In this document: in pieces, positions 1 through 64,000 of the stretch
Position numbering within the stretch: position 1 is the stretch's first letter
Layout: each line of letters opens with the position of its first letter
Source: Bryobacteraceae bacterium
GTDB taxonomy: Bacteria; Acidobacteriota; Terriglobia; Bryobacterales; Bryobacteraceae
Direction of reading: 5' to 3'
NCBI GenBank assembly: GCA_026002875.1
Contig: BPGE01000001.1
Span: 2,728,001 to 2,792,000, forward strand
Length of the DNA stretch: 64,000 nt
Notes under the pieces: generated by a model
Databases searched by the model: none
Seen by the model: only the letters and a program-made list of their open reading frames with translations
What the model was told of the DNA's origin: nothing
Made by a program: the position numbers and the translations under genes

Positions 1-618
1 ATTGCTGGAATACCAGTAGGATAAGCCGTCCGGTCCGTTGGAAATTTCCCCGAACTCGATGAAATACCATCCTGCATACTCGAGACTGAGTTCTGCGCGG
101 ATAAAGCGCCCGCTGTAGCCTGGCGTCGATCCGCCTCCCACGCTTCCCGATAGCACGAAGTTCAATGAGATCGGAACATCGGGACTTCCCGGCGGCCCGA
201 TGATCATGTACTGAGTAGCGACGTTTGCGCTTGCGGCAAAGCCGCCTGCACTGGCGCAGCAGTAATGGTAGCCCTCGGCGTTGGCGTGCAGTCCATGGCC
301 ATTGGCCTGCGCGTTCGCCGATCCGTAACTCCATCCTCCGGAGCAGTCACTCCGGCTCGTGGCTACATTCTGAGCGCCCAGACCGGAGCCAAAGTCGTTC
401 GTGCAGCCGGCCGCTGCCGCGGTGAAGATGGCAGCTTCGGCGGAAACGGCGCCGCCGAGTGCCAGGACCAGCAGCAGCGCCGCCATGCGCAGCCAGGCGG
501 GCCAGGCGCGTGCATCGGCGGACGGCCCGTCGCCGCGGGATGCGGCAGCCCTGCTCCTGATGACGCCAAAGCGGCCGTGAGCTGCCGTCCTGTCCCCTGT
601 GCTCCTCTGTGTTTCCAT
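1..618 (-). CDS. Secreted protein of unknown function, C-terminus cut off by the window edge
   Basis: The reading frame runs from an ATG at 618 leftward to base 1 without a stop, so only the first 206 residues are visible. A strong ribosome binding site (GGAGG) lies eight bases upstream and decides this start. Residues 1-40 are a basic, Ala-rich leader followed by a hydrophobic stretch (MAALLLVLALGG) ending in AEA, which reads as a signal peptide with an unusually long n-region. A second ATG at 486 would give a more typical signal. The mature part is rich in Gly, Ser and Ala, has several Cys (CTNDF, DCSGG, YCCAS), and continues into beta-type sequence. The style resembles Acidobacterial PEP-CTERM surface proteins, but the diagnostic C-terminus is missing, so that is only a guess. 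Confidence 0.6.
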   Translation of the reverse strand, partial: METQRSTGDRTAAHGRFGVIRSRAAASRGDGPSADARAWPAWLRMAALLLVLALGGAVSAEAAIFTAAAAGCTNDFGSGLGAQNVATSRSDCSGGWSYGSANAQANGHGLHANAEGYHYCCASAGGFAASANVATQYMIIGPPGSPDVPISLNFVLSGSVGGGSTPGYSGRFIRAELSLEYAGWYFIEFGEISNGPDGLSYWYSSN

Positions 619-643
619 ATCGATTCCTCCTGAGTCGAATTCG

Positions 644-664
644 GCCCGGCAGCGCCTGCCGGGC
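644..664 (-). promoter_or_regulatory. Hairpin in the leader of the secreted-protein gene
   Basis: A perfect nine-base stem (GCCCGGCAG with CTGCCGGGC) closes a three-base loop. It lies 13 bases beyond the Shine-Dalgarno of the minus-strand gene starting at 618. It could be a 5' UTR structure or simply GC-rich intergenic sequence; no pause-plus-U-tract is visible. Confidence 0.3.
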
Positions 665-816
665 GGGGCGGGCTTCTTCGACTTTGAGGCCGGACGGTCA
701 CGGCTGTTCCTGAACAACGCGGCGAAATGCTGAACGCGGTCCCGGTACGCGGCCTGAATGTTTCTGAAAAACCTTGAATTCCGCTTCAGGGAGCGTGTAC
801 GCTGGCCTGAAGGCTC

Positions 817-822
817 TACAAT
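817..822 (+). promoter_or_regulatory. -10-like element (TACAAT) ahead of the CadC/TPR gene
   Basis: TACAAT lies 28 bases upstream of the ATG at 851. If used, transcription would start near 829. That rules out the more upstream in-frame ATG at 758 and makes the one at 830 nearly leaderless. No convincing -35 is seen. Confidence 0.25.
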
Positions 823-850
823 CAGGGCCATGCAGGCAGAGGGGCCGTTG

Positions 851-2329
851 ATGCGCGGCATGGAAGAGGGAGGCCGGCTGGCGACCGCCGTTGTGTTCGG
901 GCGCGGGCGCTGGGATCCGCAGGCGCGCAGGCTGGAAGTGGACGGAACTTCGGCAAAGCTGCCCTGGCGGGCCGCCGAATGCCTGCAGACGCTGCTGGAG
1001 GCGGGGGGCGAGATCGTGCCCAGGGAGGATCTGGAGCAGGCGATCTGGGGCGGCGCGCTTGTCGAAGAATCGAACCTGGCGCAGTGCGTGGCCCTGCTGC
1101 GCAAGGCGCTGGACCCTGCGCCGGAGGGCGGCAGCCACATCGAAACCGTCGCGCGCGTGGGCTACCGGATCGCGGTGCGGATCGAGCGCGAGACAGAGCC
1201 GGAAGGCGTAGCCAGAGAGAGCAAGTCTCTGCGGGCCGTGCAGATTGGGGAGGCCAAAGCCGCACCGGATGGAGGCGGTCGAAAACCCGCAAGGGGGTGG
1301 ATGACATCATGGCTTGCAGCAGCGGTGATCGCCACGGTTGCCGTGCCGCTTGTTGCCTGGGGCTTCCGGCGCTGGCAGCGCGCCGAGCGGATCGATGTTC
1401 TGCTCGCGGAGGGATTCGACCTGGGCCGGAGAGGCAACAGGGGTGACGCCAACGAGGCCTCCAAGAAGTTCAGTCTGGTCCTGAAGCTCGACCCGGAGAA
1501 CGCTCTGGCGCTGGCTGGACTGGCGGAAAGCGGCGCGCGGGCGGGCAAGTACGACGGTTTCCAGGCGGCGGCGGAGCTGGCGCAGCGGGCTGTCAGGAGC
1601 GATCCGGATTGCGCGGAGTGCCACGCGATTCTGGGCTGGATTCTGATGACGCGCGGCTGGCAATGGGCAGAAGCAGGCGCGGCGCTGGAGAGGGCGCTCC
1701 GGGGCGCTCATCCGCCGCCGCAGGCCGTGGTGTGGCGCGTGATGTGGCTGGCGATTCACCGAAGGCTGCCTGAGGCCCTGAAGATGGCGCAGAATCTCGC
1801 CGCAGGCCATCCGGAGCTGGCGCAGGCAAAGGTTGGACTGGCCATGGCGCACTTTTTCTCCGGCAATTATCGGGAGGCGATCGAAGAGTGCCGGCAGGCG
1901 CTGGTCGTCCAGCCCAGGCAGGCGGCGGCGCACTACTGGATGAGCCGGAGCTCGATGCAGCTTGGCGACGACAACGGCGCACTGGACGGGCGCGCGATGG
2001 AGATCATCACCTGGGACGGGCTGGACACGGCAGCCCGCGCGTCGCTGCTCGCCCGGTTCCATGAACCATACCGGCGCGGCGGACGCGCGGCGCTGGCGCA
2101 GGCGTGGATCGACGAAGTCAGCGACGAAGTTTCCGCGGGGACGCACCGCTACAACCGCGCCGTATGGCACGCCTGGATGGGGCGGCATGAGGCTGCGCTG
2201 AAGGAGCTGGAGGCGGGCGTCGAGTCGAGGCCGTTCAACATGATTTACACGGCGGTGGACCCTGCGTTCGAGCCGCTGCGGAGCGAGCCGCGATTCCAGG
2301 CGGTGTTGCGCGGCATCGGTCTTGAATAG
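851..2329 (+). CDS. CadC-like winged-helix membrane regulator with C-terminal TPRs
   Basis: The protein is 492 residues from the ATG at 851, which has AGAGG about nine bases upstream; in-frame ATGs at 758 and 830 are less likely. Roughly residues 15-115 form an OmpR/CadC-type winged helix: a wing-like start (GRWDPQARRLEVDG), helices around WRAAECLQTLLE and VPREDLEQAIWG, and the closing VGYRIAV. A single membrane segment (WLAAAVIATVAVPLVAW) follows near residues 150-170. The rest is helical TPR-type sequence with repeated A-L-A-G/L-A patterns. Known relatives are membrane-anchored one-component regulators in which the winged helix binds DNA and the TPR half senses or docks a partner. The ligand and target genes are not shown. 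It is convergent with the [2Fe-2S] gene. Confidence 0.85.
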   Translation: MRGMEEGGRLATAVVFGRGRWDPQARRLEVDGTSAKLPWRAAECLQTLLEAGGEIVPREDLEQAIWGGALVEESNLAQCVALLRKALDPAPEGGSHIETVARVGYRIAVRIERETEPEGVARESKSLRAVQIGEAKAAPDGGGRKPARGWMTSWLAAAVIATVAVPLVAWGFRRWQRAERIDVLLAEGFDLGRRGNRGDANEASKKFSLVLKLDPENALALAGLAESGARAGKYDGFQAAAELAQRAVRSDPDCAECHAILGWILMTRGWQWAEAGAALERALRGAHPPPQAVVWRVMWLAIHRRLPEALKMAQNLAAGHPELAQAKVGLAMAHFFSGNYREAIEECRQALVVQPRQAAAHYWMSRSSMQLGDDNGALDGRAMEIITWDGLDTAARASLLARFHEPYRRGGRAALAQAWIDEVSDEVSAGTHRYNRAVWHAWMGRHEAALKELEAGVESRPFNMIYTAVDPAFEPLRSEPRFQAVLRGIGLE

Positions 2330-2341
2330 CGCGGAAGAAGG

Positions 2342-2818
2342 CTATTTCAGACGGCCCATGCGCCGCGCAGCCTCTTCAACAGCAGCCACGATGCGATCCT
2401 GCATGCCGCAGTGGCAGATGTGGCCGGCGAGAGCCTGGCGGATGCGTTTTCTCGTCAGCGGCCGAGATTCGTCTTCGATCAATGCCACAGCCTCGAGAAT
2501 CGCACCCGGCGTGCAGAAGCCGCAGCGGAGGCTGGCATGCTGGAGAAACGCGAGCTGCACGGGATGCATCCGGCCGTTGCGGGCGAGCCCTTCCAGCGTG
2601 GTGACGGGCTTGTCCTGGCAAGCCGCCGCGGTGATCATGCAGGCGCGGGTGGCGCGGCCATCGACCAGAACCGTGCAGGCGCCGCAGGTGCCTTCCTCGC
2701 AGCCGACGCGCACGCCGGCGAGGCGGAGCTGGTCGTGGAGGAACTCGAGCAGCGTGGCGCCGGCGGGCAGATCGGCCGAGCGCGGCTGGCCGTTCACCGT
2801 GAGCGTGACGCGCGGCAT
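2342..2818 (-). CDS. (2Fe-2S)-binding subunit of xanthine dehydrogenase/CO dehydrogenase type
   Basis: The protein has 158 residues, the normal size for the small iron-sulfur subunit of molybdenum hydroxylases (CoxS/IorA/XdhC-type). The N-terminal plant-ferredoxin-like domain carries GCEEGTCGACTVLVDG, and a second Cys lies in RACMITA. The C-terminal four-helix domain carries RCGFCTPG and GHICHCGMQDRI, which supply the second [2Fe-2S] cluster. In the family this subunit passes electrons from a molybdopterin large subunit to a flavoprotein or cytochrome. Neither partner is nearby: the gene sits 44 bases downstream of a sulfatase and ends against a convergent regulator. It is therefore an orphan subunit here, either serving a large subunit elsewhere or a relic of a broken operon. 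Confidence 0.92.
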   Translation of the reverse strand: MPRVTLTVNGQPRSADLPAGATLLEFLHDQLRLAGVRVGCEEGTCGACTVLVDGRATRACMITAAACQDKPVTTLEGLARNGRMHPVQLAFLQHASLRCGFCTPGAILEAVALIEDESRPLTRKRIRQALAGHICHCGMQDRIVAAVEEAARRMGRLK

Positions 2819-2862
2819 CGATATTGCGATTGTCGCATCGCGCGGTGCGGGACGATCCGGCT

Positions 2863-4290
2863 TTAATCGTCCGGCACGGCGAACCTGTCTCCGGTGTCCG
2901 CCACCCATTGCCTGAGCCGTGCGATGAGTTTGCGCCGTTCCGCACGGAAGCGGTTGTTGTGGGCGAGGTTCACCTGTTCGTATGGGTCTTCGTTCAGATT
3001 GAACAGGAGCCAGCTCGTGTTTTCGAAGCAGACGTATTTCCAGCCATCGCGCGTGACGAGGCCGCGGTAGGCCTTGTTGATGGAGTCGTTGTGTCCTGTC
3101 GGGACGACGCATTGCAGATACGCCGAGTCGGGCAGGCTGGGCTCGGGCGCGCCGGGCGGCCTCAGGCGAAAGGCGGAGAGATCCTTGCCCTCCATCCACG
3201 CGGGCGGGCGGATGCCGCAGAGGCCCAGGGTGGTGGGCGCGATATCGGGCGCATTGAGCAGGACAGGCCAGCGTCCGGTGATCCGGCCCTCGTATGCCGG
3301 CTGGCCGCCGCCGATGAAGAACGGGATGCGGATGGATTCTTCGAATGGATTGGTTTTCCGGAACAGGCCGTGGGAGCCGAGCATGTCGCCGTGATCGGAG
3401 AAGAAAACGATGTGGGTGTCGAAATAGAGGCCTTCCTCGTGCAGGGTCTGGATGACGCGGCCGAGGTTGAAGTCGAGGTTTTCGACCATCGCCGAATAGC
3501 CGGCGAGCTCGCGGGCGGCGAGGCTGCGCACCGACGCGATGTCGGGCACGTTGGGGCGGAAGCGGATGGAGGCCGGCGCGCGCCTCCGGGCGTACTCGGG
3601 AGGCGCGATGTAGGGATCGTGCGGCGGCTGCACCGAGCACACGGCGAAGAAGGGCTTGCCCGCACCGGCGCGCTGGGCGGCGGCCTGTTCTTTCACGTAG
3701 CGGATGAGCAGATCGGTGAGGGCGTCGGTCTCATAGCCGGGCAGGCGGTAGTGGAAGGCGTCTTTGCCTTCGCCGCCGTGGACCCAGCAGTCGTACTGCG
3801 AGTTGTTGTTCTCGTAGCCGACCCAGGTGTCAAAACCGCCGCGGCGGCGGGGGTCGGTGATGAAGTGCGCGGCGCGGCCGTCGCGCTCCTTCCACCCGCC
3901 GAGGTGCCACTTGCCGAAGTATGCGGTGTGATAGCCGGCTTCGCGGAAGGGCTGGGCGATGGTGGGCTGGTTCTCGGGAAGCGGGTATTCATGGCCGGGC
4001 ACGCAATGGTGCGGGTAGCGGCCGGTGAGGAGCGAGCCGCGGAAGGGGCAGCAGAGCGGGAATCCGGCGAGGGCATGAGTGAACTGCACGCCGGTGGTGG
4101 CGAGGTTGTCGATGTTCGGCGTGCTGACGTTGGGATCGCCGGAGATGGAGAGCGTCTGGGCGCGGTGCTGATCGCCGAAAAACCAGATGACGTTGGGGCG
4201 GCGGGGCTGGGCGGGATTCGGAGGCTGAGCCTGAGCGGCCTGGACCGGCAGAGAAGCGAGAGGCGAGGCGAGGAAATGGCGGCGGTTCAT
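2863..4290 (-). CDS. Secreted type I sulfatase (formylglycine-dependent)
   Basis: This 475-residue alkaline-phosphatase-superfamily sulfatase starts with a Tat-like leader (NRRHFLASPLAS). The metal site begins at FFGDQ (D40, Q41). The formylglycine motif is C80-C-P-F-R84, followed by GSLLTGRYP, so C80 is the residue to be converted; Phe at the fourth position is less common than Ser/Ala. Further family landmarks are GKWHLGG, HDPYIAPPEY and the C-terminal metal ligands in FFSDHGDMLGSHG. Such enzymes hydrolyse sulfate esters on polysaccharides in the periplasm or outside the cell. The substrate cannot be read from the sequence. The maturase is not in the window. The only co-directional neighbour downstream is the orphan [2Fe-2S] subunit. 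Confidence 0.95.
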   Translation of the reverse strand: MNRRHFLASPLASLPVQAAQAQPPNPAQPRRPNVIWFFGDQHRAQTLSISGDPNVSTPNIDNLATTGVQFTHALAGFPLCCPFRGSLLTGRYPHHCVPGHEYPLPENQPTIAQPFREAGYHTAYFGKWHLGGWKERDGRAAHFITDPRRRGGFDTWVGYENNNSQYDCWVHGGEGKDAFHYRLPGYETDALTDLLIRYVKEQAAAQRAGAGKPFFAVCSVQPPHDPYIAPPEYARRRAPASIRFRPNVPDIASVRSLAARELAGYSAMVENLDFNLGRVIQTLHEEGLYFDTHIVFFSDHGDMLGSHGLFRKTNPFEESIRIPFFIGGGQPAYEGRITGRWPVLLNAPDIAPTTLGLCGIRPPAWMEGKDLSAFRLRPPGAPEPSLPDSAYLQCVVPTGHNDSINKAYRGLVTRDGWKYVCFENTSWLLFNLNEDPYEQVNLAHNNRFRAERRKLIARLRQWVADTGDRFAVPDD

Positions 4291-4382
4291 AAGAGGCTGA
4301 TAGGGCTTATTCCATCACAGAAGAGGCGGGGGGCGGGGCGGCGGGGGTGTGACATAATGAGGGCTTCGAGGTCTGATTTGCC

Positions 4383-4676
4383 ATGGCGAACCCGAAGTAC
4401 GCAGAAGCGACGCGGCCGGTGCCGCAGGCGGTGGAGATAGGGACGCTGAGCGATGGGACGAAGATCCTGAAGCGGGCGCCGCGGATCCGCTCGTGCGGGC
4501 TGAAGGATGAGAAGGGGAAGCTCTGCGCGGGGCACCTGAAGCGGTGGTATTTCTTCGGCGACGAGATCCGGCAGCGGTTCGGGGAGAATGCGGAAGTGTA
4601 CCGCTGCGAGAAATGCAGAGCCGTGTACGTGCCGAATGAAGAGGAAGAGCCCCGGACCGGCACGCTGTGCTGGTAG
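4383..4676 (+). CDS. Small zinc-ribbon-like protein, function unknown
   Basis: The protein has 97 residues. The ordered sequence and Cys spacing support it over the overlapping antisense frames, which are Pro/Ser/Arg-rich shadows. Two metal-binding half-sites are visible: C38-x9-C48-x2-H51 and C75-E-K-C78, with another Cys at 96. The C-terminus is acidic (NEEEEP). This looks like a treble-clef or zinc-ribbon fold. No signal peptide or membrane segment is seen. The gene is divergent from the sulfatase and stands alone, followed 12 bases later by a long imperfect hairpin. I do not recognise the family by name. Confidence 0.72.
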   Translation: MANPKYAEATRPVPQAVEIGTLSDGTKILKRAPRIRSCGLKDEKGKLCAGHLKRWYFFGDEIRQRFGENAEVYRCEKCRAVYVPNEEEEPRTGTLCW

Positions 4677-5207
4677 GGGCAAAGAAAAGCCGCATTGGAT
4701 CGCCTCATGGCGGGGGTCACTCGAAATGAGCCAATCCAATGCGGCCCGCCCTGGCAGGGCGAGGGTCACGGCGACGGTTGCCCCGGATCTGAAAAAGCCT
4801 TTGTTCCCTTTCGCTCCTGATGAAGCTGCCGCTATCGACTACTCTTCACCACTCAGACCCGGAGAACCGCTTCCCGTTCCCCGGGGAGAGAACTCCGTCA
4901 AGCCGTCAGCAAATCCACGAATGATGATTGCGAAAAAAAATGACCCTCTGCTGGGACCTGCCAGCGATCAGATGAAGTGGAAGAGATCTTTGAACACCGG
5001 CTCCCGCAAGCACTGCGTATCCAAGTTCCACTTTTTCCTTTCACTGGCCCGTCACAGCAGAGGGCAGGTCTACAGAGACTTCATCAATTCGCTCTTGAGT
5101 GTAGCAAACAGGCTGCCAGCCATGCTGGTCTGCAAGTTGTTGATTTCAGAAAGCGGCTGTCTGGGGCTGGGACGCGGGGCGGGGCGGCGCGCCTCAAGAG
5201 GTGTGGC
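4677..5207 (+). other. Non-coding stretch of lower GC with a hairpin and no convincing gene
   Basis: About 530 bases separate two plus-strand genes. The first 70 bases hold the hairpin described separately. The stretch from about 4790 to 5170 is visibly lower in G+C than its surroundings. Open frames cross it, but none has a ribosome binding site or a recognisable family. A ten-base inverted repeat (CCCTCTGCTG near 4944 and its complement near 5055) is present. It may be the worn remains of inserted DNA. Confidence 0.4.
4689..4745 (+). repeat. Imperfect 20-bp inverted repeat forming a hairpin
   Basis: Arm 4689-4708 (GCCGCATTGGATCGCCTCAT) pairs with 4726-4745 with two mismatches in 20, across a 17-base spacer. 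It starts 12 bases after the stop of the 97-residue gene. It could act as that gene's terminator, although no T-run follows, or be a REP-like element. Confidence 0.55.
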
Positions 5208-6575
5208 ATGGTGACACAGGCGCTGGCGCTGGCGCTGATGATGGCCGCACAGCAGCCGGCGGCGGCGCAGGAGATCGACTACGAGATCTACTCCGAGCCG
5301 CCGCGCCTGCTGCTGAACCAGCGGCGCCTGAGGCTGCTGAAGAGGGAGAGGGAGCGCGAGTCGATCCGGTGGCAGCAGTTCGACGCGCTGATGCGGGGAC
5401 GGGCGCGGATGAGCGAGCCGGGCTTCGCGCTGGCGCTGTGGGGCACGGTGGCTTCCCAACCGGGCGCGTGCCGCGAGGCAGCCGAATGGGCGGCGAAGGC
5501 CAACGCCGCGGATCCGGCGGAGCTCCGCCAGCTCGCGCTGGTGTACGACTGGTGCCAGGCCCAGGCGGGCGAAGCGCTGACGCAGATGATGGCGCGCAAG
5601 CTGGCCTCGGCGCTCTCGATGCGCGAGGGGGACGCCCGTCACATGCGCTCCCTTGCCTTCGCCGCCATCGCCATGGGCGACACGGAGCTGAAGGCCTCGA
5701 AGGCGGCGCTGCGTTTCACGGTGGAATCGTGGTGGCAGGGCAGAATCGCTCCGGAACTGCAGCGGGGCGGGTTTCCTTTTTCCACGCGCGAAGAGCTGTA
5801 CGCCATGACGGAGTTTCTCCACGTGATTCGCGACAATCTGCGGCTGGATTTGCGCGAAGGGCTCAATCAGTGGTTTGAAGAATTGCCGCCCATTCTGCTT
5901 CTTTCGTACTATCCGCAACCGTGGCCGGCCGCTGAAAATGAATACCGGATTCCTGTGTACTGGACGCCCGGCGATCCGGACTTGCGCGAATCGGTTTTCT
6001 CCCGGGCCGCGGAGTTCGCGCTGGTCGCCTACGACACCAACGCGCAGCCGCATCAGTTTCTGCAGGGCTGGCTGATGATCGACCGCTTCCTGATGCGCGG
6101 CGAGTTTGGAATTCCCTATGAATTTCTCTGGGCCAATCCGTACCAGCCGGGGCTGAGTTTCACGTATATGCCGGACATTTTCCACGGACGCGGGCGTCTG
6201 CTCGTGCGGTCCGGCTGGGAGGAAGACGCTTCCTGGTTCGGGCTGTGGGACGGGCGCGCGCAGCTTTTTCTGGCCGGCAAGCGGATTCTCGTCCGGCCGG
6301 ACGCGCAGCCGAGGCCGCTGGATCTGGGGCCGGTGCGGGTGCTGTTCGCGCCGGGAGGGCTGCAGTTCGAGACGGGCTGGCTGGCGCGTCCGGAGGAAGG
6401 AGAGAAGCCTCTGGAGGAGGTGGCGTTCATCGTCGGGCTGGAGCGGGGCGCGCGGTACGAGGTGGAGGTGGACGGGGAGGAGATGTTCGAGGCCGCGGCC
6501 GATTCGGGGGGCATTCTGGAGCTGCGTTTTCAGCCGGGGCGCAAGGCGGGAGTGCGGATCCGCAAGGCGCCGTGA
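5208..6575 (+). CDS. Secreted heparinase II/III-like protein (tentative)
   Basis: The ATG at 5208 is preceded by AAGAGG and opens a clear signal peptide (MVTQALALALMMAA ending AAAQ), giving 455 residues; the frame is open further upstream but without family-like sequence. Residues about 45-330 look all-helical, like the alpha/alpha toroid of polysaccharide lyases, with repeated helices such as FALALWGTV and MRSLAFAAIAMGD. The last third switches to beta sequence, opening with GRLLVRSGWEEDASWFGLWDG, which resembles the C-terminal sandwich of heparinase II/III-fold proteins. No catalytic set can be assigned with certainty, so lyase activity is not claimed. It may act on an acidic polysaccharide in the periplasm. 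Confidence 0.6.
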   Translation: MVTQALALALMMAAQQPAAAQEIDYEIYSEPPRLLLNQRRLRLLKRERERESIRWQQFDALMRGRARMSEPGFALALWGTVASQPGACREAAEWAAKANAADPAELRQLALVYDWCQAQAGEALTQMMARKLASALSMREGDARHMRSLAFAAIAMGDTELKASKAALRFTVESWWQGRIAPELQRGGFPFSTREELYAMTEFLHVIRDNLRLDLREGLNQWFEELPPILLLSYYPQPWPAAENEYRIPVYWTPGDPDLRESVFSRAAEFALVAYDTNAQPHQFLQGWLMIDRFLMRGEFGIPYEFLWANPYQPGLSFTYMPDIFHGRGRLLVRSGWEEDASWFGLWDGRAQLFLAGKRILVRPDAQPRPLDLGPVRVLFAPGGLQFETGWLARPEEGEKPLEEVAFIVGLERGARYEVEVDGEEMFEAAADSGGILELRFQPGRKAGVRIRKAP

Positions 6576-6612
6576 GTCTCCCGAAGCTGCTTTGCGGACG
6601 GCCGGATCCGGG

Positions 6613-9003
6613 TCAGAACTGGAACTGCAGGCCGGCCTGGATCAGGCGTGGCGAGCCGGGCAGCATCCCGCGGACACGGTCGGCAAGGTAGAGCCGGTTG
6701 GCGAGGTTCTTCACCGTGAAGAAGGCCGTCGTGCGATGCGCCTCCAGCGGCACGTTGAGCGTGGCGTTCCAGAGGACATAGCCGGGGATGGCGCCCCGCT
6801 GCCCGTCCGCGGAGCTGTTGATCGTGTTCAGGTCGTCGCCGAACATGCGCGACGTCTGCACCATCTCCAGCAGCGCGGTCACTCCGCGCGGCGTGGTCCA
6901 GACGGCGGAGGCGTTCAGGAGCGACCGGGCGGCGTAAGGCAGACGGTTGCCCGTAACCGGGACGTTGGAGAAGCCCGGCACGTTGCTGAAACGCACGCCT
7001 TCGAACCGGGCTACAGGCATCCATGTCCACGCCGAGCGGAGCGCCAGACCATGCCCGGTTCCGAAAAGGTCTCTCCACTCGTACCGCCCGGCGGTTTCCA
7101 GCCCCTGGTGCAGGGTCTGTCCGGCGCTGGTGAGCGCTGCGCCGACGCCGCCGGCGAGGCTCGCGGGGATGATCTGGTTGGAGTAATCGAGCCGGAAGAA
7201 CGTGGATTCCAGCGTGAAATGGCGCGCGAGCCGGGTGCGGACGCCCGCTTCCGTGTTCCAGCTCAGTTCGGGATCCAGCTCGACGAACCCGCCGCTGTTG
7301 TTGATGATGTCCTCAGCGCGCGGAGGAGCGAATCCGCGGTGCACGCCTGCGAACACGGTGACGCGCGGGCTGGCTGTCCAGGCGGCGCCGATGCCGGGTA
7401 TCCAGGCCGTGAGCGACGTTTCGCCTGTGACGCCGAGGTTGTTGTTGAACAGGCGGTTCGTGCGCTGGTAACGGACGTTCTCCAGCCGCAGGCCGGGCGT
7501 CAGGACCAGCCGCCCGAAGATGAAACGGTTTTGCAGATATCCGGAGTAGGCCTGAGTGCCGCGCCGGTTGTTTTCGACGATCCGCCCGGTGCGCGCCAGC
7601 GGGGAGTTTCCGTTGACCTGCAGCCTCTCCTGGATTTCGAAATGCGCGCGGAAACCGGCGTCGAGCTCATTGCGCGCCCCGAGGAGAGAGTGCGAGAGGC
7701 GGAGCCTCGGATCGACGCCCCAGGCGGAGTAGTCGCGCAACCGGCCCTCGTTCCCGCAAGTCGTGTGCAGATTCGCCATTCCGCCGCACAGGGGATCGGC
7801 CGCCGTATTGGGACGCTGATTCGAGTTGCTGGACTGCCGCCACCAGTCGCGGCTGAACACGGAGCCGTAGGCGGTTGCCGTCAGGATCGCGTCAGGAGAC
7901 AGGCTCCAGAGGTGGGACAGCGAGGCGCCGGTGCGCCGGCCCTCGAAGCCGTCGTTGCGGAAGGGATTCTGCCGGGGATTCGCGACCCACTCGTCCAGCC
8001 TGAGCCCGCTGTAGGTGACCCGCGAGTCCTCCCGGTAGTGATTGATCTTGCCGGCGAACGCGTGGCGGGCGGCGGGCGCCCAATTGAGTTTGGCGGTGAA
8101 GTCGCTCAGGCCGGACCGCACGTTGTCGCGCGCGCCTTCGCCCTGTTTGCGGATGCCGTCCAGCAGGAGCCCGAAACCGCGCCATGTGCCTCCGTAACGG
8201 GCATGGGCGTTGACATAGTCGCGATTGCCGCCTGTGAGGGCGAGGCTGCCTGAAGACCTGTCAGGGACGGGCGGCGTGACGTAGTTCACAACGCCCCCGA
8301 TCGTCATCGGTCCCTGTGCGATCTGGCCCGAGCCTTTGACGAGCTCCACCGATTCGTAGCGGTCCACCGGCGGATGATAGTAGCTGGCATTGTCGCCGTA
8401 AGGCGCGTAGGCGAGCGGCACGCCGTCCTCCAGCAGCAGCACGCGCGAACTCCGCGTGGGATTCAGGCCGCGGATGCTGATGTTGGGGCGAAGGCCGAAG
8501 CCCTCTTCGGGGCGGGCGAACACGCCCGGCAGCTTCCGCAAGGCTTCCTCCACGGTGAAAACGCGGCTTTCGCGCAGCACGGCGGGCTCCAGCACGTCGA
8601 CCGCGCCAGGCGTGCGGGCGATGATTTCGGGCGTCGCTGCCAGCAATCCGGCGGAAACAACCAGCTCCTGAGTCAGAACGGCAGGCTGAAGGACGATGAT
8701 CACCGGCTGTCCGGCGGGAGGCGGCTCGATGGGGCCGCGCCAGACGGCCATGCCGCGGGCGCGCACTGTCAGTTGCAAACCGGATGCGCTTTCGAGTTGC
8801 AGATGGCACTCCCCCGCAAGGCCGGTTTCGGCCCGCCTGACGGCGCCGGACTCGAGCTGGACCTCCGCAACCGCACCGGGGATTCCCCCTCCGCTGGCGT
8901 CCTGAACGCGGATCCAGAGCACGGTTTCCGCGCAAGACGGCGCCGGGCTGAGCAGGAGAAGCAGGATCAGGACTTTTATGTAACCAATCATCAAGACGAT
9001 CAT
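6613..9003 (-). CDS. TonB-dependent outer-membrane receptor, FecA-like
   Basis: This is a protein of about 796 residues (792 if it starts at the ATG at 8991). A signal peptide ends near SPAPSCAE. Residues about 30-100 form a carboxypeptidase-regulatory-like domain, common in Acidobacterial receptors. The plug follows (VEEALRKLPGVFARPEEGFGLRPNI, then SSRVLLLEDGVPLAYAPYGDN), and the remainder is a beta-barrel ending in the aromatic terminus LQFQF. The plug wording (SIRGLNP, SRVLLLEDG, GPMTIGGVVNYVT) is most like ferric-citrate FecA receptors, so uptake of an iron chelate is the likely role. No FecR/FecI pair is adjacent. A palindrome with Fur-box architecture covers the start region, which suggests metal-dependent repression. 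Confidence 0.9.
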   Translation of the reverse strand: MIVLMIGYIKVLILLLLLSPAPSCAETVLWIRVQDASGGGIPGAVAEVQLESGAVRRAETGLAGECHLQLESASGLQLTVRARGMAVWRGPIEPPPAGQPVIIVLQPAVLTQELVVSAGLLAATPEIIARTPGAVDVLEPAVLRESRVFTVEEALRKLPGVFARPEEGFGLRPNISIRGLNPTRSSRVLLLEDGVPLAYAPYGDNASYYHPPVDRYESVELVKGSGQIAQGPMTIGGVVNYVTPPVPDRSSGSLALTGGNRDYVNAHARYGGTWRGFGLLLDGIRKQGEGARDNVRSGLSDFTAKLNWAPAARHAFAGKINHYREDSRVTYSGLRLDEWVANPRQNPFRNDGFEGRRTGASLSHLWSLSPDAILTATAYGSVFSRDWWRQSSNSNQRPNTAADPLCGGMANLHTTCGNEGRLRDYSAWGVDPRLRLSHSLLGARNELDAGFRAHFEIQERLQVNGNSPLARTGRIVENNRRGTQAYSGYLQNRFIFGRLVLTPGLRLENVRYQRTNRLFNNNLGVTGETSLTAWIPGIGAAWTASPRVTVFAGVHRGFAPPRAEDIINNSGGFVELDPELSWNTEAGVRTRLARHFTLESTFFRLDYSNQIIPASLAGGVGAALTSAGQTLHQGLETAGRYEWRDLFGTGHGLALRSAWTWMPVARFEGVRFSNVPGFSNVPVTGNRLPYAARSLLNASAVWTTPRGVTALLEMVQTSRMFGDDLNTINSSADGQRGAIPGYVLWNATLNVPLEAHRTTAFFTVKNLANRLYLADRVRGMLPGSPRLIQAGLQFQF

Positions 9004-9005
9004 GT

Positions 9006-9024
9006 CATGCAACTGAGTTGCATG
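9006..9024 (-). promoter_or_regulatory. Perfect 9-1-9 palindrome at the TonB receptor start, Fur-like operator
   Basis: CATGCAACTGAGTTGCATG is a perfect palindrome around one central base. It contains a 7-1-7 core (TGCAACT-N-AGTTGCA), the same architecture as the Fur-family box but with a different half-site. It ends two bases before the ATG at 9003, so a bound repressor would block initiation. The gene it fronts is a FecA-like receptor, which makes an iron or other metal regulator the best guess. Confidence 0.5.
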
Positions 9025-9595
9025 TCAAGGGACACTTCCGAGACCCTGCCCCCCTGCCGCCGCCTGCATGTATGCGCGGATTTTCCGTCCGGGTGGCCGC
9101 TGCGGGCGACTTTCCGGCCTCCTTTCCGGACGGCGGACCGCCCATCATACGCAACTCAACTGCATTCGATCGGTTGCTGCGCCGGCGCGCGATGGCGCGG
9201 GCGGCGCTTCCTGACCCGGGGCGTTCGACTGCCGTCTGCGGAATGACGCGCGCGGGGGGACAGGGTTGCGCCGGCGTTCAAGGCTGGAAGCGAAGGCGTG
9301 CGAATCCGTGATTGACGAGGCGTGCTGGATTTTGCCGGGCTGCTCCGGGCTGCGCCCTTTGCCGTGCAGGGCGTGTTTCAGCGGCGGCACGCATCCGCCT
9401 GCTGTCCGCCTCTTGGGGCGAACCTGCGGTTCCTTCTCCGGCGCCCGAATCATCGAGCAGCGGGTGTTGTCGTGTTCTGTTTGCGGAGAAGCGGAGGTCT
9501 GTGCGGCGGGGACAGAAGAAGGGCGGATGGGAGACACAGGGCGGAACGGTCAGCGCTTCCGCCCGCTGCAGAGCTGCAGAGAGGAGATCACGCGG
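9025..9595. other. Intergenic stretch without a supported gene
   Basis: About 570 bases upstream of the TonB receptor. Open frames exist on both strands but are Arg/Pro/Ser-rich and start without ribosome binding sites. Apart from the degenerate operator-like site at 9150-9164 I see nothing interpretable. Confidence 0.5.
9150..9164. promoter_or_regulatory. Degenerate second copy of the receptor operator
   Basis: CGCAACTCAACTGCA matches the reverse complement of the 15-base core at 9008-9022 in 12 of 15 positions and keeps one half-site intact. It lies about 140 bases further upstream. It could be an auxiliary site or chance. Confidence 0.25.
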
Positions 9596-9766
9596 TCAGC
9601 CAGCCTGGGCTTCCACCTTGCGGACGAGTTGTTCCAGAGCGCGCGAAGGAACCACGGCAGGGCGCTTGCGAGCCGCTTCCGGCTGAGCGCACCGTGCGGC
9701 GAGGTTGAGCAGAGACTGCTGGTAGCGGAGCAGGAGTGCCAGTTCAGTGATTTTCTTGTTTTTCAT
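9596..9766 (-). CDS. Possible small protein of 56 residues
   Basis: A short frame begins ATGAAAAACAAGAAAATC, an A-rich, Lys-rich start that stands out in this GC-rich DNA, and runs to TGA at 9596. The protein opens MKNKKITELALLLRYQQ and is amphipathic helical with regularly spaced Leu (LALLL, SLLNLA), a Pro-containing linker, then a second helix (SRALEQLVRKVEAQ). It has no signal peptide. An AGG-containing stretch (TAGGTAAG) lies about 10 bases upstream. Two-helix proteins of this size are often small regulators or antitoxin-like, but no family is recognised. It is the only sensible frame in a 1.5-kb poorly coding region. Confidence 0.42.
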   Translation of the reverse strand: MKNKKITELALLLRYQQSLLNLAARCAQPEAARKRPAVVPSRALEQLVRKVEAQAG

Positions 9767-9903
9767 CGCCAACTTACCTATCGGAGCCCATCGAAGAGTT
9801 CTTTAGCTTCCCATTGGGTCATTCTTGCCGTCGCTTCCCTGCCGGCGGGACAGAGGCGGGCGGTTGTCCGGGGGAGACAATCACTTATCCCGGCGAAAAA
9901 TCA

Positions 9904-10012
9904 GGACTCAAGGCGAAGGAGTGGAAGGCATGCGGGGTATGCATGTGGCACAGGGGCTGTGAGGGAGAGGAGGTGGGTCGGGAGAGAGGAAAGAACCCTC
10001 CGCCTTGAGTCC
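9904..10012. repeat. 12-bp inverted repeat enclosing 85 bases
   Basis: GGACTCAAGGCG at 9904-9915 is exactly repeated in inverted orientation at 10001-10012. The purine-rich interior (many GGGAGAGG runs) has no gene. It could be a miniature inverted-repeat element or the stem of a long RNA hairpin. No flanking target-site duplication is evident. Confidence 0.35.
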
Positions 10013-10495
10013 ACCCTGTGGCCGTGTCCTTCATCACACGCTCCTATGGAGAGCAAGGAGCGGGCCAAACCGGGAACTCTTTGATTCCACACATCATAAG
10101 CGGCCACGAGCGTTCGGGCAGACGCGTGTTGCCCTCAGAGATGTGCCGGGAGGGTGCACCAAGGAGGGACCCGCGATCCGAAACGGGACGACTGGCCGAT
10201 GCTGGCGAAGGGCAGGGTCATCCGGGTTCTGCAGTCCGCTCCTCTGCCGCCGGGCTTGGGAAGGCCAGCGATCACCTGCCGGGGGCATGTCAACTCCGGA
10301 GGCAGCCGAAACAGTTGCCGGCCAGATCATGGAAGGGTTCCATTTCCTGCTGTCACGCAGGCCGCCAGCCGGGCGGCAAAGGCGAGGCAGAGCGAGCGCG
10401 AGTGGCAGCTGGCGCTGTCTTCGTCTGGCGACACCAAAGCCGGCGCACCGCGGGCGGGGATCCAAGCTGGGAACCGCGCACGCGCCGGGAGGCAG

Positions 10496-10515
10496 CCATC
10501 GCGCAAGCGCGATGG
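10496..10515 (-). terminator. Hairpin downstream of the 162-residue secreted protein gene
   Basis: CCATCGCGCAAGCGCGATGG forms a nine-base stem with a two-base loop, 31 bases past the stop of the minus-strand gene ending at 10546. No T-run follows, so terminator function is uncertain. Confidence 0.35.
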
Positions 10516-10545
10516 GAAACCGGGGCGGCTGCGCCCTTCAGCGGG

Positions 10546-11034
10546 TCAGGGAATCCGGGGCAGTGCAAGCAGCTTTTTCTGCCAGGCGGCGATTTCCGCG
10601 GGCGAGGGCTTCAGCCCGTCGTAATAGGTTCCGAGGAGCCGCAATTCGACGCCCGCGCCGTTGCGGAAATAGTGCACCGCCGGGCTGGTGGCGTCTCCCT
10701 GGCTGTCCTGGACGCGCGCGCCATCCGGGTCGTTGGGGACAGCCGTCAGGCGCCCGGCGAGCGTGTCGAAATGCTGGGCGGCGCTGGCCCTGGAGCCGTA
10801 ACGGGTTGTCTTGAGCATCAGCGTGAATTCGCGGTTGCCGGCTTTCAATTTATAGCGGCAGTCCTGGATCGAGCCGGAACCGAGCGGAATGGACATTCCG
10901 GGTTTTGCGTCCAGGACCGTCACGCCCAGCGCCGCTCCAACCTGAGCGGACGTGAGCGCGCAGGCGGCGGGCTGGCCGGACTGGCTCCAGCCGGGAGCTG
11001 CGAGAAGAAACAGAACGCCAATGGCGCGCATCAT
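10546..11034 (-). CDS. Small secreted protein, function unknown
   Basis: The protein has 162 residues. A clear Shine-Dalgarno (GAGGAGGGG) precedes tandem ATGs at 11034 and 11031. The signal peptide MMRAIGVLFLLAAPGWSQS is followed by ACALTSAQVGAALGVTV, a short helical motif often seen in periplasmic solute-sensing or DUF3558-like proteins. The rest is a compact alpha/beta domain with two Cys (ACALTS and IQDCRYKL) that could form a disulfide. No catalytic motif is recognised. It is divergent from the triplicated-promoter propeller gene, with about 240 bases between them. Confidence 0.75.
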   Translation of the reverse strand: MMRAIGVLFLLAAPGWSQSGQPAACALTSAQVGAALGVTVLDAKPGMSIPLGSGSIQDCRYKLKAGNREFTLMLKTTRYGSRASAAQHFDTLAGRLTAVPNDPDGARVQDSQGDATSPAVHYFRNGAGVELRLLGTYYDGLKPSPAEIAAWQKKLLALPRIP

Positions 11035-11271
11035 GGAATCCCCTCCTCAACAAGAATGGATCGATAAACGCGAATGGTCCGATTGTAGCATCGGAGCGGG
11101 GCGGGAGGCCGTCAGCGCCAGGAGCGCCGCATGAATCCGCTCCGCGCTGCGCGCCGCTCTGCTTCGCCTGGCTCGGGAACGGTCCGGCGCGGGCTTTTCG
11201 GGCGGAAGCAGGGTTGCCTGCCTCCGGCAGGCGGGCATGAGCGGAAGCCGGGATCTGTTTTTCTCGAGTAT

Positions 11272-11721
11272 CAGGCCTTGTGCTCTGGATCCAGCGGTCA
11301 TACACTACCCGTGGTTCACAGCAGGCGGACGACATGGCTGACCGTTCCCCGCCGATCCGCAAGGCGCCGATGCGCGCCCCGGAGCGGCTGCATTCGTGGA
11401 AGGAGATTGCGGCGTGGTTCGCAGGCCTTGTGCTCTGGATCCAGCGGTCATACACTACCCGTGGTTCACAGCAGGCGGACGACATGGCTGACCGTTCCCC
11501 GCCGATCCGCAAGGCGCCGATGCGCGCCCCGGAGCGGCTGCATTCGTGGAAGGAGATTGCGGCGTGGTTCGCAGGCCTTGTGCTCTGGATCCAGCGGTCA
11601 TACACTACCCGTGGTTCACAGCAGGCGGACGACATGGCTGACCGTTCCCCGCCGATCCGCAAGGCGCCGATGCGCGCCCCGGAGCGGCTGCATTCGTGGA
11701 AGGAGATTGCGGCGTGGTTCG
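11272..11721 (+). repeat. Three perfect tandem copies of a 150-bp unit carrying a promoter, start codon and first 29 codons
   Basis: Copies 11272-11421, 11422-11571 and 11572-11721 are identical base for base. Each contains a -35/-10 pair, a short leader, ATG and the first 29 codons of the propeller gene. The unit is exactly 50 codons, so the frame stays open through all three copies. Outside the array the flanks differ. Perfect identity means a very recent duplication or an assembly artefact. Confidence 0.97.
11278..11306 (+). promoter_or_regulatory. Sigma-70-like promoter, present three times
   Basis: TTGTGC (11278-11283) and TACACT (11301-11306) are separated by 17 bases. The ATG at 11334 lies 27 bases after the -10. 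Identical copies sit at +150 and +300 (11428-11456 and 11578-11606). In the read-through protein the promoter DNA is translated as linker sequence. Confidence 0.5.
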
Positions 11722-13655
11722 ATCGTACGGAGCGGACGGTTCAGCGATGGGAGCAGCAGGAGCAGATGCCCGTGCACCGGCTGGTGCACAGCAAGCGCAG
11801 TTCGATCTATGCCGAGACGCGGGAGCTGGAGGAATGGGCGGCGCGCCGCAGAGAACTGCTGGAAGCGCCGGAGAAGCCGCCGGCGCCGCGCGGGGGGCTG
11901 ACGCTGGCGGCGCTCGCGATCGCCGGCTGCTGCCTGTGCGCCGCGGCTCTCTTCTGGAGCGCGAGACATTTCTTTCCGGGAGAGGCGGCGCAACCGCCGC
12001 TGCGGGCTGTCAGGATTACGGCGTTTCCGGGCAGCGAGAGCCACCCCGCGCTGTCGCCCGACGGGACGCGTCTTGCGTTTTCCTTTACCCGCACCGGCGC
12101 GAGCGACGCTGATCTGTCGCTGCTGCTGCTGGGCGTCGGGCAGGTTCAGCCTCTGACCCGCGGCGGGCGCCATGACCTCTGGGCGGCGTGGTCGCCCGAC
12201 GGGCGCTGGATCGCGTTCCTCCGGCCGGGCGCGAACAGGGAGCCGGCAAGCCTGATCCGGCTGCCTGCCATCGGAGGCGAGGAGAAACTGCTCACGCGCA
12301 TCTGTCCTTACCCGCGCCAATTGCCGGCGCCCTATTACGCCTGGATGCCTGACAGCCGCTCGATCATCCTGTCGGATCAGGCAGGAACCGAATGCGCGGG
12401 TCCGTTCCAGTTACAGCACGTGGATCTCGAAACGGGTGTCAGGACTCTGCTGACGCAGGCGCGCCAGTTCCTCGCACACAGCGCGCCTGCGGTTTCTCCG
12501 GACGGACGCCGACTGGCGTTCATCCGCTGGATGCCGCCCACTTACGAGCTGATGACAGCGGAGATCCGGAAAGCGGAAGCCAGCGGGCAGCCGGAGCTGG
12601 GCGCGGTGGCGGTGCTCGTGAAACTGACGAACCCGATTTCGCACCCTGTGTGGCTGCCCGACAGCCGCACGCTGCTCTATCAGACGTTCACCCCCGAGAC
12701 GTACAGCCTGTGGCGTGTTGCGGTCAAAGGCTCCCCGCAGCCCCGGCAGGTCCTGATCGAGGGCACGTTCGGAGGCGCGCTGTCCCTCAGCCAAAGGGGC
12801 GACAAGCTGGCCTTCAGCCACTCGGAGACAGATTACGACCTGTGGCGGCAGGACCTGCGCCATCCCGGAAGTCCGCCGGTCCGGTTCGCTTCCTCGACGG
12901 CGCGCGACCTCCATCCAAGTTTTTCGATCCGGGGCGACCGGGTGCTGTTCACTTCGAACCGGTCGGGGGCGTATCAGATCTGGGTGGCGAATCAGGATGG
13001 CTCTGAAGCAAGACAGCTGACCCAGGTGGCCGAGGGGTGGCCGCTGGCGCCGTCATGGTCGGCGGACGGGCGGCGATTCGCATTCAACATCCAGAATGGC
13101 GAGCGGTACGGGCTGGCGGTGGGTTCTCTCGACGCCGGGCCGGTGCGGCACATCGAGACCCCGGGGCTGAACGCCCGCGGGCCGCGGTGGTCGCCGGATG
13201 GGAAATACCTGTACTTTTACGCCCGGCGGGACGGACCTTTCGGGATCTACCGGGTGCCGGCGGATGGAGGGGCGGTGGAACCCGTCAACACCGACGTGGC
13301 GAGTTTCCCCGTGTTCAGCCCGGACGGGGGCTCTCTGTACTGCATGCAGGGGCGGCCGGAGGGAGGAATCTGGCGGCACTCCAACGGGACATCGGAACGG
13401 CTGCCCTTGCCCCGCCAGGGCTTCGACCATCTCGCGGTCTCGTCATCGAGCGTGTATTTCACCACGCCGGGTCAGCGGGCGCCCGCCACGCGCCTCGTCC
13501 GGTATGACGTGGGCTCGCGGAAACTGACTACGGTGCTCGAAGTCCCCGAGGGCATCCATGGCGGGTTCACTGTGACGGCGGACGACTCCACGCTCATTTA
13601 CGCCGCCCGCGTGAGCGCAGGCAGCGACCTCTGGCTGATCGAAAACTTCCGGTAG
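11334..13655 (+). CDS. HTH-anchored membrane PD40/TolB-type beta-propeller with triplicated N-terminus
   Basis: From the first ATG (11334) the product is 773 residues; from the third copy's ATG (11634) it is 673, which is probably the ancestral protein. Each repeat encodes MADRSPPIRKAP and the helix LHSWKEIAAWF, but only the last copy continues into the recognition helix (DRTERTVQRWEQ) and SSIYAETRELEEWAARR, an excisionase/MerR-like DNA-binding head. A membrane helix follows (LAALAIAGCCLCAAALF). The remainder is a PD40 propeller with repeated blades such as LSPDGTRLAFSF, WSPDGRWIAFLR and VSPDGRRLAFIR. Family relatives are membrane regulators typical of Acidobacteria; the signal is unknown. 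ATGs at 11334, 11484 and 11634 could give three nested isoforms. Confidence 0.85.
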   Translation: MADRSPPIRKAPMRAPERLHSWKEIAAWFAGLVLWIQRSYTTRGSQQADDMADRSPPIRKAPMRAPERLHSWKEIAAWFAGLVLWIQRSYTTRGSQQADDMADRSPPIRKAPMRAPERLHSWKEIAAWFDRTERTVQRWEQQEQMPVHRLVHSKRSSIYAETRELEEWAARRRELLEAPEKPPAPRGGLTLAALAIAGCCLCAAALFWSARHFFPGEAAQPPLRAVRITAFPGSESHPALSPDGTRLAFSFTRTGASDADLSLLLLGVGQVQPLTRGGRHDLWAAWSPDGRWIAFLRPGANREPASLIRLPAIGGEEKLLTRICPYPRQLPAPYYAWMPDSRSIILSDQAGTECAGPFQLQHVDLETGVRTLLTQARQFLAHSAPAVSPDGRRLAFIRWMPPTYELMTAEIRKAEASGQPELGAVAVLVKLTNPISHPVWLPDSRTLLYQTFTPETYSLWRVAVKGSPQPRQVLIEGTFGGALSLSQRGDKLAFSHSETDYDLWRQDLRHPGSPPVRFASSTARDLHPSFSIRGDRVLFTSNRSGAYQIWVANQDGSEARQLTQVAEGWPLAPSWSADGRRFAFNIQNGERYGLAVGSLDAGPVRHIETPGLNARGPRWSPDGKYLYFYARRDGPFGIYRVPADGGAVEPVNTDVASFPVFSPDGGSLYCMQGRPEGGIWRHSNGTSERLPLPRQGFDHLAVSSSSVYFTTPGQRAPATRLVRYDVGSRKLTTVLEVPEGIHGGFTVTADDSTLIYAARVSAGSDLWLIENFR

Positions 13656-13854
13656 GCGTCATCAGGCGACATCGGCGCTTTGTCGCTTCATGTCAGGGTG
13701 TTCTCCGCACGCTCCTGCCTTACACTCCATCGTCGGAGGGATGCGGATGAAGCGCCAGGCTGCTCCCGCCGTTGCCATGCCGGCGGCCATGCAATGTGGC
13801 GCGCGCCACCCGCGCATCTCCACCAGCCACCCCAAGAAGAGGAGAACAGCCATC

Positions 13855-14331
13855 ATGTCGAAACGAACCGTGTTGGTTCTCGCAGCCCTGCTCGTGCTCG
13901 CCGTGGGCGCCGCCCCGGCGCAGAATCCCTGGATCGGCACCTGGAAGGCCAACCTTGCCGAGTCGGTATTTGCTTCCAATCCCCCGCCCAGGAGCATCGA
14001 GTACACGTGGTCGCAGGAACCCGACGGCAGGCTCAAGTTCGCTGCAAAGCGGGTTCCCGCCACGGGAGAGACAATTCAATACACCTACATCTGCCGGTGC
14101 GATGGCGACGAGGTGCCCATGCCTGGATGGCCAGACGCTGGCAGGACGATCATGGCCATCATAAGCACGGACCTGAAGTCCAGCATCTGGCTGACGAAGC
14201 GCGACGGGAAGATCGCGTACATGGGCCTGACGGCCATCTCCGCTGACGGCAAGACCCTCATCCAGACGTCGCGGGGGATGGACCAGAAGGGCAGGCTGGG
14301 CAACACCCGCATCGTGTTCGAGCGTCAATAA
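13855..14331 (+). CDS. Small secreted protein, lipocalin-like length, function unknown
   Basis: The protein has 158 residues. The ATG at 13855 follows AAGAGGAGA by ten bases and opens a signal peptide (MSKRTVLVLAALLVLAVGAAPAQ). The mature part begins NPWIGTWKANLAES, an opening frequent in small Acidobacterial secreted proteins annotated as hypothetical. It continues as antiparallel beta sequence with phrases such as IEYTWSQEPDG, YTYICRCDGDE and RIVFERQ. One close Cys pair (ICRC) is present. No enzyme motif is seen. It is followed by a bidirectional terminator-like hairpin. Confidence 0.75.
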   Translation: MSKRTVLVLAALLVLAVGAAPAQNPWIGTWKANLAESVFASNPPPRSIEYTWSQEPDGRLKFAAKRVPATGETIQYTYICRCDGDEVPMPGWPDAGRTIMAIISTDLKSSIWLTKRDGKIAYMGLTAISADGKTLIQTSRGMDQKGRLGNTRIVFERQ

Positions 14332-14370
14332 TCCGATTTCCGCCAAGGGATCGGCCCTGGCGTGGCGAAA

Positions 14371-14411
14371 GGCTCCGGCCGGTGCGGTTGGAGGATCCCC
14401 CGGCCGGAGCC
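14371..14411. terminator. Bidirectional terminator-like hairpin
   Basis: GGCTCCGGCCGG (14371-14382) pairs perfectly with 14400-14411 across 17 bases, between two convergent genes. Read on the minus strand the stem is followed by TTTCG, so it best serves the DUF1080 gene. A second, bulged hairpin (14341-14362) serves the other side. Confidence 0.6.
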
Positions 14412-14433
14412 TGGCGCAGGCGGGCGGCCCAGC

Positions 14434-15639
14434 CTACTTCGCGGGCTCCAGCACTTCGATGTCTTTGAACCAGACTTCGGTGGGGCGCTTGGCGCCGTGC
14501 GCCTGCAGGCCGATGACGCCTTCCAGCCGGCCGGCGGTATCGTCGGGCAACTCGAGCGTCTTGACGCCGTTGATGTGGAACACGATGCGGTGGCCGTGCA
14601 GCGACGCCGTCATCTCGTTCCAATCGCCGGCATGGACGGCGGCGTTGTCCTCGGGCCCCGTGACCCACTTGCGGCCGTTGGGGCCGGTCTCCCAGAAGCC
14701 GCCGGTGCGGGCCTCGGCATCCACTTCCACTTCATAGGCGGCGTAGTTGGCCGGGTCGGTGCGGACAAAGACGCCGGAATTGCCCTTGAGGATTTTGAAT
14801 TTCAGCCGCAGGGTGAGATCGCGGAAGGAGCGTTCGCTCAGCACCATGGCGATGCGCGGGTCGTCGTCTTTCGAGCGCAGGCGGAAGGCGCCGTCGACGA
14901 TCTCGGCGAGTCCCGCGCCGTTGTGCTTCCAGCCAGTCCACGTTTTGCCGTCCCAGATGCGGCGCCACTCGTGGCGGCCGAGGTCCTGGATGCGGATGTT
15001 GCGCCAGCGCACCTGGGCGGGCTTTTCGCCCTTGTAGGAGTGCACCTGGAGGGCGATGAATCCGCTGAGGTCGACGGGGTCGGTCAGGTGGGCGCACGGC
15101 ACGCCGTTGACCCACACGCGGATCGTGTCGCCGCGGGCCTCGATGCGGTAGTGATTCCACTGGTTGTCCTTGAACGCCTTTGATGCCACGGGGTCGGAGG
15201 CGATGTTGTGCAGCCAGCCGCGGCGGGCTTCGTCATAGATGCCGCCGGAGGAGCCGGACTTCTCGTTGGCGATTTCGACCTGGTAGCCGTAGACGCGCCC
15301 TTTGGGAACCTTGCGCTCGACCCACCTGCCGTTGTCGAAGACGCGGATGGGCCCTTCGTCGGGGTAGCGGTGGGAACGGATCTGGATGCCGGAGTTCAGC
15401 GCCGGGTCGGTCTTCGTCTCCAGTTCGAGGATGAAATCACCGTACTCGCGCTTCGTGCAGAGGAAGCTGTTGGGGCTGCCCTCGGCGGTGGTGCCGACGA
15501 TGGCGCCGTCTTCCACTTTGTAGGTGGCGAAGCCGTTGCAGACCTCCCAGCCGTTCAAAGTCTTTCCGTCGAACAGCGGGGTCCAGGTTTGCGCGCCGAG
15601 CAGCGCGCAGAAGAGAAAAAGCAGAGCTGCAGGTCTCAT
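14434..15639 (-). CDS. Secreted two-domain DUF1080 protein (3-keto-disaccharide hydrolase family)
   Basis: The protein is 401 residues from the ATG at 15639, which opens a compact signal peptide (MRPAALLFLFCALLGAQ); an in-frame ATG lies five codons upstream. It holds two tandem DUF1080 sandwiches. The first starts WTPLFDGKTLNGWEV and contains YGDFILELETK, NSGIQIRSH and YGYQVEIANEKSG. The second starts WRRIWDGKTWTGWKHNG and contains GNSGVFVRTDP and YEVEVDAE. Known relatives cleave 3-keto-glycosides or bind sugars. The duplicated domain may bind a longer substrate. It lies 46 bases downstream of terC on the same strand, so they may be co-transcribed, although no functional link is obvious. Confidence 0.88.
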   Translation of the reverse strand: MRPAALLFLFCALLGAQTWTPLFDGKTLNGWEVCNGFATYKVEDGAIVGTTAEGSPNSFLCTKREYGDFILELETKTDPALNSGIQIRSHRYPDEGPIRVFDNGRWVERKVPKGRVYGYQVEIANEKSGSSGGIYDEARRGWLHNIASDPVASKAFKDNQWNHYRIEARGDTIRVWVNGVPCAHLTDPVDLSGFIALQVHSYKGEKPAQVRWRNIRIQDLGRHEWRRIWDGKTWTGWKHNGAGLAEIVDGAFRLRSKDDDPRIAMVLSERSFRDLTLRLKFKILKGNSGVFVRTDPANYAAYEVEVDAEARTGGFWETGPNGRKWVTGPEDNAAVHAGDWNEMTASLHGHRIVFHINGVKTLELPDDTAGRLEGVIGLQAHGAKRPTEVWFKDIEVLEPAK

Positions 15640-15685
15640 GGTACCGGCCAACATCCTACACGATTGCCGGTTCCTCCGCGGCGGA

Positions 15686-16651
15686 TCAATCGCGGCGGCG
15701 GGTTTCGCCCGCCGCCTGCACGGCCGCGGCGGGCTTTTCGGGAATCAGCCAGCTCAGCACGACGGACAGCGTCAGCACGGTCAGGATGAACAGCAGGGAG
15801 AGCACGATGGGAATCTCGTAGAGGCCCTCGATCACCATTTTGACGCCGACGAAGACAAGCACGACGGCGAGCCCGACGCGGAGATAGCGGAATTTGGGGA
15901 TGATGCCGGCGAGCAGGAAATAGAGCGCGCGGAGTCCGAGGATGGCGAAGATGTTGGAGGTGTAGACGATGAAGGGGTCGCGGGTGATGGCGAAGATGGC
16001 CGGAATCGAATCGAGCGCGAAGACGACGTCGGTGGCTTCGATGCAGACGAGCACGAGCAGCAGCGGGGTGGCGCAGCGGACGCCGTTCTCGGTGACAAAG
16101 AAGTGCGCCCCGCGGTAGCCGTCCACGCTGCGGACGAATTTGCGGAAGAGGCGGAAGACGGGGTTTTTCTCGGGATGCACCTCGGAGCCGCGGTCGAGGA
16201 AGAGTTTGACGCCGGTGAAAATGAGGAAAACGCCGAAAATATAGATCACCCAGTGGAACGTCTGGATCAGCGCGGCGCCGGCCAGAATGAAGGCTGCGCG
16301 CAGGACCAGGGCGCCGACAATGCCCCAGAAGAGCACGCGGTGGTGGAGCTCCTGGGGCACGGCGAAATAGGTGAAAATGACCACGAAAACAAAGATGTTG
16401 TCGACCGAAAGGGCCTTTTCGATCACATAGCCCGTGAAAAATTCCAGGGCGTGTTTATGGCCGAACCAGAAATAGACGCCGACGTTGAACAGCAGCGCAA
16501 GGCAGATCCAGAAGATGGACCACAGCAGAGCCTCGCGCGTGTGGATCACGTGGACGCGGCGGTGGAAGACGCCGAGGTCGAGGGCCAGCAGCGCCAGGAC
16601 GAGCAGAGTGAAGCCTGCCCAGAGCAGGGGCGTGCCGATGGTGGCCGCCAT
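15686..16651 (-). CDS. TerC/Alx-family integral membrane protein
   Basis: The protein has 321 residues, with about nine hydrophobic segments, the usual size for TerC/Alx. Diagnostic stretches are EKALSVDNIFVFVVIF and the matching repeat-half motif IEATDVVFALDSIPAIFAI, whose Asp residues sit inside the membrane. FRLFRKFVRSVDGYRGAHFF forms the cytoplasmic loop. In characterised relatives this family exports manganese or supplies it to secreted enzymes, and some are linked to tellurite resistance. No other ter genes and no yybP-ykoY riboswitch are recognisable in the 90-base leader. The assignment to TerC/Alx is firm, the cargo is not. Confidence 0.92.
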   Translation of the reverse strand: MAATIGTPLLWAGFTLLVLALLALDLGVFHRRVHVIHTREALLWSIFWICLALLFNVGVYFWFGHKHALEFFTGYVIEKALSVDNIFVFVVIFTYFAVPQELHHRVLFWGIVGALVLRAAFILAGAALIQTFHWVIYIFGVFLIFTGVKLFLDRGSEVHPEKNPVFRLFRKFVRSVDGYRGAHFFVTENGVRCATPLLLVLVCIEATDVVFALDSIPAIFAITRDPFIVYTSNIFAILGLRALYFLLAGIIPKFRYLRVGLAVVLVFVGVKMVIEGLYEIPIVLSLLFILTVLTLSVVLSWLIPEKPAAAVQAAGETRRRD

Positions 16652-16741
16652 CAGGACAGAACCCTTTCAGCGCGGCCTGCGGAACGGGCGCGGGCGACAG
16701 CAGAAGGAAAGAGCAAGGCCAGGTCGGTCACAGATTCTTTC

Positions 16742-19120
16742 TTAGGATAGCCCAGCCGCCTGCGGCTCCTGCGGCGGGGCGGCCTGCAGCGCCGCCAGGA
16801 TCTCGAGCGCGGCCTCTTTGGCGCGGGAGCCTGTCTCGCCTGCCGGACCGGTGCAGGCGGGGCAGCCGTGCTCGCAGCCGCACTGCGCGATGAGGTCGCG
16901 CGCGCCCGCCACCAGGCGTGAGGCCATCTCCCAGAGCGGGGCGCTCTGCCCGATGCCGCCGGGGTAGTTGTCGTACAGGTGGAGGTTGGGCTCGAAGCAG
17001 GCCACGGGAGGAGCGATCTCCTCGGTGATCGAGACGCCCAGGTCGCGCGGGTCGCACATCAGCAGAAGCGAGGCGACCGTGCGGAAGGCGTGGCCGAGCC
17101 CCGTCAGGCCGTTCAGCCGCTCGGCCGGCGACAGATGCCCGAAGGGCTGCCAGAACGCAGCCGGGAAATGCAGCCAGAAGCTGGTGGTGTGCATTTCCTG
17201 CTCGGGCAGCGAGAGCGTGCCGGCGCCGACGTTCTCGTTGGTGTAGAACTTGATCTTCTTGAAGCCCACGATCTGGCGGTTGACGCGGACTTCGCCGTGG
17301 CGCGCTTCGGCGGCAGCCATCGGCTTCTGCGCGAACTCCTCGAGCACCTTCACCTGCGTGTAGTCGATGGCGTCAGTGTAGTAGTCGCACTCCACCTGCC
17401 GCACGTAGGCCTTGCGGCCGTCGTAATCCATGCGCTCCACCTGGTACTGGCGCGCCTCATGAAGGTAGATGGCTTTTTCGTGGAGCTCGGTCAGCGCCGC
17501 CGGAAAGGCCACTTCGCCGATGACGCGTTCTTCGCCAGTGATGTCGATGACGACGAAGTTGTCACTGGTGACCGAACGAAGGCTGATGGCGTCGGCGGGG
17601 TAGGAATCGGCCACCCAGTGCCAGGCGCCCGCCGAGTGATGCACCACGCCAAGCTCGGAAAGGTACTGGCACAGCTCGCCGGTCTCATGCGGACCGAAGC
17701 GCTCGCCGTCTTTCACGGGCAGCTCGAACGCCGCGCACTTGAGGTGGCTGATCAGGATCTCGAGATTGTCGGGGTTGACCTGGGCGTGTTCCGGCGGCGC
17801 GCCGAAGAAGAACTCGGGATGCTCGACGACATACTGATCGAGCGGGGCGCTGGAGGCCACCAGCAGCGCGAGCGCCGTGCCCTGGCGCCTGCCGGCGCGT
17901 CCCGCGCGCTGCCAGGTGCTGGCGATGTTGCCGGGATAACCGGCCATCACGACGACATCGAGAGAACCGATGTCGACGCCAAGCTCGAGCGCGTTGGTCG
18001 CCACGACGCAGCGGATCTCGCCCTCGCGCAGACCCCGCTCGATGGCGCGCCGTTCGCGCGGCAGGTAGCCGCCGCGGTAGCCGCGCACGGATTCGGGATC
18101 GGCCGGAGGCCGCGCGCAGGCGTCTTTCAGGTACTTGACGAGCACCTCCATCGCCAGGCGGTTGTTGGCGAAGACGAGCGTCTGCTGGCCGCGCTGGACG
18201 AACTCGACGGCCAGCCGGCGGGTCTCGTTCAGATAGCTGCGCCGGATGCCGAGCTGCCGGTTGACCACCGGCGGATTGTAGAAGACGAAGTATTTCTCGC
18301 CGCTGGGCGCGCCGTTGTCGTCGATCAGCGTGAACGGCTCGCCCGTCAGGGCTGACGCCAGTTCAGCCGGGTTGGCGATGGTCGCCGAACAGCAGATGAA
18401 CTGCGGCGAGGAGCCATAGAAGGCGCAGATCCGCTTCAGGCGGCGGATGACGTTGGCCAGATGGCTGCCGAAGACGCCGCGGTAGGTGTGCAGCTCGTCG
18501 ATCACGACGTAGCGGAGGTTCTCGAAGAGCTTGGCCCACTTTGTGTGGTGCGGCAGGATGCCGGCGTGGAGCATGTCCGGGTTGGTGAGCACGACGTTGG
18601 CGCGTTCGCGGATCTGCTTGCGGGCATCCTGCGGGGTGTCGCCGTCGTAGGTGAAGGCGCGGAAGCCGGCGCCCATCGCCTCGACAGTGGAATGGAACTC
18701 GTGGAGCTGATCCTCGGCAAGAGCCTTGGTCGGGAAAAGATAGATGGCGCGCGCTTCCGGATCGTGCGAGAGCCGGTCGAGCACGGCGAGGTTGTAGCAC
18801 AGCGTCTTGCCGCTTGCGGTAGGCGTTACGACGGCGAGGTTCGCGCCGGACTTCAGCGCCCGGTACGATGCCGCCTGGTGCGAGTAAAGCTGGCGGATTC
18901 CTCTCTCGACGAGGACGCGCCGCACCTCCGGCGCCACTTCTTCGGGAATGTCCTCAAACCGCCCCGGCTGCGCGGGCTGATGCCGGATGGCGCGCACGGG
19001 CGAATTGGGCTCCTGCATCCACGACGCGAGCCGCGCGATTGCCGCATCGAGGTCAGCCCGTCTGGAAAGCCCGAGGCTGTCGTCGCGCTTCGGATCGGGA
19101 AAATCGAGGCTCAGGTTCAT
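16742..19120 (-). CDS. MrfA/Hrq1-type superfamily 2 helicase with C-terminal zinc (DUF1998) domain
   Basis: The protein has 792 residues. The helicase core shows LYSHQAASYRA (Q-like region), Walker A TPTASGKT, FPTKALAEDQ, Walker B IDELHTY, SATIANP and, in the second RecA domain, LVFANNR, TNALELGVDIGSLD and QRAGRAGRR. The last about 180 residues contain DNYPGGIG and the four-Cys cluster CGCEHGCPAC, the DUF1998 zinc site. Known members (Bacillus MrfA, yeast Hrq1) are 3'-5' DNA helicases, and MrfA acts in mitomycin C lesion repair. A DNA-repair role is therefore likely. The MrfB exonuclease partner is not adjacent. Confidence 0.92.
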   Translation of the reverse strand: MNLSLDFPDPKRDDSLGLSRRADLDAAIARLASWMQEPNSPVRAIRHQPAQPGRFEDIPEEVAPEVRRVLVERGIRQLYSHQAASYRALKSGANLAVVTPTASGKTLCYNLAVLDRLSHDPEARAIYLFPTKALAEDQLHEFHSTVEAMGAGFRAFTYDGDTPQDARKQIRERANVVLTNPDMLHAGILPHHTKWAKLFENLRYVVIDELHTYRGVFGSHLANVIRRLKRICAFYGSSPQFICCSATIANPAELASALTGEPFTLIDDNGAPSGEKYFVFYNPPVVNRQLGIRRSYLNETRRLAVEFVQRGQQTLVFANNRLAMEVLVKYLKDACARPPADPESVRGYRGGYLPRERRAIERGLREGEIRCVVATNALELGVDIGSLDVVVMAGYPGNIASTWQRAGRAGRRQGTALALLVASSAPLDQYVVEHPEFFFGAPPEHAQVNPDNLEILISHLKCAAFELPVKDGERFGPHETGELCQYLSELGVVHHSAGAWHWVADSYPADAISLRSVTSDNFVVIDITGEERVIGEVAFPAALTELHEKAIYLHEARQYQVERMDYDGRKAYVRQVECDYYTDAIDYTQVKVLEEFAQKPMAAAEARHGEVRVNRQIVGFKKIKFYTNENVGAGTLSLPEQEMHTTSFWLHFPAAFWQPFGHLSPAERLNGLTGLGHAFRTVASLLLMCDPRDLGVSITEEIAPPVACFEPNLHLYDNYPGGIGQSAPLWEMASRLVAGARDLIAQCGCEHGCPACTGPAGETGSRAKEAALEILAALQAAPPQEPQAAGLS

Positions 19121-19192
19121 CGCCGCGTCTTCGCTTTTTCTTTGCTAGAGTAGCGCAAAGGGCTGGAAGCGTCAAACCCGCCGGGACGGCGG

Positions 19193-19534
19193 TTACAGGG
19201 GCTGCAGGGCGATGCGCTTCACCACCCGCTCGAACTCGTAACGCTGCAGCTGGGCCGCACTGCACTGCCGGACCCGGTCGCGCCGGACGACAGCCCCGCG
19301 GCAATGGACGCGGACTTCGACCCCCTCTTCGCCTGACGGCAGGTACAGATAGAACTCGAGCAGCTGCCCCTTCTCGAAGTGTTCACCGGGATCCTCCAGC
19401 AGAACTCCGCGCGAACTGACGTTGCGCGTCTGCAACTGGAGATTGACCTGCCGGTCACCGATCTTGAACACATCGACCCGGAGGCGCAAGTCGAACCGCC
19501 GGGATCGCCGTTTTTCTGCCACAGCCTGGCCCAA
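19193..19534 (-). CDS. Single-domain PilZ protein (c-di-GMP binding)
   Basis: The protein has 113 residues, one PilZ domain. The c-di-GMP signature is complete: an N-terminal RxxxR-type stretch (KRRSRRFD) and, about 30 residues on, NVSSRGVLLE (D/NxSxxG). FYLYLPSGEEG and VHCRGAVVRRD give the barrel strands. Stand-alone PilZ proteins act as cytoplasmic c-di-GMP adaptors for motility, export or polysaccharide synthesis. It sits between lolA and the helicase gene on the same strand, 106 and 72 bases away. A second PilZ protein lies at 59575. Confidence 0.88.
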   Translation of the reverse strand: MGQAVAEKRRSRRFDLRLRVDVFKIGDRQVNLQLQTRNVSSRGVLLEDPGEHFEKGQLLEFYLYLPSGEEGVEVRVHCRGAVVRRDRVRQCSAAQLQRYEFERVVKRIALQPL

Positions 19535-19640
19535 GAACCATCTAAGTACTTTTTCGGCTTCTGGTCAATCAGATACGCGGAGATATCCACAGGAGAAACG
19601 CCTCGCTGGTACTAGGTTTCGCCGGGCTGTTTCACTACCG

Positions 19641-20267
19641 TCATGGTTCTGTGTCCACCACGGGCATTCCGGATGGCGGCTGGAAGCGGAACGCGGAGTC
19701 GTCGACGGGCACGTTGAGCCGCTCGCCGGAGAAGCGGAATTCCATGGCGGTGGCGTCGATCTGGCGGATGACCAGCCGCTCGATTCCGTAATCCCGGTTC
19801 AGGAAAAAGTCGACCCGCGTGAACGGCATGCGGTCGTTTTTCGGCCAGGCGGAGAGCCGGGCGCCGGACTCCTGCTGCTCGAGTTCGAAGGTGGAGAATG
19901 TGCGGCGCAGGTCCAGCCTGCCGATCAGGAACGCCAGGGGGGCGCGGAAGTCGTCTGCCTCTTTCAGCCGCGCCCTCTCCACCTGCTGGGCGCCGGGGGA
20001 GTAAAGCCAGACCCACCTGCCGTCGCAGACAAACAGCTTGCCCGGCGGGCGGTCGTATTCCCAGCGCATTCTTCCGGGCTTGCGGAGGGTCAGCGTGCCG
20101 GACTCGACGCGCCTGGGCCGGCCGGCCACGAGGTGGATCTGCTCGAACCGTGCCTGGAGCGTGGAGGCGCGGTTGTACCGCTGCTCGAGCCCTTTCACGA
20201 CGGCGGCGACATCGGCAGCCGCGGCCGCGACGCAAACGAGGGCGCCGGCGAGCCACGCGCGGAGCAT
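19641..20267 (-). CDS. lolA: LolA-type outer-membrane lipoprotein carrier
   Basis: The protein has 208 residues. Its ATG overlaps the stop of the upstream methyltransferase gene by one base (TGATG), which fixes this start and implies translational coupling. The signal peptide MLRAWLAGALVCVAAAAAD is followed by VVKGLEQRYNRASTLQARFEQI, the characteristic LolA helix. Then come GTLTLRKPGRMRWEY, PPGKLFVCDGRWVWLYSP and PVDDSAFRFQPPSG, all typical. LolA carries lipoproteins through the periplasm from LolCDE to the outer membrane. Its presence supports a two-membrane cell. No lolB is seen. Confidence 0.93.
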   Translation of the reverse strand: MLRAWLAGALVCVAAAAADVAAVVKGLEQRYNRASTLQARFEQIHLVAGRPRRVESGTLTLRKPGRMRWEYDRPPGKLFVCDGRWVWLYSPGAQQVERARLKEADDFRAPLAFLIGRLDLRRTFSTFELEQQESGARLSAWPKNDRMPFTRVDFFLNRDYGIERLVIRQIDATAMEFRFSGERLNVPVDDSAFRFQPPSGMPVVDTEP

Positions 20268-21193
20268 CACGGCTCGTCGTCTCCGTCCGCGCCGGCGACA
20301 GGCGGCCATGGATCGCCCCAGGACGCCTTCCGCGCCTGCCGCCATGCCGGGTCCCGCCGGCGAACCTTCAGGGATTGGACTCCCTGCGGGGTGCAGAGCG
20401 TGAGGCCGATCTGTCCGGGCTGCACGCCGGGATGCCGCAGGACACGGGCCGGCGCCGCGGGCGCGGCTTCCTTCGCCGCCACGAGGTAGCAGAATTTCTC
20501 GTCTTCGTAGCCGAGCGAGCCCCCCTTCAGCTGCCGGTGGAGCCGCGAGCGCTCCACGCGCACGGCGAAGTGGCACCAGTCTCCGCCAGTCATCGGACAG
20601 GGGCCCTCGTGGGGGCACGGGGCGAGAATCCGGGCGCCAGCTTCCAGAAGCTGCCGCCGCGCTTCCAGCACGATGGAGAAGCCCTGCGGCGTGCCCGGTT
20701 CAACGACGATCAGGGCTCTTGCGGCCAGCCGCCATGCTTCGTCCAGAAGCCTGGGCCGCGCGGCGGGAGGAAGCTCGTTCAGGACGTAACACAGGCTCAC
20801 GACGTCGTGAGCCTTCAGATCGGGGAGTCTCGACAGATCCGCGCAGATGCGGCGGGCGGGGCGCAGATCGTCCCAGCGGGGGTTCTCATCGACGAGAGTG
20901 GCGAGGCAGGGGGCCACCCACGCCGCCGCGCCCGGTCCGGCGCCCAGATCGAGCCAGGACTCCGGACTGAACGGCAGTTCCGCCGCCGCACGCTGGAGCG
21001 CCGCCACGGTGGCGGGCATTCTGACGGCCACATAGGCAGCCCGCAGGACGGCCGTATCCAGCTTCGGCGGCAGTCCCCGGCGGTAAGCCTCGGACAGCCG
21101 CCCGGCAGCCTCCGCCAGTTCGCGGGTGGAAAAGGCCGACACCTGCTGCTGGATCGCTTCCAGCAACGCGTCCGGGAGTCTTGCGGTCTGCAT
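20267..21193 (-). CDS. Rsm22-like ribosomal small-subunit methyltransferase/assembly factor
   Basis: The protein has 308 residues. A SAM-binding loop is present (WLDLGAGPGAAAW), with a later strand LIVVEPGTPQGF. The family hallmark is C193-PHEG-P-C199-P and DW-C207-HF, a C-x5-C-x7-C pattern matching the iron-sulfur cysteines of mitochondrial Rsm22/METTL17. C235 (KFCYLVAA) is a candidate fourth ligand. In mitochondria the family assists small-subunit assembly; bacterial members are little studied. The gene is coupled to lolA by a one-base overlap. Confidence 0.88.
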   Translation of the reverse strand: MQTARLPDALLEAIQQQVSAFSTRELAEAAGRLSEAYRRGLPPKLDTAVLRAAYVAVRMPATVAALQRAAAELPFSPESWLDLGAGPGAAAWVAPCLATLVDENPRWDDLRPARRICADLSRLPDLKAHDVVSLCYVLNELPPAARPRLLDEAWRLAARALIVVEPGTPQGFSIVLEARRQLLEAGARILAPCPHEGPCPMTGGDWCHFAVRVERSRLHRQLKGGSLGYEDEKFCYLVAAKEAAPAAPARVLRHPGVQPGQIGLTLCTPQGVQSLKVRRRDPAWRQARKASWGDPWPPVAGADGDDEP

Positions 21194-21280
21194 GAGGGGC
21201 TGGCTTCCGGTCTCAGGACGCAGGAAAAAGGGTGTAAGGGCAGCCTGGCGCCGAGCAAGAGAGGCTGGCTGTGAGGGGGT

Positions 21281-21355
<75 letters not shown>

Positions 21356-21409
21356 TTCGGCTGGTCGGTTCCATACCCAATATAGCGCAGACGCCTGACA
21401 GGCGCAGCA

Positions 21410-21775
21410 TTACTTGCCTGCCAGCAGCATGCGGATCGACACGGCCATCAGGAAAACGGCATAGACGCGCCGCGCTGTATCCGGGGACATGCCCAGCGTG
21501 ATCTTCGCGCCGAAATAGAACCCGACGAACAGACCCGCCGCGACCAGCGCTGCGTAGACGAGGTTGACGTGCCCGTTGCGGTAGTACTCGATGGCTCCCA
21601 GCAGCCCGACGGGAGGGATGAGGGCGGCCAGCGAAGTGCCGACGGCGTCGAAGTGGGGCAGTTTCAGCAGCAGAATGAGCGCGGGCACGATGACGAGACC
21701 GCCCCCGATGCCGAACATGCCTCCCAGCACTCCGGCCACAAGGCCGATTCCAAGCAGCGGCAGATAGGTGGACAT
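21410..21775 (-). CDS. TauE/SafE-family half-size membrane transporter
   Basis: The protein is 121 residues from the ATG at 21775. It has four hydrophobic segments and the family's N-terminal motif GLVAGVLGGMFGIGGGLVIVP, followed by FDAVGTSLAALIPP. Full-length TauE/SafE proteins (about 250 residues) have two such halves; this is a single half, which would need to dimerise. The family is associated with export or uptake of sulfur-containing anions and organic acids. The gene stands between tRNA-Cys and the divergent sigma-factor operon. Confidence 0.9.
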   Translation of the reverse strand: MSTYLPLLGIGLVAGVLGGMFGIGGGLVIVPALILLLKLPHFDAVGTSLAALIPPVGLLGAIEYYRNGHVNLVYAALVAAGLFVGFYFGAKITLGMSPDTARRVYAVFLMAVSIRMLLAGK

Positions 21776-21884
21776 GGCTGCCCGCCAGTTTACTGGAGTC
21801 CGGCGGGAAGCCGCCAGGCGCCGGGGCAATAAATTGAAGGGAAAGGTAATCCCACGGAGCCGAAACACCGTCCTGTGGGTTAGG

Positions 21885-22475
21885 ATGAGCGCAATGGCAG
21901 AACCGCTCGCCGCGGCAGCCGCCGCACCGCAGGCCGCCGATTTCAGCGCCTGGATGCTGGCCGAGCAGCCCCGCATCTTCCGGCTCTGCCAGCGCATGCT
22001 TGGAGACAGTGATGAGGCGGGCTCAGCCACGCAGGACGTCTTCCTCAAGGCCTATCAGGCCTGGAACCGCACGGCGGCCGAGCTGGACGATCCGTCGCGC
22101 TGGGTCACGCGGATCGCAGTCAATACGTGCCTCGACCGGCTGCGGTCCCGCCGCTGGCAGTTCTGGCGCAAGCGGCCCGAGGGGCCGGATGAAGAGATCA
22201 TCCTCGCCATGGCGCCGGCGCGCGAACCCGATGGCGAAGCGCAGGTTTTCGCCCGCCAGATCGGGCTGCGGCTGGCGGCGGCTCTCGACGGGCTGTCTCC
22301 GCGCCAGCGCGCCGTGTTCACATTGCGGCACTTTGAAGATCTTCCCCTGGAGGAGATCGCCTCGCAGCTCGGCCTCGACGTGGGGACGGTCAAAGCGCAC
22401 CTGGCCCGCGCCGTGGCCAAGCTGCGGGAGGAACTGAAGGATCTGTATGGCATGAGCCGGGGAGAACGGTCATGA
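21885..22475 (+). CDS. ECF-type RNA polymerase sigma factor
   Basis: The protein is 196 residues from the ATG at 21885; an ATG three codons later is an alternative. Region 2 is visible as IFRLCQRMLGDSDEAGSATQDVFLKAYQ and WVTRIAVNTCLDRLR. Region 4 is LSPRQRAVFTLRHFEDLPLEEIA and VGTVKAHLARAVAKLRE. The length and lack of region 3 fit the extracytoplasmic-function class. Its last four bases overlap the start of an anti-sigma-like gene (ATGA), which in turn overlaps a Spy/CpxP-like gene. This suggests an envelope- or metal-stress regulon controlled by the zinc anti-sigma partner. Confidence 0.93.
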   Translation: MSAMAEPLAAAAAAPQAADFSAWMLAEQPRIFRLCQRMLGDSDEAGSATQDVFLKAYQAWNRTAAELDDPSRWVTRIAVNTCLDRLRSRRWQFWRKRPEGPDEEIILAMAPAREPDGEAQVFARQIGLRLAAALDGLSPRQRAVFTLRHFEDLPLEEIASQLGLDVGTVKAHLARAVAKLREELKDLYGMSRGERS

Positions 22476-22939
22476 ACGGCACGTCCCGACATCTCGACGA
22501 CGAGCAGCTCCTGCTGGCGCTGTACGGCGCCGCTGCACCCGAAGCGGCGGCGCATGCGGAGTCCTGCTCTGAATGCGGCGCACGGCTTCGCCGCCTCGAG
22601 GCCCGCCGTCTTGAGTGGACGGCTGCGCCCTTGCCTCCAGCCGGCGACAGCCGATTGCGCGCTCAGCGCGAGGCTGTCTACCGGGCGATCGAGAGCCACC
22701 GCCGCCGTCCCGTGTGGCAGGCGCTCCAGGCCGGCGCGCTCGCCTGTTCGGTTCTGCTCGCCGTGCTGCTCTACCGGCCTGCGCCTCCGCCGCAGGAATC
22801 CGGCGTTGCGCAGGCCATCTCCGACCAGCAGCTCTTCAACGATCTTGCCGAAATGATCAACCGCGACACGCCCGCGGCGGCCGAACCGCTGATGGCGCTG
22901 TTCGTGGCCGAGGAACCCCAGGAGTCACAGCAGCCATGA
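22472..22939 (+). CDS. Membrane anti-sigma factor with zinc-binding (ZAS-like) head
   Basis: The protein has 155 residues, starting inside the stop of the sigma gene (ATGA overlap). Near the N-terminus, residues around 28-35 read HAESCSEC, the HxxxCxxC motif of zinc anti-sigma domains. One membrane helix (ALQAGALACSVLLAVLLY) follows near residues 86-103. The last about 50 residues would lie in the periplasm. This is the expected architecture for a single-pass anti-sigma that holds the ECF factor inactive until a periplasmic signal arrives. Confidence 0.85.
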   Translation: MNGTSRHLDDEQLLLALYGAAAPEAAAHAESCSECGARLRRLEARRLEWTAAPLPPAGDSRLRAQREAVYRAIESHRRRPVWQALQAGALACSVLLAVLLYRPAPPPQESGVAQAISDQQLFNDLAEMINRDTPAAAEPLMALFVAEEPQESQQP

Positions 22940-23427
22940 TCCGCCTTTGCCTTCTCGTTCTCCTGAGCGGCATGCTGTCCGCCCAGGCGCCGCCCGGCTT
23001 CTTCAATTGGTGGGACTCGCCCATCGCCAACGATCTGAATCTGTCGGAAGACCAGAAGAAGCAGATCCGCTCCATCGTGCAGGAGTACCGCGACCGCCTG
23101 ATCGACCAGCGCGCCGCACTGCAGAAGGCGGAGATGCAGTTCGGGGATCTGTTCGCGGAGGAGTCGCCGAACCCGGCGAAAGTCGATCAGGTGATCGAAC
23201 AGCTGGTGGCGGCGCGGGCGGATCTGACGCGCACGATGTCGCGCATGACGCTGCGGTTGCGCGCCGTGCTGACGCCGCAGCAGTTCGAGGAGCTGCAGAA
23301 GCGCCGCCCGCGCATGATGCAGGGGCCCGGGCCCGGTCCCGGCGGGGGGCCCATGAACCGCCCGCGCCTCCGCGACTACCGGCAGCAGCAGAAGGCGCCG
23401 CCCAAGGGCGCTGAGGCGCCGGTCTAA
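22936..23427 (+). CDS. Periplasmic Spy/CpxP/ZraP-like protein (heavy-metal sensor family)
   Basis: The protein has 163 residues. Its ATG overlaps the previous stop (ATGA). The signal peptide is MIRLCLLVLLSGMLSAQ. The body is helical with LNLSEDQKKQIRSIVQEYRDRL, then RRADLTRT-like helices and LTPQQFEELQKRRP, which is an LTxxQ repeat pair as in CpxP and Spy. The C-terminus is a Pro/Gly tail. Spy-family proteins act as periplasmic chaperones or zinc/copper-responsive accessory sensors. As the third gene of the sigma/anti-sigma unit it may be the sensor or output of the stress response. Confidence 0.85.
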   Translation: MIRLCLLVLLSGMLSAQAPPGFFNWWDSPIANDLNLSEDQKKQIRSIVQEYRDRLIDQRAALQKAEMQFGDLFAEESPNPAKVDQVIEQLVAARADLTRTMSRMTLRLRAVLTPQQFEELQKRRPRMMQGPGPGPGGGPMNRPRLRDYRQQQKAPPKGAEAPV

Positions 23428-23466
23428 CCCGCGCACGATCCGCAGGAGCGCGAATGCCGCTCCGCT

Positions 23467-25602
23467 TTATGGGTTTGCGCTGATCCAGATGGGCGCCGGG
23501 TGGCTGCAGATGCTGTCCACCGCCGGCCCGGAAACGCACACCCGCACGGCTGTCATCATCGCAGGCCAATCGGCGGGAATCGTGATCCGCAGCGCGTGCA
23601 GTCCTGGCCCGGCGCCGCCGCTCTTCACCACAGGCTGCCAGTGGTCGTGCACATTCACCCACACGGGTTCGTCGGCCAGTGCGATGCCTGTTACCTGAAG
23701 GACAGCCTCGCTGCCCGCCGCCACGGGCGCCGTCTCGCTGTTGCGCGTTCCATCCGCGCGGGTCACCGCCGCAATCGAGGGCGCCACAGGAAGCACGGGC
23801 ACATGCAGCGGAGCGCTCTGCCGCGCGCCATTGGCCGCCACCACGGGCAGCATGCCGCGTTCCACTCCATTCGGGATCAGCACCAGGAGTTCGGACGGCT
23901 GCACCGAAATCACCTGCGCCGGCAGCCCGCCCACGGTGACTGAAGTCTCTTCGGCAAAGAACTGGCCGAGGAGGCGCATCAGACCGCCGTTGGCAAACGG
24001 CCCGTCGAACCCGAACGGCACCGTCAGCGCCGCCCACACTGCAGGCGCGGGTCCGGCGGGCGGCTCGGGCGGCTGCGGGGGCTGGGGCGGAGGCCCTTCC
24101 GTCACTTTCAGTGTCACGGGAATGACGAACTCCCGGTTCACTCCGGTCGGCGAGTTTTTCTGCCGGATCACGATCTCGGCCCTGTATTCGCCCGGCGGCA
24201 GGCCGCGGGGATTCAGCTGATAGTGGAAGCTGCCCTCCGAGTAGCCGCCCGTGCCACGCAGCAGAAGCCAGCCATCGCCCGAGATGTACCGCAGCCCGGA
24301 ATCCCACTCGACGAACCATCCGCCCTCGTTGCGGATGAACAGGTAGGCGTCCTTCAGACCGCCGCCGGACTGCAGCGCGAACTCCGTGGTCTGGCTCGGC
24401 ACGACCGACAGCTGCGGGAAATACGGCGCTTCGCAATCACCCTGATAGCCGCAATCCGGAGCTGCGCTGGTCTGACGGTACCGGGGCAGAGGCGCTCCCG
24501 GGACGAGACCAGGCCTGTCCGACAGCGGCGCCAGCAAAACCTCGGTGCGGACGATCACCGTTTCGTTGGGGCGGGAGACCGGCGTGAACACCCACACGGG
24601 GATCTCGGCGCTTTCGATGCGCTGTCCGTCGGCGTCCATCACCTGATACACGACCCACGCCTCGTCGCCTTCGACCCACGCTTCGCCAACGCTGCCCAGA
24701 ATCAGCGGCGAGCTGGGCCAGATCAGCGGCACGCCTCCGGATCCATCTCTGCCCGCCAGCGGCACGCGGCTCAGCAGGAGCGAGGGACCCGTGCCGGGAT
24801 TGTAGAGGCCCGGATGGGCGCTGGCGGCAAAGGCCCCGGTTGCCGTCGGCTGCTGCGCGTTGTCGCCCGTCACGGCATCCGGCGCCAGCACGCGGCTGCC
24901 CGGGGGCAGCCCTTTCAGCCGGATCAACAGCCGTGTGGCGTGATCCGGCGGCGAAGGCAGCGTCAGCGGGAAAAAGGCTCCAGTGTGGCCTTCCGTCACC
25001 CGCACGGCGGACATCGGCGGGCGCCGGTCCCAGACGCCGCTCCAGTCCATCGTCGCCGGCAGGGGCGGACCGGCGCAGCAGGCGGCCGCCGGCAGGACGG
25101 TGGCGAACAGCCCGGGCTCGCCCCTGGCCACGACAACCTGATTCGAAGGCAGCAGCATGGGCGCGTCGGCGATGATCTGCACGCTGGCCAGCACCGCGGG
25201 CGCGGCCTCCACCCGCAGCCCCGAAACCCGCAGAGCGAGCGCGCCAACGGCGTTGGAGGCGACCGTGAGATTCTCGAAAAAGACGAGATTGCCCTGCAGC
25301 CTGGGAACCACAGGCAGCAACACGGGCGCTCCCGCCGAATCGAGCCACAGCCTGACGCCGCCCGGATCGCCCGCGGCGAAGTCGATCGGATTCGCCACCT
25401 GCCGGCTCAACGCAACCGAAAGGGTCAGCTTGACCGGCTGGCTGGATGGCCCGGCGCATTGCAGAGCGATGTCTCCCACCGGCTCCGCCAGCCCGCCCAA
25501 CGAGACCACCACGGGCGTGCCGCTCAGCGTGCAGAAAAAGTTCGCCGCCGCAGGCGAACTGCACAGCAGCGCGGCCCCGAGAACCACGGCAACCCGGTTC
25601 AT
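23467..25602 (-). CDS. Large secreted protein with Ig-like/IPT-type C-terminal region
   Basis: The protein is 711 residues from the ATG at 25602, which follows GAGGAGGTGGGTG; an ATG five codons upstream lies within that ribosome-binding stretch. A signal peptide ends in PAAANF. The body is almost all beta, with repeated strands such as VVVSLGGLAEPVGDIALQC and GGWFVEWDSGLRYI. A Pro-rich linker (PPPQPPQPPEPP) separates it from a C-terminal 200 residues resembling the TIGR03437 domain of Solibacter surface proteins (GGLPAQVISVQPSELLVLIP). Its role is likely surface or extracellular binding; no catalytic motif is seen. It is divergent from the BNR propeller gene. Confidence 0.75.
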   Translation of the reverse strand: MNRVAVVLGAALLCSSPAAANFFCTLSGTPVVVSLGGLAEPVGDIALQCAGPSSQPVKLTLSVALSRQVANPIDFAAGDPGGVRLWLDSAGAPVLLPVVPRLQGNLVFFENLTVASNAVGALALRVSGLRVEAAPAVLASVQIIADAPMLLPSNQVVVARGEPGLFATVLPAAACCAGPPLPATMDWSGVWDRRPPMSAVRVTEGHTGAFFPLTLPSPPDHATRLLIRLKGLPPGSRVLAPDAVTGDNAQQPTATGAFAASAHPGLYNPGTGPSLLLSRVPLAGRDGSGGVPLIWPSSPLILGSVGEAWVEGDEAWVVYQVMDADGQRIESAEIPVWVFTPVSRPNETVIVRTEVLLAPLSDRPGLVPGAPLPRYRQTSAAPDCGYQGDCEAPYFPQLSVVPSQTTEFALQSGGGLKDAYLFIRNEGGWFVEWDSGLRYISGDGWLLLRGTGGYSEGSFHYQLNPRGLPPGEYRAEIVIRQKNSPTGVNREFVIPVTLKVTEGPPPQPPQPPEPPAGPAPAVWAALTVPFGFDGPFANGGLMRLLGQFFAEETSVTVGGLPAQVISVQPSELLVLIPNGVERGMLPVVAANGARQSAPLHVPVLPVAPSIAAVTRADGTRNSETAPVAAGSEAVLQVTGIALADEPVWVNVHDHWQPVVKSGGAGPGLHALRITIPADWPAMMTAVRVCVSGPAVDSICSHPAPIWISANP

Positions 25603-25666
25603 CACCCACCTCCTCATCTCCAGACTAACTCCGCATACAATAAACGCATTCGGTGAGATTCCCCAT

Positions 25667-28600
25667 ATGACGAGAAAACTGCTTCTGACCCTCGTTCTCG
25701 CCGCGGGCGCTGCGGCCCAGGATCCGGCGCCTGCCTGGAAACAGCTGAAGTACCGTTCGATCGGCCCCTACCGCGGCGGGCGGGTCACCGCCGTCACCGG
25801 CGTCCCCGGGCAGCCGAACGTCTTCTACTACGGCGCCACGGGCGGGGGCGTATGGAAATCGACCGATGCAGGCCGCACATGGGTTCCCGTCTCCGACGGC
25901 TTTTTCCGGACGGGTTCCGTTGGCGCCATTGCCGTGGCTCCTTCCGATCCGAATACGGTGTACGTGGGCATGGGCGAAGGCTGCATCCGCGGCAACGTCA
26001 GCCACGGCGACGGAGTGTACAAATCCACCGACGCCGGCCGCACCTGGAAACACGCGGGGCTTCCCCTGTCGCGCCACATTCCCCGCATGCGCGTGCATCC
26101 CCGCAACCCGGACATCGCCTGGGCCGCGGTTCTCGGCGCCATTTTCAACCCTTCCCAGGAACGCGGCGTCTACAAGACCACCGACGGCGGCCGGTCCTGG
26201 CGCAAAGTTCTGTACCGGAACGATCGCGCCGGCGCCGTGGATCTCGCCCTCGATCCCTCGAATCCCGACATCCTGTACGCCGCGCTCTGGGACGTGAAGC
26301 GCACGCCGTGGTCGCTGGAATCCGGCGGTCCGGGCTCCGGACTGTTCAAGTCGACCGACGGCGGCGAGACCTGGACCGAGATCACTCGCAACCCGGGTCT
26401 GCCCAGGGGCATGATCGGCCGCATCGGCGTGACGGTCTCCGGCGCCAACCCCGACCGCGTGTGGGCGCAGATCGAAGCCGAGGACGGCGGACTGTTCCGC
26501 TCCGACGACGCCGGCAGGACGTGGCGGCGCGTGAACGACAACCGCAACCTCCGCCAGCGCGCGTGGTACTACACGCACATTCACGCCGATCCGCAGAACC
26601 CGGACCGCGTCTACGCGCAGAACGTCCAGTTCTGGCGCTCCGACGATGGCGGCGCGACGTTCCGCCCCATCCCCACGCCTCACGCCGACAATCACGACCT
26701 GTGGATCGATCCTCGCGACAACAACCGCCTGATCAACGGCGACGACGGCGGCGCCAGCGTCTCCACCGACGGCGGGCGCACGTGGACCAGCCAGGACCAG
26801 CCGACCGCCCAGTTCTACCGCGTTTCGCTCGACCGCGATTTTCCGTACAACATTTACGGCGCGCAGCAGGACAACACCACGGTGCGCATTCCGTCGCGCT
26901 CGCCGGACGCCTTCATCACCCGCGAACACTGGTGGCCGGTCGGCGGCGGCGAATCCGGCTGGATCGCTCCCTCGCCGAAGGACCCGAACATCGTCTTCGC
27001 CGGCTCGTACGGCGGCTATCTCACCCGCTATGACCACCGCACCCGCCAGACCCGCGCCGTCAATGTGTGGCCCGACAATCCCATGGGCTACGGCGCCGAG
27101 GGAATGAAATACCGCTTCCAGTGGAATTTCCCGATTCTTTTTTCGCTGCACGATCCGAATGTCCTCTATACGGCCGGAAATATCCTGTTCCGGTCCGCGA
27201 ATGAAGGGCAAAGCTGGGAGGCGATTTCCCCCGATTTGACCCGGAATGATCCATCGAAACTGGGCCCGTCCGGCGGCCCCATCACGAAAGACAATACGGG
27301 CGTCGAGTATTACTGCACCATTTTCACCGTGGCCGAGAGCCCGCTGGCGAAAGGCCTGATCTGGGCGGGGACCGACGACGGCCTCGTGTGGGTGACCGAA
27401 GACGGCGGCCGCAACTGGCGGAACGTCACGCCTCCCGTGGCGCTGATGCCCGAGTGGATCCAGATCAACTCCATCGAAGCCTCTCCGCACGATCCGAAGA
27501 AGGCGTACTTCGCCGCAACCATGTACAAGCACGGCGACTTCCGGCCCTATCTCTACCGCACGGCGGACGGCGGGCGGACCTGGACCCGCATCACGACGGG
27601 CATCCCGGATGACGCCTTCACGCGGGTTGTCCGGGAGGATCCGAATGTCGCCGGACTGCTCTACGCAGGCACGGAAACGGGGATGTTCGTCTCCTTTGAC
27701 GACGGCGCCAACTGGGAGTCGCTGCAGCTGAACCTCCCCGTGGTTCCGATCACCGATCTGGCGCTGCACAAGGAAATGAAGGACCTTGTGGTGGCCACGC
27801 AGGGCCGTTCTTTCTGGATCCTCGATGATCTGCCGGTGCTGCATGAATGGAAGCGCCGCGGCAACGGCTTCTTCCCCGTCGAACCCGCGTGGCGCATGAC
27901 CTCGGCCCATGCCCCGGTCCGACCCGGCATGACCGTTGGGGAGAATCCGCCCGCCGGCGCGGTGTTCCACTTCTGGCTGGACGAGGCGCCGGAGGGCGAA
28001 GCGGTGCTCGAGATCCTCGATTCGCGGGGCAGGACGGTGCGCCGCTTCTCTTCCCGGCAGACCTCCGAGAGCGCCACGGAAAGCGGCGAGGAGGGACCGC
28101 GAGGCGGCCCCGCTCCGGCGCGCTTCCAGCCCGTCAAGGGCTTCAACCGCTTCGTCTGGGACCTCCGCCATGAAGACGCCAAGTCCATACCGAACCTCAT
28201 TCTCTGGGCCGGCTCCGTCCGCGGTCCGAAGGCCGCGCCCGGCCGGTACAGGGCGCGATTTTCTGCCGGAAAAGTCTCGTTTGAGACGGAATTCGAGATC
28301 CGCAAAGATCCGCGCCTGACAGATGTCACCCAGCAGGACCTGGAAAATCAGGAACAGTTCCTGCTGCAGATCCGCGACAAACTTACGGAAATTCATGAAT
28401 CCATCCTGAAAATCCGCACGGTCCGCGCCCAGGTGGAGGCTTGGGGCAAGAGGGATCCGTCGCTCGAAAAGCCCGCGCGCGAACTGGCTGCGAAGCTCAC
28501 GGCGGTCGAAGAAGAGCTCTATCAGACGAAGAACCGCTCCTCGCAGGACCCGCTGAACTACCCCATCAAACTGAACAACAAGCTGGCCGCGCTGGCTTCC

Positions 28601-28774
28601 GTCGCCAGTTCGGCGGAAGCCCGGCCCACGGCGCAGAGCCAGCAGGTGTACGAGGATCTCGCCACGCGGGCCAATGCGCAGTTGCGGACGCTGGGCGATC
28701 TGCTCAGGAAGGATCTGGAGGCGTTCAACCGCCTGGTCCACGAGAAGAACCTGCCGGCGGTCGCCGCGCCCTGA
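25667..28774 (+). CDS. Large secreted sortilin/BNR-repeat beta-propeller protein
   Basis: The protein has 1035 residues. The ATG at 25667 opens the signal peptide MTRKLLLTLVLAAGAAAQ. Asp-box/BNR motifs repeat throughout the first 750 residues: GGVWKSTDAGRTW, GVYKSTDAGRTWKH, GVYKTTDGGRSWRK, LFKSTDGGETWTE, LFRSDDAGRTWRR and others, as in VPS10/sortilin and sialidase-like propellers. A C-terminal part has a beta segment (RFQPVKGFNRFVWDLRHEDA) and a helical tail with DPLNYPIKLNNKLAAL. Such proteins are very common in Acidobacteria and Bacteroidetes and are usually mislabelled glycosyl hydrolase; no sialidase catalytic set is evident. It probably binds or processes an extracellular substrate. Confidence 0.9.
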   Translation: MTRKLLLTLVLAAGAAAQDPAPAWKQLKYRSIGPYRGGRVTAVTGVPGQPNVFYYGATGGGVWKSTDAGRTWVPVSDGFFRTGSVGAIAVAPSDPNTVYVGMGEGCIRGNVSHGDGVYKSTDAGRTWKHAGLPLSRHIPRMRVHPRNPDIAWAAVLGAIFNPSQERGVYKTTDGGRSWRKVLYRNDRAGAVDLALDPSNPDILYAALWDVKRTPWSLESGGPGSGLFKSTDGGETWTEITRNPGLPRGMIGRIGVTVSGANPDRVWAQIEAEDGGLFRSDDAGRTWRRVNDNRNLRQRAWYYTHIHADPQNPDRVYAQNVQFWRSDDGGATFRPIPTPHADNHDLWIDPRDNNRLINGDDGGASVSTDGGRTWTSQDQPTAQFYRVSLDRDFPYNIYGAQQDNTTVRIPSRSPDAFITREHWWPVGGGESGWIAPSPKDPNIVFAGSYGGYLTRYDHRTRQTRAVNVWPDNPMGYGAEGMKYRFQWNFPILFSLHDPNVLYTAGNILFRSANEGQSWEAISPDLTRNDPSKLGPSGGPITKDNTGVEYYCTIFTVAESPLAKGLIWAGTDDGLVWVTEDGGRNWRNVTPPVALMPEWIQINSIEASPHDPKKAYFAATMYKHGDFRPYLYRTADGGRTWTRITTGIPDDAFTRVVREDPNVAGLLYAGTETGMFVSFDDGANWESLQLNLPVVPITDLALHKEMKDLVVATQGRSFWILDDLPVLHEWKRRGNGFFPVEPAWRMTSAHAPVRPGMTVGENPPAGAVFHFWLDEAPEGEAVLEILDSRGRTVRRFSSRQTSESATESGEEGPRGGPAPARFQPVKGFNRFVWDLRHEDAKSIPNLILWAGSVRGPKAAPGRYRARFSAGKVSFETEFEIRKDPRLTDVTQQDLENQEQFLLQIRDKLTEIHESILKIRTVRAQVEAWGKRDPSLEKPARELAAKLTAVEEELYQTKNRSSQDPLNYPIKLNNKLAALASVASSAEARPTAQSQQVYEDLATRANAQLRTLGDLLRKDLEAFNRLVHEKNLPAVAAP

Positions 28775-28807
28775 GCGGGCGGCGGCGGCGCCGGTTGACC
28801 GCCCGCT
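28774..28807 (+). terminator. GC-rich hairpin at the stop of the BNR protein gene
   Basis: AGCGGGCGG (28774-28782) pairs perfectly with 28799-28807 across 16 bases, beginning on the last base of the stop codon. No T-run follows, so termination would be weak or factor-dependent. Confidence 0.4.
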
Positions 28808-28885
28808 CCTGCGCACCTGCGGCGGGCTCTGCCCGCGGCTCTGACTGGGTTTGCGGCGCTGGTCCGCCGCCGTCTGCGCCGCGCT

Positions 28886-29614
28886 TCAGCGCGCCGCTTC
28901 CACGATCATCCGCTCGATCTCTTCCCAGACCTCGGGCAGGTATTCCACGCGCGCGTGCTCGTCGAGGAAGAACCGCTGCAGCCAGCTGTGCTCGTCCGCC
29001 TCGATTTCATCGCGCTTCTTGAACGTCAGCTTGCGGTTGAACAGGATCTGCGTTTTCGCCGGGTCGGCAGCCCGCAGCTCTTCCGCACCCTTGATGTAGA
29101 GGTGCTCGCGCTGGTAATAGTTCGCCGCCCGCCGCACGTTCGGGGGCACCTCGTAAGAGTCGCGCCCGAAACTGTCGATGGTGATCAGGAGCGGCACAGG
29201 CACGCCCCACTCGTTCAGTTTCCGCGCCAGCCGCAGCGCCGCGCGTCCGCCGAGGCTCTGTCCGTAGATGATGACCGAGCCCTGCGCCGCCTCCTCCGGC
29301 TCCAGCCTGCCGTTCCGGTTGAAGTCGAACGCCTTTTCCACCAGCCGCTCTGCCAGCTCCAGGCTGTGGTTCTCCACCGTCTCGACATGCACGCCCGGCA
29401 GGCGCTTCCGCTTGATCGAGATGGCGGTGCGGCGGATGGCGCGCGTGGGATTGTCCCACCGTTCCCAGCCGCCCACGATGCCGATGACGAGCCGGTCGCC
29501 GCGCTCCACGGGCAGAGGCGTGGTGAAGTCGGAGAATTCCTGCCTGCGGCTGTCGGCGCGCGCCGCTGCAACGGTCAGCGCCGCGGCGGCGAGGATGAGC
29601 GTGAGACCCCGCAT
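28886..29614 (-). CDS. Secreted alpha/beta-hydrolase-like protein
   Basis: The protein is 242 residues from the ATG at 29614, which opens the signal peptide MRGLTLILAAAALTVAAARAD. A first beta strand reads RLVIGIVGGWERWDNP, and the nucleophile-elbow-like VIIYGQSLGGRAALRLARKL (GxSxG) follows near residue 125. PLLITIDSFGRD could carry the acidic residue. The C-terminal histidine is not obvious (DEHSWL or DEHARV). The sequence DFNRNGRLEPEEA in between resembles an EF-hand-like calcium loop. It may be an esterase or lipase-like protein; the substrate is unknown. It is divergent from agmatine deiminase by 62 bases. Confidence 0.7.
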   Translation of the reverse strand: MRGLTLILAAAALTVAAARADSRRQEFSDFTTPLPVERGDRLVIGIVGGWERWDNPTRAIRRTAISIKRKRLPGVHVETVENHSLELAERLVEKAFDFNRNGRLEPEEAAQGSVIIYGQSLGGRAALRLARKLNEWGVPVPLLITIDSFGRDSYEVPPNVRRAANYYQREHLYIKGAEELRAADPAKTQILFNRKLTFKKRDEIEADEHSWLQRFFLDEHARVEYLPEVWEEIERMIVEAAR

Positions 29615-29676
29615 CGGCTTAGTCCCGTTGTAGCAGAAATCGCGGCCGGCTTCCGCAATTTCGGACAATAGCAGGC

Positions 29677-30756
29677 ATGGCACTGGATCCGAACCGCGTG
29701 ACGCCTTTCGAAGCGGGCTTCTCGATGCCCGCCGAGTGGGACGCGCACGCGGCCACATGGCTCGCCTGGCCCCAGAACGAAAGCGACTTTCCCGGCAAGC
29801 TCGACGCCGTGCGCTGGGCCATGGCGGATTTCATCGCGAAGCTGAGCCGCGGCGAGCGCGTGCGGCTCCTCGCCGGCAGCGGGCGCGCCGAACAGCAGGC
29901 GCGGTCGTATCTGAGCCGCGCGGGCGCCTCGATGGCGCGCATCGAATTCATCCGCTTCGCGACAGACCGAGGCTGGATGCGCGACTGCGGCCCCGTCTTC
30001 GTGACGCGCGCCGGGCGGAGCCCCCGCCGCGCCATCGTCGATCTCCACTTCAACGGCTGGGCCAAGTACGCCAACTGGCGCAGGGACGCGCGCGTACCGT
30101 CCATGGCCGCTGAACGCCTGCGCCTTCCCCGCTTCGACGCCCGCTGGAACGGCCGGCCGTTCGTCATCGAGGGCGGCGGCATCGAGGTCAACGGCGCCGG
30201 CACGCTGCTGTCAACTGAAGAGTGCTATCTGGATCCCGAAACGCAGGTGCGCAATCCTGGTTTCACCCGGCGCGATTACGAAGCCGCCTGGCGCGCCTGG
30301 CTCGGCGCGACCCATGTCTTCTGGCTGGGGCGCGGCATCGCGGGCGATGACACGCACGGCCACATCGATGATCTCTGCCGCTTCACGGGACCGCGCACGC
30401 TCGTGCTGGCGCGCGAAGAGAACCCGCGCGACGCCAACTACCGTCCGCTCGCGGAAAACTGGGAGCGCATCGCCGACCTGCGCCTGGAAGACGGCTCGAA
30501 GCCCGATGTCATCGCGCTGCCGATGCCCGCTCCCGTGGTCTTCGACGGCCAGCGCCTGCCCGCCAGCTACGCGAACTTCTACATTGCCAATCACGCCGTC
30601 TTCGTGCCCACGTTCAACGACCCGAACGACCGCGTGGCGCTCGGCATCCTGGGCGAGCTGTTCCGGGACCGCCCTGTCGCGGGCATTCATGCAGTGGATC
30701 TCGTCTGGGGGCTCGGCACCCTGCACTGCCTCTCGCAGCAGGAGCCGAAAGCGTAG
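29677..30756 (+). CDS. aguA: Agmatine deiminase
   Basis: The protein has 359 residues, the usual length. The guanidine-modifying-enzyme signature residues are in place: RGWMRDCGPVFV (Asp and Arg contacts), EGGGIEVNG (Glu), GDDTHGHIDDLCRF (catalytic His/Asp) and the C-terminal GLGTLHCLSQQEP with nucleophile C351. FIANHAVFVPTFNDPND-like sequence is also typical. The enzyme converts agmatine to N-carbamoylputrescine plus ammonia in the arginine decarboxylase route to putrescine. The partner N-carbamoylputrescine amidase is not next door. The following gene, an aldehyde dehydrogenase 49 bases downstream, may be co-transcribed. Confidence 0.95.
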   Translation: MALDPNRVTPFEAGFSMPAEWDAHAATWLAWPQNESDFPGKLDAVRWAMADFIAKLSRGERVRLLAGSGRAEQQARSYLSRAGASMARIEFIRFATDRGWMRDCGPVFVTRAGRSPRRAIVDLHFNGWAKYANWRRDARVPSMAAERLRLPRFDARWNGRPFVIEGGGIEVNGAGTLLSTEECYLDPETQVRNPGFTRRDYEAAWRAWLGATHVFWLGRGIAGDDTHGHIDDLCRFTGPRTLVLAREENPRDANYRPLAENWERIADLRLEDGSKPDVIALPMPAPVVFDGQRLPASYANFYIANHAVFVPTFNDPNDRVALGILGELFRDRPVAGIHAVDLVWGLGTLHCLSQQEPKA

Positions 30757-30805
30757 CCGTCTGCCCCGCGCCCCCAGGACATAGAATGGGGAGCCGGAGG
30801 CAGGC

Positions 30806-32326
30806 ATGGATCCGCAAACGATTCTCGCGAAACTCGGCATCGGCGAAACCAGCTCCGGCGCGTGCGGCACGGCATGGATCGACCATCCCGGGGGCGGCGA
30901 ACTGGTCAGCATCAACCCTTCGACGGGGCAGCCGCTGGCGCGCGTGGCGATGGCATCGGCGGCGGACTACGAACAGGTGGCCGCGGCGGCGCACGAGACG
31001 TTCCTGCGCTGGCGCATGCATCCGGCGCCCAAGCGCGGAGAGGTGATCCGTCAGATGGGGCTCGCGCTGCGCGAGCACAAGGAGCTGCTCGGCGCGCTGG
31101 TGTCTCTGGAGATGGGCAAGATCCTCGCCGAAGGGCTGGGCGAGGTGCAGGAGATGATCGACATGGCGGACTTCGCCGTCGGGCTCTCGCGCCAGCTCTA
31201 CGGGCTCACCATGCAGAGCGAGCGGCCCCAGCACCGGATGTACGAGCAGTGGCACCCGCTCGGACCTGTCGGCGTCATTTCGGCATTCAACTTTCCCGTA
31301 GCCGTGTGGAGCTGGAACGCCTTCATCGCCGCCGTCTGCGGCGACACGGTCATCTGGAAGCCCAGCTCGGAAACGCCGCTGTGCGCCATCGCCGTGCAGC
31401 GCATCTGCCAGAAGGTTCTGGAAGACAACGGCTGGCCGGGCGTGTTCACGCTCGTGATCGGCCGCGGCTCGACGGTGGGGGAGCGGCTGCTGGCCGACCG
31501 CCGCGTGCCTCTCATCAGCGCCACAGGCAGCTACCAGATGGGCTGCCGCGTGGCCGAGGTCGTCGGCAGGCGGCTCGGCCGCACGATCCTGGAGCTTGGG
31601 GGCAACAACGGCGTCATCATCGAGCCGGACGCCGATCTCGACCTGGCCCTGCGGGCGGTGCTGTTCGGCGCCGTCGGCACGGCCGGCCAGCGCTGCACCA
31701 CCATCCGGCGCATCTTCCTCCACCGCGACATCGCGTCCACCTTCATCGACCGGCTGAAGAACGCCTATTCCCAGATCCGCATCGGCGATCCGCTCGACCC
31801 GCATATGGTGATGGGGCCGCTGGTCAACCAGGCGGCGGTGGACGAGATGATGGACGGCCTGCGGCGCGCGCAGGAGCAGGGCGGCGAACTGCTCTGCGGA
31901 GGACGGCGGCTGGACCGGCCGGGGTTTTTCGTCGAGCCGGCGCTCGTGCGGGCGCGGGCCGGCATGCCGATCGTGAAAGAAGAGATCTTCGCCCCGATTC
32001 TCTATCTGATCGAGTACCCGGATCTCGAAGAGGCCATCGCCTGGCACAACGACGTGCCGCAGGGTCTGTCGTCGGCCATCTTCACGCGCAATCTCATTGC
32101 GGCGGAGACGTTCCTTTCGGCGCGCGGTTCGGACTGCGGCATTGCCAATGTCAACATCGGCACCTCGGGCGCGGAGATCGGCGGCGCTTTCGGCGGCGAG
32201 AAAGAGACCGGCGGCGGGCGCGAAGCCGGCTCGGACGCCTGGAAAGCCTACATGCGGCGGCAGACCGTTACGATCAACTGGTCGCGCGACCTGCCCCTGG
32301 CGCAGGGAATCAAGTTCGAATTGTGA
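30806..32326 (+). CDS. ALDH7-type aldehyde dehydrogenase (aminoadipate-semialdehyde dehydrogenase-like)
   Basis: The protein has 506 residues. Motifs include the NAD-binding FNFPVAVWSWN and WKPSSETPL, general base E263 in ILELGGNNGVII, and nucleophile C297 in GTAGQRCTTIRR. The GGNN variant and GTSGAEIGGAFGGEKETGGGREAGSDAWKAYMRRQT near the C-terminus are typical of the ALDH7 (antiquitin/AmaB) clade. Family members oxidise alpha-aminoadipate semialdehyde in lysine breakdown and also betaine and lipid aldehydes. Downstream of agmatine deiminase a role on an amino-aldehyde is conceivable, but the exact substrate is inferred only. Confidence 0.92.
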   Translation: MDPQTILAKLGIGETSSGACGTAWIDHPGGGELVSINPSTGQPLARVAMASAADYEQVAAAAHETFLRWRMHPAPKRGEVIRQMGLALREHKELLGALVSLEMGKILAEGLGEVQEMIDMADFAVGLSRQLYGLTMQSERPQHRMYEQWHPLGPVGVISAFNFPVAVWSWNAFIAAVCGDTVIWKPSSETPLCAIAVQRICQKVLEDNGWPGVFTLVIGRGSTVGERLLADRRVPLISATGSYQMGCRVAEVVGRRLGRTILELGGNNGVIIEPDADLDLALRAVLFGAVGTAGQRCTTIRRIFLHRDIASTFIDRLKNAYSQIRIGDPLDPHMVMGPLVNQAAVDEMMDGLRRAQEQGGELLCGGRRLDRPGFFVEPALVRARAGMPIVKEEIFAPILYLIEYPDLEEAIAWHNDVPQGLSSAIFTRNLIAAETFLSARGSDCGIANVNIGTSGAEIGGAFGGEKETGGGREAGSDAWKAYMRRQTVTINWSRDLPLAQGIKFEL

Positions 32327-32358
32327 GAAAAAGTGCGGCCTGCGGGCACTAAGTCCGT

Positions 32359-32757
32359 GTGAAGGTGCCTCGCAGGGAGTGGCTCGTCTCGCTGCTGGCC
32401 GGGTGCCTGACAGGCAAGGCCGCGGCCGATCCGCCCGCCGCGTCCCCGTGCGCGGGCGAGGCGGACCGGATCACCGCCCTCATCGAAGAACTCGCGCAGG
32501 TGAAGGCTCAGCTGGCCGATGCCGAAGCCCGGCTGGAGCGGATGATGCGCGCGCTCAGCGAACAGCGCGGCGCGCTGCAGAACCGTCCGTCCTTCGATGC
32601 GCTCAGGCAGACCGCCGAGCCGCCCGCCGATGCGCCGGACCGCAAGCCTCCCACGGTCCGCTGCGCCGCCATCACCAACAGCGGCAAGCGCTGCACCCGC
32701 CCCGCCGTGCCCGGCTCGCGCTACTGCCGACAGCACCAGCTCGCCAACCAGAAGTGA
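32359..32757 (+). CDS. Small protein with coiled coil and C-terminal Cys/His zinc motif
   Basis: The protein has 132 residues from a GTG at 32359. An N-terminal leader (REWLVSLLAGCLTGKAAAD) looks like a Tat- or lipoprotein-type signal. Residues about 35-75 form a coiled coil (ITALIEELAQVKAQLADAE, RLERMMRALSEQ). The C-terminus carries RCAAITNSGKRCTRPAV and GSRYCRQH, a C-x8-C-x9-C-x2-H pattern found in small zinc-binding domains annotated DUF5763. Why a zinc knuckle would be exported is unclear; the leader could instead be cytoplasmic. It follows the aldehyde dehydrogenase by 32 bases. Confidence 0.68.
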   Translation: MKVPRREWLVSLLAGCLTGKAAADPPAASPCAGEADRITALIEELAQVKAQLADAEARLERMMRALSEQRGALQNRPSFDALRQTAEPPADAPDRKPPTVRCAAITNSGKRCTRPAVPGSRYCRQHQLANQK

Positions 32758-32812
32758 CATTTCCTCCACCCGGTCCGGAACTGTCCGATAAGAGAGCGGA
32801 GACTCCTGAATC

Positions 32813-33220
32813 ATGGCTCTCATTGAATGGACACCCGCCCTGGAAGTGGGACTGGAAGAGATGGACCGGCAGCACAGGCAGCTGGTGAAGATCCTGAACG
32901 AACTCCATCAGGCGATGCAGGCTGGCGGCAGGCAGCGCGACCTGATGCGCGTGATGGATGAGCTGCTCCAGTATACGAAGTATCACTTCAGCACCGAAGA
33001 GCGTCTCATGGCCGAGGCCGCTTACCCGGGGCTGCCCCGCCATAAACAGAAACATCAGGCGTTGACCGCGAAGGTGGAAGAATACGCGGCGGCAGTGCTG
33101 AAAGGCCGCGCCACCATTTCGCTCAGCATTCTCCAGTTCCTGAAAGAGTGGCTCAACAGGCACATCCTCGGCACGGACAGGGAATTCGCCGAGTTTGTCC
33201 GCTCCCGCAAGGTGGCCTGA
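32813..33220 (+). CDS. Bacteriohemerythrin
   Basis: The protein has 135 residues, a single hemerythrin domain. All seven di-iron ligands can be located: H21, H58 and E62 (HFSTEE), H77 and H81 (HKQKH), H117 and D122 (HILGTD). The opening LIEWTPALEVGLEEMDRQH is canonical. It binds oxygen at a diiron centre and is thought to store or deliver oxygen or sense it in microaerobic bacteria. The gene is probably monocistronic, with a terminator directly at its stop codon. Confidence 0.95.
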   Translation: MALIEWTPALEVGLEEMDRQHRQLVKILNELHQAMQAGGRQRDLMRVMDELLQYTKYHFSTEERLMAEAAYPGLPRHKQKHQALTAKVEEYAAAVLKGRATISLSILQFLKEWLNRHILGTDREFAEFVRSRKVA

Positions 33221-33240
33221 GCCGCCCCCCGGCGGCTGTT
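33220..33240 (+). terminator. Terminator of the bacteriohemerythrin gene
   Basis: AGCCGCC and GGCGGCT form a seven-base stem around CCCC, starting on the last base of the stop codon and followed by GTTCTT, a weak T-run. Confidence 0.55.
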
Positions 33241-33270
33241 CTTCCGCGCGCCCGGCGAATCTTGACTGCG

Positions 33271-33333
33271 TATAATTGAATCAAACAGCCAGCCCCATGC
33301 GGGCCTGCTGCGGCGGTGAAGCCGCGCGGGCCC
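33271..33333 (+). promoter_or_regulatory. Consensus -10 (TATAAT) and structured leader of the DUF1326-like gene
   Basis: TATAAT at 33271-33276 is a perfect -10; no -35 sits at the right distance. The roughly 90-base leader contains a nested hairpin (GGGCC 33301-33305 with GGCCC 33329-33333, GCGGC 33310-33314 with GCCGC 33321-33325), then GGGAGG ahead of the start. The structure may be a post-transcriptional control element. Confidence 0.4.
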
Positions 33334-33368
33334 GGAGGATTTGGAAGGGCTGAGAACTGGGAGGTTCG

Positions 33369-34064
33369 ATGATGACTGCGTGGTTGAAACTGGGCGTGTT
33401 TTTCGCCGGCGCCGCTTCGATGATCTGGGCTGCGTCGCCGTCGATTCAGGCAACCGGAATGTATGTCGAAGCCCGGTCGGCCGACGTCAACGCCGGGTCG
33501 TGCTTCATCAACAGCGAAGTCCAGCTGGTGGGCAACCTGGCCGTGTTCGGCTGGCAGATTGAACGGGGCGAGGTCAACGGCGTGCGGATCGACGGGCTGA
33601 AAGTGGCCGCCGCCGTGAAGGCCGCCTCCACGCTGGGGGACCTGACCGGCGAGCCCTACCCCGTCTACTCCGTGCTCATCTACGACGAGCGCGCGTCTCT
33701 CGAACAGCGCCGGGCGCTGAAGCTCTTCGCGCAGCGCATGACGGGCGACCTGCTGGAGCGCGTCGTGCGCGAGTTCGTCATGCCAATGGAGTTCCGCGTG
33801 GAAGGCGAGTCGATCCACGAGCAGCGCGTTTCCTTCACCGCCGGGACGCTGGCCGCCATCCGCACCCGCGCCATCGAGGAGGGCGACAAGGTCTGCGGCC
33901 ACGAGGAAACCTTCTATCCTCCGCTGGCGAAGACCGATCACGCCATGGCCGCCTACACGCTGGAGAACCGCTATGCGGCCGACTCCCGCGACGGACTGAA
34001 GGCGAGCTGGTCGCTGCCGTACAAGCGCAACGCCTTCGTGGCCACGTTCCACGTCAACGAATAG
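33369..34064 (+). CDS. Secreted protein resembling DUF1326
   Basis: The protein has 231 residues; tandem ATGs at 33369 and 33372 follow GGGAGG. A signal peptide ends near MIWAASPS. The mature start ATGMYVEARSADVNAGSCFINSE, followed by VFGWQIERGEVNGVRIDGLKVA, resembles DUF1326 proteins, which usually have a Cys-rich N-terminal stretch. The rest is mixed alpha/beta with two more Cys (VCGHEETF region). Function is unknown for the family. It is a single gene closed by a strong terminator and carries an unusually long structured leader. Confidence 0.7.
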   Translation: MMTAWLKLGVFFAGAASMIWAASPSIQATGMYVEARSADVNAGSCFINSEVQLVGNLAVFGWQIERGEVNGVRIDGLKVAAAVKAASTLGDLTGEPYPVYSVLIYDERASLEQRRALKLFAQRMTGDLLERVVREFVMPMEFRVEGESIHEQRVSFTAGTLAAIRTRAIEEGDKVCGHEETFYPPLAKTDHAMAAYTLENRYAADSRDGLKASWSLPYKRNAFVATFHVNE

Positions 34065-34089
34065 CGGTCTTCCTCTTGCCGGACATCCG

Positions 34090-34133
34090 CAGCGGCCAGG
34101 GAGCGCGAAGCCCCGGGCCGCTGTCGTTTTTTC
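34090..34133 (+). terminator. Strong intrinsic terminator
   Basis: CAGCGGCC (34090-34097) pairs perfectly with GGCCGCTG (34116-34123) and is followed by TCGTTTTTTC. It separates the DUF1326-like gene from the YVTN propeller gene. Confidence 0.88.
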
Positions 34134-34156
34134 TCCCGGCGGGCAAGAATGGGAGC

Positions 34157-35146
34157 ATGCGGACTCGCGGTTTCCTGCTCATCGGTCTCGCGCTCGCGGC
34201 GGCGGCGCATGCCCAGGTGCTGATCCTGCACAAGGGCGACGATTCGCTGGGCGTTTACGAGGAAGCCGGCGGGAAGCTGATCAAAAAGATTCCCACGGGC
34301 GCAAAACCCCATGAATTTGCGGTGAGCCGCGACCAGCGTTTCGCGTTTGTCAGCAACTACGGCGTCAATTCCTGGACGGAAGAGAAGCAGGGCGGCAACA
34401 CGCTCACGGTCATCGATCTTGCGGCGCGCAAGCCGGCCGGAGAGATTTCTCTGGGCCAGTATCACCGCCCGCACGGCATTCACCTCGGCCGCAGCGGGCG
34501 TCTGTACGTCACCTGCGATTTTCCCGCGGCGCTGGCCGTCATTGACAGCCGCAGCCGGAAGCTGCTCCACGGCATTCCCGTGACGGGCAAGCTGCCGCAC
34601 ATGGTGGCGGTGACGGCCGATGAGCGGCAGGCTTGGACGGCCGACTCGGGCTCGGGCACGGTGAGCGTCGTCGACCTGCGCGCGCGCCGCCAGCGCGGCT
34701 CGGTCGACGTGGGCGGCGTTCCCATGGGCATCGCTCTGACGCCGGACGAAAAGACCCTGCTCGTGGGCACGCGGACGGCGAACCAGGTGGTGGTCGTCGA
34801 CGCGGTGACGAACACCGTCCGGCGCCGCATTGGCGTGCCCGGGCAGCCTTCGCGGATCGTGATCTCGCCCGATGGCCGCTTTGCGTACACGACGTTGATG
34901 GAGTCCGGCGAAGTTGCGGTCATCGACCTCTCGACCATGGAGGAAGTGCGCCGCGCCCGCGCCGGCAGCCACGCCGAAGGCATTCATCTCGACGCAGCCG
35001 GCGGGACGCTGTTCGTCTCCGCGCAGGGCGACAACCGGACGGTGCGCTTCCGGCTGCCGGAGCTCGAAGTGATGACGGTGTTTGAAACCGCCGCCAGGCC
35101 GGACCCCGTTTTCCTTCTGCGTCAGCGCCCCGAGGCGAAGAAGTAG
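34157..35146 (+). CDS. Secreted YVTN-type beta-propeller protein
   Basis: The protein is 329 residues from the ATG at 34157, which opens the signal peptide MRTRGFLLIGLALAAAAHAQ. YVTN-family blades repeat: FAVSRDQRFAFVSNYG, NTLTVIDLAARKPAGEI, SGRLYVTCDFPAALAVIDS, GTVSVVDLRARR, NQVVVVDAVTNTVRRRIGV and GEVAVIDLSTMEEV. It is one complete seven-blade propeller with no extra domain. Such proteins serve as periplasmic binding or structural modules, and some associate with quinoproteins or cytochromes. Its 3' end overlaps by 25 bases a convergent small membrane-protein gene. Confidence 0.85.
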   Translation: MRTRGFLLIGLALAAAAHAQVLILHKGDDSLGVYEEAGGKLIKKIPTGAKPHEFAVSRDQRFAFVSNYGVNSWTEEKQGGNTLTVIDLAARKPAGEISLGQYHRPHGIHLGRSGRLYVTCDFPAALAVIDSRSRKLLHGIPVTGKLPHMVAVTADERQAWTADSGSGTVSVVDLRARRQRGSVDVGGVPMGIALTPDEKTLLVGTRTANQVVVVDAVTNTVRRRIGVPGQPSRIVISPDGRFAYTTLMESGEVAVIDLSTMEEVRRARAGSHAEGIHLDAAGGTLFVSAQGDNRTVRFRLPELEVMTVFETAARPDPVFLLRQRPEAKK

Positions 35147-35454
35147 CCTGCGGCGAGCGAAGCCGCCGACAGCGCGGCGACGGCCGTCCAGAACAGAAGG
35201 ACGTGTTTCCGTTTCCACAGCCATTGCCGTTCCGGCGCGGTTTCCGGCGGCGTGCGCCAGGGCTTGCGCGGCTCGAGACCCGCCAGCGTTTCCTCGAGCG
35301 ACAGCGCGCACGCGTCAAACGCGCGGGTGCAGTTTTCCAGACGGCGCATGCCTTCCGCGGGCGCTTGCCGCCATGCCCGGATCTGCGCGTCCACCGCTTC
35401 GACGGGTCTGGTCACTCCGTTGGAATAGTCGCCGCCCGGCCGCATTCCTATCAC
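35122..35454 (-). CDS. Small tail-anchored-like membrane protein, unknown
   Basis: The protein has 110 residues from a GTG at 35454 (an ATG lies three codons later). The first about 75 residues are soluble and charged with helix-like stretches (VEAVDAQIRAW, ACALSLEETLAGL). One C-terminal membrane helix (VLLFWTAVAALSAASLAAGYFF) ends four residues before the stop, giving a tail-anchored topology. The 3' end overlaps the convergent propeller gene by 25 bases. No family is recognised. Confidence 0.55.
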   Translation of the reverse strand: MIGMRPGGDYSNGVTRPVEAVDAQIRAWRQAPAEGMRRLENCTRAFDACALSLEETLAGLEPRKPWRTPPETAPERQWLWKRKHVLLFWTAVAALSAASLAAGYFFASGR

Positions 35455-35519
35455 GGAATCTTGCGGATGAAACCGTCTTCAGACGCGCGGCTCGCAGCGG
35501 ACGGTAGAATACGGGTACG

Positions 35520-36710
35520 ATGACGATTCTGCGTTTCTTACCGATGGCCGCCGTGCTGGGCTTCGCGGCAGCCTCCGCGCAGCAGCCCAAGCTGCCTCCG
35601 CCTTTCCACACTCCTTCGGCCTCCAACCCGCCGCGGGTGATCGAGCGGCCCGACGGCGCGCGTCTGCAGGCGCCCGCGGGCTTCGACGTGCAGGAGTTCG
35701 CCTCCGGATTCGAACGGCCCAGATACATGATCCTCGGGCCCTCCGGCGAGATTCTGATGTCGGACTCCACGCGGCCGGGCCGCGTCTATGCGCTCGTCGA
35801 CCGCAACCGCGACAACCGGATCAGCGAGGACGAAAAGAAGGAGATCCTGAACGGGCTGGACCGCCCCTTCGGCCTGGCGCTGTGGAAAGACTACCTGTAC
35901 GTGGCCGAAACCACGTCGGTGAAGCGGTACAGGTACGATTCGAAGAAGCTCGAGGCCTCGCAGCCCGAAGAGATCGTTCCGCTGAAGGAAGCCGCCACGG
36001 GCCACTGGACGCGCACGATCCTGTTCGACCGCAAGGGCGAGAAGTTCTACCTCGCCGTCGGTTCGCAGTCCAACGTCAGCCCCGGCGAGCCGGAGATCCG
36101 CGCCGCCATCCTGCGTTTCAACCCCGACGGCACGGGGCGCGAGTTCATCGCCACGGGCACGCGCAACCCCATCGGGCTGGACTTCTATCCCGGCACGGAC
36201 ACGCTGTGGGCGGCTGTGCAGGAGCGCGATGGTCTGGGCGACGACCTGGTTCCGGACTACTTCACTTCAATCCGTCCCGGCGGCTTCTACGGCTGGCCCT
36301 ACGCCTACATCGGACCGAACGAGGATCCGCGCAACAAGGGCCAGCGGCCGGATCTCGTGGCCAAAACGATCGTGCCGGACGTCATTCTGCCGGCGCACGT
36401 GGCGGTGCTCGACGCCCGCTTCTATACGGGCAAACAATTTCCTGAAAAGTACCGCGGAGGCGCGTTTCTGGCGTTCCACGGCTCGTGGAACCGCGCGCAG
36501 AGGGTCGGCTATTCGGTGGCTTTCATTCCCTTCAGGAATGGAAAACCGGCCGGTCCCCTGGAGGATTTCCTGACCGGATTTCTGCTCGATCCATCGAAGA
36601 AAGAGGTCTGGGGCCGCCCCGTCGGCCTGCTGGAACTCCGGGACGGCAGCCTCCTGGTATCGGATGACGGAGGCAACCGTCTATGGCGAATCACCTACTC
36701 AAAGCCCTGA
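35520..36710 (+). CDS. Secreted sugar/sorbosone dehydrogenase-like (PQQ-type) beta-propeller
   Basis: The protein has 396 residues. A signal peptide ends in AAASAQ. The fold is the six-blade propeller of soluble glucose/sorbosone dehydrogenases: GFERPRYMILGPSGEILMSD, NGLDRPFGLALWKDYLYVAETTSVKRY, GTRNPIGLDFYPGTDTLW, PGGFYGWPYAYIG and FLAFHGSWNR. Calcium-loop-like DRNRDNRISEDE lies near residue 105. Relatives oxidise aldose-type sugars with PQQ, though not all bind the cofactor. The next gene, a multiheme cytochrome c, starts 28 bases before this one ends, so the cytochrome is a natural electron acceptor candidate. Confidence 0.85.
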   Translation: MTILRFLPMAAVLGFAAASAQQPKLPPPFHTPSASNPPRVIERPDGARLQAPAGFDVQEFASGFERPRYMILGPSGEILMSDSTRPGRVYALVDRNRDNRISEDEKKEILNGLDRPFGLALWKDYLYVAETTSVKRYRYDSKKLEASQPEEIVPLKEAATGHWTRTILFDRKGEKFYLAVGSQSNVSPGEPEIRAAILRFNPDGTGREFIATGTRNPIGLDFYPGTDTLWAAVQERDGLGDDLVPDYFTSIRPGGFYGWPYAYIGPNEDPRNKGQRPDLVAKTIVPDVILPAHVAVLDARFYTGKQFPEKYRGGAFLAFHGSWNRAQRVGYSVAFIPFRNGKPAGPLEDFLTGFLLDPSKKEVWGRPVGLLELRDGSLLVSDDGGNRLWRITYSKP

Positions 36711-37336
36711 TCCCTCTCCTCATTCTGGCGGGCGCGGCGGCAGCGCTGTCCGCGCCCCGCAAGCCTTTCTCCCACAAATACCACCTGAAGCAGGTCACCT
36801 CCTGCGAGAACTGCCACAAGGAAGCGGCGGCTTCGACCAGGGCGGAGGACAACCTCCTGCCGGATAACATGGCCTGCGTCACCTGCCATGACGAAGTGGA
36901 AATCGGCGAGCCCAACAAGTCCGGCGTAGACAAATTCAACCACTCGATCCACGTCGAAATGGGCAATATCGCCGCCCTGATCGCCGCCGCGGTGAAATCG
37001 AAATCCTACCTGGGCGACCATCCTCCCGCCCCGGAAGCCCTGGCGAAAATCCAGGATCCCTGCACCGCATGCCACCGCGGCATTCCGGAAAGCGACGACG
37101 TGCCCCACGGCAAGAAAACCGCCGCCCATTTCCCGCACATGGCCGACTGCCTGGTCTGCCACGGCGAGATCAAGCCGCCCGACTCCTGCCAGAAGTGCCA
37201 CGTCGAGACCACGAAGAACTTCCGCCCCGCGGACCACACCGCCGAATTCGTGGACAAGCACGGCGGCAAGGACTTTCCGCGCCAGGGCTGCGCCGTCTGC
37301 CACGGCCGCAAGTTCACCTGCAAGGGCTGCCACTGA
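36683..37336 (+). CDS. Seven-heme periplasmic c-type cytochrome
   Basis: The protein has 217 residues and overlaps the upstream dehydrogenase gene by 28 bases. A signal peptide or anchor (LLKALIPLLILAGAAAALSA) is followed by seven CxxCH heme sites: CENCH, CVTCH, CTACH, CLVCH, CQKCH, CAVCH and CKGCH. Extra His residues (FSHKYHLK, FNHSIHVE, HFPHMAD, ADHTAEF) provide the distal ligands. The pattern is that of the cytochrome c3 / multiheme NrfH-like superfamily. It would shuttle electrons in the periplasm. Co-expression with the dehydrogenase suggests a sugar-oxidation electron chain. Confidence 0.92.
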   Translation: MANHLLKALIPLLILAGAAAALSAPRKPFSHKYHLKQVTSCENCHKEAAASTRAEDNLLPDNMACVTCHDEVEIGEPNKSGVDKFNHSIHVEMGNIAALIAAAVKSKSYLGDHPPAPEALAKIQDPCTACHRGIPESDDVPHGKKTAAHFPHMADCLVCHGEIKPPDSCQKCHVETTKNFRPADHTAEFVDKHGGKDFPRQGCAVCHGRKFTCKGCH

Positions 37337-37362
37337 GCGCTCCCCCGCTTCCGCGGGAGCGC
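37337..37362 (+). terminator. Hairpin after the cytochrome gene
   Basis: GCGCTCCC (37337-37344) and GGGAGCGC (37355-37362) form an eight-base stem immediately after the stop. No T-run follows. Confidence 0.5.
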
Positions 37363-37387
37363 CGCGGGGGCTGGTATCATCGGACGC

Positions 37388-38776
37388 ATGAAACGGGCGC
37401 TGTCCGCTGCGATCCTCCCTGTTTTTCCGGCTGCCCTGCTGTTTCTGTCCTGCCAGCCGGCGCGCGATCACCGCATGAACGGCTCCTGGCGCGGCGAGAT
37501 GCGCAACGGCTGGATTCCCGTGCGGCTGGCTGGCTCGCCCGAGCAGATCGGCTATCAGCACGGCTTCCTGCTTGCGAAAGAAATCGAGGACGCCCTGGCC
37601 GTCACGAAGCTGACTCTCGAGCACGACACGAAACGCGGCTGGCAGTTCTTCCGCAAGACGGCTCAGGAGATTCTCTGGCCCAAAGTCCCGGACGAATACC
37701 AGCGCGAAATCCGCGCCATGAGCGAAGGACTGAAGCGCGCTGGCGTGAACGCGGACTACCTGGATCTGACGGTGCTCAACGCCAACATCGAGCTGGGCTA
37801 TTACGTCACATGGCTCGACGGCAGGGGCAAGTCCGCGGCGCCGGACAAGTGCAGCGCCTTCGTCGCCACGGGCAGCTGGACGCGCGACGGACAGCCCGTG
37901 ATCGCCCACAACAACTGGTCCGGCTATCTGGAAGGCTCGCGCTGGAACATCATCTTCGACATCCGCCCGGAGCGCGGCCACCGCATCCTGATGGACGGCT
38001 TTCCTGGCTTCATCCACTCCGGCGACGACTTCGGGATCAACTCCGCCGGGCTCGCCATCACGGAAACCACCATCACGGGCTTCCGCGGCTTCGATCCGGA
38101 AGGCGTGCCCGAGTTCGCCCGCGCCCGGCAGGCGATGCAGTACGCGTCCTCGATCGACGAGTTCGCCGCCTTCATGATCCGCGGCAACAACGGCGGCTAC
38201 GCCAACGCGTGGCTGGTTGCCGACACGCGCCGCAACGAGATCGGCAGGCTCGAACTCGGCCTGAAGAATGTCATCCTCGAGCGCACCAATGACGGCTACT
38301 TCGCTGGCGCCAATTTCCCGGTGAACCCGAAGCTCGCCGCCGAAGAAACCGTCTTCCCCATGAACGATCCTGCGGTCAGCGCCAACGCCCGCCGCGCCCG
38401 CTGGGAGCAGCTGATGCCCGAGTTCCGGGGCAGGATCGGCCTCGAAGAGGCCAAACGTTTCATGGCCGACCACGATGATGCCTACGAGAAGAAGCCCGAT
38501 TCCCCCAGCGAACGCACTCTCTGTGGCCACGTCGATCTTAGCCCGCGCGGCATGAAGCCCTGGCAGGATGAATACGGCCCTGCGGGCGCCGTACAGTCGA
38601 AAGCCGCGGATGCGCGGATGATCCGCGCGATGGAAATGGAAGCCGCCATGGGCCACGCCTGCGGCCTGCACTTCCGCGCCGAGGAGCACCTGAAGAAATA
38701 CCCGCAGTACGGGTGGATGAAGCCGCTGCTGCGGGATCTTCCCGCGCAGCCCTGGACGCGCTTCCGCGCCGACTGA
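37388..38776 (+). CDS. C45-type Ntn-hydrolase / phospholipase B-like secreted protein
   Basis: The protein has 462 residues. The N-terminal hydrophobic leader ends LLFLSC, which could be a weak lipobox. Family features are GYQHGFLLAKEIEDAL early on and the nucleophile region PDKCSAFVATG, with C155 as the candidate autoprocessed N-terminal nucleophile. PVIAHNNWSG, FPGFIHSGDDFGINSAGLAITETTI and GNNGGYANAWLVAD are the strands that complete an Ntn active site. Members include phospholipase B-like enzymes and acyltransferases acting on amide bonds. It follows the cytochrome gene by 51 bases behind a hairpin. Confidence 0.83.
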   Translation: MKRALSAAILPVFPAALLFLSCQPARDHRMNGSWRGEMRNGWIPVRLAGSPEQIGYQHGFLLAKEIEDALAVTKLTLEHDTKRGWQFFRKTAQEILWPKVPDEYQREIRAMSEGLKRAGVNADYLDLTVLNANIELGYYVTWLDGRGKSAAPDKCSAFVATGSWTRDGQPVIAHNNWSGYLEGSRWNIIFDIRPERGHRILMDGFPGFIHSGDDFGINSAGLAITETTITGFRGFDPEGVPEFARARQAMQYASSIDEFAAFMIRGNNGGYANAWLVADTRRNEIGRLELGLKNVILERTNDGYFAGANFPVNPKLAAEETVFPMNDPAVSANARRARWEQLMPEFRGRIGLEEAKRFMADHDDAYEKKPDSPSERTLCGHVDLSPRGMKPWQDEYGPAGAVQSKAADARMIRAMEMEAAMGHACGLHFRAEEHLKKYPQYGWMKPLLRDLPAQPWTRFRAD

Positions 38777-38824
38777 CCGCTGCGGGCGGGACCGCCCCGC
38801 ACTGGTGCAAACTGGAATCCTGGC

Positions 38825-39958
38825 ATGGATTGGGCCCGCGCGATCTTCCTCGTCTCCGCCGCGCTGTTCCTGTATCCCATCGCCGTCTATCCGCTGATCG
38901 GCATCCTTTTCGGGCGCCGCCGCCGCGCCTCGATTCCCGAGGACGGCTGTCTGCCTTCCCTGGCCATGGTCGTCTGCGCGCTCAACGAGCGCAGCATCAT
39001 CGGCCGGAAGGCGGAAAATACGCTTGCTCTCGACTATCCCCGGGACCGCCTGCGGCTGATTTTCGCAAGCGACGGTTCGACCGACGGAACGACGGAAATT
39101 CTGCAGGAATTCGTTCCCCGCGGCATCGAGCTGATCGTCCGCCCGCAGCGCATCGGCAAGATCGCCAACCTCAACGACATCGTTCCCCGGATTCGCGAGG
39201 AAATCACGGTCCTCAGCGACGCCAACGTCCTGTACGACCGGAAGGCGCTGAAGGCGCTGGCTGCGCCCTTTTCCGATCCGCAGGTCGGAGCCGTTTCCGG
39301 CAAAGTGGTTCTCCAGGAAACCACCGGCGAGCTGGAAGGCGGCGAACAGCAGTACTACAGCGTTGAATGGCGCCTGCAGGAACTGGCCAGCCGGATCTGG
39401 TCCATGGCCGGCGCCGACGGCGCGATGTATGCCTTCCGGACCGCGCTGTTCGAGCCGTGCCCGCCGGACACCCTGATCGAGGATTTTGTCATCCCCATCC
39501 GTTTCGTCCGCAAGGGTCTGCGGGTTGTGCACCAGCCGGCGGCGGTCGGCTGGGAGCGCGGTCCGGAGAGCCTGCGGGAGGAATACCGCCGCCGGGTCCG
39601 CATCGCCGCAGGCGCCGCCCAGGCGCTGCTGCGGGGCAACGGGTGGCCCGTGGGCGCGCCGCTGCGGTTCTGGTTTGTCTTCGTTTCGCACAAGCTGCTG
39701 CGCTGGCTGACGCCACTCACCGGGCTGGCCGCCGTGGCTTCGGCCGCCGCCGCGTGGCCTTGGCCGCCCGCGCAGCTGGCGCTGGCGCTGTCCGGCGCGG
39801 CTCTGCTGCTGGCGCTGTTGCGCGCCGCCACCGGATGGCGCAACCGCCTGCTCGATGTTCCCTTCTACTTCCTCTTCGGACAGGCCGCCCATCTGATCGG
39901 CCTTCTGAAAGGCGTCGCCGGGCGGCAGAGCGTGCTGTGGGAGAAAGCGAGCCGCTGA
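38825..39958 (+). CDS. Membrane-bound family 2 glycosyltransferase
   Basis: The protein has 377 residues. An N-terminal membrane helix (AIFLVSAALFLYPIAVYPLIGILF) precedes the GT-A domain: SLAMVVCALNERSII, FASDGSTDGTTEIL (nucleotide site), VLSDANVLYD (DxD-like), MAGADGAMYAFRTALF, LIEDFVIPIRFVRKG (ED catalytic base) and EEYRRRVRIAAG (QxxRW-equivalent). Two or three membrane helices close the protein. This is the architecture of processive or polyprenyl-linked glycan synthases. It lies between the C45 protein and the convergent tyrosine phenol-lyase, with no polysaccharide cluster around it. Confidence 0.9.
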   Translation: MDWARAIFLVSAALFLYPIAVYPLIGILFGRRRRASIPEDGCLPSLAMVVCALNERSIIGRKAENTLALDYPRDRLRLIFASDGSTDGTTEILQEFVPRGIELIVRPQRIGKIANLNDIVPRIREEITVLSDANVLYDRKALKALAAPFSDPQVGAVSGKVVLQETTGELEGGEQQYYSVEWRLQELASRIWSMAGADGAMYAFRTALFEPCPPDTLIEDFVIPIRFVRKGLRVVHQPAAVGWERGPESLREEYRRRVRIAAGAAQALLRGNGWPVGAPLRFWFVFVSHKLLRWLTPLTGLAAVASAAAAWPWPPAQLALALSGAALLLALLRAATGWRNRLLDVPFYFLFGQAAHLIGLLKGVAGRQSVLWEKASR

Positions 39959-39973
39959 ACGGGCGGCCGGCGC

Positions 39974-41368
39974 TTACATCAGCCTGCCGCCGATCGGCTC
40001 GAACCGCGCCTGGAAGAAGCGCAGGAACTTCGGCTCGAACGTCATCCGCAGGCCGCGGATCTTCTCGCGCTCCTCGTAGACGCAATACACGCTTTCCGCC
40101 GTCACGTCCATGTGCGCCTGCGTGTAGACGCGGCGCGGAATCGTCAGCCGCACCAGTTCCAGCTTCGGCTTGCGCTCCTGGCCCGTCTCCGGATCGCGCC
40201 CCGCGCTGACGATGCCGCGCTCCATGGCGCGCACGCCGCTGTCCAGATACAGCGCCGCCGCCAGCGCCTGCGCCGGGTAGTGCTCCTGCGGAACGTGCGG
40301 CAGGAATTTCTTCGCGTCGAGAAAGACGCCGTGCCCGCCTACAGGGACCACGATCGGAATGCCCCAGCGCCGCAGCTTCTCTCCGAGATACAGCACCTGC
40401 CCCACGCGCGCACGGATGTGGTCGTCCTGCACGGACTCCTCAATCCCGATGGCCACGGCTTCCATGTCGCGCCCCGCCATGCCGCCGTAGGTGTGCAACC
40501 CTTCGTACACGACCACCAGATTGCGCGCCTGCTCGGCGATTTCGGCGTCGTTCACGGCCAGAAAACCGCCGATGTTGGCCAGCGGATCCTTCTTCGCGCT
40601 CATCGTGCAGCCGTCGGTGAGCGAGCACAGCTCGTACACGATCTCCGCCACGCTCCTGCCCTGCTGCCCCGGTTCGCGCTGCTGGAGGAACCAGGCGTTT
40701 TCAGCCACGCGCGTGGCGTCCAGAATCACGCGCGTCCCGTAGCGGTCCGCCAGCGCCCGCACCTGCTTCAGGTTGGCCAGCGAGATCGGCTGCCCCCCTG
40801 CCATGTTCACCGTGGCGGCGACGCTGACGTACGGCACGCGCCCGGGATTCTCCTTCAGCACGCGCTCCAGCTTTTCCAGGTCGACGTCGCCCTTGAACGG
40901 GTGTTCGTTCGCCGGGTCGTGCGCCTCGTCGATGATCACGTCCACGAACGTGCCGCCGCTCAGCTCCTGATGCAGCCGCGTGGTCGTGAAATACATGTTG
41001 CCCGGAATCACGTCGCCGGGGCGGATGAGGATGCGCGACAGGATGTGCTCTGCGCCGCGCCCCTGATGCGTAGGAATCACGTGCCGGTAGCCGTAGTAGC
41101 GCTGCACGGCGCTTTCAAGATGGTAGAAATTCTCGCTGCCCGCGTACGCTTCATCGCCCAGCATCAGCCCCGCCCACTGCCGGTCGCTCATCGCCGACGT
41201 GCCGGAGTCGGTCAGCAGGTCGATGTACACGTCGCGGGACTTCAGCAGAAACGTGTTGTAGCCGGCCTCCGCGAGAGCCTGCTCGCGCTGTTCGCGCGTC
41301 GTCATGCGGAGCGGCTCCACCATCTTGATCTTGAACGGTTCGGCCCAACTGCGTCTTTCGAGCGGCAT
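39974..41368 (-). CDS. tpl: Tyrosine phenol-lyase (beta-eliminating, PLP-dependent)
   Basis: The protein has 464 residues, as in Citrobacter TPL. The N-terminus (EPFKIKMVEPLRMTTREQR), LLTDSGTSAMSDRQWAGL, GDEAYAGSENFYHLE and PTHQGRGAEHIL are near-identical to known family members. The Schiff-base lysine is K260 in TMSAKKDP, and the Asp/Arg pair is ILDATR. The C-terminal RFFQARFEPI is closer to TPL than to tryptophanase, but the two are hard to separate by eye. The enzyme splits tyrosine to phenol, pyruvate and ammonia. It is divergent, 73 bases away, from an Lrp/AsnC regulator that likely controls it. Confidence 0.9.
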   Translation of the reverse strand: MPLERRSWAEPFKIKMVEPLRMTTREQREQALAEAGYNTFLLKSRDVYIDLLTDSGTSAMSDRQWAGLMLGDEAYAGSENFYHLESAVQRYYGYRHVIPTHQGRGAEHILSRILIRPGDVIPGNMYFTTTRLHQELSGGTFVDVIIDEAHDPANEHPFKGDVDLEKLERVLKENPGRVPYVSVAATVNMAGGQPISLANLKQVRALADRYGTRVILDATRVAENAWFLQQREPGQQGRSVAEIVYELCSLTDGCTMSAKKDPLANIGGFLAVNDAEIAEQARNLVVVYEGLHTYGGMAGRDMEAVAIGIEESVQDDHIRARVGQVLYLGEKLRRWGIPIVVPVGGHGVFLDAKKFLPHVPQEHYPAQALAAALYLDSGVRAMERGIVSAGRDPETGQERKPKLELVRLTIPRRVYTQAHMDVTAESVYCVYEEREKIRGLRMTFEPKFLRFFQARFEPIGGRLM

Positions 41369-41441
41369 GCCCGCATCTTAGCTCCGGCCGGACCGGACGG
41401 GAAGAACTGGCTGGAGGCGCAGCAGGGGTTTCTCTTACAGA

Positions 41442-41939
41442 ATGAAAGATGCGATGCCGGTTTCTCCTTCCAAACGTTTAGATCCTGTTTCCCGCCGGAT
41501 TCTCGCTGAACTCCAGCGCGACGCGCGGCTCTCGCTCAGGGAACTCGGCCGCCGCGTCGGCCTCTCCACGCCCGCCGTCTCCGAGCGGGTCCGGCGGCTG
41601 GAAACCGCTGGCGTGATCCGCGGTTACCTGACGCGCATCGACCCGCGGGCCGCGGGCCTGGGCGTGCTCGCCTTCATCCGCATCCGCCTTTCCGGCACGG
41701 AAACCGCCGCCCGCCGCCTCGTCAAACTCTGCGCGGCTCTGCCGGAAGTGCAGGAGTGCCACCGCTGCACGGGCGATGAATCGTTCATCCTCAAGGTGCG
41801 CGTCGCCTCGGTGGCGCATCTCGAGAAGCTGATCGACCGCCTCACGCAGTTCGGCATGACGTCTACCTCTCTCGTACTCTCCTCGCCGGTAGAACGCATG
41901 GAAGTGCCGCTCGATCTGATCCCTCCGCTGGAAGCGTGA
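41442..41939 (+). CDS. Lrp/AsnC-family transcriptional regulator
   Basis: The protein has 165 residues; the first ATG (41442) and another four codons on are both possible. The helix-turn-helix is LDPVSRRILAELQRDARLSLRELGRRVGLSTPAVSERVRRLE. The RAM ligand-binding domain follows with AAGLGVLAFIRIRL, PEVQECHRCTGDESFILKVRV and a C-terminal strand ending PLDLIP. Lrp-type regulators bind amino acids as octamers and control adjacent amino-acid genes. Divergence from tyrosine phenol-lyase makes tyrosine or a related aromatic the likely effector; this is inference. Confidence 0.93.
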   Translation: MKDAMPVSPSKRLDPVSRRILAELQRDARLSLRELGRRVGLSTPAVSERVRRLETAGVIRGYLTRIDPRAAGLGVLAFIRIRLSGTETAARRLVKLCAALPEVQECHRCTGDESFILKVRVASVAHLEKLIDRLTQFGMTSTSLVLSSPVERMEVPLDLIPPLEA

Positions 41940-41983
41940 CGCCGCCGTTGCAGCCCGCCAGCGCACAGGGTAGATTCGCCTTG

Positions 41984-44593
41984 ATGCGCAGAATCCCCGG
42001 CCTGTCGGTCCTGCTCCTTCTCCTCGCGGCCGCCGCAGCTCATGGCCAGCCCGCTGTGGTCCACATCGTACCCAACACGCACGGCACCATCGGCGGCTGG
42101 CTGGTCGACTTCGATACGGAGCGCAACTACGTCCTCAACAATTACCTCGAACACCTCGAGCTGGCCGCCCGTGCGCCGTCCTACCGTTTCGTCTGGTCCG
42201 AGGCCCCGAATCTCATCAGCCTGTTCGAGCTCGAACCGCAGCGCGAGGCCCTGCTCCGGAGGATGCTGCAAAGCGGTAACGCGGAGCTTGTCAATGCGTT
42301 CTGGCTCGAATCCGACGTCACGCTCGGCGGCGGCGAAACCCTGGCCCTGCTGGGCATCGAAGGCATCCGCTGGTACGAACAGGTCTTCGGCCGGCGCCCG
42401 CGCTTCGGCTGGGCCATCGACATCACGGGGGCGCACCGGCAACTCCCGCAGGTGGTGCGGAAGCTCGGCCTGGATGCCGTTGTCTTCACGCGCAACAACC
42501 CGGCCGGCCGCACCGCCTTCTGGTGGCGCGCTCCCGACGGCACCCGCGCGCTCGCCATCACCGCGCCTCATTACATGGAATTGCGCGAGCTGTTTCAGTC
42601 GAAAGACCCGCGTGACGAAAAGATGATGGACGCGGTCCGCCGCGCCGTCGAAGAGCGCCTGCTCTACAGCCCCTCGCCGCGCCTGGCGCTCTTCATCGCA
42701 GGCGCCAGCGACTACAGCCTCCCGCCCTCGATGGGAGAGCAGGTGGAAGAGTTTCTGCGCGCGTGGCGCGAAAAACATCCCGGAATCGAGATCCGGTTCA
42801 GCACGATGCAGCAGTATCTGGAGGCGCTCCGCGGGGAAATGCAACGCGGCGCGCAGCTGCCCGAATACACGGGCGACACGGCCTTCTGCTTCAACGGATT
42901 CTGGAGCGCCTTGCCGGAGGTGAAGCGCGCCTTCCGCCGCACGGAAAGCCTGCTGGCCGCGGCCGAGATGAGCGCCGCCGCGGCCAGCCTGCGCCGCGCC
43001 CTCCCCTACCCTGCCCGCGAGCTCTACGAAGCCCGCCTGCTTCTGCTGACCAACATGGACCGCAACACCATCTGGGGAGCGGGCGCGGGCGCAGTCTTCC
43101 GCTCGAAGGATCATTGGGACGCCTGGGACCGCTTCGAGGGTGCGCAACAGCGGCTGCACAGCGTGCTGGGCAAGGCCGTCCACAGGGGCGGCGCGGACCC
43201 TGTGATCCTGTCTTCACTGAACTGGGAGAGGAGCGACCCCTTCGAAATCCGCCTTCCAGAGGGAAGGACGCTGGCCGGCGCCGACTGCATGGCCGATCCG
43301 TCCAGTCCCGGCGCTGCGCGCTGCCGCCTCACGCTGCCGCCAGCGCAAGCCGCCTCTGTCAGACTCGTGAGCGGAACGCCTGTCCGTCGTGATCCGGCGG
43401 CCGATCCCGCGGAAATCCGGACCCCGCATTACACCGCAAAACTCGATCCCCAAAAGGGCGAAATCGCCGCGCTCCTGTCCCCATCGGGCAGGCCTGTTTT
43501 GACGGCCGGAAGCGCCCGCCTGAATCTGGAAGAACCGCCGGAAAAAATCGCGAAAGTGGCCGCTGATTTCATGGCGCCCCGTAAACAGCGCAGGGTTCTG
43601 CCCGCCTGCACGGCGCCGGTCCAGGCCCGCGTCTCCGAGGCAGCTCTCGGCCGGCTGGTGGAATTCACTCAGGACTGCCCTGATTTCCGGATTGACAAAA
43701 GGTTCTGGTTCTACCGCGGCAATCCGCGGATCGACGTGGACATCTCTCTGGATCTGCGCCGCAGCGATGTCCTCGTCAGCATGGATTTTCCATTCGCCGG
43801 CCGCGTGGACCGGCGCACCCGCGGCATCCCTTTCGGCTTCAGCGAGGGGCCGCCCGGGGAAAACTGGCTGGAACCGCAGCCCTACTTTCTGCCGCGCGGC
43901 GGCGAACATACTCTGTTCGGCTACAGCGCCGCCGTCATGCCGGCGCTCGGCTGGTCCGATTACCGCATCGCCGCGGGCGGGGGACTGACGCTCGTCGAAG
44001 ACGGCCTGCCGATGCACGAGTTCGCCCCGGACCGGCTGACGCTGGGCCTTGTGAACGCCGTCAGCGCGTATCGCGGGCTGCCCAACGAGGAGCTGAAGGC
44101 GATTGGCCGGCACCGCTTCCGCTTCGCGCTGATCCCGCACGAGGGCGACTGGCGGGCGATCGAAGCTCCGAAGCGCGCCCGCGAGTTCAGCGCGCCGCCG
44201 CTCTTCTTCGACAGGGGCCAACCGCTGCCGCCGCTGATCCGCACCTCGGACAACCTGATTCTGGAGGCGCTGCGCCGCGATGGCGGCGACCTCGAAGTCC
44301 GTCTCGTGGAATGGCGCGGCGAACCGGGTGCGGCGTGGGTCGAGTGTCTCGTGCCGCATCAGTCCGCCCGCCTCGCCAACCTGCTGGGAGAGGAGCCCCG
44401 TCCGCTCCCGCGCGCGCAGCGCTACCGGCTCGCCGTCATGCCGCAGGAGATCGTCACGCTGCGATTCACGCTCGACAGCCGCGTCGAAGCGCCGCCCCCG
44501 CTGCGCGCATGGGCGTCCCTGGTTCCTGAGGCGAAACGCGAAGGACTGAAGCTCCGCATCCGCGAGAAAGGCCACCCGCCGCGGCCGTTCTGA
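41984..44593 (+). CDS. Secreted GH38-like protein with an altered metal site
   Basis: The protein is 869 residues from the ATG at 41984, which opens the signal peptide MRRIPGLSVLLLLLAAAAAHG. The GH38 N-terminal domain is recognisable by VHIVPNTHGTIGGWLVDFD and RRPRFGWAIDITGAHRQLPQ, where D146 matches the nucleophile region (WQIDPFGHS in alpha-mannosidases). The canonical zinc HxD at the start is H33-G-T-I-G-GW here: the His is kept, but Asp is replaced and one residue is inserted. The middle and C-terminal beta regions (PFEIRLPEGR, NPRIDVDISLDLRR) match the GH38 layout. It may be an atypical or inactive mannosidase-like enzyme. Confidence 0.75.
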   Translation: MRRIPGLSVLLLLLAAAAAHGQPAVVHIVPNTHGTIGGWLVDFDTERNYVLNNYLEHLELAARAPSYRFVWSEAPNLISLFELEPQREALLRRMLQSGNAELVNAFWLESDVTLGGGETLALLGIEGIRWYEQVFGRRPRFGWAIDITGAHRQLPQVVRKLGLDAVVFTRNNPAGRTAFWWRAPDGTRALAITAPHYMELRELFQSKDPRDEKMMDAVRRAVEERLLYSPSPRLALFIAGASDYSLPPSMGEQVEEFLRAWREKHPGIEIRFSTMQQYLEALRGEMQRGAQLPEYTGDTAFCFNGFWSALPEVKRAFRRTESLLAAAEMSAAAASLRRALPYPARELYEARLLLLTNMDRNTIWGAGAGAVFRSKDHWDAWDRFEGAQQRLHSVLGKAVHRGGADPVILSSLNWERSDPFEIRLPEGRTLAGADCMADPSSPGAARCRLTLPPAQAASVRLVSGTPVRRDPAADPAEIRTPHYTAKLDPQKGEIAALLSPSGRPVLTAGSARLNLEEPPEKIAKVAADFMAPRKQRRVLPACTAPVQARVSEAALGRLVEFTQDCPDFRIDKRFWFYRGNPRIDVDISLDLRRSDVLVSMDFPFAGRVDRRTRGIPFGFSEGPPGENWLEPQPYFLPRGGEHTLFGYSAAVMPALGWSDYRIAAGGGLTLVEDGLPMHEFAPDRLTLGLVNAVSAYRGLPNEELKAIGRHRFRFALIPHEGDWRAIEAPKRAREFSAPPLFFDRGQPLPPLIRTSDNLILEALRRDGGDLEVRLVEWRGEPGAAWVECLVPHQSARLANLLGEEPRPLPRAQRYRLAVMPQEIVTLRFTLDSRVEAPPPLRAWASLVPEAKREGLKLRIREKGHPPRPF

Positions 44594-44602
44594 CCCGCGC
44601 CC

Positions 44603-45634
44603 TCACGCCGCCTGCCGCCATCGCCGGCCCAGGTTCAGCTCCTTCTTCGCGTACTCGAGCCCGCGCTCCACGTGGTCCCGCTGCTGGTGCTGGATGGCCG
44701 CGCGGAACGCCTCGGGGACGGGTCTTCCGGGAATGTCCTCGATCACCATCCGGCCCTCGTAGGGCCGCCCGGTGCGCGCCAGGTCGAGAAACCGGGCCAG
44801 CTCTCCGGCGCGCGCCTTCGGAAACATTTTCCAGAAGTCCTGTTCGAGATACGGAATCACCGCCGGCGGCCGTCCCGTGATCGGCTTGTTGTAGACGTGC
44901 ACCCGCGGGCACAGCTCAGCCAGCCGTTTCACAAAAGCGCGGAAGTCGACGACGCCTTCTCCCAGAGGCACCCACTGCACGGCCACGCCCCGCGGATGCT
45001 CGTAGACGACCGAATCGCGCAGGTGCGCCGACTCGACATACGGCGCCAGCGTCTCGAGCGTCGTCATCGGATGCTCGAGCACGAACACCGGATTGCCCGT
45101 GTCCAGGTACACGCCGACGAGGTCCTTCCCCGCAGCCTCCACCACCTCGCGCAGCTCCCACGCCTGCAGATCCTTGTGAACCTCGATGATCGCCTTCACC
45201 CCGCGCCCGGCCAGCTCCGGCCTTACCGCGCGAAGGATCTTCACCGCCCATTCCATCGACTGCTCCACCGGCGCGGGAAACGCCGCGCGCTCGGATGCCA
45301 GCACGCACCGCACGTACGGCGAGCCCATCGCCGCGGCGCGTTCGATATGGCGGCGCAGCGTGGCGATGCTCTGCTCCATGTCCTCCGCGCGCTTCGGCAG
45401 AATGCCGCCGCCACCCGTTTCCAGGTGCAGACCCAGCCGCTGCGCCATTTCGCGGACTTCTTTCCAGTGCGCAGGCTCCATGGCGCGCGGGTCCTGGGAA
45501 TCCTGGAGGAAAATCGCGTCCAGCCGGTGTTGGGCGGCGAATTCCAGCAGCTGCGCGTCATTCCAGCGCAGCGCGCGCAGGCAGTAGGTGTTGTATCCCA
45601 GCGGAAGCGGCTCGTCGGGCATCACCGCCATCAT
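44603..45634 (-). CDS. Sugar phosphate isomerase/epimerase (AP endonuclease-2 type TIM barrel)
   Basis: The protein has 343 residues. TIM-barrel strands carrying metal ligands can be seen: LGYNTYCLRALRW, LDAIFLQDSQD, LHLETGGGG, GVKAIIEVHKDLQ (Glu/His), LVGVYLDTGNPV (Asp) and YVESAHLRDSV (His). WVPLGEGVVDFRAFV and GRMVIEDIPG (Glu) complete the xylose-isomerase-like set. Acidobacterial relatives occur near DUF1080 and Gfo/Idh/MocA genes in 3-keto-sugar catabolism. Here it is divergent from a phosphotriesterase-family gene with 41 bases between starts. Confidence 0.85.
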   Translation of the reverse strand: MMAVMPDEPLPLGYNTYCLRALRWNDAQLLEFAAQHRLDAIFLQDSQDPRAMEPAHWKEVREMAQRLGLHLETGGGGILPKRAEDMEQSIATLRRHIERAAAMGSPYVRCVLASERAAFPAPVEQSMEWAVKILRAVRPELAGRGVKAIIEVHKDLQAWELREVVEAAGKDLVGVYLDTGNPVFVLEHPMTTLETLAPYVESAHLRDSVVYEHPRGVAVQWVPLGEGVVDFRAFVKRLAELCPRVHVYNKPITGRPPAVIPYLEQDFWKMFPKARAGELARFLDLARTGRPYEGRMVIEDIPGRPVPEAFRAAIQHQQRDHVERGLEYAKKELNLGRRWRQAA

Positions 45635-45675
45635 AGCCGACGTTCCGGCAGCGGCTGGTATATGTTGGAGCCGTG

Positions 45676-46596
45676 ATGCAGAGGCGCGAATTTCTTCTGT
45701 CGATGATCGCCGCGCAGGCGGCGGACCCGGTCCACGCGCTGCCCGGCTCCGTGCTCGTGCACGAGCACATTCTCGTCGACTTTGGAGGCGTGAAGAACCC
45801 GTCGAAATACGACCGCGGCGCCGTGCTCCGCATGGCCAGGCCGCACCTGGAAGAGCTCCGGAAATACGGCTGCGTGCGGCTGCTCGAGTGCACGCCGCAG
45901 GGGCTGGGGCGCGACCCGCTGCTCATGAAGATGGCCGCGGACCTCACCGGGCTTGAGATCTGGACCAACACGGGCGTCTATGGCGCCGCCAACCGCAGCG
46001 GCGTTCCCGAATGGGCGTGGCAGGCGAACTCCCGGCAACTGGCGCAGCGGTGGATTGCGGAGTGGAAGAAGGGAGTCGACGGCGTGCGCCCGCGCTTCAT
46101 CAAGACCGCTGTCAACGGCTATCCTCTTGAAGAACTGGACAGGCGGCTGATCGAGGCGGCGGCGCTGACGTCGCTGGAAACCGATCTGACCATCGCGTCC
46201 CACACCAACGGCGGCGGCAAGGCGGCCGAGGCGCAGCTCGACATTCTCGACAGGCTCCGCTGTCCGCTGAACAAATTCGTGTGGGTGCACGCGCAGAGCG
46301 AGAAGGATCACGCGTATCACGAGCGCGTGGCCCGCGCGGGCGCGTGGGTCGAATTCGACGGCATCGGACCGAAGAGCCGCGACTGGCACCTGGCCTGCGT
46401 TCAGTTCATGGAGAAACAGGGGCTGCTGGAGCGCACGCTCGTGTCGCAGGACGCGGGCTGGTATCACGCAGAAATCCCCGGCGGCGGCGAGTACCGCGGC
46501 TACACGTACATCTACACGGACTTCCTGCCCGCGCTCCCGGCGGAGACGCGCCGGCGGCTGATGGTGGAGAACCCGCGCAAGGCGTTCGGCGGCTGA
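45676..46596 (+). CDS. Phosphotriesterase-family metal hydrolase (lactonase-like)
   Basis: The protein is 306 residues; the ATG at 45676 has GGAG six bases upstream. A short Tat-like leader (MQRREFLLSMIAAQAAD) is present. The binuclear amidohydrolase ligands can be placed: H29 and H31 (LVHEHIL), the carbamylated Lys K143 (RFIKTAVNG), H176 (ASHTNG), H205 (WVHAQ) and D259 (SQDAGW). Family members hydrolyse lactones and organophosphates; natural substrates are often sugar or acyl lactones. Divergence from the isomerase gene suggests sugar-lactone work, which is inference. Confidence 0.85.
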   Translation: MQRREFLLSMIAAQAADPVHALPGSVLVHEHILVDFGGVKNPSKYDRGAVLRMARPHLEELRKYGCVRLLECTPQGLGRDPLLMKMAADLTGLEIWTNTGVYGAANRSGVPEWAWQANSRQLAQRWIAEWKKGVDGVRPRFIKTAVNGYPLEELDRRLIEAAALTSLETDLTIASHTNGGGKAAEAQLDILDRLRCPLNKFVWVHAQSEKDHAYHERVARAGAWVEFDGIGPKSRDWHLACVQFMEKQGLLERTLVSQDAGWYHAEIPGGGEYRGYTYIYTDFLPALPAETRRRLMVENPRKAFGG

Positions 46597-46677
46597 TCTC
46601 TCACTGCCGCTACGGTTTTTCCCTGAGAAGATTCGCCGCAGCCTGCCACTGTCTCTACTGACAGGACTGCTGCGACG

Positions 46678-47343
46678 ATGAAGCGACTGCTGATCCTTTC
46701 CGCGGCTTGTCTTTGCCTTTCTGTCGCCCTGTCAGCGGCGACTCTGACATTCGGTTCCGACCTTGTCAACGAGTACAACAGCGTCACGGGGGCCAACGTC
46801 GCCGTCCAGCCCCATGCAGCGTGGGCTGCGATGGCCCCCTGGCAATGGATTTCCTACGCGAACACGGGCGTGGAAGAAGGCCGCATTTCGCCGCCAAATA
46901 CGAGCGCCAAAAAGGGGCCTACAGCCAGCTTCTTCGAAAAACTGCCGAAGACAGCGTACTTCGTGCGAATGACGGTTTTCGCTGATGACACGGCGGCGGT
47001 GTATCTGATCGATCAGAGCCATCCCTCGGGGCTGCAGCTCGCGCCCGCGAACTGGCGTCAGGACGGCGTCTGCGCGGCCGGGCCCATCGGATGCCAGCCC
47101 GGCGAAGGGCTGCTGCTGGAATTTGCGGTCAACCGCTTCGGCCCGGCTTTGCTGCGGTTCGACGTCTTCCAGCGCGGCAACGGGTCTTTCGGCATCCTGT
47201 ATGGCGGGCGAGTGGATGTGGTTCATACGCCGGAAGAAGCGACGATCCTGCTGGTGGCGGGCGGGTTGGCCTGGCTCCTGTGGCGGAGGCGGCGCCAGCG
47301 CCAGGCGCGGCAGCACGGGCCGGTGGCGCCGGCTGTGCCGTGA
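46678..47343 (+). CDS. PEP-CTERM-like secreted surface protein
   Basis: The protein has 221 residues. The signal peptide is MKRLLILSAACLCLSVALSA. The mature body is beta-rich (ATLTFGSDLVNEYN, AYFVRMTVFADDTAAVYLIDQ). The C-terminus reads TPEEATILLVAGGLAWLLWRRRRQR: a PE-containing motif, a hydrophobic helix and an Arg cluster, the tripartite sorting signal recognised by exosortase, here followed by a 12-residue tail. An exosortase is not in the window. It is co-directional with the phosphotriesterase-family gene, with 81 bases between. Confidence 0.72.
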   Translation: MKRLLILSAACLCLSVALSAATLTFGSDLVNEYNSVTGANVAVQPHAAWAAMAPWQWISYANTGVEEGRISPPNTSAKKGPTASFFEKLPKTAYFVRMTVFADDTAAVYLIDQSHPSGLQLAPANWRQDGVCAAGPIGCQPGEGLLLEFAVNRFGPALLRFDVFQRGNGSFGILYGGRVDVVHTPEEATILLVAGGLAWLLWRRRRQRQARQHGPVAPAVP

Positions 47344-47363
47344 ACCGATTTGTGAGCGATGGA

Positions 47364-48908
47364 TCAGGGTTTCCGGGAGGCTCCGTACCCTCCGCCGCCA
47401 GGCGTCTCGATCCGGAGCCGGTCTCCGGGCTGCGTGTCAAACCGCACCTTGCTTGGCAGCCGCCGCGCGCGGCCTTGGCGGATGAGCGTGTTCCTGCCCG
47501 GCTTGCCTGGTTCGCCGCCTGCCAGCCCGTAGGGCGCGCGCACGCGCCTGTCGGAAAGAACCGTCACCTCCGCCGGCGCGCGGAACTCGAACTCCCGCAC
47601 GAGGCCGTCGCCGCCGCGGTGAAGACCGCGTCCGCCTGAGCCGCGCCGAATGTGGTACTCCCGCACAAGCACCGGAAATGCCTGTTCGAACGCCTCCACG
47701 GGCGTGTTCCACGAGTTCGTCATGTGCGTGTGCACGCCGCTCTGCCCATCCCCCTGAGCAGAGGCGCCCATGCCGCCCGCGATCGTCTCATACCAGGCGA
47801 ACCCCGTTCCGCCGAAACTGAGATTGTTCATCGTGCCCTGCGACGCTGCCGGAATGCGCTCCGGAACAGCCTGCGCCAGCGCGCCCAGCAGGACGTCCGT
47901 GATGCGCTGCGACGTTTCCACGTTGCCCGCGGCCATCGCCGCGGGCGGCAGGGCATTCACCAGCGTCCCCTCCGGCGCGATCACACGGATGGGCGCCATC
48001 AGTCCCGCATTGGCAGGAACATCCTCTCCCAGCAGACAGCGGAAGACGTAAAACACGGCCGCCACGGTAATGGCGTAATTCGCGTTCACTGGCGCCGCCG
48101 CCTGCGGCGAAGTGCCCGTGAAATCAACCAAAGCCTGCCGCCTGTCCAGTGTCACAGAGACCCGGATCCGCTGGCCCTCGTCCAGAAAATCCTCGAACTC
48201 GAAGCGCCCCGCGGGCAGAGCCGCCAGGCACGCGCGCATCATCCGGGCCGCATAGCCCCGCAGCGCCGCGATGTTCGACTCCAGCCTCTCCATGCCGAAC
48301 GCGGCCACCGCCTCTTCCAGCCGCTGGATGCCGCGTCGCATCGCCATCCACTGCGCCAGCAGGTCGCCCTCGCGCTCCTCCGGCGTGCGCACGTTGGCCA
48401 GGATCATCTGCAGGACGCCGTCGTCGATCCGTCCCTCGCGCACCAGCAGCACCGGGGGGATGCGCAGTCCTTCCTGGTAAATCTCGCGCGCCAGGGGCAT
48501 CGACCCCGGACTCATGCCCCCAACGTCGGCGTGATGCGCGCGCGAGGCCACAAAGAACGCCGGCGCGCCGCCTTCGATCCACACGCCCGAGACTGCCGTG
48601 ATGTCGGGCAGGTGCGTGCCGCCTCGGAACGGATCATTGACAATGGCCACGTCGCCCGGCTTCAGTTCGATCGTGTCGAGCACGGCGCGCACGCTCAGCG
48701 GCATCGCCCCCAGATGCACGGGCATATGGTCGCCCATGGCGATGGTTTCGCCGCGCGCATCGTAAAGGGCGCAGGAATAGTCGCGCCGCTCCTTGATGTT
48801 GGCGGAAAAGGCGGTGCGGCGGAGCACCGCGCCCATCTCCTCGGGAATCGACACAAGAAGCTGGCGGAAAAACTCCAGCTCCACAGCGTCCGTGCGGGTC
48901 TGCTTCAT
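47364..48908 (-). CDS. Hydantoinase B/oxoprolinase-family subunit (HyuB-like)
   Basis: The protein has 514 residues, the normal HyuB length. Typical stretches are DAVELEFFRQLLVSIPEEMGAVL, TAFSANIKERRDYSCALYDARGETIAMGDHMPVHLG, NDPFRGGTHLPDI and HHADVGGMSPGSMP. Near the end come RRGSGGRGLHRGGDGLVREFEF and ETPGGGGYG. HyuB normally pairs with HyuA (ATP-dependent) to open hydantoins, oxoproline or acetone-type substrates. No hyuA is adjacent. Its ATG overlaps the stop of the YCF48-like gene (ATGA), making it the third gene of a coupled operon. Confidence 0.92.
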   Translation of the reverse strand: MKQTRTDAVELEFFRQLLVSIPEEMGAVLRRTAFSANIKERRDYSCALYDARGETIAMGDHMPVHLGAMPLSVRAVLDTIELKPGDVAIVNDPFRGGTHLPDITAVSGVWIEGGAPAFFVASRAHHADVGGMSPGSMPLAREIYQEGLRIPPVLLVREGRIDDGVLQMILANVRTPEEREGDLLAQWMAMRRGIQRLEEAVAAFGMERLESNIAALRGYAARMMRACLAALPAGRFEFEDFLDEGQRIRVSVTLDRRQALVDFTGTSPQAAAPVNANYAITVAAVFYVFRCLLGEDVPANAGLMAPIRVIAPEGTLVNALPPAAMAAGNVETSQRITDVLLGALAQAVPERIPAASQGTMNNLSFGGTGFAWYETIAGGMGASAQGDGQSGVHTHMTNSWNTPVEAFEQAFPVLVREYHIRRGSGGRGLHRGGDGLVREFEFRAPAEVTVLSDRRVRAPYGLAGGEPGKPGRNTLIRQGRARRLPSKVRFDTQPGDRLRIETPGGGGYGASRKP

Positions 48909-49684
48909 GGCGGCGGCGCCTCCGGCGACGGCGGGGGCTCCGCCGGTTCAGGGTCTGGCCTGCACTCGCCGAACCGCACCGGAAAGCGCGCCACCGCCGC
49001 ATATCCTTTGCCCGTGTCGCGCTCGATCAGATATTGCCGCGCCCGCACGTCCGTGCGGATGCGCCAGCCGGTCGAGCGCGGTTTCAGCGGAGGAAACGGT
49101 TTCGGTCCGGCTTCGCGCAGCATCCAGGTGTCGCCTCCCGTTATGGTTTCCCACCTCTGGTAGCGCTGCCGCGGCTCGCCGCGGCGTTGCAGGAACAGCA
49201 CGCCCTGCGTCCGCGACTCGAACCGGAAGGCGTCGATCGCTCCGTAGGAGGACTCCTCCAGAACAGGAATGCGCCGCCATGTTTTTCCGCCGTCCGCCGT
49301 TTTCAGCAGGAACGGATCGCGCGGCAGCGCCCCGACCACATGGCCGGAAACCCAGCCGGTTTCCGCATCGACAAACTGGATGTCGTCCAGCGCCATGCCG
49401 CGCAACCGCGGATGCGGCTCGGTCCACGTGCGCCCCTCGTCTTCGCTCATCAGCAGCAGGGACCACAGCGTCGCCGCGCCGGTGTGAAAGTTGCCGGAGA
49501 GAAAGATGCGCCCGCCCGCCTCTTCGACGCCCGCCAGCTCGAGGAAGATGTTGCAGGCGTCCCGGATGTTGCACTCCAGGCCGAACTCGGCGATCTCGGC
49601 GTCGCCGCACGCGGGCGGCTGGATCTGCGCCGGCGCGGGTGGCTGCGCGGCCTGAAGCATCAGCAGTGCGGCCCAGCCGATCAT
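48905..49684 (-). CDS. Secreted YCF48/BNR-like protein
   Basis: The protein is 259 residues from the ATG at 49684, which overlaps the stop of the DUF309 gene (ATGA). The signal peptide is MIGWAALLMLQAAQ. The N-terminal mature part has four Cys (CGDAEIAE, LECNIRDAC). Blades of a photosynthesis-system-II-assembly-factor-like propeller follow: SLLLMSEDEGRTWTEPH, DIQFVDAETGWVSGH and LLKTADGGKTWRRIPV. The C-terminus is Pro/Glu-rich. YCF48-like propellers are assembly or binding factors. The coupling to hyuB on one side and DUF309 on the other has no obvious precedent. Confidence 0.78.
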   Translation of the reverse strand: MIGWAALLMLQAAQPPAPAQIQPPACGDAEIAEFGLECNIRDACNIFLELAGVEEAGGRIFLSGNFHTGAATLWSLLLMSEDEGRTWTEPHPRLRGMALDDIQFVDAETGWVSGHVVGALPRDPFLLKTADGGKTWRRIPVLEESSYGAIDAFRFESRTQGVLFLQRRGEPRQRYQRWETITGGDTWMLREAGPKPFPPLKPRSTGWRIRTDVRARQYLIERDTGKGYAAVARFPVRFGECRPDPEPAEPPPSPEAPPP

Positions 49685-50028
49685 GGCCTCACGCCGATTG
49701 TAGCCCGCTCCGCGGCCGCGCCGCGCTGCCACGACTCCAGCCACCCGGCGAGCTGCGCGTGCAATGTCCGCGTGTCCACGCCGCCGTGTTGCGGCAGGTA
49801 TCCCGCCAGTTTGCGGAGCGCGCGCCGCGCCTGCAGAGCGGCGCCCGTGAAATTTCCATTGGCGGCGTGGTGCCAGGCCACGGCGCAGTGCACCAGCGAC
49901 TGGAGGAAGAACCGCTCCGCCCGCGGCGCCCGGTTCCACGCCTCTTCCAGCGCTTCGTGGGACTCGTAGAACCGTCCGGCGTTGAACAGAGCGATGCCGT
50001 GCTGCATCAGCTGCTTCTGTTCCGCCAT
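49681..50028 (-). CDS. DUF309 protein
   Basis: The protein is 115 residues from the ATG at 50028. It contains the family motif YESHEALEEAW (HxxxExxW type) near residue 20, followed by FFLQSLVHCAVAWHHAANGN, all-helical and close to the usual DUF309 length. Function is unknown for the family. The gene heads the DUF309/YCF48/hyuB operon. Its start codon shares a CATG with an in-frame ATG of the divergent DUF1080 gene, leaving almost no promoter space between them. Confidence 0.87.
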   Translation of the reverse strand: MAEQKQLMQHGIALFNAGRFYESHEALEEAWNRAPRAERFFLQSLVHCAVAWHHAANGNFTGAALQARRALRKLAGYLPQHGGVDTRTLHAQLAGWLESWQRGAAAERATIGVRP

Positions 50029-50038
50029 GATTGGATTG

Positions 50039-50824
50039 ATGCGTGCTGTGCTGTTCGGGTTGTTGGTTTCCGCGCTCGCCCCGGCCGGCGAGCCGGTCCG
50101 TCCGGCGAAGAAGATCGTCCTGTTCAACGGCCGCGACCTGTCCAACTTTTACGTGTTCCTGAAGGACACAGGCCGCGAGGATCCCCTGCGCGTCTTTACC
50201 GTGCAGAACGGCCTGCTCCGCATCTCCGGCGAAGCCTGGGGCGGCCTGACGACGGAGAAGGAATACGCCGATTACCGTCTGGTGGTCGAGTGGAAATGGG
50301 GCGCGAAGACCTGGCCGCCGCGCGAGCAGAACGCCCGCGACAGCGGCATCCTGCTGCATGGCACGGGCGAGGACGGCGCGGCGGGCAACGGCTGGCTCGA
50401 GTCGATCGAATACCAGATCATCGAAGGCGGCACGGGCGACCTGATTCTGGTGCGCGGCGCCGCCCGTCCCCGCGTCACGGTTGAGGCCGAAAAGCGCGCC
50501 GACGGGCAGCTTTACTGGAAGCCCGGCGCGGAGCGCATCACGCGCGACCAGGGCCGCATCAACTGGTTCGGACGCGATCCGCAGTGGGAGGACAGGCTCG
50601 GCTTCCGAGGCCCCGCCGATGTCGAGAAGCCCGCCGGGCAATGGAACCGCAGTGAGATTCTCGCCCGCAGCGGCGACTTGACCTTTTATCTCAACGGAAG
50701 AATCGTGAACCAGGCGTTCGATTCCAGCCACCGACAGGGCAGGATCCAGATCCAGAGCGAAGGCGCAGAAATCTTCATCCGCAAGATCGAACTTCACCCG
50801 CTCCCGCGGAGCCCGCAGCGATGA
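50039..50824 (+). CDS. Secreted DUF1080 protein (3-keto-disaccharide hydrolase family)
   Basis: The protein is 261 residues from the ATG at 50039 (in-frame ATG also at 50027). The signal peptide is MRAVLFGLLVSALAPAG. The DUF1080 domain opens KKIVLFNGRDLSNFYVFLKD and continues with YADYRLVVEWKWGAK, RDSGILLHGTGEDGA, LESIEYQIIEGGTGDLILV, WNRSEILARSGDLTFYLNG and IQSEGAEIFIRKIEL. It is probably a periplasmic sugar-cleaving or sugar-binding enzyme. It is coupled to the next gene by an ATGA overlap. Confidence 0.88.
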   Translation: MRAVLFGLLVSALAPAGEPVRPAKKIVLFNGRDLSNFYVFLKDTGREDPLRVFTVQNGLLRISGEAWGGLTTEKEYADYRLVVEWKWGAKTWPPREQNARDSGILLHGTGEDGAAGNGWLESIEYQIIEGGTGDLILVRGAARPRVTVEAEKRADGQLYWKPGAERITRDQGRINWFGRDPQWEDRLGFRGPADVEKPAGQWNRSEILARSGDLTFYLNGRIVNQAFDSSHRQGRIQIQSEGAEIFIRKIELHPLPRSPQR

Positions 50825-51225
50825 AGTGGTGGCGCCGGCTCTTCACCCGCACGCCAGAGAAGGCGCCTCTGCGCGGAACGCCCGCCGTGCGGCGGCAGAA
50901 GAACTACTCCGCCGCCAGCGGATATGCGTACGAGTATTTCTTCGAGGGCTTCCGCGACGAGGGCGGCTGCCGCTGCTACGTCTTCACCGTCAGCGCGGAC
51001 CGGAAGGCGTGGTTCGAACTCACCGTTCTTGTCGAAGACCGGGCCATGGAATCCTGGGCCGCCCATCACGGCCGTCCTCTGGCGGACAATGAACGCTACG
51101 CCGTCGCGAAAATGGCTCTCTTTGAGGCCTTCGACGAACGCCCCGATCCGGGTTCGATGCAGAGACCTGTTCGAGTCGGCCCGGAAGAGGTCGAGCAGCT
51201 TCTGTCACGGCTCGGCCTCGACTGA
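50821..51225 (+). CDS. Conserved-looking small protein, function unknown
   Basis: The protein has 134 residues and begins inside the stop of the DUF1080 gene (ATGA). It has a basic N-terminus (MKWWRRLFTR), then a beta-rich core (GYAYEYFFEGFRDEGGCRCYVFTV, KAWFELTVLV) and a helical end (AKMALFEAFDE, PEEVEQLLSRLGLD). No signal or membrane segment is seen, so the product is cytoplasmic while its coupled partner is exported. No family is recognised. Confidence 0.7.
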   Translation: MKWWRRLFTRTPEKAPLRGTPAVRRQKNYSAASGYAYEYFFEGFRDEGGCRCYVFTVSADRKAWFELTVLVEDRAMESWAAHHGRPLADNERYAVAKMALFEAFDERPDPGSMQRPVRVGPEEVEQLLSRLGLD

Positions 51226-51270
51226 GTCCGAATCACCCGCAGACCGGGCTGGTGCAGGGTGTGCGGCCGT

Positions 51271-53562
51271 TTACCTCGCCGCCGCCGGCTCCGGTTCAGG
51301 CTGCTGCGCATCCAGACCCTGCGCTTCGACGACGGCCAGCGCCGCCATGTGGACGATATCGTTCACCTCGCAGCCGCGCTGCAGCACATGCACGGGCCGC
51401 GCGAAGCCCATCAGGATCGGCCCGATCACCTCGCAGCCTCCGATACGCCACAGGAGCTTGTAGGCGATGTTGCCGGCCTCAAGGCTCGGCGCGATCAGGA
51501 CATTGGCCGGCCCGGTGAGGCGGCAGAATGGATAGTCGCCCAGCATCTCGGGCGTCACCGCCGCATCGGCCATCATCTCGCCCTCGACCACCAGATCCGG
51601 CCGCCGCTGCCGCACCAGTTCGGTCGCCTGCGCCACCTTCGCCGCCAGCGGATGGCGCGAGCTGCCGAACGTCGAGAAAGAGAGCATGGCAATGCGCGGC
51701 TCGACATCGAAGCTCCGCACGACGTCGGCGCTCATGACGGCGATCTCGGCCAGATCTTCGGCCGTGGGCTCGATGTTCACCGTCGTATCGGCGATGAAGT
51801 ACAGCTGCCCGCGGGTCGTGATCAGCATGTACATCCCGGCGACCTTCTGGATGCCCTCCTTCTTCGGAATCACTTCCAGTGCGGGACGGATCGTGTCGGC
51901 GTAGTGCTGCGTCAGCCCGGCGATCAGGCAATCGGCATCGCCCGAGTGCACCATCATCGCCGCAAAGCGGGTCGGGTTGCGCATCAGAATCGGCGCTTCC
52001 GTATGCGTGACCCCCTTGCGCTGGCGCAGCCGGAGATACTCGAGCGTGTAGCTGTCGAAACGCGGATCCGTTTCCGGATCGATCACTTCCACGTGGTTCT
52101 CCAGATGCAGGTGAAGCTGGCGCGCGCGAGTCAAAATACGCTCGCGGTTGCCGATCAGAATCGGCCGCGCGATCGCCTCGTCGATCAGGATCTGCGCCGC
52201 GCGCAGGATTTTGTCCTGCGTGCCCTCGGGGAACACGACGCGCCTCGGGCTGCGCTGCGCCTTGTGGATGATCATCCGCATGATCTCCTGGCTCTTGCCC
52301 AGGCGCTTCTCCAGCTCGTCGCGGTAGGCGTCCAGATCGATCTGGCGCTGCGCCACGCCCGTCTCCATGGCTGCGCGCGCCACCGCCGGCGCCACATGGG
52401 TCAGGACGCGCGGGTCGAACGGCTTCGGGATGATGTACTCGGGGCCGAATTCCATCGTTTCCACCCCGTAAGCCCGGCGCACGCTGTCGGGCACGTCCAT
52501 CCGCGCCAGCTCCGCCAGCGCGTGCGTCGCCGCCAGCTTCATTTCGTCGTTGATCGCCGTGGCGCGCACGTCCAGAGCCCCGCGGAAAATGAACGGGAAG
52601 CCCAGGACATTGTTCACCTGATTCGGATAGTCGCTGCGCCCCGTCGCCATGATGATGTCATCGCGCGTCGCCTTCGCCACGTCGTAGGGAATCTCGGGGT
52701 TCGGGTTGGCCAGCGCGAACACGATCGGCCGGTCCGCCATCGACAGCAGCATCTCCGGCGTCACGCAGTTGGCCACGGAAAGCCCCACAAACACATCAGC
52801 GCCCTTCATCGCATCGGCCAGCGTGCGGGCATCGGTCTTCCGCGCGAACTTGGCCTTGTATTTGTTCATCCCCTCCGTGCGTCCTTCGTACAGCACCCCC
52901 TTGGTGTCGCACATAAGGATGTTTTCCAGCTTCGCGCCCAGCCGGATGTAGTGGTTGGCGCAGGAAATCGCGCTCGCTCCCGCGCCGGAAAAGACGATCT
53001 TCACGTCTTCGATCTTCTTGCCAACCAGATACAAAGCATTCACCAGCGCCGCGCCCGAGTTGATCGCCGTGCCGTGCTGATCGTCGTGGAAGACGGGGAT
53101 TTTCATGGTCCGCTTCAGCTCTTCCTCGATCTCGAAGCACTCTGGCGCCTTGATATCCTCCAGATTGATTCCGCCGAACGTGGGCTCGAGAATCTGGCAC
53201 ACCCGGATCACTTCTTTCGGGTCTTCCGTGTTGAGCTCGATATCGAAAACGTCGATATCGGCGAACCGCTTGAACAGGACTCCTTTGCCCTCCATCACGG
53301 GCTTGCCGGCCAGCGCGCCGATGTTGCCCAGCCCAAGCACCGCCGTGCCGTTGCTGACCACGGCAACCAGATTGCCTTTCGCCGTGTATGTGTAGGCGAG
53401 GGAGGGATCCCTCTGGATCTCCAGGCAAGGAACGGCGACGCCCGGCGTGTAGGCCAGACTGAGATCTCTTTGAGTGCGGCAGGGTTTGGTGGGAACGACG
53501 CTGACTTTGCCAGCAGGTGGAGTGGAATGATATTCCAGTGCTTCCTGGTCCCGGATCGACAT
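51271..53562 (-). CDS. maeB: NADP-dependent malic enzyme fused to a phosphotransacetylase-like domain
   Basis: The protein has 763 residues, the usual length of the long MaeB form. Residues 1-430 are malic enzyme: [57 protein letters not shown], the NAD(P)-fold [17 protein letters not shown], and ALANPNPEI. Residues about 440-760 are a Pta-like domain ([62 protein letters not shown]). In characterised MaeB the Pta domain is regulatory, responding to acetyl-CoA. The enzyme decarboxylates malate to pyruvate and makes NADPH. Confidence 0.95.
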
Positions 53563-53669
53563 GGCCGGTCTCCTTTCCCCTCCATTCTGACACCAAAGCG
53601 CAAGAATGTCTCAGGAGTTTGGGAGGCGGTGATGCGATTTTCCGGGCAGAGTATGCTGGGGAGGGAACC

Positions 53670-54470
53670 ATGAGCACGCCCCCGGCGCCGCCTCAGGCAG
53701 AGCTGTTCGACCGCCCGTTCTCTTTTTATCCGCCCATCCACGGCATCGAGCACAACGAATGGCGCCTGAAAGAAGCCACCTGGAGCGAGATGCTCGTGCG
53801 CAACACGGCCGCCGACATCGAGGTCGCCATTCCGCGGCGCTATTTCGGCGCCGTGTCCGAGACCGACAAGCCCGTCATGATCGTCGGCCTGAAGCAGGAG
53901 CTCGAATACCGCATGGGCACGGTGTGGCCCGTGCGCAAACCCGTGCTTGCTATGCCGGCGCCGGTCATGGCGCCGCCGCCCGTTGGAAGGAGCGAAGCCT
54001 CCCCGGGCGAGCCCCGCGGGCTGGCCGCCGTGCTCGGCATCAGCCAGGAACGCACCGACACGCGCATCACGCGCATGATCGTCTGGACGTTCCTCGGGCT
54101 GGCTTCGCTGCTGATCGTGGTCTGGGCGGTCATCCGTTTCACGCCCGCCACAAAGCCGTCCTTCGTCGCCAGGGACCAGAGCTACCTCGAGCTCACCCGC
54201 GACGACGACTATTACGCCGTCATCCGCAAGCTCGGCCCTCCCGCCGAAGACCGCTGGCGCCCGAATTCGGGTGAACTCCAGTACCGCGCGCTGTTCTATC
54301 CCGACCGCGGCTACGCCATCATCCTGATGGGCGCCAAGCAGGAAGAAGCGCGCTACATCGGCGCCATGGGGCTGGGCGCGGACGGCAAAGGCTGGAGCCC
54401 GCTGCACTCGATCGAATACGCCCGGGGCGCCAACACGATGGGGATCCTCCGTTCCCTGCCCCGCTTCTGA
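53670..54470 (+). CDS. Single-pass membrane protein, unknown
   Basis: The protein is 266 residues from the ATG at 53670, preceded by GGGGAGGGAA. The N-terminal about 150 residues are soluble, starting with a Pro-rich segment and a PSFYPPIHGIEHNEW-like stretch. One membrane helix (MIVWTFLGLASLLIVVWAVI) lies near residues 135-155. The C-terminal about 100 residues are beta-rich (YYAVIRKLGPPAEDRW, LQYRALFYPDRGYAIILMGA). No recognised domain. It is divergent from maeB. Confidence 0.68.
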   Translation: MSTPPAPPQAELFDRPFSFYPPIHGIEHNEWRLKEATWSEMLVRNTAADIEVAIPRRYFGAVSETDKPVMIVGLKQELEYRMGTVWPVRKPVLAMPAPVMAPPPVGRSEASPGEPRGLAAVLGISQERTDTRITRMIVWTFLGLASLLIVVWAVIRFTPATKPSFVARDQSYLELTRDDDYYAVIRKLGPPAEDRWRPNSGELQYRALFYPDRGYAIILMGAKQEEARYIGAMGLGADGKGWSPLHSIEYARGANTMGILRSLPRF

Positions 54471-54521
54471 GGCCCGCCCGCGCGGACGTCTTTTCTGTCA
54501 TATTGTCTCGGAGAGGTGCAT

Positions 54522-55571
54522 ATGTCTCAGATCAAAGGACCCGCCATTTTCCTGGCCCAGTTCATGGGCGACGAACCGCCGTTCAATTCGCTCGAGAACA
54601 TCACCGCCTGGGCGAAGAACCTGGGCTACAAGGGCGTGCAGCTGCCGTCGTGGGACAGCCGCGTGATGGATCTCCGGCAGGCGGCCGAATCCAGGGCCTA
54701 CTGCGATGATCTCCGGGCCAGAACCAACGGGCTTGAGATCACCGAGCTGGCGTCCCACCTGCAGGGCCAGCTCGTCGCCGTCCATCCGGCTTACGACGAG
54801 CTGTTCGACGCCTTCGCCGCCCCCGAGGTGCGCGGCAATCCGCAGGCTCGCACCGAGTGGGCCGTCGAGCAGATGAAGCTGGTCATCCGCGCCTCGAACA
54901 ATCTCGGGCTGACCGTCACTCCGTCTTTCTCCGGCGCGCTGCTGTGGCCGTTCGTCTATCCCTGGCCGCAGCGTCCGGCGGGGCTGGTGGAAGAGGGATT
55001 CAAAGAGCTCGCAAAGCGGTGGAAGCCCATCTTCGACCTGGCGGAGGAGCTCGGCGTCGACATCGCCTACGAACTGCACCCGGGCGAGGACCTGCACGAC
55101 GGCTACACGTTCGACCTGTTCCTCGAAGCCATGAACGGCCATCCGCGCGTCGCCATCAACTACGATCCTTCGCACTTCATCCTCCAGTGCCTCGACTATG
55201 TCGGCTTCATCGATGAGTACGGCGCGCGCATCAAGGCCTTCCACGTGAAAGACGCCGAATACCGCCCGTCGGCCAAAGCCGGCGTCTACGGCGGCTACGC
55301 CCCCTGGCAGAAGCGCCCCGGCCGCTTCCGCTCGCTCGGCGACGGGCAGGTGGACTTCAAGCAGGTGTTCACGCGGCTCACGGCCGTGGGCTACAAGGGC
55401 TGGGCCGTGCTCGAATGGGAGTGCTGCTACAAGGACGCCGCGCAGGGCGCCGCCGAAGGTGCGCCCTTCATCGCCAGCATGCTGATCGACGTGCCGAAGA
55501 AGGCGTTCGACGACTTCGCCGGCGCGGCGACGGACACCGAACGCAACCGCCGCATCCTCGGCATCCGCTGA
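54522..55571 (+). CDS. Sugar phosphate isomerase/epimerase (xylose-isomerase-like TIM barrel)
   Basis: The protein is 349 residues from the ATG at 54522, with GGAGAGG seven bases upstream; a GTG two codons earlier overlaps that site. The sequence shows FLAQFMGDEPPFNSL, YKGVQLPSWD, LEITELASHLQGQ, LGVDIAYELHPGED (Glu, His), VAINYDPSHFILQCLDYV (Asp, His), KAFHVKDAEY (His, Asp) and GWAVLEWECCY (Glu), a full metal-site set. Relatives act with Gfo/Idh/MocA dehydrogenases in 3-keto-glycoside or inositol-like routes. The gene is closed by a strong intrinsic terminator. Confidence 0.9.
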   Translation: MSQIKGPAIFLAQFMGDEPPFNSLENITAWAKNLGYKGVQLPSWDSRVMDLRQAAESRAYCDDLRARTNGLEITELASHLQGQLVAVHPAYDELFDAFAAPEVRGNPQARTEWAVEQMKLVIRASNNLGLTVTPSFSGALLWPFVYPWPQRPAGLVEEGFKELAKRWKPIFDLAEELGVDIAYELHPGEDLHDGYTFDLFLEAMNGHPRVAINYDPSHFILQCLDYVGFIDEYGARIKAFHVKDAEYRPSAKAGVYGGYAPWQKRPGRFRSLGDGQVDFKQVFTRLTAVGYKGWAVLEWECCYKDAAQGAAEGAPFIASMLIDVPKKAFDDFAGAATDTERNRRILGIR

Positions 55572-55587
55572 GGCGGCGGTCGAACCG

Positions 55588-55619
55588 GGGACCGGCGCAA
55601 CACGCCGGTCCCTTTCCGT
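55588..55619 (+). terminator. Strong intrinsic terminator after the isomerase gene
   Basis: GGGACCGGCG (55588-55597) pairs perfectly with CGCCGGTCCC (55603-55612) around CAACA, then TTTCCGTTT. The T-run ends nine bases before the next gene's ATG. Confidence 0.85.
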
Positions 55620-55628
55620 TTGAAACAG

Positions 55629-56483
55629 ATGTCACGCCTCCTGATTTTCCTGCTCTTCGGCGTCGTGCCGCCCCCGGCGGGGCCGCAGGTGCTCTCCGTC
55701 TATCCCGGCCCCGCGCCCGGCAGCGAATCGTGGGACTGGAAGGAAACCGCCTCCATGGGCCCGCAGGACGGCATCCTGCGCCTGGCCAATGTCGCCCGGC
55801 CCACGGTCAGCGTCTTCCTCCCGGAGAAGAACCGCGCCACCGGCGCCGCCGTCCTCGTCGTGCCCGGCGGTGGATTCCGCATTCTGGCGTTCAACCACGA
55901 AGGCACGGAAGTGGCCGAGTGGCTGAATTCACTCGGCGTGGCCGCGTTCCTGCTCAAGTACCGCGTCATGCGCACCGACGATCTGGCTGGAAAGCCGCAG
56001 GAGGTCCAGGCTGCGCGCCGCAAGGAGGCGATGGAAATGGGAGTAGCCGATGCGCTGGAAGCCATGCGGCTGGTGAAGCGCCGCGCTCCCGAATGGGGCG
56101 TTGATCCCGGCCGCATCGGGATCCTGGGTTTTTCCGCCGGCGGGTACATCACGGCCAGCGTGGCTCTCACGGAAGACGCGAGCGCTCGGCCCGCCTTCGC
56201 CGCGCCCGTCTATGCGTTCTTCCCCGAAGACCGTCCCGTGCCTGCCGCCGCGCCGCCCCTGTTTCTCGTGCACGCCGCCGACGACCGCACCGTTCCCGCC
56301 GCTCACAGCGTGCGGCTTTTCCAGATGTGGCGCGGCGCCGGACGCCCCGCCGAACTGCACGTCTACGAAGCCGGCGGACACGGATTCGGCATGCGGCGCC
56401 AGGGCAAGCCCGTCGACGGCTGGACGGACAGCCTGCGCAGCTGGCTGGCGGCTCAGGGAATGCTCACCACCGCGCGGCGGTAG
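55629..56483 (+). CDS. Secreted alpha/beta-hydrolase, acetyl-xylan-esterase-like
   Basis: The protein is 284 residues from the ATG at 55629 (a TTG three codons upstream is less likely). The signal peptide is MSRLLIFLLFGVVPPPAG. The oxyanion strand LVVPGGGFRILAFNHEG is followed by the nucleophile elbow ILGFSAGGYITASVAL (GxSxG). The Asp of HAADDRTVPAAHS and the His of YEAGGHGFGM complete a plausible catalytic triad. LKYRVMRTDD is typical of the acetyl-xylan esterase/BD-FAE group, suggesting deacetylation of plant polysaccharides. Its 3' end overlaps the convergent DUF1593 gene by 31 bases. Confidence 0.85.
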   Translation: MSRLLIFLLFGVVPPPAGPQVLSVYPGPAPGSESWDWKETASMGPQDGILRLANVARPTVSVFLPEKNRATGAAVLVVPGGGFRILAFNHEGTEVAEWLNSLGVAAFLLKYRVMRTDDLAGKPQEVQAARRKEAMEMGVADALEAMRLVKRRAPEWGVDPGRIGILGFSAGGYITASVALTEDASARPAFAAPVYAFFPEDRPVPAAAPPLFLVHAADDRTVPAAHSVRLFQMWRGAGRPAELHVYEAGGHGFGMRRQGKPVDGWTDSLRSWLAAQGMLTTARR

Positions 56484-57826
56484 CTGGTGAGTTCGGGCGA
56501 GCCGTTGTCGGTGATCTCGAGAATCACATGCACCGTGCCGGGCTTCGCCCCGGGCTGCCAGGAGAGCCCGGTCTCCGGCCCTTCCGTGTGCGACAGGCGC
56601 GCCTCGCCCTGGAAAGTGCCCGCCTCCCGGTAGATCCACCAGCGGATGCGCAGCGCGTGGCCGTCCGGGTCGGACGACCCCGCGGCCGAAAGGCGCACGG
56701 GACGGCCCGCCTGCGCCTGAACATAGAGCACGTCTTTTGTTTTATCCCCGTTCAGAACGGCCGCCGGATTGTGGTTGGCTTTCTCGAACGGCTGCACGCA
56801 CCAGTCCATCCGCGCCGCGAAATCGTGCTGGAAGGCGCGGCGCCAGCGCCAGATCGTGGCCGTGTTCGACGTGTGCTCGCGGCCGTCGCGCGTCCGCACC
56901 GTGTCGCGCGAGTTCGTCCAGATGGGACGCGTCTCGGCATAGGACTGCCGCAGTTCGTAGCGCCCGCCCCAGCCCCCGTAAGACGGCTCGATGTCGCCGC
57001 CCAGCCCGTTCTGTATCAGGTTCAGAAACGACGGAGTGTCGCCCTCCATGATGTAGGCGGCCTTCGGATAGCGGGCGCCCAGAGGCCCGTGATTGCGGAT
57101 GACGTTTTCCTCGAGCCACGGATTGTCCACCAGCTCGAAATCCTCCATTGGCCCGTTCCGGTAATACCGGTCGCCGGAGATGCCGGTCCACGTCGCAAGG
57201 TAGTACTCGTGGTGGCTCACGCTCGACGGGCTGACGATGTAGGACAGGTCCGGAAACGTGATCCGCAGCCACCGCCCGGCGTCGTCCTGGTCCGAGATCG
57301 CGTAGACGCGCAGCTTCGCCACGAAGCGCTGCAGCTCCTCCGGCGTGCGCGTGTATTTGACGTCCCACAGCGCCTGCGCCAGGGTGTTCGCCCCGCCCCA
57401 CACGGCGATCCACAGCGGGCGCGGATCGGGCCGGTCCACGGCTTCGATGATCCAGTTTGAGCCTTCGGTGGATTTGTCGAATCCCACGCCCTTCATGCCG
57501 AACTCGGCGCTGCCGGATTTCACGAGGCGGAGCAGGTGCTCCGCTGCGGGGAAACCCGGGGCGTGCCTGAGAAGGTTGGGCTGGACCTGACCGTAGGCCT
57601 GCACGGTCTCCCGGATGATGTCCGGCCGGATCCTGTCGCGCAGCCACACGGACGTCGTCGCAATGATGCCTTCCACGTCGTATTCGTTCGAGTAGACGAG
57701 GAACCGCACCAGCGACTGCTCGTCGTCGGGCTCGTTGGAGATGTCGGTCAGGACGATGACGCGCGGCCTCGCCGCCGACAGTGACAGAGTAAACAGGAAA
57801 CAGAGGACCGCGATGCGGGCAGGCAT
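56453..57826 (-). CDS. Secreted DUF1593 protein (nucleoside-hydrolase-like, sugar-binding)
   Basis: The protein has 457 residues. The signal peptide is MPARIAVLCFLFTLSLSAA. The first about 300 residues match DUF1593: PRVIVLTDISNEPDDEQSLVRFLVYSNEYDVEGIIATTS and PLWIAVWGGANTLAQALWD, with a nucleoside-hydrolase-like Asp cluster (DISNEPDDEQ) for a divalent metal. The C-terminal about 110 residues form an Ig-like domain (RPVRLSAAGSSDPDGHALRIRWW). Family members are annotated as cellulose-binding or nucleoside-hydrolase-like; the reaction is not established. It is convergent with the esterase-like gene. Confidence 0.87.
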   Translation of the reverse strand: MPARIAVLCFLFTLSLSAARPRVIVLTDISNEPDDEQSLVRFLVYSNEYDVEGIIATTSVWLRDRIRPDIIRETVQAYGQVQPNLLRHAPGFPAAEHLLRLVKSGSAEFGMKGVGFDKSTEGSNWIIEAVDRPDPRPLWIAVWGGANTLAQALWDVKYTRTPEELQRFVAKLRVYAISDQDDAGRWLRITFPDLSYIVSPSSVSHHEYYLATWTGISGDRYYRNGPMEDFELVDNPWLEENVIRNHGPLGARYPKAAYIMEGDTPSFLNLIQNGLGGDIEPSYGGWGGRYELRQSYAETRPIWTNSRDTVRTRDGREHTSNTATIWRWRRAFQHDFAARMDWCVQPFEKANHNPAAVLNGDKTKDVLYVQAQAGRPVRLSAAGSSDPDGHALRIRWWIYREAGTFQGEARLSHTEGPETGLSWQPGAKPGTVHVILEITDNGSPELTSYRRAVVSIP

Positions 57827-57876
57827 GACGGCTAACAGACTATCGCAGGATCCGCTCTGCTGCGCGCCTCACGCGG

Positions 57877-58074
57877 TCATTTTCCCCCGCCCTGCCGCTC
57901 CTCTTCCATCCGCCTGAGCGCCTCGCGCAGCGTATCGATCGCCTCCAGCATCCGCTCGGCGCGTTCCACGCAGTCCCGGCAGGACAGCAGGTGCTCCTCA
58001 ATCGGCGCAAGCTGCTCGTTGGTCGCACGCCCGAGGCAGTACAGCTCCAGTTCCTCGTCGGAGATGTGACTCAT
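57877..58074 (-). CDS. Orphan zinc-binding anti-sigma-like small protein
   Basis: The protein is 65 residues from the ATG at 58074 (the frame opens at 58086). It reads MSHISDEELELYCLGRATNE, then IEEHLLSCRDCVERAE, which supplies the HxxxCxxC motif of zinc anti-sigma domains, and ends in a helical, charged tail. There is no membrane segment. No sigma factor gene is adjacent: the neighbours are DUF1593 and a divergent membrane protein. It may be a soluble anti-sigma or the surviving head of a longer one. Confidence 0.68.
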   Translation of the reverse strand: MSHISDEELELYCLGRATNEQLAPIEEHLLSCRDCVERAERMLEAIDTLREALRRMEEERQGGGK

Positions 58075-58190
58075 GACAACCCGCATTCGACATCCCTCAT
58101 ATCGGCGCAGCCGCGCGCCTTTGTTGGCGAATCTGCGCCGCGGCGGCTATACTGTGAGGCATTCGACTCCGTACGGGGAGGTCCGGAAGG

Positions 58191-59513
58191 GTGATCCGGC
58201 AGGAGACAGGCGGCCGTGCGCCCGCATGGAAGCACTGGCAGGTTCTCTTCGGCGTAGCTGCCGCCGCCATTGTCGTTTACAGTTTTTTTATCCCATTGCC
58301 GCCCCTCGTCGACGACTACGGCCACACGAGGCTTGCCGAACGCTACGGCCCGCTGCAGGGCTGGGGCGAATTGTTCCGCGACCCGCTCTACCGGTGCCGC
58401 TCCACGGCTCTCTGGCTGACTGCCGCCCTGCACTCTCTGGCGGGATTCTCCCCGCCAGCGTTCCACCTCGCCAGCATCCTGCTGCACGTGCTGAACGCGT
58501 GGCTTGTGTACGCGCTCGGCGCCTGCCGCTGGATCGGCTGGCCTGCGGCGGCGGCAGCAGCGTTCGTCTTCGCCGTCAACGAGCGGCCGCACGAGGCCGT
58601 CATCTGGTTCGCATCGATCCACGAGCCGCTGGTGATGGCCTCGGTGCTCGCGGCGCTGCTGGCGTGGATCCGCTGGCTGGAAGACGGCTCACGAAGCTGG
58701 CTCGTTGCCGTGGCAGCCGCCTGGCTGCTGGCGCTGCTCTCCAAAGAATCAGGCGTTGTTCTCACCGTGCTGCTGCCCGCTGCGGCTCTGCTCTATCCGG
58801 GCCGCTGGCGCGCCGCGGCGTGGGCGCTGGCCGCGGGCGTCGTCTCGACGGCGGTCTACTTCTGGCTTGCCTGGTCGGGTCAGTCCGATCACCAGCACTT
58901 CCATGACGGCACGTTCGCGTTCGGATGGCACTTCCTGCCAACTCTGGTGCGCAGCGTGCCGCGCGGGCTCGGTCTCTGGGGCGGTTTTGGCTTGGTTCTG
59001 CTGCTTTTGCGGCGCAAAGACGCACCGTGGCGCGCAGCCCTGTTCGCCGGCGTCTGGTACCTTGCCGCGCTCATGCCCTATGCGTTTCTCACCTACATGC
59101 CGCGCATTCCGAGCCGGCATCACTATCTCGCATCCGGCGGCATGGCGCTGCTCACCGGGCTGGCAGCCTTGCTGCTGCTTGCAAAGGTGAAGCGCCCCCG
59201 GGTTGTGGCAATTGCGCTGGCTGCCGCGTTCTTCCTGCACAATGCGCTCTATCTGTGGTTCTACAAGCGGCCGCAGTTTGTTCAGCGCGCCGAGGTGACC
59301 GAGGGCCTGCTGCGCATGGTGGCGGCCAACCCGCGGGAGAAAGTGCTGCTGCGCTGTCCGCTGCTGCCGTTGTATGAAGCGCGCATGGCCGTGCATTACC
59401 GGCTTGGCCTGGATCCGATGCGGCTGCTGACGGAGGACGAAGGCGAGGGCGCCGCGCGGGTCTACACCTGCGGGCTTCCGCCGGCGAAGTACAAAGGTCC
59501 TGGTACAGACTGA
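58191..59513 (+). CDS. Multi-span GT-C-like membrane protein
   Basis: The protein has 440 residues from a GTG at 58191, with GGAAGG immediately upstream. About ten hydrophobic segments are visible. The first periplasmic loop contains LVDDYGHTRLAERY, an acidic DD motif in the position used by GT-C glycosyltransferases and mannosyltransferase-like proteins. LYRCRSTALWLTAALHSL and FAVNERPHEAVIWF follow. The C-terminal about 80 residues are soluble. It probably modifies a cell-envelope glycan or lipid, but the donor and acceptor are unknown. Confidence 0.72.
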   Translation: MIRQETGGRAPAWKHWQVLFGVAAAAIVVYSFFIPLPPLVDDYGHTRLAERYGPLQGWGELFRDPLYRCRSTALWLTAALHSLAGFSPPAFHLASILLHVLNAWLVYALGACRWIGWPAAAAAAFVFAVNERPHEAVIWFASIHEPLVMASVLAALLAWIRWLEDGSRSWLVAVAAAWLLALLSKESGVVLTVLLPAAALLYPGRWRAAAWALAAGVVSTAVYFWLAWSGQSDHQHFHDGTFAFGWHFLPTLVRSVPRGLGLWGGFGLVLLLLRRKDAPWRAALFAGVWYLAALMPYAFLTYMPRIPSRHHYLASGGMALLTGLAALLLLAKVKRPRVVAIALAAAFFLHNALYLWFYKRPQFVQRAEVTEGLLRMVAANPREKVLLRCPLLPLYEARMAVHYRLGLDPMRLLTEDEGEGAARVYTCGLPPAKYKGPGTD

Positions 59514-59574
59514 GCAGGTTTTAGAACTACTGGTATCTGGCGTGCGCTGCCGCCCCGGCATTGAATATAGAGGC

Positions 59575-59871
59575 ATGAAGAACCGCGGAGATCGGCGAGA
59601 AGAAAGCCGGCTGGCCGTGGACGCCCCGGCGGTCATTTTTTGGGAAGAAGGCGACGGCGGATATCACCTGAAGGGCAAAGCGGTGAACCTGAGCGGATCG
59701 GGGCTGGCCGTGCAGGCGCGCGGACCTCTCAAGCCGGAAACGATCGTGTGGTGCGCGGTGCCTTCCTACGGGATTTATTCGCGGGCGCAGGTGATGCACG
59801 CGCGCGGGCTGTTGACCAGAACGGCCGGGCTGCGCCTGCTGGCCAATCCGATTCTGCCGGCCGACGACTAG
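59575..59871 (+). CDS. Small PilZ-like protein
   Basis: The protein is 98 residues from the ATG at 59575. The PilZ signature is present: RGDRREESRL for the Arg motif and NLSGSGLAV for D/NxSxxG. The strand pattern VIFWEEGDGG and TIVWCAVPSYGIYSRAQV fits the barrel. It would bind c-di-GMP and act as a cytoplasmic effector. It ends three bases from the convergent oxidoreductase gene, so no terminator fits between them. Confidence 0.78.
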   Translation: MKNRGDRREESRLAVDAPAVIFWEEGDGGYHLKGKAVNLSGSGLAVQARGPLKPETIVWCAVPSYGIYSRAQVMHARGLLTRTAGLRLLANPILPADD

Positions 59872-59874
59872 CCC

Positions 59875-61101
59875 TCAGACTTTGGGCAGCTCGTAGCCCT
59901 TGCGGCGCGGGCGCGCGAGCATGGCGTTGGCCTGGGCATCGTTCTTCACACGCTCGGCCTTCGGGTCCCATTCGAGCTTCTTTCCCCGCTCGCGGCAGAT
60001 CGTGATCAGGTGGCAGATCGTGGTGGACCGGTGGGCCGCTTCCAGGTGCGCATTCGGCTGCCGGCGCGTGCGCACGCATTCGAGGAAGTTCTCGATGTGC
60101 CAGCGGTTCTCGCCGGGGCCTTCCGGCGTATCTTCGGGCTTGTTCTGGATCAGGTCCGGCGGATCCCAGACAAGCGTGCCGCGCTTGATTTCGAGCGTCC
60201 CTTTCTCGCCGACAAAAATGGCCCCGAGATCGGAGTGATCCGGCCGCTTCTGTCCGGTGCACTTGAGCAGCGTGCCGTTGGCGTAGCGCATGATGACGGG
60301 CGCCTGCTCGCCCTCGCCTTCCGGCGAGAACTCGACCGGACCGGTGTCGTCCGTGCCGAGCGCGCACTGCACCTGGTCCAGCGCGTGCGTGCCCCAGCCC
60401 GACACGCCCCAGCTCTGGCCGCCGTTGTCGTAGTCCCACCACCACGCCCACCGCCGCTGCAACTGCTCGTGGTACGGGCGCAGCTCGGTCTGGTTGCACC
60501 ACTGGTCCCAGTCGAGCCCTTCCGGCATGGGCATTTCCGGTTTCGGCGTCCAGCGTTTGGGCGGCTCGAAGTTGCAGGCGATCACTTCCTTCACGCGGCC
60601 GATGCCGCCTTCGCGGACGAGTTTGCTGGCCCAGGCATTGATGGGAATCGAGCGCTGCTGCGTGCCGCACTGCACGATGCGCTTGTAGCGCGCGGCGGCG
60701 CGCCGCATGACGCGGCCCTCCTCCACCGTGAGCGTCATCGGCTTTTCGGCGTAGACGTCGAGACCCGCCTCCATGCAGTGGATGGCGATCAGCACCCGCG
60801 CGTGCGTTGTCGTTTCCACGAAGACGGCGTCCAGCTTCTCGCTGTCGAGCATGCGCCGGTAATCCTGATAATGCCTGGCCTGCGCATAGGAGGGGCGGAT
60901 CTGGGCCGCCTTCTCGCACTGCGGCAGCCAGCAATCGGAGAACGCGGCGAACGAGGCGCCGGGGAACTCTTCGTTCTGAAGCAGCCAGCGGCCGCGCCCG
61001 CCGAGGCCGATCATGGCGAGCTGGATGCGGTCGTTGGCCCCCAGAACACGCAGTGAAGCCGCGGCCGTGGCCGCGCCGAGGAAGAAATGGCGGCGGAGCA
61101 T
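59875..61101 (-). CDS. Tat-exported Gfo/Idh/MocA-family oxidoreductase
   Basis: The protein is 408 residues from the ATG at 61101. The leader MLRRHFFLGAATAAASLRV has a twin-Arg start (RRHFF), which fits export in a folded, cofactor-loaded state. The NAD(P) fold opens RIQLAMIGLGGRGRW. YAEKPMTLTVEEGRVM is the conserved EKP motif, and GIGRVKEVIA and WGTHALDQVQCAL (catalytic His region) are also typical. Periplasmic members in this group oxidise sugars and glycosides to 3-keto products, substrates for DUF1080 hydrolases, three of which are in this window. Confidence 0.92.
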   Translation of the reverse strand: MLRRHFFLGAATAAASLRVLGANDRIQLAMIGLGGRGRWLLQNEEFPGASFAAFSDCWLPQCEKAAQIRPSYAQARHYQDYRRMLDSEKLDAVFVETTTHARVLIAIHCMEAGLDVYAEKPMTLTVEEGRVMRRAAARYKRIVQCGTQQRSIPINAWASKLVREGGIGRVKEVIACNFEPPKRWTPKPEMPMPEGLDWDQWCNQTELRPYHEQLQRRWAWWWDYDNGGQSWGVSGWGTHALDQVQCALGTDDTGPVEFSPEGEGEQAPVIMRYANGTLLKCTGQKRPDHSDLGAIFVGEKGTLEIKRGTLVWDPPDLIQNKPEDTPEGPGENRWHIENFLECVRTRRQPNAHLEAAHRSTTICHLITICRERGKKLEWDPKAERVKNDAQANAMLARPRRKGYELPKV

Positions 61102-61185
61102 GTCGCCCTTTACGCTACATCGGCACCAAAGCCCCGTCAAGCAGCGGGGCTGCTCATCTGTGTTCCGCAGCGGTGGGGGTTTGTG

Positions 61186-61695
61186 CTACCGGGCGCTGGC
61201 GCGCTTACGGCGGATCAGGGCCACCGCGCTCAGCCCGGCAGCGACCAGAAAATATGAAGCAGGCTCCGGGATTTCGCCACCCTCGCGGACCAGAAAAGTT
61301 TCACTGTAAGTGTTGGAGCGGTATGATTCGTTGGGGGCGAACGGCGAGCCGTACACATATCCCGACTCAAAGTCGGCGAAATCGCAGTGGTCCCATTGGT
61401 CAGAGAAGTAGGGAGCAGCACACTTCTCGCTTGGTGTTGTGAACAGCGCGTACATCTGGCTCAGGTCTGAAAACGAGGATGTCCACTCAAGTTGTGTCGG
61501 GAACCGGAAACCATGATGGAGAGTGATGGTCCCACACCCGTTCGTCGGCGCGCACGGGGCGGCGTAGACCCATTCCAGCCCGCCTGCGTAAACGATCACG
61601 CTCGATGGCGGGTCGATGCCGATCATGCTGGCGGCTGAAGCGGTGAAAGCGGCCACGCAAATGAGTAGCGCTGCGGCCAGTAGACGAAGCTTCAT
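61186..61695 (-). CDS. PEP-CTERM surface protein
   Basis: The protein has 169 residues. The start has GGAGGAGAT as ribosome binding site, as in the first gene of the window. The signal peptide is MKLRLLAAALLICVAAFTASA. The C-terminus is a textbook PEP-CTERM: IPEPASYFLVAAGLSAVALIRRKRA. The body is beta-rich with a few Cys (PCAPTNGCG, EKCAAPYF, DHCDF). It would be processed by an exosortase and displayed or released at the cell surface. Function is unknown. Confidence 0.85.
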   Translation of the reverse strand: MKLRLLAAALLICVAAFTASAASMIGIDPPSSVIVYAGGLEWVYAAPCAPTNGCGTITLHHGFRFPTQLEWTSSFSDLSQMYALFTTPSEKCAAPYFSDQWDHCDFADFESGYVYGSPFAPNESYRSNTYSETFLVREGGEIPEPASYFLVAAGLSAVALIRRKRASAR

Positions 61696-61917
61696 ACGAT
61701 CTCCTCCAAATGCGCTCCCCGGCGCTTGACTTGACGGCCCGTGGCTAAGTTCCGGTGCTGCCGGAGTTTTCTATAGTCTAAGGTACTGGTTTGAGAGAGT
61801 CAACCAGTTTCTTTCAGATTCTGCCATCATTGCTGGAACGGCGGTCGGAACTCCTGGATGAGGGAGCTGACAGAGGCGCACCGGCCAGGCCCCCAGCACC
61901 GGTGGAATAATGGCAAC

Positions 61918-62673
61918 ATGCGATTCCGGCTCTTCTTTGCATGCATGCTTGTGTACTCTCTCGCGGCGGCGCAGGACCCGCCGTTCCTCACTGAGCCAGG
62001 TTGGCAGCCGCTGCTCAACGGCAAAGATCTCACCGGGTGGCGGGCGCAGGACCCTTCGAAACCGCATGAGTGGATGGCGGTGCGCGGCATCCGCTTCGAC
62101 CGCTGGTATGGACCCAAACAGCTGAGCGGCGCGGGCGAGGGCGGCGACCGCATTCTGAACGGCAGGAACGGGCGCACGCAGAATCTGGTGACCGAGAAGA
62201 AATTCGGCGATATCGAGCTGTATCTCGAGTTCATGATCCCGCGCGGGTCGAACTCGGGCGTCTATCTGCACGGGCTGTACGAGGTGCAGATCCTCGACAG
62301 CTTCGGCTACGCGGATTTGACGACGGGCGATTGCGGGGCGATCTATCACCGCTGGATCAACAACGGCCCCGTGGGCGGCTCGCCGCCGCGCGTGAATGCG
62401 ATGAAGAACGCGGGCGAGTGGCAGAGCTATCACATCTGGTTCCGCGCGCCGCGCTTCGACGCCTCGGGCAAAAAGATCGAGAACGCGCGCATTCTGCGGG
62501 TGATGTTCAACGGCGTGATGGTGCAGGACAACGTCGAGATCGACGGCGGAACGCGCGCGCACATGGACATTCCCGAGGCGCCGGAGAACCCGATCATGCT
62601 GCAGGGCGATCACGGCCCGGTGGCGTTCCGCAACATTTACTGGCGTCCGCTGGGTCCGCTGCCATGGCGCTGA
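61918..62673 (+). CDS. Secreted DUF1080 protein (3-keto-disaccharide hydrolase family)
   Basis: The protein is 251 residues from the ATG at 61918. The signal peptide is MRFRLFFACMLVYSLAAAQ. The domain opens GWQPLLNGKDLTGWRAQDPS, then FGDIELYLEFMIPRGSNSGVYLHG, YEVQILDSFGYADLTTGDCGAIY and AGEWQSYHIWFRAPRFD, ending HGPVAFRNIYWRPLG. This is the third DUF1080 protein in the window and the most canonical single-domain one. It overlaps the following cyclase gene by 10 bases, so the two are co-translated. Confidence 0.9.
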   Translation: MRFRLFFACMLVYSLAAAQDPPFLTEPGWQPLLNGKDLTGWRAQDPSKPHEWMAVRGIRFDRWYGPKQLSGAGEGGDRILNGRNGRTQNLVTEKKFGDIELYLEFMIPRGSNSGVYLHGLYEVQILDSFGYADLTTGDCGAIYHRWINNGPVGGSPPRVNAMKNAGEWQSYHIWFRAPRFDASGKKIENARILRVMFNGVMVQDNVEIDGGTRAHMDIPEAPENPIMLQGDHGPVAFRNIYWRPLGPLPWR

Positions 62674-63317
62674 ACGGAGGCTGGATCGACATCAGCGTGC
62701 CGCTGCGCACAGGCATGACCGTGTGGCCGGGCGACGGCGGGGCGCGCATCGAACGCGCGGCGTCTTTCGAACAGGGCGCGGCGTACAATCTGACGCGGCT
62801 CGACATGAGCGCTCATACGGGCACGCACATGGACGCGCCGCTGCATTTTCTCCGGGACGGACGGGCGATCGACACGCTTCCGCCAGAAGTGATGATCGGC
62901 CCGGCGCGCGTGGTGCACGCCGCCGGCGATGCCATCCACGCCTCCGATGTCCCGGATGATCTCGCTCCCGGCGCGCGGGTGCTGTTCCGCACGCGCAACA
63001 GCGACCGGGAGATGTTCGCTGGAACATTTTTTGAGGATTTTGTGTCCCTGGCGCGGGACGCGGCGGAGAAGCTCGCCGAGGCGCGCGCGGCGCTCGTGGG
63101 CATCGACGCGCTGTCCGTGAGCGGTTACCACGAAGACCCGTCGCTGACGCACCGGCTGCTGCTCGCCTCGGGCGTCTGGATTCTTGAGGGCGTCTGCCTG
63201 CGCGGCATCGAGCCGGGCGAGTACGAGCTCGTGTGCCTGCCGCTGCGGATCGAGGGCGCAGACGGAGCGCCGGCGCGGGCGCTGATCAGGCCGGCTCGCC
63301 GTCCCGGTGCGGTCTGA
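62664..63317 (+). CDS. Cyclase-family hydrolase (kynurenine-formamidase fold)
   Basis: The protein is 217 residues from the ATG at 62664, overlapping the DUF1080 gene by 10 bases. The metal-binding signature SAHTGTHMDAPLHFL (HxGTHxDxPxH) is complete. IDISVPLRTGMTVWPGD and ILEGVCLRGIEPGEYELVCLPLRIEG are also characteristic. Family members hydrolyse N-formylkynurenine, isatin and various lactones. Coupling to DUF1080 points to a sugar-derived lactone or ester, which is inference. Its end overlaps the convergent aldo/keto reductase by 32 bases. Confidence 0.9.
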   Translation: MALNGGWIDISVPLRTGMTVWPGDGGARIERAASFEQGAAYNLTRLDMSAHTGTHMDAPLHFLRDGRAIDTLPPEVMIGPARVVHAAGDAIHASDVPDDLAPGARVLFRTRNSDREMFAGTFFEDFVSLARDAAEKLAEARAALVGIDALSVSGYHEDPSLTHRLLLASGVWILEGVCLRGIEPGEYELVCLPLRIEGADGAPARALIRPARRPGAV

Positions 63318-64000
63318 GGCAGGCGCCCTGCGGCGGGCGCTTGTAGCGCTCGACGCCTGCTCCGGTCTTGCCCTTCGCCGTGCGCTCGAGCACGGCGCTG
63401 ATCTCCTGCGGCGTCATCTTCTGAAACGAGCGCAGAGCGGCGACGTTCTGCTCGAGCTGCGCGACAGTCTCGACGCCGGAGACAAGCGTGTCGATGTCCT
63501 GGCTCCATGCGAAGCGGAGGCAGTCGGCGATGGCGGCGACGTTCTGCGCCGCGATCTGCCCCATGGCGTTGGACTTCATGGCGATGACGCCGAGACCGCG
63601 GCGGCGCGCTTCCGGCAGCACCTGGCGGATGAAGCTCAGGTAGTGGGGATCGATCAGATTGATGGGCATCTGAATGGTCTCCCACGCATCGGTGGCCTGC
63701 AGCAGGCGCAGGTGGATGGCGGGATCGCGGTGGCCGGTGAAGCCGATGTGGCGGACTTTGCCCTGCTTTTTCGCCAGCACGAAGGCCTCGAGCGACCCGT
63801 TGGGGCCAAGAATCTGGTCGACTTCCTTGTGCTCGCTCACCTGATGGCACTGCCAGAGGTCGATATAGTCCGTTTTCATGCGGCGGAGCTGCTCTTCGAG
63901 CACGCGCATGGCGCCGTCGCGGGAGTAGATCTCGCACTTTGTCATGAGCAGGACCTTCTGCCGGTCGGCGCCGGAGAAGGCTTTGCCGAGCAGCTCGTCG
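63286..64000 (-). CDS. Aldo/keto reductase, N-terminus beyond the window
   Basis: About 237 C-terminal residues are visible, up to the stop at 63286. Visible features are YIDLWQCHQVSEHKEVDQIL (the DxWxxH-type strand), GKVRHIGFTGHRDPAIHLRLL, MPINLIDPHYLSF and GLGVIAMKSNAMGQIA. The TIM-barrel order fits aldo/keto reductases of the AKR 11-13 type. The C-terminal extension (KGKTGAGVERYKRP) is typical of the Acidobacterial subgroup. The catalytic Tyr and Lys lie outside the window. The reaction is probably NADPH-dependent reduction of a sugar aldehyde or ketone. Confidence 0.88.
   Translation of the reverse strand, partial: DELLGKAFSGADRQKVLLMTKCEIYSRDGAMRVLEEQLRRMKTDYIDLWQCHQVSEHKEVDQILGPNGSLEAFVLAKKQGKVRHIGFTGHRDPAIHLRLLQATDAWETIQMPINLIDPHYLSFIRQVLPEARRRGLGVIAMKSNAMGQIAAQNVAAIADCLRFAWSQDIDTLVSGVETVAQLEQNVAALRSFQKMTPQEISAVLERTAKGKTGAGVERYKRPPQGACLRPHRDGEPA

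Follow-up and report, generated by a model that had tools for sequence, protein, structure and literature searches.

The DNA analysed here is a window of 64,000 nucleotides from Bryobacteraceae bacterium (GCA_026002875.1, contig BPGE01000001.1, forward-strand positions 2728001–2792000), the genome of which is a single contig of 4,863,736 bases (4.86 Mb) with a completeness of 100%. At 11272–11721 of the window, Tandem Repeats Finder revealed an array of period 150 with 3.0 copies and 100% matches, and a string test showed that one 150-mer, placed three times head-to-tail, accounts for exactly this interval, which upholds the three identical 150-bp units of a preliminary description of the locus (Table 1). 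The copies showed 0 differences in 300 position comparisons. Chance origin of three consecutive identical 150-mers is excluded. By the rule of three, the units diverge by less than about 1%, as expected if the array arose recently, has been homogenised or is an artefact. Two further tandem rows in the window, both short, have a period of 20–21.

Each unit joins 62 bp of leader to 88 bp of coding sequence counted from an ATG at base 63, and the coding part amounts to 29 codons and one base, ATG included, in all three units. The three ATGs are directly observed to lie in one open frame, the stop of which ends at 13655, and the corresponding products have 773, 723 and 673 residues; recomputation returned the same lengths, and the same in-frame arithmetic (150 bp being 50 codons), as had been described. 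The linker of 21 residues that was said to arise from promoter DNA likewise agrees in length with the translation of the former leader, AGLVLWIQRSYTTRGSQQADD.

Table 1. Features of the array and of the gene that begins in it (window positions)
Feature	Position	Strand	Remarks
Repeat unit 1	11272..11421	+	62 bp former leader, ATG 11334, 29 codons + 1 base
Repeat unit 2	11422..11571	+	Identical to unit 1, ATG 11484
Repeat unit 3	11572..11721	+	Identical; ATG 11634, the likely ancestral start; sole copy continuing into the complete HTH-like head
Promoter-like TTGTGC-17-TACACT	11278..11306	+	In unit 1, recurring in units 2 and 3; 7/12 matches
Open frame from ATG1	11334..13655	+	773 aa: HTH-like head, hydrophobic segment, PD40/TolB-like propeller
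Presumed ancestral gene	11634..13655	+	673 aa

Domain organization of the encoded protein

The protein matches PD40 (PF07676) with an E-value of 2.3e-42 and a score of 142.5 bits, where the cutoff is 20.9, which identifies the propeller. A match to DPPIV_N also lies above its cutoff and one to TruB_C lies below, while TolB chains in the PDB match the protein from an E-value of 3.2e-18. An assignment as TolB of the Tol-Pal system was considered and rejected, as the protein scores 145.2 bits against an equivalog cutoff of 343.15 and the TolB models all stay below their cutoffs. A membrane segment is predicted between the head and the propeller, where the 19-residue hydropathy peaks at 2.38 (residues 189–207 of the 773-residue form). 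The Pfam, NCBIfam and PDB matches and the hydropathy are all consistent with the membrane propeller regulator that the gene had been taken to encode.

The head gives a weak match to HTH_23 (E 4.1e-4; 20.5 bits, under the cutoff of 24.6) at residues 116–139 of the 773-residue form. The first two units end after HSWKEIAAWF, and the rest of the head continues from unit 3 only. Every unit had been said to carry the start of the DNA-binding head; units 1 and 2 hold just the beginning of the HTH-like part, and the HTH_23 match falls in copy 3 and beyond. The head motif of this gene, of the SWKEIA type, is common to seven other loci.

Open frame and the probable old start

The frame is kept open because 150 is a multiple of three and the 62-bp leader happens to be stop-free in frame. 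In a simulation that models one duplication, not two, the frame stays open in 6512 of 38801 duplications of 60–300 bp across this ATG (17%). The open frame is thus unremarkable and requires no selection. In the linker, 14 of the 21 codons have G or C at the third position, a lower proportion than in the gene (P 0.07).

A motif scan for the conserved head across the collected loci gave 10 rows, three of which are the gene itself. In all seven other motif-bearing loci a start codon (six ATG, one GTG) lies 20–24 residues before the conserved W, and in the array gene it is ATG3 that sits 21 residues before it, a position of the ancestral type. Three of the seven (L004, L007 and L017) are related over most of the protein, and L046–L049 were recruited via the head region. 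Several of the seven also offer alternative start codons, and the W-to-start spacing is a pattern, not proof. Because the spacing in relatives matches ATG3, translation probably began there before the duplication, and the 673-residue form is probably the ancestral type.

The 62 bases preceding each ATG are identical and include AGGCGG, by inspection a possible ribosome site. Initiation at ATG1 could lengthen the protein by 100 residues and initiation at ATG2 by 50, and nested isoforms from the three starts are possible. The RNA fold around the first ATG is less stable than most shuffles (z-score 1.30). Should translation proceed mostly from ATG1, the extra residues might disturb the head and the locus might be on its way to a pseudogene, an outcome for which the truncated head pieces encoded by units 1 and 2 speak. 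We consider it unlikely, however, given that the third start, the whole head and the intact 673-residue frame are retained.

Absence of an ortholog in four congeners

Some match to the protein was obtained in every one of the 41 genomes searched, own genome included. Beyond the own genome, the longer matches are 27–37% identical, and short matches confined to the head reach 54%. The best matches in the four congeners are merely 31–32% identical, whereas the neighbour gene at 14434–15654 is conserved in all four at 88–95% identity; the congeners have no ortholog of the array gene. No trace of the array gene was found in the available sequence adjoining the neighbour gene of the four congeners, three of which are draft assemblies of 60–180 contigs.

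On the other side of the array, the 162-residue gene at 10546–11034 is present in one of the four congeners (G004, 54% identity). There the counterparts of the two flanking genes are ~290 bp apart, so that the ~3.4 kb of window 11035–14433, which includes a 213-aa frame (13690–14331) besides the array gene, is absent between them. The gene may have been gained here or lost elsewhere; both are possible from these comparisons, and gain would be simpler.

A single-copy allele, which would represent the pre-duplication state, was sought in 40 relatives at the protein and DNA levels, with one genome per species, and none turned up. A search of genome_contigs returned no allele of another copy number, the one matched locus being 22% identical, and the junction sequence had no match in viral_contigs. 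The comparison with sister genomes that the preliminary description proposed as a check thus yielded neither an ortholog in the four congeners nor an allele with a different number of units.

Promoter-like sequence and copy-number variation

A -35/-10 promoter had been proposed for each unit. A scan for sigma-70-like sites at a threshold of 9/12 detected none within 11035–11760, and the best site (Table 1) is at chance level: 7/12 or better is reached by 2108 of 4000 150-mers drawn at random from the window (53%) and by 690 of 4000 random 62-mers (17%), 62 being the length of the leader. We therefore rejected the promoter as evidence, though not as a possibility, and there may be one of a weak or other kind.

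Recurrence of the arrangement was searched for as two WKEIA-coding motifs 121–151 bases apart with zero mismatches. Among 257 genomes of the order, two contained such a doubling, the own genome and G040, where the motif is part of each unit of a tandem repeat of 72/144 bp that is situated between predicted frames (L125:1343-1769); in coding DNA, none of the 256 other genomes of the order had the exact doubling at this spacing. Among 396 genomes drawn from the phylum, it occurred in the own genome only. Consistently, the 31 relative loci collected apart from the gene itself, some of which come without their 5' end, contain no repeat of period at least 90 with at least 1.5 exact copies; a partial 279-bp repeat in L055, with 1.43 copies, falls under the 1.5-copy filter. 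For this motif and spacing, the recurrence in related genes that a phase-variable locus would lead one to expect was not found.

These results bear on a model of a functional switch, in which transcription or translation starts, or else the length of the N-terminal arm, would be set by how many units are present, and in which gain and loss of units would create heterogeneity. Every unit is in frame with an ATG and identical upstream bases, and there are precedents for the required instability: tandem repeats undergo RecA-independent slipped mispairing (PMC3519483), and in Bordetella pertussis the Mn exporter gene BP3410 is inactivated by a 30-bp tandem duplication until this is lost under selection (PMC8546581). 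Against the model stand the chance-level promoter, an open frame that is explicable without selection and the confinement of the coding doubling to one genome, and we regard it as very improbable. There is equally little to recommend the idea that the array acts as an active dial of a membrane regulator, set by copy number. Each unit would then bring its own start, and gain or loss of 50 codons, always in frame, would alter the output together with the length of the arm that precedes the DNA-binding head. The variation of copy number, with changed expression, that was suggested at the outset thus finds no support in the searches for alleles of another copy number or in the coding DNA of the 256 other genomes of the order.

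A model for the origin of the array

We lean, at slightly better than even probability, towards a recent event of local tandem duplication that affected the 5' end of a lineage-specific gene encoding an HTH-like/membrane/TolB-like propeller protein, with expansion to three copies as a matter of chance and toleration of the outcome. In a first step, two points 150 bp apart would have been joined without homology. The edges show no microhomology, the base preceding the array being T and the unit ending in G, and the base following it being A and the unit starting with C. In a second step, slippage or unequal recombination between the identical 150-bp repeats would have taken two copies to three. 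Neither step would necessarily have ruined the gene, as the frame is still open and the 673-residue protein could still be made from the third ATG, with a start of the native type and the whole head. Retention of the frame and of the third start would explain why the triplication is tolerated, and the resulting state would probably be near-neutral and prone to collapse.

Short imperfect palindromes are found at both edges, at window 11266–11285 on the left and 11717–11728 on the right. Such palindromes span ~17% of the boundaries in the window, so that both edges would have one by chance in ~3% of cases; the test was post hoc, and nothing is rested on it. The palindromes could have had a part in how the array arose, or none.

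A duplication such as we favour would have several points of contact with known loci. The array gene shares with the HTH/membrane/PD40 propeller proteins of relatives the SWKEIA-type head and a start 20–24 residues before the W, but differs from the 31 other loci in that it alone passes the repeat filter. In Ehrlichia ruminantium, tandem repeats have a unit size that is reportedly near 150 bp. Two papers present the repeats of that species as targets of expansion and contraction (PMC10710844, PMC5040723), but there they are reported from noncoding regions of a genome of ~1.3 Mb, whereas here one array in an unrelated bacterium straddles a start codon. Like the array, BP3410 has identical tandem copies within a gene, and its authors deem their loss RecA-independent; unlike it, BP3410 has two 30-bp copies that inactivate the protein and whose loss was observed, as against three 150-bp copies that span the start (PMC8546581). 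Since repeats slip (PMC3519483) and the BP3410 duplication is lost, the array should, by analogy, be unstable. The present arrangement was not found in the titles and abstract openings of open-licence literature on duplications, artefacts, the protein family, Ehrlichia and repeat recombination.

The locus serves mostly as a caution: however striking, a perfect repeat that spans a start codon in frame can be explained without selection and without a switch. An array upheld by reads would offer a clean natural setting in which to follow a frame-neutral 5' triplication as it collapses, and to ask which of three identical starts ribosomes choose.

Assembly and other repeats in the genome

The caution that the array could be a mis-assembly, also raised in the preliminary description, is a fair one. 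The cell might have one or two copies, the extra ones having been added in assembly, gap filling or polishing, and 150 is a common short-read length. The period of the array, the identity of its copies and the lack of microhomology at its edges also fit such an artefact and so count against the duplication. An independent assembly was not found via genome_contigs or viral_contigs, both of which may omit records of the own genome. On the other hand, a k-mer assembler builds such a repeat only from real junction sequence in the reads, and the complete genome in one contig suggests long reads. A survey of 60 further stretches of the genome (1.19 of 4.86 Mb) revealed no second perfect 150-bp array. 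Taken together, an artefact is a less probable explanation than the duplication, though a considerable one.

In the survey, 17 rows had a period of at least 90 and 1.5 or more exact copies, and the period of a single row was 150. This duplication (L056:18453-18743, G000:C1:18453-18743; ~1.9 copies) is coding and belongs to an Ala- and Glu-rich open frame with a length of at least 683 residues, and its copies are identical at 138 of 141 positions; as they differ at the other three, it is not a pasted read. Exact copies elsewhere may mean that duplications occur in this genome or that its assembly produces them, a point of weak force either way.

Fourteen of the 17 rows resemble multiples of a ~63-bp repeat. 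Tandem units of this length with an inner hairpin (CCCTCGCGCAAGCGCGAGGG type) recur in many of the genome stretches sampled, including L042:6804-7537, L038:4491-4971, L067, L068:11885-12220, L074, L081 and L091. The remaining two rows are exact duplications of 197 and 1190 bp in an insertion-sequence-like region (L066:14604-17363), presumably of the IS3 type, where the 197-bp duplication adjoins the 1190-bp one, a tandem duplication of two transposase-like frames. In the congener G002, 20 stretches (0.4 Mb) gave four rows, of which three resemble CRISPR arrays; a period of 150 was not among them. A CRISPR-like array with repeats of ~36 bases and a period of 66–70 also lies at L070:14343-16222 (G000), and nearly the same repeat occurs in L113 (G002). 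Longer exact repeats in L070 and L113 hint at duplicated spacers.
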